In this document: in pieces, positions 1 to 26,259 of the stretch | Position numbering within the stretch: position 1 is the first letter of the stretch | Layout of the letters: each line of letters begins with the position of its first letter | Source: Basidiobolus heterosporus B8920 | Lineage: Eukaryota > Basidiobolomycota > Basidiobolomycetes > Basidiobolales > Basidiobolaceae | DNA: 26,259 bases | Assembly: GCA_000697455.1 (NCBI GenBank) | Contig: JNET01035512.1 | Location: forward strand, 1-26,259 | Direction: 5' to 3' | Notes under the pieces: generated by a model | The model's input: the letters and a program-made list of their open reading frames with translations, nothing else | What the model was told of the DNA's origin: nothing | Databases searched by the model: none | Program-made: the position numbers and the translations under genes

Positions 1-410
1 AGATGTTTTATGGGCTTCGACAAAGACCGTAGTGGTTTTATTGACTCACATGAGCTTCAAGAAGCTTTGAGAGCGTTTGGTTATAATCTCACCCCACAGT
101 TTGTCAGTTTGTTAATTCGCAAATATGACCGTAGAGGTAGTGTTTCCCATATAACTATCAAGTTGACTTCATGCGCGTATAACTGAATGTTGTTTAGGAA
201 AGGGAGATGTTTCGTTCGATAGTTTCATTCAGATATGTGTGACCATTCGTTCACTAACAGAGTCTTTCCGTCGGTTTGATAACGACAGCGATGGCTGGAT
301 TCATATTAACTACGAACAGGTAAATTCAATCACCTCTCTTGGACACAAGTAACCCTCGATTAACCATCGTCTTCACACAGTTCCTGGAACTTGTTCTTTC
401 GAACAATTAA
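1..410 (+). CDS. Penta-EF-hand (peflin/ALG-2-like) calcium-binding protein, C-terminal part
   Basis: The 5' end lies outside the window. Three exons join in frame: 1-136, 198-319 and 381-410, with GT...AG introns of 61 bp each; stop TAA at 408-410. The visible part starts just before a canonical EF loop (DKDRSGFIDSHE, with acidic residues at 1, 3 and 12), followed by two weaker loops (DRRGKGDVSFDS and DNDSDGWIHINY) that lack the Glu at position 12. It ends in a hydrophobic FLELVLSNN tail, as penta-EF-hand proteins do. Members bind Ca2+, dimerise through the last EF hand and act as adaptors in vesicle coating, membrane repair or cell-death signalling. One good site followed by degenerate ones is usual for the group. 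Peflin or ALG-2 subtype cannot be decided without the N-terminus; calpain small-subunit-like is an alternative. Family call firm, exact orthology not. Confidence 0.85.
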
Positions 411-615
411 TTGGTTATTAAGAGATGTTTTCAATGTAATGACCAAAGTGCATTTTTGACTTGTTGCTTTGGTAGGAACGAGATTAATGAACAAATAATA
501 TTGCATGCCTTTTATACCTTTTCTTTTCTTCACGCGGTTACTGAAATTATTGCCAATCTGAAACACCAGCTGTACGTACAAACAAAAATAAATATGGCTC
601 TACATGAGATCAAGA

Positions 616-623
616 TATAAAAG
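616..623 (+). promoter_or_regulatory. TATA box candidate (TATAAAAG) for the carboxypeptidase gene
   Basis: An exact TATAAAAG lies 39 bases before the chosen ATG at 662. It is the best TATA match in the 250-bp gap between the EF-hand gene and the carboxypeptidase. Spacing would leave a very short 5' leader. Function is inferred from sequence only. Confidence 0.45.
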
Positions 624-661
624 AAAGGACAGCGGTGCTAGCTACAATCACCAAATCAAAT

Positions 662-2147
662 ATGCGACTAGTCTTTTCCTTTACCCTCGCACTTTGGACT
701 TCGACCCAGGCATTTGGAACTCCTGTCCAAGATTTGATTAGGAAGGTCATACGCTACGATGATAGTAAGTTACTGGAACTCCGAAATACTCCGGCATTGA
801 TTCAGTTTCTGGACAACAGTAGTTTAGATGTGTGGCGGATCACTCCATCGGTCTTACATATCAACGCCAACTCCTTGGATAGAGCCAAATTGGCGCCCTT
901 TGGATACCGAATATTGTTGGACAATCTTCAACAAACCATTGACAAGGAAAGACAGAAAACTCGAGCAGATACCACGTCGATAAATGCTGTTGATGACTCG
1001 GACTGGTTCAATGAGTACCATCCCTTTGGAGAGATTGTCCAGTGGTTGGCAAGGTTGGAGCGGAGGTATCCCAAGTTGGTGAAGCTTATACCATCTATTG
1101 GAAAAACCACTCTTGGAAAGGACATCCCAGCTCTCAGGATCAGTGGGAGTGGGTCTGGTGAAAAGAAAAAGTATTGGCTGCAAGGGTAAGTGATTACTGC
1201 GTGAGTGAAATGTAGAAAAGCATTAACATGCGTGTATCCAGAGTTCAACACGCCCGAGAGTGGGTTGCTGGCTCAACTATGCAATATGTCGCACATACAT
1301 TAGCCAGCAGCTATGCAACTGACGCCCAGATCAAAGGCATCTTGGACACTACGGAGTTTGTCATAGTGCCCATAGCAAACCCAGATGGTTCGCAAGCCTA
1401 ATATTACTTGTTGGTCTTGTCTCAGCTTACTTAAATGTTCAACCCTTCTCGCAACTCTAGGATATGAATACACCTGGACTACTGACAGACTGTGGCGTAA
1501 GAACCTGCGTGATAACGGTGATGGAAGCTTTGGCGTAGATTTGGTAAGTTTTCAACAAGGGCAACGATGAGATTGAAATACATGAATGCTGAATTTAATT
1601 GGAATGCATGAATACTAAAACCATCATCTGATTCTGGGATTAGAATCGTAACTGGCCTGATCATTGGAACACAGGCGGTTCCTCAAGTTTCCCCAGTTCT
1701 TACGTATATATGGGGCCAAGTCCGGCCAGCGAACCCGAAGTTAAATCTTTGATGAGTTACTTCCTGAAATCTGGGCCTTTCCAAGGGGCAATTGATTTTC
1801 ACAGTTATGGCGAGCTCGTCATGTATCCGTACGCATGGTCCCAGGACGTACCCACCAATGCACAGAAGTATATTCGCTTAGTAGAATCAATCAAACCCAA
1901 TGAGGAATATACGGCACAGCAAAGTAGCGCGCTCTATGTTGCCTCAGGAAGTTCTGTAGACTGGTGGGATAGTCCGCAAATTAAGAAGACCCAGGGAAAA
2001 GGCTGTGCCTCTATTGTTATAGAGCTGGAGGCCAAATCTTCCGATGTTGGCTTCGTGCTTCCTCCGGACAGAATTATCCCGGTGGGTGAACAAATGGTAT
2101 CCTCGGTGATGAAGTTTGTACAAAGTGTGAGCGAAGACCCGTTCTAG
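662..2147 (+). CDS. Secreted zinc metallocarboxypeptidase, M14A (carboxypeptidase A/B type)
   Basis: Four exons, 662-1185, 1242-1387, 1461-1543 and 1644-2147, encode 418 residues, the normal length for pro-enzymes of this family. The ATG at 662 gives a classic signal peptide (MRLVFSFTLALWTSTQAFG). A propeptide of about 90 residues follows, then the M14 domain from about residue 120. Zinc ligands are seen as H178 and E181 (QHAREW, created by the first splice) and H304 (DFHSYGE). The C-terminus-binding Arg is R253 in NRNW, the mobile Tyr is in LYVASGSS, and the catalytic Glu is E378 in VIELE. Such enzymes remove C-terminal amino acids from peptides outside the cell. An extra basic stretch (IKKTQGKG) before the catalytic Glu blurs the specificity pocket, so A versus B type is not called. 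The second intron has an unusual GTTCGC donor. An AATAAA lies 41 bases after the stop. Confidence 0.93.
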
Positions 2148-2187
2148 GTTGGCCTTGTCGCGTACTATTTATATCTTACAATATCAG

Positions 2188-2193
2188 AATAAA
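2188..2193 (+). terminator. Poly(A) signal AATAAA of the carboxypeptidase gene
   Basis: Exact AATAAA, 41 bases past the stop at 2147, inside the convergent gap with the RPA43 gene. Confidence 0.6.
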
Positions 2194-2238
2194 CATGAAT
2201 TCAATTCTACTTTGGAGGCTGAGTGCTCTGTTTATACC

Positions 2239-2244
2239 TTTATT
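2239..2244 (-). terminator. Possible poly(A) signal of the RPA43 gene
   Basis: TTTATT on the plus strand reads AATAAA on the minus strand, about 158 bases beyond the RPA43 stop. It is the only exact match in the gap, but rather far away. Confidence 0.35.
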
Positions 2245-2401
2245 CTAGTCTAAGAACGGTAGATAAATTACAATAATTGATATGAAGGCAAAACAAAGAC
2301 AGTAAATATATATGTGGCCCTAGGCAGGCAGATCATAGATTTCACTGACAAAATACGAATACTTGGGAGGGCGCGACAGAAAGGGTGAGGATGTTCTAAG
2401 C

Positions 2402-3472
2402 CTAGTGTTTTGATTTCTTCTTCTTAGCGCTCTTACCGCCGTCTTGTTCAGCTTGACGCTTCTTGGTGACAGGGGTCTCGTCGACATCCTGGGTCTTTTC
2501 GCTATGCATGAGAGATCCGCTTACGGTGATCATGTCATTGGCCTTGACAAGACTGTTCCATAAAGATTAGTATTGAAATCAAGCAATACGCAAGACACGG
2601 CAACTTACTCTTCAACAGTGAACTCTAACCATCCGTCTGTACCAATGGGAGTTCCATTTTGTTTAAATACCCATTCCCCAGTGATAGGAGCCTCCTCTGT
2701 CTCACCAGCGGCAGCGGTTTCCTGGCGCCACTCGTATTTATTCTTGGGAATACACTCGGCGGGAATCGAAGCGTTGAATGTATTATATAGAAGCAAACCG
2801 ATGTGATCTTGTGACTGCAAGTTAATGATACCAACTAAAAGGAAATTGGGGTAAGTTCTCGAGTCCATACAAATATTCTTCAGACACGGTGTACATACCC
2901 ATCTTGATTCCTTTCTTAGGCTTCCAGACCAAAAGATTGACCTTGATCCAAAAATGAGAATAGGGCGAATCAAACATTATTCTGCCTGTGTTTTCGAGGA
3001 TCTGCAAGTCAGAGTGAGCAAGAACAATCCCATCCACTTGAGGTACATATCTATTTCGAGCCCAGTTTAAAAACATCAATATCACCCTACTTAAGACTAT
3101 GAATACTAAATAACCTCACCGCATTAAGAAGCTGTTGAGTTGCTCGTTGACACCCTGAAGTGGATCGTTACAAAAGCATGGTGGAAGCGTGATGTACATC
3201 TTAATGCAGGTTTCAGCAAATGGTGAGGATTTTGCATCGTTCCACTCTAGATCAGGATAAGGCTTGGTAATGGGAATGGGCGACTTGAAGGAAGGGATTT
3301 CAGAATTCTTGGTTAGACTAACTGGAGCCTCAAGTTGGTCAACATTCTCTGCTTCAGGAGATACTATTTGTTCCGAAAGCTCCTTGGACTTTTTGGATTT
3401 CTTTTGCTTTTTGGAAGGAGTAACGATAGCTGGGCTACTCTCCAGTGTTATCGAGTCTTTTCCTTTGGCCAT
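2402..3472 (-). CDS. RPA43: DNA-directed RNA polymerase I subunit RPA43
   Basis: Four minus-strand exons, 3472-3120, 3050-2899, 2834-2609 and 2552-2402, join without a frame break to give 293 residues (yeast Rpa43 is 326). The ATG at 3472 is the first in frame. Residues 1-75 are Lys/Ser-rich and disordered. Residues about 80-165 match the N-terminal Rpb7-type domain (MYITLPPCF, GVNEQLNSFLMRYVPQVDGI, WIKVNLLVWKPKKG). From V169 the OB-fold domain begins with VGIINLQSQDHIGLLLYNTF and NASIPAE, the hallmark of RPA43/TWISTNB. The C-terminus ends KSAKKKKSKH, a likely nuclear or nucleolar signal. With RPA14 it forms the Pol I stalk, which contacts Rrn3/TIF-IA for rRNA promoter initiation. It is divergent from the cotransporter gene and convergent with the carboxypeptidase. 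Identification rests on motif recognition. Confidence 0.9.
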
Positions 3473-4075
3473 TTTAGGTTGAAAGTGTTGAACCAAACCG
3501 CTTCTCACACAAGTTTAGTTTTTTTTTCTTTAGTGGGAACTTTTTTCCAATCCATTTTTTTTTACGTGTTAAAATTTTAAATGAAAACTTATGATGTAAA
3601 TTCGAAGTTGTATAAATTTCTAGACGCAGATCTCACAAATTGCGTTTGATGAAATGTCAGAACTATTTAAACCTATTTAAATATCTCCCATCTTTTCTAT
3701 AAACCTTGGGGATCACTTCCCTGGTACACATTTCAAGCACCTGTGTATCGAGGAAGACATCCTATATCAATTCATGACTATATGATAGGGGAGCTTCCAA
3801 CACCTCAGAATTAGCTTTATCTGTGGGCATGTGCCTGAGACCCCTACAAACCAACATTCAGTTGGAATCTTATTCAAATGAGTAGAATTCGAGCCGGACA
3901 ATCTGAAGATTACTTATTACTTTGCTTTAGTTAGTGCACTCTTCTAAGAATCATCTTTCTAGCATCAAACCACAGCGAACCTAATATTAGAAAGACTTTC
4001 ACGGATCTATGAGCATTGAACGCCATATACACCGGGATATTAAATGATACAGAACCAATGTTAGTTCCATTCAAA

Positions 4076-4102
4076 GGTTTGAATGGTTTGAATGGTTTGA
4101 AT
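4076..4102 (+). repeat. Three perfect 9-bp tandem repeats (ggtttgaat)
   Basis: The unit GGTTTGAAT occurs three times head to tail with no mismatch, 24 bp before the telomere-like tract. Confidence 0.9.
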
Positions 4103-4125
4103 ATCCACCGATCAACTCCAGTGAA

Positions 4126-4151
4126 GGTTAGGGTTAGGGTTAGGGTTGGGG
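4126..4151 (+). repeat. Interstitial telomere-like repeat (TTAGGG)
   Basis: GGTTAGGG is followed by further TTAGGG units, about three perfect copies plus one TTGGGG variant. TTAGGG is the commonest fungal telomere repeat. Genes continue on both sides, so this is internal to the chromosome. Confidence 0.85.
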
Positions 4152-4441
4152 TCAAATGCAACGTGTAATTTTGACGGTGGGAAAAATATCGAGAAGATAG
4201 AAATATAGTCCATTTATGGTAACTCTGATTGAGTATTAATGTCCATGCATTTAAATGGTACACTCATGGTTAGACTAATTTATATATCGACCAGTTGTTG
4301 AATGAGGGAAATTGGTACTATTTGTGCTTGGTAGTCACTCCTGAAGTTTCTCCCTTTTCCTCAGTGTTATATATCTTATACACATAGTTAAAGTCTACCG
4401 ATAGAGAGCTCGTATATTAATCGCTTTGTCACATATCTAAT

Positions 4442-7400
4442 ATGTCAAAGTTCCTCAGTAGAGTGGGCAATCAAATAGATGTGTTGCAACGCCGGTTAGA
4501 GTCTGGAAACAAACCGACTGTACAATTTAGCCCTTTGCCCGATTCACCACCCGAAGAATTTTGCACTTCAGTAGCTGACGATTTACCACCAGGTCGGAGA
4601 AAAGACTTGAAATATCGTAGAAAAAGAAGGCAAAATACTCTGCTTTCTTTGTTTGGTATAGACCCAGTCCGCGAAAAACTAGGAACCTTTGAAGGTGTAT
4701 TTGTTCCTGTATGTTTGTCTATCTGGGGGATAATGCTTTTTGTCCGACAAGGCTATATCATTGGGCAAGCAGGCTTAGTCGAGACTTTTGTGATGTTCAT
4801 CGTTGGCTACCTTATTGCATATTTTACCACTCTTTCTATTTCGGCCATTTCAGCAAACGGAACTGTTCGTGGTACGCTCTATTTTTTCTATTTTTTTGAC
4901 ATTTATTCAGAGTTAAAGAAACGTGGTTATATTTTTAGGTGGAGGCCCTTATTATTTGATTTCGCGCTCTCTAGGGCCGGAATTTGGTGGTAGTATAGGA
5001 TTAGTCTTCTGGGTTGGAACCATTCTTGGTGGAGTCATCAACTTACTGGCCTTTGTTCAACCCTTAATATCAACCTTTGGAGTGCAGCAAGGGGCCCTGC
5101 TGAACTTTTTACCTGAAGGGAAAGTAAGTTACTCAAACGTATACAGCCTTATATGAATCGCGTTGACCAATTTTCGTACACTTTTCTAGTGGTGTAATCT
5201 TTTCTATAGTTCAGTTTTGTTACTTTGCTGTACTGGTGTTTGTCTCATCGGGTCAAAGGTATTGGCTATTAGTTTATTGATATCTAGACATTCATTCTAA
5301 CCTCCACGCTAGTTATTTGCTCGAACATCAATATTTCTTTCATTTATTATCCTTATTTCCACGTTGATTATTTTTCTCTCATTCTTTATCCGGTCCCCTT
5401 TTGTTGACGTTGATAATGGTATTGAATACACTGGTTTGAGCATCGAAACACTAAAGGAGAACTTGTGGCCAGAATATTCACCTTCAGCGGAGAACCCGAG
5501 CAAGGTGGAGAACTATCAAAGTATATTTGCTCTAGTATTTCCGTGTTTTGTCGGGATTATGGCAGGTAGTTCAACCATCTCATACTATTCATCAATGGTA
5601 CTATATTAACTCATATTTATAGGAACCTCAATGTCTGGAAATCTACGCAAGCCCAGCAAGTCGATCCCTAAGGGAACTCTGGCTGCCGTGGTCGTCACCT
5701 TCATGCTCTATATGATTATCAATATTATGCTGGCTGCTTCTACCACTAAGGAGACGCTATTGAAGCGGTTGAGCATTCTTCAAGACATTTCCATCTTTCC
5801 TATCATGGTTGTTGCCGGTGCATTCGCCACGGCTACTTTCGCCACCCTCAGTGCTTTGATATCGTCAGCAAAGATTATCCAAGCAATTGCTAGGTGAGTT
5901 TTTAGTAGGATTGAGCTTGAACCAGTCATTAACATTTCATACAGAGATCACCTTATTCCAATATTGTCTCTCTTTGACCAAGGAACGGACCGGTCCGATG
6001 ATCCTACCTACGCCATTATCTTCTCCTACATTCTGATTCAAATCTTGCTGTTTACCGGAAGCATTGGTGTGGTGGCACCATACTTTACAATTCTGACCAT
6101 TCTGACATTTGGCATCACCAATCTTGCTTGCTTCTTGCTCAAGATTGGTTCTGCTCCCAACTTTAGGCCCTCATTCCATCATTTCAAATGGTACACCGGG
6201 TTGATTGGTGTCTCTTTGTGCTTTACTACCATCTTTATTATCGATCCCCTTCTGGCTACACTCTCTACAGCGTTCATGAGTATCATGTTTGGAGTCATTC
6301 ACTATACCACCTTGCCCAAGTCCTGGGGAGATGTCACCCAGAGTCTGATATATCACCAAGTCCGTAAGTATTTGCTAAGACTCGATACTCGCAAAGAGCA
6401 TGTGAAATTCTGGCGGCCTCAGGTAACTTTCGGAATCCAACACGATGCCCTGCTCATAACAAACTAACAGCCGTTGCAGATCTTGCTTCTGGTTAACAAC
6501 CCTAGGAACAACTATCATCTGATTCAATTCTGCAATTCACTCAAAAAGGGCTCCTTGTATATCCTGGGCCATATACTAAAAGGAAACTTCCGTACCAACT
6601 TGAACGAATTCCGAAAACAACAGAACGTCTGGCTAAAGTTCGTGGACATAACGCAGATCAAGGCATTTGTCCAGTTGACCATCTCTGATTCGGATAGATT
6701 CGGGGCTCGCAATCTGATTGTGGTAAGTCAGGGGCCCGTAAAATTCTACGTGTACAATATGCAATGGCTAAACATTTGGTTAGGGCTCCGGACTGGGTGG
6801 AATGCGTCCCAACATCGTAGTGCTTGGATTCTTCAACTCCTCCGGCCATGAGGGAAATCAAACCAACAAGAAGAAGCACGTCTCTATCCCAATCGTTGGA
6901 TCTCTTCCTACCGACCGAAACAAACAAGAAACGCCAATACCCATTACAGACTACGTCTCTATTATCGAGGACACGCTAGCATTGAACAAAGCAGTCGCAA
7001 TTGCCCACGGATTCTCGAATCTTCGGGATTTACCACCTCTAGATGAGAACAGCAGTCTTTTCTCGGCGCACTCTGGACAGAAATCTCGTAAGAAATACAT
7101 CGATATATGGCCCATTCAATTGTCCATTCCTAGCGCGTACAATGAAAATGGATACCTGACCAATTTCGACACATACACTATGGTGCTTCAAATGGGATGT
7201 ATCTTGCATATGGTCCCATACTGGAAGCAACACTTCACTCTTCGAGTCATGTGCTTTGTGGAACGTCGGAGCGACGTTGAAGAAGAGAGGAGAAGGGTTG
7301 AGGTGCTGTTAGAGAACTTAAGAGTTGAAGCAGAGCTTCATGTTTTCTGGTTGGATTGTGAAGAACTTACTACGTACTCGGCCATTGTCAAAGGAAAACA

Positions 7401-7968
7401 CATCTCCCATGAAGATGAGAATCTTGAGCAGCTATCGCCACCGAATGGGGTTGATAACGGAGAATCAGCGAGTGTGCCCATTGAAAGCGGGTCCTCTCAA
7501 TATCTACGCTCATCCGGAAACAACTTTAGCCAAGTCTCACTGAGCTACTCACAATCCGGTGTTGTTGGTATGAAGATCAACGTTCCCATTCCAGAACGCG
7601 GGGATGATCATTTGAGTGAGGACTCCGACCTGTCTGATATGGAGGAGATCGAGGAGGAACACACGCATAGTTTTCCGCCCTCAACGGCAGGATCGGTTGC
7701 TACTAGTCAGGAGACTCACAGTAACTCCTCTACCGAATTCAACGACCTTCCTCCCCACGCTCAAAACATCATTTTAAACGAGTTGATGCGCCTACGTTCC
7801 AAAGACACCTCGATCCTCTTCACTTCCCTACCAGCACCAGACGCTGGTACTTGTGAAGACCAGGAGAAGTGTGAATATTACATGAGTGACCTAAAGCTCT
7901 TGGTGAAAGATCTCCCACCCACCTTTCTAATCCACGCCAAGTCCATGACTGTCACCACGCATCTTTAG
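4442..7968 (+). CDS. VHC1: Cation-chloride cotransporter, SLC12 family (fungal Vhc1-like)
   Basis: Eight exons (4442-4871, 4939-5123, 5190-5258, 5313-5565, 5623-5893, 5945-6422, 6480-6722, 6784-7968) give 1037 residues, close to yeast Vhc1. A basic cytosolic N-terminus leads into LGTFEGVFVP (residues 80-89), the first transmembrane helix of the family. Next come GGGPYYLISRSLGPEFGG across the first junction, and SGNLRKPSKSIPKGTLAA after helix 6, both strong SLC12 signatures. About 12 membrane spans end near residue 520. The cytosolic C-terminal domain contains FWRPQ/ILLLVNNPR, DRFGARNLIVGSGLGGMRPN and a final LPPTFLIHAKS. Family members move Cl- together with K+ (or Na+); in yeast the homologue sits in the vacuole membrane. 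An acidic, Ser-rich insert (DSDLSDMEEIEEE) near residue 925 may be a regulatory loop. The fourth and fifth exons join within GTSMSGN. Transported ion not provable from sequence. Confidence 0.92.
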
Positions 7969-8546
7969 AATAGGAGCGCTTCTCCACGAATCACCTCACG
8001 AATCACCACACCACACTATCAACGGTATCCTTGTGTATACTGACGCCATTGTTTATTATCGTATTTCAATTATTCCACTTTTTCAGCAAATCAATATACC
8101 TTTTGTTAGCACCATATAATTCATTCAACGTAATCCAACATGCTTGTGAATACCATAGGAAAACCAATAAAGTTTCAGCTCAAATACTTCTTTCAAGTCA
8201 TCTCCCGAACCAATCACCGTGCTCACCAGACACGCCCTTCAGCCGCAGCTCCAAGTCAGAAAACACCACGTATCCTCAGTGTTCCTGGTGGTACAAGCTA
8301 TCGCGATATTCGTTAATACATGCGGATTTCGAAAATTTTAGCTATTTACAGGAATCGGGATTGCCCATAGCAGGTCGCTAAATTGAACTTGAGAGTAGCA
8401 GGATTTCCATGTATATCGATCTGATGAACTTCAATAATCCTCCTATTAATATATAGGGAAAATACCTTCGCTCGGGGTAATTCGATGGGGCTACCTAGAG
8501 ACTTACTCCTTGGGATACTTGGACTTCCCTCTTTCCATACTAGAGA
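7969..8546. other. 3' UTR and intergenic region upstream of the PPR gene
   Basis: This stretch holds a poly(A) signal AATAAA at 8166-8171, 198 bases after the cotransporter stop. The remaining sequence up to the PPR start has no recognisable gene. A 116-codon open frame at 8031-8381 has a low-complexity, non-conserved look and overlaps the presumed 3' UTR. Confidence 0.5.
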
Positions 8547-10766
8547 ATGTTCAAACGCTTCACCTTATTTCCCGAGAGATCCATACCAGCGCTTCTTCTG
8601 AAGAAACGTTCGGATCAGAAGAACATCGCCACCCAGTCACCCCTTATCTTAGCTCGAAACGAGACAGCCCATAGTACTCCAGTCGAAACGTCCACTTTTG
8701 GCATCAATAACTCGGTCGTAGCTAACTTTCAGAATGCTCTCGTACAAAGAAATGCGGATGCAGCTTGGAACGCTTTCAAATATATGATAGACAACCAACT
8801 CGAAAGTAAACTAACCGCCAACCAACTTTCCCGTTTACTTCAACTACTGAATGGGTTTAAAGGAAAATCCGGAGAGATCCAACAACGTTGTGCTCATGTG
8901 GTATTCTATATTGACCGATTAGACGCAAAAAAGATGTTCAAAAACGCTCGGGATTATTCTCCCTTGGTTTCTCATTACGCAAAACGTGGTCAGGTGGGTG
9001 AGGCCAGATCGTTGATCTTGGAGATGATTGATCGTGGAGTTCAACCGGATGCGGTGATTTATAACGACTTGATCAACGCTGCAGGCAAGATCAACCCGGA
9101 ACAAGCATTCTCTGTCTACGACGCTATGTTACAGCAAGGGATTGCCCCTACCAACGTGACGTTTAATATCCTCCTGAATATATGTAAACGTCAACGTAAA
9201 CTTGATTATGCTACCAGAGTCCATAAGGCAATACGAAGCTCTAATGTACGCCCAGACAGTTCAGCCTATAATATCCTCATCGATATCTACTCGAAATATA
9301 ACCGATTGGATCAAGCGATCGTTACTTACGATGAAATGATTGCTAAGAATGTCGTTCCGGATACCGTCACGTATAACACACTTTTGAACGCTTTTGCCAA
9401 AAAAAATTCGATGGAGGGAGTGGACAAAATGTTCGAGACTATGCTGAGTCGGAACGTTCTGCCTAATGTGGTCACATTCAGTATCTTGATCGATGCTTAC
9501 GCAAAACATCGGCATATCGACAATGCTATGAAGATTTACGAGGAAATGCTGCGTCGAAACATCCCTCCGGACACCCTGATCTATAACACTCTCATTAACG
9601 GACATGCGAAGAACTTCAATCTTGAGCAAGCCATGATACTCTACCATGAGATGGAAGCACGTCGCCTTCCTCGGAACATCGTCACCTACAACACGCTGAT
9701 CAATCTGCATCTGAAGCAAGGGAACTTCGATGAGGCCATGGGCCTGTTCAATGAGATGGCCCTAGGAAACACCCAACCTGACGTGATTACCTTGAACACC
9801 ATCATCAATGCATGCGTGAGAAACTCCAGACTTGACGAAGCCACTCAATTCCTGGAGAACTTTGCTCGATTCAACATCCGTCCTGACACCATTACTTACA
9901 ACACGCTGATCAACGGACACGTCAAGAATTCGAAGCTTGATCATGCGGTCAAACTCTTCACAGAGATGCAGGCCAGGCATCTTTGCGATATCGTGTCTTA
10001 CAATACTCTCATTAACGCCTACGCGAAGAATCTCGACTTGGAAGGAATGCGAGGAATTTACCGTAGTATGCGTCAACACAAAGTCTCCCCCGATGTGATC
10101 ACCTTCAATACGATGCTCAACGCGTACTTTGAAAGGCCGGCACTCGATAGATGTCCAGAATTACTCAAGGAAATGAGCCTCGCACGAGTCTATCCGAACA
10201 TCAACACGTACAATACTTTGATCAACGGATACTCCAAGCATGGAGAAGTCTCTCGGGCCTTGGAGATCTACAAAGAGATTCAATTCCATGGGGTCCGCGC
10301 CAACTCTACCACCTATGGAATCTTGATGAACTGTTACAACCTCTCCGGAGACCTCGAAAATGTTTTTAACATTTGGAATCAAGCCAAAAGACAAATTCCT
10401 GACAAGGAGAAACTGGCAGCCCCACTCTCAGCCCTTTTGGACTCCTGTGGATATCATCAAGATTACCATCGACTCCAAGACCTCTGGAATGAACTAAAGG
10501 CTACCAAGCATCCTATCACTGAGAATAACTTCAACTCTTACCTGGAAGCGTTGTGTCGTTGCGGCAATTATTCAGAAGCTATCTGGGCTTTTACTCATGA
10601 CATGAAAACACTTGGCATACAACACACTCTGAAGACGTGGAGAAGCCTGTACACGGAACTCAGGAACAGGTATCCCTCTGGCATTGAGGAAATGGCCATC
10701 CTCATTGAAAACTCGTGGCCCAAACTCTATCCAGAATTCAAACGTTCTCTAGAAGAGGACATGTAA
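8547..10766 (+). CDS. Pentatricopeptide repeat (PPR) RNA-binding protein, P-class, probably mitochondrial
   Basis: One uninterrupted frame of 739 residues from ATG 8547. The first 40 residues are rich in Arg/Lys/Ser and lack acidic clusters at the start, as in a mitochondrial targeting peptide. Residues 134-586 form 13 consecutive PPR motifs, eleven of exactly 35 residues and two of 34, with the consensus VTYNTLINAYAKN...LDEA...M...PD. At least two degenerate repeats follow to about residue 690. P-class PPR proteins bind single-stranded RNA, one base per repeat, and stabilise, process or help translate organelle transcripts. The base-reading residues are unusually uniform (mostly Asn at 5 and Asp/Asn at 35). 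No catalytic domain (SMR, DYW, PRORP) is visible. The regularity is plant-like rather than yeast-like. It is intronless, unlike most neighbours. Family firm, target and organelle inferred. Confidence 0.95.
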   Translation: MFKRFTLFPERSIPALLLKKRSDQKNIATQSPLILARNETAHSTPVETSTFGINNSVVANFQNALVQRNADAAWNAFKYMIDNQLESKLTANQLSRLLQLLNGFKGKSGEIQQRCAHVVFYIDRLDAKKMFKNARDYSPLVSHYAKRGQVGEARSLILEMIDRGVQPDAVIYNDLINAAGKINPEQAFSVYDAMLQQGIAPTNVTFNILLNICKRQRKLDYATRVHKAIRSSNVRPDSSAYNILIDIYSKYNRLDQAIVTYDEMIAKNVVPDTVTYNTLLNAFAKKNSMEGVDKMFETMLSRNVLPNVVTFSILIDAYAKHRHIDNAMKIYEEMLRRNIPPDTLIYNTLINGHAKNFNLEQAMILYHEMEARRLPRNIVTYNTLINLHLKQGNFDEAMGLFNEMALGNTQPDVITLNTIINACVRNSRLDEATQFLENFARFNIRPDTITYNTLINGHVKNSKLDHAVKLFTEMQARHLCDIVSYNTLINAYAKNLDLEGMRGIYRSMRQHKVSPDVITFNTMLNAYFERPALDRCPELLKEMSLARVYPNINTYNTLINGYSKHGEVSRALEIYKEIQFHGVRANSTTYGILMNCYNLSGDLENVFNIWNQAKRQIPDKEKLAAPLSALLDSCGYHQDYHRLQDLWNELKATKHPITENNFNSYLEALCRCGNYSEAIWAFTHDMKTLGIQHTLKTWRSLYTELRNRYPSGIEEMAILIENSWPKLYPEFKRSLEEDM

Positions 10767-10959
10767 ATGTAGTCAACTCACTCTCAATAGCGTATCTTTC
10801 CTACATCGGAACTTTTGCATCTTCATTAGACCCACTGTTCAGAACCTTCCTCATCTTCTCTCCTACATTTCAAGTCGATTTAATCTCTGACCCATCCCAT
10901 CACAGAGCGAAGGATCAGTCCTGCTGTGCGTTAAGTGTGTATAACATGAACATATGATT

Positions 10960-10965
10960 AATAAA
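10960..10965 (+). terminator. Poly(A) signal AATAAA of the PPR gene
   Basis: Exact AATAAA 194 bases after the PPR stop, in the 289-bp convergent gap. A 60-codon frame overlapping the gap has no family features. Confidence 0.5.
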
Positions 10966-11010
10966 TCCCATCATCAGAACGTCACGATAATCGATGATTG
11001 AATTCTATGG

Positions 11011-11016
11011 TTTATT
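11011..11016 (-). terminator. Poly(A) signal of the MTA phosphorylase gene
   Basis: TTTATT on the plus strand reads AATAAA on the minus strand, 40 bases past the stop at 11056. The two convergent poly(A) signals are only about 50 bp apart, so the transcripts probably overlap at their 3' ends. Confidence 0.55.
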
Positions 11017-11055
11017 GATTCATTATGAACATCAAAGAACAACTAGATTGATTCA

Positions 11056-11958
11056 CTAGCTCTTGGAGAAATACTCGGGAAGGATGTAGTGGAGTTTTTC
11101 TGATTTACAAAGCTCAGGTGGGGTCATGATACCATATTTCATACCACCGATGATACCCTTGGTAACGGTTCCATCAATGATTCCTTGCTCGAGTGGTTCC
11201 AAAATAGCGAGCAATAATTTCTTGGCGTTACTAGCGTTGGTTACCATGGTTTTCATGACGGCGTCGGCAGTAACTGCCTCCTCAGCTTCTCTCCAGCAGT
11301 CATAATCGGTTGACATGCAGATCATCTGATAGGCGATTTCGGCTTCACGGGCCAGTTTGGCCTCAGGTAAAGCGGACATGTTGATGACACCACCACCCCA
11401 GGAGCGGTATAGGTTAGACTCGGCGCGGGTAGAGAAAGCAGGACCCTCCATACATATAAGAAGTTTGTCCTTGTGAACAGTTAAGTTTTCAACGAGGTGG
11501 CTGTGTTTGGCGATGATTTCAGCCGCAGGAGGACAGAAAGGATCGGCCAAAGAAGCATGTCCAATGATACCTTCACCTTCGAAGTAAGTTGAAGGACGAA
11601 TACCCTTGGTACGATCAATGATTTGGTTAGGAAGAACGAAATGTGTGGGTGCAAGTTCCTCTTGAAGTGAGCCAACAGCGGAGAAAGCTACAATAAGCTT
11701 AACACCCAGAGATTTCAAGGCAGCAATATTTGCTCTGGCTGGAACTTCGGAAGGACTGAACTCATGACGAATACCATGACGAGCCAAGAAAGCAATTCTT
11801 ATGCCACTGGGGATTTTTCCAATCAAAATCTTGGAAGAGGGATAGCCCCAAGGAGTATTTGGGTACACTTCCTCGACGATCTCCAAGTTGTCTAAGTTGT
11901 AAAGGCCGGAGCCACCGATAACCGCAATGTTCACTGGATGCATGGTAACAAGTGTCAT
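11056..11958 (-). CDS. MEU1: S-methyl-5'-thioadenosine phosphorylase
   Basis: An intronless frame of 300 residues, the family's normal length. It cleaves 5'-methylthioadenosine, the by-product of polyamine synthesis, with phosphate to adenine and methylthioribose-1-phosphate (EC 2.4.2.28), feeding methionine salvage. Seen motifs: phosphate-binding GGSGLY (15-20), ARHGIRH (59-65), FSAVGSLQEE, GPAFSTRAES, the substrate-methionine region VINMSALPEAKLAREAE and the purine-site STDYDCW. These separate it from ordinary purine nucleoside phosphorylase, which has Asn in place of the Asp of DYD. The ATG at 11958 is the first in frame; an alternative at 11943 (MHPVN) would drop five residues and sits as close to the first beta strand. 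It is divergently transcribed from the methyltransferase at 12323. Confidence 0.96.
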   Translation of the reverse strand: MTLVTMHPVNIAVIGGSGLYNLDNLEIVEEVYPNTPWGYPSSKILIGKIPSGIRIAFLARHGIRHEFSPSEVPARANIAALKSLGVKLIVAFSAVGSLQEELAPTHFVLPNQIIDRTKGIRPSTYFEGEGIIGHASLADPFCPPAAEIIAKHSHLVENLTVHKDKLLICMEGPAFSTRAESNLYRSWGGGVINMSALPEAKLAREAEIAYQMICMSTDYDCWREAEEAVTADAVMKTMVTNASNAKKLLLAILEPLEQGIIDGTVTKGIIGGMKYGIMTPPELCKSEKLHYILPEYFSKS

Positions 11959-12322
11959 TCGAGAAAATTTCCAACGGGTGGTATTTCAATAATCACTTGT
12001 TCTTGTTTTAGACTAGAATTACTAGAAATGGAGAAATGATCCAACCATGTTTGTTTATCTCAAATTTTCTTTTCACCCTGATAAAGATGGAATTCTATCA
12101 GTAACCTTCACCAATGAACAACGATCATATACCAGATCTCAATTTTTCTGTCTCAGCTTTACTTAATCAAGTTTAAAACTGCCATTATTCAAACTACATG
12201 AACTTGATGATTAACTGGATTTGGTAAATCTATTTTTGTTATTGATATTCCCTTAATGGTGAAATGGATTAATACCGAAATCATTTCAATCCATTGATTC
12301 CTTGGTTTACTAGTTGACTTTC
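11959..12322. other. Shared promoter region between MTA phosphorylase and carnosine methyltransferase genes
   Basis: 364 bp of AT-rich sequence between two divergent starts. No gene, repeat or clear TATA box stands out. Confidence 0.5.
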
Positions 12323-14176
12323 ATGGACCATCACGCAGCCTACAACGAGCACCATGGACATGATCATGACCATGGTCACGGTCATGATCATGGCCACGAT
12401 CACGGACAAGCACATCGCGACGTCAAGGAAGAACACTTGAAAGAAGAGCAAGAACACTTTAGAAAGGTTATCGCCACTTTCGCCTCCTATCGCGTTCATA
12501 CCCATGGGATCAATAAGAGAAAGAAGGAAAGTTATGCCGCACTTTCCGACGAGCACAAAGCACTAATCCCCAACTATTTGGATCGGTTAAGCCAAATTGA
12601 CCAGGCCATCAATGATAACTATACTTTCTTAAAAGCAATAGTTGCTGATCATCAGATCTTCGTGGAACAAGCGGGTCAGGTAATATACACGTTTCTTAGA
12701 GTTGTTTCTTCTCTTCTTGTCTCTGTGCTTTTATTCACCTTAACCCTTAGGAGGTTTCTCATCTTCAAGTTCATCCTAATAAAGACCGACCAGCTGTTTC
12801 TGAATTCGATATGGATAAGTTGCGCAGTACTCTAAAGCAGTTTGTTCGCGACTGGAGTGAGAAGGTACTTTCAATTGTTGCCAAAAACATAGCTGTACTC
12901 GTATCTAATACCAAGTTGGCACCAGGGAAAAGCTGAACGCGAGGCAGCTTATTCACCAATCTTGGAGGAACTCGAAAAATACTACGGAGACGTTCCAGTG
13001 GAGAAAAGGTGGGTTTTCACTTTAGAGCGATTCAAAGGCTAGTCTTTTTTGTTGAACCAACTTCCCCGTAGAGGAGAACTTCGAGTTTTGGTTCCAGGTG
13101 CTGGTTTAGGCAGATTGGCATATGATATCTGTAAGAAAGGTAATGTTGATTAACAATCATCATGCTCTACCTCTACTTTGCTGTAACTAAGCCGGAATTC
13201 TGGTTCTCTAGGTTTTAGCTGTCAAGGTAAAGTCATTGAACATATAGTGATTCGTGAATAGAATGCAGGTTAATTCCCATCCCACAACATCGCAGGCAAT
13301 GAGTTCTCTTTCTACATGGTAAGTTGAGCGAATAATAGCCAAGTAAACAAAGACTAATATTAAAGAAATTTCTCGTTCATGTAGCTTCTCGCGTCCAATT
13401 TCATCTTGAACAAGTAATCTTAATTCACTCACGATATCGGAAAAATACAACACTAAACAACATTCAGATCATCCAAGGTTGGTCAGTTCGAGATCTATCC
13501 CTTCGTCCATTCTCAATCGAATGCTCTCAGTGAAGAGCATATTCTACAAAGTGTGCGTATTCCTGATGTACTCCCCTCCGGACTCCCTCCCAATTCCGAC
13601 TTTTCCATGGTTGCTGGGGACTTTTTGGAAGTGTATGGAGCGGAAAGTGATAGCGTTGGTATGGTGGTCTTGCGAGGACTTTACCCTAAATGTTACCTAA
13701 GCCTAACTTTTTACAAAACATACAGGCACCTGGGACTGTATTGTAACCTGCTTCTTTATTGATACCGCCAAAAACATCATCCAATACCTGGAAACCATTT
13801 ATAAAGCACTAAAGAAGGGTGGTGTCTGGATCAACCTGGGTAAGCACATCCCAGCATGGATATCGAATCAAGCAGAGGATATGTTCTCAATTCTGTTGCT
13901 TTACTAAAGGGCCACTTCTATATCACTTTGAAAATACCCCTGGCGAGATGTCGATCGAATTAACTCTAGAGGAAGTTAAAGACTTGGCCAAGAAAGTCGG
14001 ATTCAACATTCAGGTAACGGATTCCCTACATTCTCTTGCCATTCTCTGCTTACTAACCGACGCTTGGTAATTGTAAACAGCGTGAGGCAATGCATGAATC
14101 TACATACACCGCGAACGCTCATTCCATGCTGAAATACACCTATAACTGTGCCTTTTTCTCGGCAATCAAGGAGTAA
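12323..14176 (+). CDS. Carnosine N-methyltransferase-like protein (N2227 family)
   Basis: Eleven exons: 12323-12679, 12751-12864, 12926-13008, 13072-13139, 13212-13226, 13296-13318, 13385-13413, 13468-13658, 13726-13839, 13910-14013 and 14081-14176. They total 1194 nt, 397 residues, matching the family (human CARNMT1 409, yeast YNL092W about 400). The SAM-binding glycine motif is [15 protein letters not shown] (residues 190-204). Others are [36 protein letters not shown] and the ending [11 protein letters not shown], all typical. The enzyme transfers a methyl group from S-adenosylmethionine to the imidazole of carnosine or of His-containing peptides; the natural substrate in fungi is uncertain. 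Residues 3-31 are very His-rich (13 of 29), alternating with Gly and Asp, and lie outside the catalytic fold. Exons 5, 6 and 7 are only 15, 23 and 29 nt. An AATAAA lies at 14237. Confidence 0.92.
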
Positions 14177-14236
14177 TCTGCAATCAAGGAGTCAGTTGGA
14201 TTTAACTCCCTTTTTCAGTCCCAAGTATTCGTGTTA

Positions 14237-14252
14237 AATAAAGACCTTTATT
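14237..14252. terminator. Overlapping two-way poly(A) signal between convergent genes
   Basis: AATAAAGACCTTTATT is nearly its own reverse complement. It gives AATAAA at 14237-14242 for the plus-strand methyltransferase gene (stop 14176) and AATAAA read from 14252 to 14247 for the minus-strand mannosyltransferase gene (stop 14324). Function inferred from position. Confidence 0.6.
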
Positions 14253-14323
14253 AGGATTTTAAGTGTTGGTTAGACCACACGGTGAAATAGAAATACGAAT
14301 GATACTCTCTGTTTGTTCACTAG

Positions 14324-17300
14324 TTACTGTTCGTTCACATTACCGATTGGTAAAATGGTTACTTGAGCATTTAGATCCTCACTTAAATCCTCTATTTTAC
14401 TATTAGTTGGGGACTCAACGTTACCCACTGGTAATATGGATTCCGAATCCCCTGCCACTGTTTCGAGTCTAACATCACCTATGGGTAATATGGGCACTGG
14501 CGCGTTTAAATCCTCTGTTACGTCGTCAGATGATTTAGGTTCAATGTCGCCTATAGGTAATATGGATACTGCCGCGTTTAAATCCTCTGCTACGTCGTCA
14601 GATGATTTAGGTTGAATATCACCTATAGGCAACATGGATACTGCTGCATTTAAATCTTCTGTTACTGTATCAGATTTAAGTTGAGCATCGGTCAATGACC
14701 CGTCGAATTGATGTCCACTCGACTCGCCCAGAGTAATCAGTTCAGTTGGATTGGAATCATGAAGCATACGATCGCAGTCGAAGTCCCATCTAGCTCTCCA
14801 TTTGTGTTGTTCACATTGTTGCTTGGTCCATGGTGTACCATACACCAATGGACTAAACGAAAAGAACACATAAATGACCACAAGTGAGCTAACCAAAAGC
14901 ACCAACCAACGAGACTTGGTGTTCATACGAGAGGTGAGCAAATCGAATGTAACCCCAGTTAAGAGCATTCCAAAATAAATGGCCGGTAGATAATGGTGCA
15001 GGAAAAGTTGTCTTCCCATTAAAAAGAATGGTAGGTAGTGTAAGAACCATCCAAGGAAGAAGAATCCTGCTGACGAGAAATAAAGATTGAAATACTCTGT
15101 ACGGGTTAGAATAGAAGCAGGTTAGCTCGTGGATTCGTGGAATGAGTCAACGTGGGTATTACCATAAGCGCCGTCATGGTAGCCTCTCTTTTGACGAAGG
15201 ATCAATAAAGCATTGATGGCAATATAGAGACCGATACACCCTGCGGCTGTCCACCAGATGATGGGGTTTCCGAGAAGATATATTTGCGAAGAGTCTTTAG
15301 ACCAGAAGCTGATCCCTCTGTTAATGAAAGGCCAGGCAGAAGGCCTTGAGTCGAAGGGATGAGAGTCCGTCAAACCGTTGTTGATTGACCACATACGTTT
15401 CTGGAGTTCCCAGAATTTCTGGAAAAACCCTGGCTTACGATAGTTCACTCTAGGGGCGTCTTCAGGGACTGGAGGTGGAATGAATCACTGGTAAACTAAA
15501 TAAATAAATATGTTGAATATCCTTACGTCTGGGATCGGTATTGGTGTCAATCAACCATAAGGTTTTCTCAAGCTTGGGGCTCTTCATACAAGTAACCTCT
15601 TGCTGGCCAGATGCCCATTTGGGTAATTTCACGTCATGCGAGAACAAGTGGCAGTTTTGTCCGATGTGAACTAGTCTGAACCTACTGTAGATGGCCATAA
15701 GTCTGTCAGCAGACTCGGGCACGCGGTCGTCGTGCTCGATAATTTCTACTCTCCAGTTGTCATTCATATCTCCCCATTCGTAGCCGCTACAAAGGAACAG
15801 TTCAGTTTGCTATGGCTTACATTCGTATCAAGAAGGAAAGCCTCTTATACCTGACTTCGTTGTGGTGTTCTGCCTCGGTGATTGGGGCGCGAACGTCATG
15901 ACTGTGAAGACGTTTTCCAGTAGTAGGATGGAGCAAACGAACGATATCGCCGTTCTTTACCCACTCCAGTTCAGTTTCGTTGTATGGGACTTCGGTGTCT
16001 TCCATTTTGGTGATAACCCACCAGTTGTTCTCATCGCGATGTGGATAGAGGGTGATTTGTTGTTCTGAATGAAATGTTGAATAAGCTCATTGCAAGGGGG
16101 TAACGGGTGTTTTTGGACTTACGCATGCTTCCAGTAGGATAGAAGAGATCATGAGAATGAAGATATCCTCCATTAGTGTTTAGATGGCGGATGTAGATCT
16201 TAGAACCGTAAGCAACATCTATGATAACTTCGCGTAAGACATCAATTATACAAAAGCAAGTCCAAGTGAAAATCCTTACCAGCTGGAGTATCTCCAATGC
16301 CACCTCCACTTAGGGTACTTTGGAACTCTGGCGACATAAATCCATTTCCATCCCCGCTATTTCTCAAACAGAAAAAGTGGATACGGAATAGAACCAAATA
16401 GACTATGAGTGGGACAACGATCAAGCTGAACGCACGAGCAAAGAAGTGCTTAGCAAACACTCTCTAAAACACCAAGATTAGGATTAGGATTATGATTAGA
16501 AGAAACTGCACAGAACCCACGAAATCTTACCGGTGAGACTGAACAATCTAAGGCAAACTCCCATAGTTGTTTGACAGTAGAAAGTCCGATCAGAGCAATT
16601 ATAAACAAACCAACCCATTTTACGCTATGTATAATGACTGATGAGCTCGGGCGAGACGAGCAGAATTAGAGCTAAAAAATACCTGACAGACAGTCCAAGG
16701 AATAGACCAGTAGAAGTTAGCCAGAACCACCATGAGGCAGCAAATGGACTAGGAAATTGGTATGTTTAGTGAGAATTACATCGTTTGACTATCACACATA
16801 ACGATTACCTTTCGCTCTGGTTATGGAATTGCACCCAGGAGAGAGCGGTAAGAGCGGTAAAGAACAACAATGGAGAATCCAAGAGAATTAATCGCGATTG
16901 GGTTACCAATGCATTATCTATTCAAAATAAACATACAATTAGGCCTACAATCACTACAAATCACTAATAAAATATGTACTCACCAAATGTCACGAAAAGT
17001 GCAGTCAATGTGGCAGCAGGTGTGGAATGACCTGATAGCTTTACGGTTAAATAAGAGATGGGTACCAAGAGCCAACCCATGACTGCTGGTAGCAGGCGCA
17101 TTGCGACATATGGGACTTTTGGTTCGATGTAATCTCTATTAAAAAATTACAGATCAATACCTATACTACAACTCACAGGATAGAAAAGTTAACCTACTTT
17201 CCAATATCACTAAAGTCAAAATTTCCATCGAAACCGCCAAGCCAACCAGCTGCGGCCAATAACATTTTGGCAAGTGGAGGATGCACATCCATGAAAAATC

Positions 17301-17625
17301 TACCATGGATGTACTTGCTTGCGAAGCCTCCAAAATGTACTTCATCAAAACTGTTCTCGTAAGAAAAAGGTATCAGTAGTAATCATAATAGAAACAGATA
17401 GACAGACATTACTTACACTACAGAGGTTGGGTGGTTGAGTCTATAGAAACGAACAAAACCTGCAAACATTGTCAGCGCGGCAATAATATACCATTGTGTA
17501 TGTGACAAGTGTAGTCTTCTGCGAGGAATGGAATGTTTCCCAGCCTTGTAATTGTCATCTTCCCAAAGTGTGTTTGAAGAGTCGAGCAAAGATTCGTTCG
17601 GTTGCTTCCGATTTCGTACGTACAT
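14324..17625 (-). CDS. Dolichyl-phosphate-mannose--protein O-mannosyltransferase (PMT family)
   Basis: Twelve minus-strand exons: 17625-17417, 17350-17198, 17135-16984, 16917-16809, 16748-16683, 16624-16531, 16463-16280, 16218-16123, 16064-15851, 15786-15527, 15468-15163 and 15096-14324. The sum is 2616 nt, 871 residues. This ER membrane enzyme moves mannose from dolichol phosphate to Ser/Thr of secretory proteins. The catalytic loop carries the invariant Asp-Glu pair at D72-E73 ([14 protein letters not shown]), then [22 protein letters not shown] and [15 protein letters not shown]. Three MIR repeats span about 324-505 ([34 protein letters not shown]). PMT_4TMC helices follow, with [21 protein letters not shown] near 739 is the usual luminal Cys motif. 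MGRQ and QQEVTC suggest the PMT1/PMT2 side rather than PMT4. Residues 761-871 form an unusual repeated tail absent from known PMTs to my knowledge. ATG 17625 is preceded by no better start. Confidence 0.95.
14330..14659 (-). repeat. 72-bp repeats coding the tail of the mannosyltransferase
   Basis: Two adjacent 24-residue units are almost identical (EDLNAAVS[M/I]LPIGDI[Q/E]PKSSDDV). A third begins the same way, and two looser copies follow ([10 protein letters not shown] and [15 protein letters not shown]). The unit length is a multiple of three, so the frame is kept. Confidence 0.85.
16476..16498. repeat. GATTAG hexamer repeats inside a mannosyltransferase intron
   Basis: GATTAGGATTAGGATTATGATTA lies in the intron between the sixth and seventh exons. 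On the transcript it reads as a pyrimidine-rich TAATCC tract about 14-36 bases before the AG acceptor at 16464, and supplies several possible branch adenosines. Confidence 0.6.
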
Positions 17626-18587
17626 AATCAAACGAACGTATGTTGTAGTTAGCTTCCTGAAGACGATTCACTTCAAAAGGCCTCTCTCATGAATTTGCAC
17701 CAATCTTGATACACCAACTATTAAGATCCTATGGTGACGCCAATAATTTCATATGTTGACATAAATCAGCAATAACGCACCTTAAGTGAATTGCTGTGCC
17801 ATTCATTGTTTATATATGCTTAGCTATTCACATCACACTAACACTATGGAGGTTTATATTTATGTATTTGCTTAAAATCGTTTATGTAGAGAATTGTCGT
17901 GGACAATAATAACTCGAGCGAAATATTCGACCTCGAATTTCAGATGCCCCAACATTACTATAATGTACCATGGAAGGAGAGAGGCTACAATCTAACCATC
18001 CCCATATTTGCACATATGGATAGTTGGAGTCGATTTAATCAAATATGACTAAACAAACTTCCTAAGGATTCTATCATCATTCACCCGACTTTTATTTAAT
18101 CGAATCGCATTATGGGATCAAAATATCTCCTTCCCATATATCGTCAAAGTTGAAGCCAAGATTTAGGCCTATTCCTGGGCCTATTCTTAGGCCCATTTCT
18201 CGGGTGTAAAAAGATTTTCCGCAGTCATCAGAATGGTGATCAACTTTACGTATTAGGGTACTGGTAAGCCAAGTGTACAAGTTGCCTTTTGAGTCAATCT
18301 ATTTGCCGAGAAATATGTCTAATCATTTTGGAACTTTTATTAACAGGTTCGGAGGTGTGTGGTAGGTAATGGGTGATGGGTGATGGTGATAAGTGGGGAT
18401 TTCTTGGTATTTAATCCAAGTGAATAATGTCAAGTATATTTACAGTAAGGTGTCACAACTCGTAGCTTAAAGACGACAGATCTCTGTACGCCTAATACTA
18501 GATAACTGTGAACGAAAATGCTGGGCTGTTTGTGTTGGTACAAGGTGAAGTTACAAAATATCCCACAAAGGTGAGCTAAAGGGCCTA
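17626..18587. other. Intergenic region without recognised gene
   Basis: 962 bp of AT-rich sequence upstream of the mannosyltransferase and downstream of the orphan gene. No frame of interest, tRNA or transposon end was seen. Near 18165-18203 a GGCCTATTC-type unit occurs about three times with drift. TATATA-like sequence occurs near 17810 on the mannosyltransferase promoter side. Confidence 0.5.
18165..18203. repeat. Short imperfect repeats around GGCCTATTC
   Basis: AGGCCTATTCCTGG, GCCTATTCTTAGG and CCCATTTCTCGGG follow each other. The first two are clear copies, the third is weak. Meaning unknown. Confidence 0.5.
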
Positions 18588-19046
18588 TTACACTGAGGCT
18601 ACCCGTTGAGCGAGTTGGTTTTCTAACGCAAATACTCTGAGCTGCTCCCTATCTGGTAGTGTTCTTTTAGAATTCGGCTTCCGGTTATTAATTATATCTA
18701 CAAGGACGCTTCCTTCTAGGGCAAGCTCGGACGAGATCTTGGATTTAATTTGATGTGGTCGTATAACTGTGACCTTAGAAGTCTTTGCGATTAATTGATT
18801 TGGAGGAGGAACAAATATACGCGGAGGTTCGTTGAATGTTGGATACTCATGGTAAGAAAACGTCGTCATTGGAATAACCACACCAGGGTCAACGGGGGTA
18901 CCTTTCTGCATATCAGCTTTAAATTCTCCACCAAATGCGAGTTCTTGTGCTGCATATGAAGCGGTGTACTGTGACACTTTGTCGGCCTTTACTTCTAATT
19001 CAGCGGCTCGAAAAGCAGCATAAAATGCTTGGCATGAAGCAGACAT
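18588..19046 (-). CDS. Hypothetical protein, 152 residues, not recognised
   Basis: An uninterrupted frame from ATG 19046 to TAA at 18588. I do not recognise a family. The first 40 residues are Ala-rich and probably helical (AFYAAFRAAELEVKADKV, SYAAQELAFGG). The middle is Pro-rich (YPTFNEPPRIFVPPPNQL). The last third is basic and mixed (KTSKVTVIRPHQIKSKI, NNRKPNSKRTLPDREQLR), with a likely helix at the end. There is no signal peptide or membrane span. The composition is protein-like: no low-complexity runs and ordinary codon mix, and no other frame on this stretch stays open as long. It lies alone between two gene-poor gaps, next to a decayed protease. It could be a lineage-specific soluble protein, or the last exon of a longer gene. 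Confidence 0.5.
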   Translation of the reverse strand: MSASCQAFYAAFRAAELEVKADKVSQYTASYAAQELAFGGEFKADMQKGTPVDPGVVIPMTTFSYHEYPTFNEPPRIFVPPPNQLIAKTSKVTVIRPHQIKSKISSELALEGSVLVDIINNRKPNSKRTLPDREQLRVFALENQLAQRVASV

Positions 19047-19595
19047 TAGTTTTGAGAGCAGGTAGGGAGAAGAGGTAAATTAATATTGGGTCAATTCTTG
19101 AATATTTACAGTAAAAAAGCATTCAGGATCACGAGCAGGTACCTGTCTTATATTTATTCTCCAGGACTCACCGCCAGCGAGGATGAAAACCGGAATAGGA
19201 TATGGAGGTTTCAAGAGGCTTCCCAATCAGACTGTTCCCAATACACCAATGTGCATCATGGATGACGGAGATTTTTGAGGCATCCGATTTCATAATCCAA
19301 ACAGCCCGCACTGCTGGCAATATATTGGCTATATTAGATAGTCATTTATTTTCACCTGTATTAGTATTTATTAGCTAACTATTAGCTCTTGCATACTGAT
19401 CCTGATGATCCTCAATGATCCCACATATTATTAATCATTCCGTGACTAATCCAAATCGATGGGCCCAGAATGGTTCCGTTGTTGATCTTCCTGTTCATAT
19501 TGTTACTGCTTTTGGCCGATTATCTAACCATATTCCGCAGATTTCTGATTATCTAACCACATTCCCATATTTTTGTAATCAAGCTCAACTGATAT
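19047..19595. other. Intergenic region without recognised gene
   Basis: 549 bp between the orphan gene and the protease pseudogene. On the minus strand a 50-codon open stretch near 19180-19320 (AVWIMKSDASKISV...) has no recognised relatives. I see no gene that can be supported. Confidence 0.45.
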
Positions 19596-20437
19596 CTAGT
19601 TTGAGTAAACCACCAGGTTGGGGTTATTCCTTCTTAATCTGTTAACCATATTGTGGATGGCTCGACTGGTTAACAGCCTATAAACTGTTTGTGGCGAATT
19701 GGATAGATAAGGATAGAGCCGCAATACGTGTGGACTTGCCATACTTGTGCCAGACAAATTACGATCAACGGGATTGTCAGTGAACGTGGATAGAATGTCT
19801 GAACCTGGTGCTTGGATATTCACGCACTGGCCCTAGTTACTATAGTGGACTAAATTGTCGTATTAGTCAGTGGCATCAACAGTAAAGGCTGAGCAATCAT
19901 TTGCTGGGGACACATTTCACGCATCCAGAGGTTCGCTTCCTACTGCTATGGCCACTGGGATTCCTGCTTGCACAGCAACGTCTACGGCAGAAGCAAGTGC
20001 GTTACTATTACCTCCACCAAGAGACAAGTTGATTACGCTTTTCCGTCCGGTGGATCTAGTCTGACGGATTACCTGATTGACTCTAACAATATTCCCGGAA
20101 GTACTTCCTCGGCCATTTCTCCCCAATACTTCTGACTCGATCAGCTTGGCAATTTTGGTTACCAACAACAGTGGACACGTGATATGTGACCATTGAGGTC
20201 GTCGACTGGCTTACTGTTTATAAAACTAACGGAAAAGACAAGTCCGCTACCTGTGTGTTGATCATACATCAACGTCCTGCCTGGCTGAGTCAAGAAATCT
20301 ATAGGGAGCGTTTGGGTTACACTGATGTTGAGAGATTCGATCAAGGCCCTAGCTGGGTGAGTTGTTTTGAGTAACAGAGGTGGTAAATACTTGTGCTCTA
20401 CATACTCAATCTCAGGGTTGCCACGATGGGATTTCAC
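19596..20437 (-). pseudogene. Decayed subtilisin-like serine protease (S8, proteinase K type)
   Basis: Read on the minus strand, the order of a proteinase K-type enzyme is clear: end of the I9 propeptide (HRGNPEIEYVE, near 20430-20395), TLMYDQHTGSGL, a His-region remnant (DDLNGH near 20200), VLGRNGRGSTSG, SVINLSLGGGNSNALASAVD, the AVGSE oxyanion region (normally AGNE), QAPGSDILSTF, and an intact active-site LSGTSMASPH (Ser near 19744), ending NPNLVVYSN. Damage is extensive. The catalytic Asp segment (IDTG) is deleted between GLVFSV and SFINSKP. The GTHVAGT following the His is scrambled with a frame change near 20170-20200. In-frame stops occur at 19917-19919 (TGA, at a usual Cys), 19863-19865 (TAA) and 19833-19835 (TAG). 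Intact relatives are secreted proteases of saprotrophic and insect-associated fungi. Splicing cannot explain the stops or the missing Asp. Confidence 0.9.
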
Positions 20438-20636
20438 CAGATCCTGGCTGAATGTACGGCTTTAAAACAACTAAAAGATATAGGTAGCACGATCCGAAAG
20501 CCGAAAATCATCGTAATCAACAGATTAATCGATTTGATTCTGGGCATCGAAAATTTCTCAGTTAACATTGCCGGCAAACTTAATACATACCCCACATCTA
20601 CATCCCCTCTAGCTTTCACCCCTCATCCCTCACATA

Positions 20637-20894
20637 ATGCTTCCAAGTGTTCCAGCTCGCCGTTATACTCATCTTATTTCGAGGTATTCCTTCAGTCTAT
20701 AGAATCTTAGTCATTGTACTTTAAATGCTGCCGTATTCTTACTAAAGTATACTCTACTTAGTCGTGGTGACGCTATACTTGCCATAAGCGCAGGCTGTTT
20801 CTCTTATTGGTTGTATGAGAGAGACAATCCACGTGAACCAGGCAAAACTCTATACGAGCTGGCCGAACGTAGACTTAAGAAATGGTGGAAATAA
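20637..20894 (+). CDS. NCE101: Nce101-like small membrane protein
   Basis: Two exons, 20637-20683 and 20762-20894, give 59 residues. The 78-bp intron has a GTATTC donor, a TACTAAAG branch site and a CTTAG acceptor. The peptide runs LISSRGDAILAISAGC across the junction, then FSYWLYERDNPREPGKTLYE and a basic end (RRLKKWWK). This is the Nce101 family pattern: a GD/DP-x-LAI start to a single hydrophobic segment (about residues 20-33), then SYxLYERxxPRxxGxxLxEL. Yeast Nce101 is 53 residues and is linked to non-classical protein export; its molecular role is poorly known. Neither exon alone makes a long frame, so a plain frame scan misses the gene. It lies 199 bp from the protease pseudogene, transcribed away from it. 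Confidence 0.85.
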
Positions 20895-21364
20895 CTCGAA
20901 AAACCTCTTACTCCCAACTTTCAGGAGGAGGACAATTACCAGTTTCACCGAAACGGCCTTTTCACCCTTCGAAATTATCCTTGGACTGAACACTTGCCCT
21001 CAATGCTTAACATTCGTAAATATCATACTTCACTTGTGAAATAATATAAAGGAAAACAAACCAATGCATTTGCAATATACCCCAAGTGGCCTCTTTTGAA
21101 TTGAGCATGCTGTTATCAGGAAAGAAAGAAAACACTTTAGATGCCATTTAGACTAGACAGAAAACTCAGCCACCAGTCGAATGGATTGTTGTCAATGAAG
21201 AATAGGGAATACACTATTCTGGTTCAGTATTAAGAATGCCTGTGTAGAGTGTAGACAATTGTTGCTACTTAACGATGGTATTGTGTGTATTAATTCTATT
21301 CAAAGCAAATCGAATCGATTCATCCCTGCAGTCAGAGTGGCTTGATTGAAGTAAGGAATATAAC
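20895..21364. other. Intergenic region without recognised gene
   Basis: 470 bp between the NCE101-like gene and the acid phosphatase. It should contain the first gene's 3' UTR and the second gene's promoter. No exact AATAAA was found close to the NCE101 stop; an AATATAAAGG stretch lies near 21043. Confidence 0.45.
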
Positions 21365-22880
21365 ATGGATGTAGATATAAATAACTACTACGTACCCATC
21401 AAACCTCACAAACATACTATGAGATATCGGATTGCTGCTTTAATTCCTTTGAGTTGCTTCTCAGTTTCTTTGGCTAGTTATGAAGTTGGTGTCAACGAAT
21501 ATTACTGCTCAGCCACGACCCCTAACATCGGAACATACGTTGTTCCTGTGAGTGACAAGTCTCATTGTTTTACCAACAAGTCGCACTATTTTACTAAGCT
21601 CAATTATGATTTATATATAGAAAGATTTGGAATTAAAGCATGTCCAGGTTATCGTACGACATGGAGACCGCACTCCTATCTCAATCTTACCGCAACAATG
21701 GAGATATAATACTCTTTGGAATTGTACTAGTGAAGCTCCAGAATATAATTATCTCAAACTCCAAGAGTTTGAAAGCAACCAAATTTTCGACTTGATGCTT
21801 GATGATGCCAAAGCTAATCCATATTCTAAAGAATATATCCAAGGCACCTGTGTGACAGGACAGCTAACCCCTAAGGGCATGCGACAAAAGCAAAACGTTG
21901 GTAAAAAGCTACGAGAGATTTACGTAGACTTATTGGGTTATCTGCCTAGAACTTTGACAAGAAGAAATCTACAGAAAACCATTTTCGTGCGTCATACCGA
22001 GAAAGTGTAAGTCAATTGCTTGTGTCTCTTATGTGTGTTTTTTGACTTGTTGTTCATTGTTTCATTAACTAGGCGCACCAAACAAACAGCCATTTCCCTT
22101 ATTTCAGGACTTTATCCTAAAGATAAGATACAGGGAAAGCTTGCTATCCCATTCTATTTTCTTCCAGAACAGATCGAAACAATGATTTACCAGCCAGGCC
22201 TTTGCCCTCGTTTAGCAGAGTTACAAGAAGAAATGCAGCAAGAGAATGCCTATAATGAGTATTGGGATGCTCAACAGGTAACCAAGAAAAAAATGGACAC
22301 AATCCTTCAAACAGAGAAAACAGCTGCTTATCAAACAAAGAGTCTTGTACGATATATGGATGCATTTCGTCCATTGACATGCAATGGCTACTCTTTGCTA
22401 TGTAACCTTAATGATCACGACGAGTGTATCACCAATGAAATGGCTATACAGACCTTCATCGGTAACGATTTCGAAGCTGCTTGGACTATGCGAGACTCAC
22501 CACTTTCTGACGAAGCCAATCGACTAGGAATTGGACATTTTTTGGCTGATTTACGGGAGAGCCTTCGCAATTCAATCAGTAATAGCCAACAACCTCCAGC
22601 TAGAATTGAGATATTTTCTGGCCATGATACCACAGTTCAACCGTTACTCGGGGTTCTTGGAGCTGATGATTTTAGGTGGCCACCCTATGCTTCCAACCTG
22701 ATCATTGAACTCTGGCAAGATAGGTCTAGTGATAAGGCTTATATAAGGGCCCTTTTCAATGGGAAAACCCTGGAAAGCCCAATCTGTGACTTCAACCTTT
22801 GCCCATTTGATACATTTCTAAGTCACGTTGACCAATACGTTCCAACTGATTTCTTGACAGAATGTGCTCACATAAACTAA
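21365..22880 (+). CDS. Histidine acid phosphatase family protein (PXYLP1/ACPL2-like)
   Basis: Three exons, 21365-21547, 21621-22006 and 22073-22880, give 458 residues. The first join (VVP/KDLELK) restores the family order leading to the catalytic VIVRHGDRTP (R74, H75, R78); the intron has a perfect TTTTACTAAG branch site. The second catalytic motif is FSGHDTT (H374, D375). The middle TEKVRTKQTAISLISGLYP supplies the usual third Arg. Cysteines near the C-terminus (SPICDFNLCPF) suggest a luminal or secreted protein. The enzyme should hydrolyse phosphomonoesters by a phospho-His intermediate. The closest named relatives by pattern are 2-phosphoxylose phosphatase-like proteins, so the substrate is open. 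ATG 21365 is the first in frame; ATG 21419 would start directly at a clean signal peptide (MRYRIAALIPLSCFSVSLA), so the true start is uncertain. Confidence 0.88.
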
Positions 22881-22932
22881 TCCTAGTAGCGCCTTTGTAT
22901 GATTAAGTGATGCTAAGCCATTACCTGGTTGC

Positions 22933-22938
22933 AATAAA
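22933..22938 (+). terminator. Poly(A) signal AATAAA of the acid phosphatase gene
   Basis: Exact AATAAA 53 bases after the stop. The rest of the gap to 23280 shows nothing recognisable. Confidence 0.55.
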
Positions 22939-23280
22939 GACAATGTATAGCATATACTTAACCTTCCGCATTTGGTTGGTTTTCTTGTTAAAATATCTCA
23001 ATAGCATATAGTCATCCAGTAATCAGCATACAGCCCTGTAGTAAGACATATAAAGGATGCCTTTTCAAGTGACAAGTATCTCTTCAACAGTACAAATCGT
23101 TTGATCGCTTGTTGTTCCTTCGATGGATTATCTCTCGTAAGATAAGTAGCAGGCCAGGTAGCGGACTCGTAGTAACAATTGTAAGTAGGGATTTATTGGA
23201 CAACCATTGATACAAGAGTAAGGCTTATAGTTGGGAAGGTTGATAGGTTTGGACCAAACGCAAAATATAGTATTCTTCCA

Positions 23281-23920
23281 TTACACCATCCCCAAAGTTT
23301 CTTGTCCTTTCATTTCAGTTTTACATCTATAGTGATGCTTCTGAGCCAACTTACTAACCGAATCCAAATCGGCATAACAACTTGAACCTAACAGGATTGA
23401 GCCCCCCTTTGTCAAAAACTGGCTGCCTTCCTTGATGTACCGATCAAGTAATTTGTATTCAGGATCATATGTCTTCTCTGATTTCAACTCCTTTGAGACA
23501 CTCGCATCGTTTTGCCACGGATGATTCCAAAATATATAATCGAACTTCTCAGTCTGATCAAGGGCACCAAATACATCACTCATAAAGAATCGGCCGGTGT
23601 GATGATTTATAGCGAAGTTAGTCTTAATGATATCAACAGCTTAAGGATTGATGTCGACTCCAGCAACATCAGAGTCCACCCTTGCTAGTGACAAAGAAAT
23701 AAGACCTGTTCCAACGCCCATCTCAAGAAAGCTTTTCTTCTGGACAATGTCAATCAAGTTCCTGGCGTACCAAACCGTTTCTGGGATACTTGGGTGAGTA
23801 AACAGATGGGTGAATGCGCAGGTCAAAGCCATTAATGGTAGCTTTGTAGGTTTCCTTGTGTTTTTCTGCCACTCCAATTAGTTCAGATATTTTCTTCTCC
23901 CAGTTGGCGCGATTAAGCAT
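23281..23920 (-). pseudogene. HemK-like class I methyltransferase, broken by an insertion and a stop
   Basis: From ATG 23920 the protein starts MLNRANWEKKISEL and runs through INGFDLRIHPSVYSPKYP. One extra C in a CCC run (23783-23785 on the plus strand) shifts the frame. The new frame resumes the expected ETVWYARNLIDIV, then SAM motif I (FLEMGVGTGLISL) and VAGVDINP. An in-frame TAA follows at 23643-23641, where relatives have a charged residue, and the same frame then continues AVDIIKTNF, FDYIFWNHPWQND (the NPPY-like catalytic loop, here NHPW) and GGSILLGSS to a stop at 23281. Total length is 640 nt, one more than a multiple of three, as one insertion predicts. Intact relatives methylate Gln or other amide/amine groups; the substrate here is unknown. 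A single-exon pseudogene is the simplest reading; sequencing error would need two separate mistakes. Confidence 0.8.
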
Positions 23921-24587
23921 TTGGAATAGATTGGTGATGGTAGGGATTTTTCAAAGCATTCAGTGTAACGCTGTATCCATGATATAAGGAAATCAGGAGC
24001 CCACCCTTGGATTCAACAAAGTCATTTAATGTCAGGATCCAATTCAAGCTATCGAAGAACTAGCAAACCAGATCTCGATGATCACTTTAAATTATTCAAA
24101 ATTGGTGTAAAGTACAAGGGGCAATAGGTAGGCAATATGCGAGTGTTCTGGCCTGAGATACCGAGTTAGAATACTTTCACTATTAATCTTAGATATGGCG
24201 TAATGGACTCTATTGCATCGAATGTAATTAGTCTTCATAGTGAGTACAGTGTTCTATCTTGGACTAATACTCTCCAAGTATTAGGCAATTAAATTGTTTG
24301 CCAAGTTATGATACTTTCTAACTGATGTTCTAGATAACCTCAAAAACTTCGCTTATCAATCTTAGGCCAGTGAAGTACTTTCAATGTCTCAATAACATTT
24401 ACAAAACACTATTGTAAAAATTTTAAGGTGACTAAAACTATTTGCGATTTCTGCATACATAAAACTGGTCAACTGTTTGATGTCCTTCTTGAATAATGAG
24501 ATTTAGTAAAATATTAAAAAAATATTCCATATATTTTGCATAAAACTTTATTATACATATAAATGTGAATGATCATATTCCATTTAG
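23921..24587. other. AT-rich intergenic region without recognised gene
   Basis: 667 bp between the methyltransferase remnant and the repeat protein. The part from 24400 to 24560 is especially AT-rich. No open frame or RNA gene was recognised. It contains the repeat gene's poly(A) signal. Confidence 0.5.
24547..24552 (-). terminator. Poly(A) signal of the repeat-protein gene
   Basis: TTTATT on the plus strand reads AATAAA on the minus strand, 36 bases beyond the stop at 24588. Confidence 0.55.
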
Positions 24588-26259
24588 TCATTCAACGCTA
24601 CTGTCCGGTTCTATTGTTTCAACTGGTAGGGTGTCAAGGGTTTCGCCAGGTTCGTTGGTGGCTATCTCCATAATAGTTCCTTCTGTGGTGTTGCTTAGTA
24701 GTATACACTCGTTAATAGTCTCAAATTCTTCAGGCTCACTCTCAGTGTTAGAGCCCGAAACATGGTCATCCTTACTATTTGAGCAACGGCACTCGGCTTT
24801 ATTTCTTAGGCGTCTTCTGTGTCTAGTTGCAGGTGCATCCAGAGATTCATTGTCACAATGCTTTCCTTTACATTTAGATACGGCTTCATCTTCTGTCTGA
24901 GAAGACCTAGCTCCTCTTCTATGTCTAGCCTGAAATTTAATTTCCGGATCGCAGTCATGGTATCTTCCACCTCGTCTGGTTTTAGGTACAGGCCCCTGGT
25001 GTCTTCTACCGCGGCTAGAGGAGAATCCATCTTCAGACCCATCACTCCAATACCACCCACCATCCCTGGGAGGGAATTCGTCTTCAGGTTCATAGCTCCA
25101 TGATCTTCTACTATACATAGGAGGAAATCCATCTTCAGGCCCATTACCCCGGTGTCCTCTATCGCATCTAGGAGGGAGTCTTCCTTCAGGCCCATGGCCC
25201 CGTGGCCTTCTACCATGCATGTGAGGAAATCCGTCTTCATGTTCATAGCCCCAGTGCCATCCACCCCACCTGGGAGGGAATCCCATCTCAGGTTCAGAAC
25301 TCCTATGTCCCCCACTGTGTCTAGGAGGGAGTCTGTCATCAGGCCCAGGGCCCCATGGTCTTCCACCGTACATAGGGGGAAATCTATCTTCAGGCCCTGG
25401 ACCCCATGGTCTTCTACCGTGCATAGGGGGAAATCCGTCTTTAGGTCCATAGCCCCAGTGCCATCCACTACGCTTGGGAGGGAATTCTACCTCAGGTTCA
25501 GAACTCTTACTTCTTCCACTGCATCTAGGAGGTAGTCTGTCTTCAGGCCGAGGGCCCCATGGTCTTCTACCGTGCATAGAAGGAAATCTATCTTCAGTCC
25601 AAGGACCCCATGGCTCTCTACCGTGCATAGGGGGAAATCCGACTTCAGGCTCATAGCCCCGGTGCCATCCACCACACCTGGGAGGGAATCCCATCTCAGG
25701 TTCAGGACTCATGTGTCTTCCACTAGGAGGGAGTCTGCCATCAGGCCCAGGCCCCCATGGCCCTCTACCGCACATAGGGGGAAATCCGACTTCAGGCCCA
25801 TAGCCCCAGTGCCATCCACCACACCTGGGAGGGAATCCCATCTCAGGTTCAGGACTCATGTGTCTCTCACCGTGTCTAGAAGGGAGTCCGTCATCTGGCC
25901 CAGGGCCCCATGGTCTTCTACCGTGCATACGGGGAAATCTATCTTCAGGCCCACCGCCCCTATGCCATCCACCACACCTGGGAGGAAATACCATTTCAGG
26001 CTTAAGACCCCAATGCCCTCTAGTACACTTTGGGGGGAGCCTGCATTTAAGCTCAGGACTCCACGGTCTTCTACCATGCGTGGGAGTACACTCGTCTTCA
26101 GCCCCGTCACTCAAATGCCATCCACCACATCTGGGAGGGTGCCCTATTTTAGGCCTAGTGCCTTCGTGCTGTCTACCGCATCCGAAAGGAAGCCTGTTTT
26201 CAGATTCAGATTCCCAATGTCCCCCATAACGTCTGGGAGGAACCATGCCCTCAGGTCCA
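24588..26259 (-). CDS. Large Pro/Gly/His/Arg/Trp-rich tandem-repeat protein, C-terminal part
   Basis: The frame is open from the window edge at 26259 to the stop at 24588; an ATG at 26246 lies within repeat phase (GPEG precedes it), so the protein very likely continues upstream. From the edge to 24981 it is built of 25 units of 17 residues (one of 15). The core is FPPRCGGWHWGYGPE, varying by type. The last 130 residues are not repeated: a basic, Arg/Lys/Cys-containing part (HRRRLRNKAECRC) followed by an acidic, Ser/Thr/Glu-rich end. No signal peptide or membrane span can be seen in this part. I do not recognise a family. Because the unit is 51 bp, the other frames also stay open, but only this one carries on into a sensible unique tail. 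Structural, matrix, nucleic acid-binding or metal-binding roles are all possible; none is shown. Confidence 0.7.
   Translation of the reverse strand, partial: GPEGMVPPRRYGGHWESESENRLPFGCGRQHEGTRPKIGHPPRCGGWHLSDGAEDECTPTHGRRPWSPELKCRLPPKCTRGHWGLKPEMVFPPRCGGWHRGGGPEDRFPRMHGRRPWGPGPDDGLPSRHGERHMSPEPEMGFPPRCGGWHWGYGPEVGFPPMCGRGPWGPGPDGRLPPSGRHMSPEPEMGFPPRCGGWHRGYEPEVGFPPMHGREPWGPWTEDRFPSMHGRRPWGPRPEDRLPPRCSGRSKSSEPEVEFPPKRSGWHWGYGPKDGFPPMHGRRPWGPGPEDRFPPMYGGRPWGPGPDDRLPPRHSGGHRSSEPEMGFPPRWGGWHWGYEHEDGFPHMHGRRPRGHGPEGRLPPRCDRGHRGNGPEDGFPPMYSRRSWSYEPEDEFPPRDGGWYWSDGSEDGFSSSRGRRHQGPVPKTRRGGRYHDCDPEIKFQARHRRGARSSQTEDEAVSKCKGKHCDNESLDAPATRHRRRLRNKAECRCSNSKDDHVSGSNTESEPEEFETINECILLSNTTEGTIMEIATNEPGETLDTLPVETIEPDSSVE
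24981..26259 (-). repeat. 51-bp tandem array with three unit types in order
   Basis: About 25 units of 51 bp. Three types alternate: A (FPPRCGGWHWGYGPE), B (FPPMHGRRPWGPGPE) and C (LPPRHSGGHRSSEPE). The order is mostly A-B-C, with A-B-B-C twice, so the higher period is 153 or 204 bp. The 5' units (nearest the window edge) and those nearest the unique tail are the most diverged. Confidence 0.9.

Follow-up and report, generated by a model that had tools for sequence, protein, structure and literature searches.

Code residues kept in place in Basidiobolus pentatricopeptide repeat proteins suggest that fungi may share an RNA code known from plants

A PPR gene with thirteen regular motifs

The stretch of DNA analysed here (the window) covers positions 1 to 26,259 of contig JNET01035512.1 from Basidiobolus heterosporus B8920. 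One open frame on the forward strand (8547..10766) encodes a pentatricopeptide repeat (PPR) protein of 739 aa followed by a stop, and is the only PPR ORF within the 26 kb. Its neighbours are exons of an SLC12-type cation-chloride cotransporter (4442-7968, forward strand) and a PNP_UDP_1-family phosphorylase (11056-11958, reverse strand), which we take to be MTAP. The PPR protein matches the Pfam family PPR_2 at 430.7 bits and an E-value of 4.1e-132, hence its repeats are not due to chance. Fifteen Pfam families match in total, all of them repeat or solenoid families or families named after repeat-containing proteins. No catalytic family, be it E/DYW or another, scored above the Pfam cut-off in either the whole protein or the C-terminal piece.

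The protein is built from four parts, all encoded on the forward strand. The first 52 residues (8547..8702) are predicted to be disordered (pLDDT <50) and are presumed to form a mitochondrial presequence. The composition of residues 1-45, with eight K/R, three D/E and an amphipathic stretch, fits such a role. Residues 54-133 (8706..8945) form a helical region of two helix pairs that resembles Basidiobolus family members in alignment and predicted structure, and Pfam gives only a sub-threshold TPR match there. Thirteen contiguous P-type PPR motifs follow at residues 134-586 (8946..10304), and both a profile scan and direct reading returned the coordinates given in the original prediction. Eleven motifs are 35 aa long, while motifs 2 and 10 have 34 aa each. 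The residue pairs at positions 5 and 35 read, in order, SD NT ND ND NN SD NN ND ND ND ND NN NN, identical to the earlier reading at all 13 places, including the count of 11 motifs with Asn at position 5 (Asn5). The code positions thus carry polar residues in 13/13 motifs, with S or N at position 5 and D, N or T at position 35. The last part, residues 590-739 (10314..10763), is a C-terminal module of degenerate PPR-like helices common to fungal paralogues, as recognized by profile and predicted structure. Pfam reports a PPR match barely over its cut-off in this piece and nothing else.

An AlphaFold2 model based on a 9-sequence alignment (A2; mean pLDDT 86.8, pTM 0.63) predicts a continuous helical solenoid, with helix pairs running without break from residue 54 to 738. 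Two helical pairs precede the 13 motifs, and four pairs plus one last helix follow them. The earlier count of 13 repeats thus holds for the contiguous motifs, and leaves out the six further helical pairs that are predicted to flank them. The best matches found for the model by Foldseek include PPR proteins of plastids as well as dPPR-U10 and PPR10. Query-normalised TM-scores were 0.29-0.56 over the best 15 matches, and low TM-scores are usual for flexible superhelices. The closest solved structures by sequence (PDB search) are designer PPRs, with dPPR-U8A2 first and dPPR-U10 second. The mitoribosomal protein rPPR5/mL102 also appears among both sequence and fold matches. With tandem motifs of about 35 aa, a predicted two-helix solenoid, polar code residues and an absent catalytic C-terminal domain, the window protein is, by sequence and predicted fold, a genuine P-class PPR protein of the usual type.

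A family of PPR arrays in Basidiobolus

At least 15 ORFs with PPR arrays, the window ORF included, were found in the window and the fetched regions of this genome. The genome search reported 148 matches and 150 of 196 candidates were scored, making 15 a lower bound. Regular repeats had been described as rare in well-studied fungi, which agrees with PMC7430664, but this one genome has at least 15 PPR ORFs. For five other PPR ORFs, an orthologue is present in B. meristosporus or B. ranarum (56-81% identity). The pairs are C395 with P0002 (56%), C361 with P0007 (68%), the two ORFs of C147 with separate parts of P0123 (68% and 81%) and C94 with P0182 (65%). The two C147 ORFs (L013 1194-6560, reverse strand) are neighbours and match successive parts of P0123, a B. 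meristosporus protein of 1759 aa that also contains esterase Pfam families. P0123 thus looks like the product of merged gene models. Basidiobolus genomes are treated in PMC7466969.

The best match of the window protein is a B. meristosporus protein. The closest among the listed matches are P0002, with 32% identity, and P0043, with 37% identity over 56% of the window protein. No close orthologue was found among the best 120 of 1758 and the best 120 of 1739 matching proteins. Like the window protein, P0002, P0008 and P0043 (B. meristosporus) and P0061 (B. ranarum) carry long P-type arrays, annotated at the source as 'TPR-like' or hypothetical. P0043/P0061 and P0008 align to the N-terminal region of the window protein, and P0002 and P0008 share its C-terminal module, whereas P0043/P0061 do not carry it. 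At 28-37% identity to the window protein, with many code places differing, none of the four is a close orthologue. P0043 and P0061 are orthologous to each other, with 75% overall identity and no difference in any of the 10 code pairs, and neither has a near counterpart among the fetched PPR ORFs of this genome.

The C-terminal module, of about 150 aa, ends 8/15 PPR ORFs of this genome at 57-236 bits. Four of these ORFs served as profile seeds (window, C70, C395 and C361; 225-236 bits), and the non-seed ORFs scored 157 (C368), 102 (C278), 80 (C94) and 57 bits (C101, over part of the module). The module likewise forms the C-terminal end of the Basidiobolus proteins P0002 and P0007, which were also seeds, and of P0182 (82 bits), P0088 (81 bits) and P0008 (61 bits). 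The module profile did not recover it in P0043, P0061 or P0123. Among 194 other proteins the score never exceeded 39 bits, and the six best matches lay at an internal position. Pet309, Cya-5 and Ppr4 are COX1 translation factors of fungi. A search with residues 600-735 for a tie to a named fungal factor returned nothing at an E-value of 0.001 among 80 candidates.

Conservation of the code positions

Positions that read bases should differ among the motifs of one protein and stay fixed, place by place, between orthologues. We compared 67 aligned motifs from six orthologue pairs of related genes (15, 9, 22, 6, 5 and 10 motif pairs, mutually non-independent) and ranked all 35 positions by chance-corrected identity (kappa). 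The motif profile was derived from motifs of this same genome, those of the window included, and a motif was excluded before counting if it scored <8 bits or had gaps in its pairwise alignment. Position 5 ranked first of 35, being identical in 62/67 motifs (21.7 expected from mismatched motifs) at a kappa of 0.89. Position 35 was identical in 56/67 motifs, with a kappa of 0.74 and rank 9. The original prediction had named free variation of both positions among orthologues as grounds for its rejection. In the orthologue pairs of related genes the outcome spoke against rejection, and the window protein itself is without a close orthologue among the listed matches. Bootstrapping gave a median rank of 2 for position 5 (5-95%: 1 to 5) and of 10 for position 35 (3 to 19). 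With any one pair left out, position 5 always ranked first and position 35 ranked 7 to 16. In single orthologue pairs, position 5 took ranks 1, 8, 3, 19, 2 and 3. Of the 59 cases in which both residues at position 5 were N, S or T, 57 preserved the base class (purine or pyrimidine), compared with a mean of 0.55 under random re-pairing. The chance correction was introduced after an earlier run on three of the six pairs. By raw identity, this run placed position 7 first (34/35) and positions 5 and 27 tied second (33/35), with position 35 identical in 29/35.

A control set of mostly plant sequences gave a similar picture. It was drawn from 194 listed proteins, either non-fungal or unnamed, which also include algal, amoebal and unnamed metagenomic sequences. 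Of 2150 candidate pairs, we picked 75 disjoint ones with 50-80% identity. The pairs were picked by identity, with orthology not proven, and those with <4 usable motifs were dropped. Over the 939 motif pairs, position 5 ranked first and position 35 ranked fourth. The 35-position conservation profiles of the fungal pairs and the control were correlated at a Spearman coefficient of 0.90. Because position 5 is fixed in the orthologue pairs and the control looks alike, a plant-like PPR code is probably read in this lineage. The simplest reading of these alignments is that a code of the plant type operates here with position 5 dominant, and with only moderate support for position 35.

The window protein differs in code from its relatives. 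In comparison with two paralogues and three distantly related Basidiobolus proteins, it shares the residue at position 5 in 32/55 motifs and that at position 35 in 31/55. As the code places are so poorly kept, the window protein probably has an RNA target of its own. In kappa conservation between paralogues and distant relatives, position 5 ranked sixth and position 35 fourth of 35. Diversifying selection at the code positions, considered as an explanation, finds no support in these ranks.

A predicted site rich in pyrimidines

Structures of designer PPRs described in PMC4837458 have Asn5 contacting pyrimidines and Ser5 or Thr5 contacting purines, with ND corresponding to U and NN to U and C equally. 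The code reading of the original prediction agrees with this account. The predicted site of the window protein would be 5'-G-Y-U-U-Y-G-Y-U-U-U-U-Y-Y-3', mostly pyrimidines, which is a sound prediction rather than an extraordinary one. Asn5 occupies 11/13 motifs of the window array, compared with 68/146 across the genome's remaining PPR ORFs (one-sided binomial P 0.006). With a pooled frequency of 0.49 the P-value becomes 0.010, and correction for the 15 arrays gives a family-wise P of 0.056. The Asn5 excess is thus borderline after correction and the pyrimidine lean is modest. The share of Asn5 differs among the 15 arrays of the genome (permutation p 0.0098). A PPR ORF on contig C234 (L014 785-2611, reverse strand) has Asn5 in 9/10 motifs, so the window gene is not the sole pyrimidine-leaning array of the genome. 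Among other listed relatives, mostly from plants, Asn5 is found in 758/1367 motifs. The 112 mostly-plant relatives with at least eight motifs have a median Asn5 share of 0.54, and 4/112 equal or exceed 11/13, a comparison that leans towards similar arrays because the relatives are matches to the window protein itself. Calling the site strikingly pyrimidine-rich was thus an overstatement, given that other arrays reach an equal share.

Mitochondrial genes were sought in the assembly with profiles for COX1, Proton_antipo_M (NADH dehydrogenase) and cytochrome b, with zero candidates each. In 100 kb of mitochondrial DNA with 65-80% A+T, both strands considered, 0.23-0.27 chance matches to GYUUYGYUUUUYY are expected, and 1.8-6.4 if R replaces G.

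Recent internal duplication as a source of the uniform codes has little support. Copies of the longest DNA repeat family within the array are 63-73% identical to the reference of that family. Mean motif identity is 0.28 in the window array and 0.20-0.35 in the other arrays, although the highest identity of a single motif pair, 0.58, is the highest of all 15 arrays.

Proposed mode of action and alternative explanations

We suggest that this is a nuclear gene for a P-class PPR protein, probably mitochondrial, which would bind one stretch of mitochondrial RNA through a plant-type 5/35 code and act sterically, a reading we consider fairly probable. We infer the organelle, the RNA target and the mode of action of the protein. 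What the analysis demonstrates is the motif array, the predicted fold, the family membership and the fixation of position 5 in related orthologue pairs. After import into the mitochondrion, the 13 motifs would form a superhelix holding a single-stranded, mostly pyrimidine stretch of 13 nt. The N-terminal motif of PPR proteins faces the RNA 5' end, and motif 1 would accordingly be placed there, with the bases read by the plant-type code. Because no catalytic domain was found in the Pfam searches, steric action would be the most likely mode. PPR10 acts sterically by protecting an RNA end or by keeping a segment unpaired. The window protein might likewise cap an RNA end and shield it from exonucleases or, alternatively, hold a segment of a UTR or intron unpaired for translation or splicing. 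The C-terminal module common to the paralogues would supply contacts used across the family.

The Asn5 excess might say nothing about the target. Asn5 is the commonest residue at this position in the generic PPR consensus, and an array close to that consensus could be an upper-tail draw whose real site may be mixed. Such a chance origin is possible but doubtful. The family-wise P of 0.056 is what such a draw might produce, and so is the frequency of Asn5 in mostly plant relatives, a few of which reach at least 11/13. The arrays of the genome, though, differ in their Asn5 share beyond chance, and related orthologues retain their position 5 residues motif by motif, which makes it unlikely that Asn5 is neutral filler. 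A protein of mainly structural or ribosome-associated function, comparable to the mitoribosomal rPPRs of plants and without sequence reading by all 13 motifs, appears improbable. The matches to rPPR5/mL102 in sequence and fold, as well as the conserved C-terminal module that would not read bases, are in line with such a function. However, the motifs are close to consensus with polar residues at both code positions throughout, and designed RNA readers are the closest matches.

The plant-like regularity could also stem from horizontal transfer of the gene from a plant, which we regard as very improbable. Plants contribute most homologues among the matches listed, and a plant-to-fungus transfer of PPR genes has been proposed for Rhizophagus irregularis (PMC5982333). 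Yet the top match is a Basidiobolus protein and the N-terminal region aligns to Basidiobolus proteins. The C-terminal module also separates the eight ORFs of this genome and five Basidiobolus proteins, at 57-236 bits, from the 194 others at up to 39 bits.

Our preferred reading of a mitochondrial RNA binder with a plant-type code can be set against known PPR systems. The designer proteins dPPR-U10 and dPPR-U8N2 (5i9f, 5i9d, 5i9g, 5i9h) share near-consensus motifs and ND/NN-type codes with the window protein, and the designer set holds its best PDB sequence matches and is among its best fold matches. The designer proteins are synthetic with ends taken from PPR10 (PMC4837458), whereas the window protein is natural and has fungal end modules. 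Plant PPR10, a match in both sequence and fold, is likewise a natural P-class array and binds RNA. PPR10 is a plastid protein, however, while the window protein is fungal and its target is a predicted one. Dmr1/Ccm1 of yeast is a mitochondrial PPR protein of a fungus whose RNA target has been determined, and PMC7430664 proposes only a rudimentary code for it. The window array, compared here by description, is regular and fits the plant code. Plant restorer-of-fertility-like (RFL) proteins resemble the window family in being P-class with codes differing between paralogues, and RFL genes are under diversifying selection (PMC5138203). In contrast, the window protein is fungal by relationship, its gene is the single PPR ORF in 26 kb, and change at position 5 does not look accelerated between paralogues (sixth of 35 by kappa). 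Membership in the plant RFL clade was considered and set aside, as the terminal regions appear to group the window protein with Basidiobolus proteins.

According to PMC7430664 (2020), no animal or yeast PPR target had been identified before Dmr1 and the validity of the code outside plants was open. Our literature search found no work combining Basidiobolus and pentatricopeptide and, among the titles and abstracts listed, Dmr1 was the only fungal case in which the PPR code had been studied. The alignments suggest that fungi, too, may use the PPR code established in plants. With 15 or more PPR ORFs in this fungus, and position 5 fixed between orthologues of its lineage as in plants, the question of the plant code becomes directly testable. 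The window array, with its near-consensus motifs and simple predicted site, is a good first protein for testing the code outside plants. The interest of the locus lies more in an early-diverging lineage with a testable plant-like code than in the count of pyrimidines. More tentatively, such an early-diverging fungal lineage might possess a plant-grade code of one motif per base across a family of regular arrays with common end modules. Some codes would be fixed, whereas others, including that of the window protein, would have been redirected or be specific to a lineage, much as in the RFL genes of plants, and would follow changes in mitochondrial RNA. The window protein would then be a reader of a pyrimidine tract. 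We hold this broader scenario to be speculative and rather unlikely as a whole.

Other features of the window

Three further ORFs of the window contain tandem repeats or stretches of unusual composition. On the forward strand, an ORF at 12314-12835 has a His/Asp/Gly-rich stretch with short tandem repeats at 12351-12405. The reverse strand encodes the C-terminal region of a protein O-mannosyltransferase (PMT_4TMC) at 14324-15019, with a tail containing 2.7 copies of a 72-nt in-frame repeat. A reverse-strand ORF of 552 aa at 24588-26246, without a Pfam match, consists of Pro/Gly/Trp-rich repeats with a period of 51 nt and 18.4 copies (TRF), and part of it is also covered by an open frame on the opposite strand.
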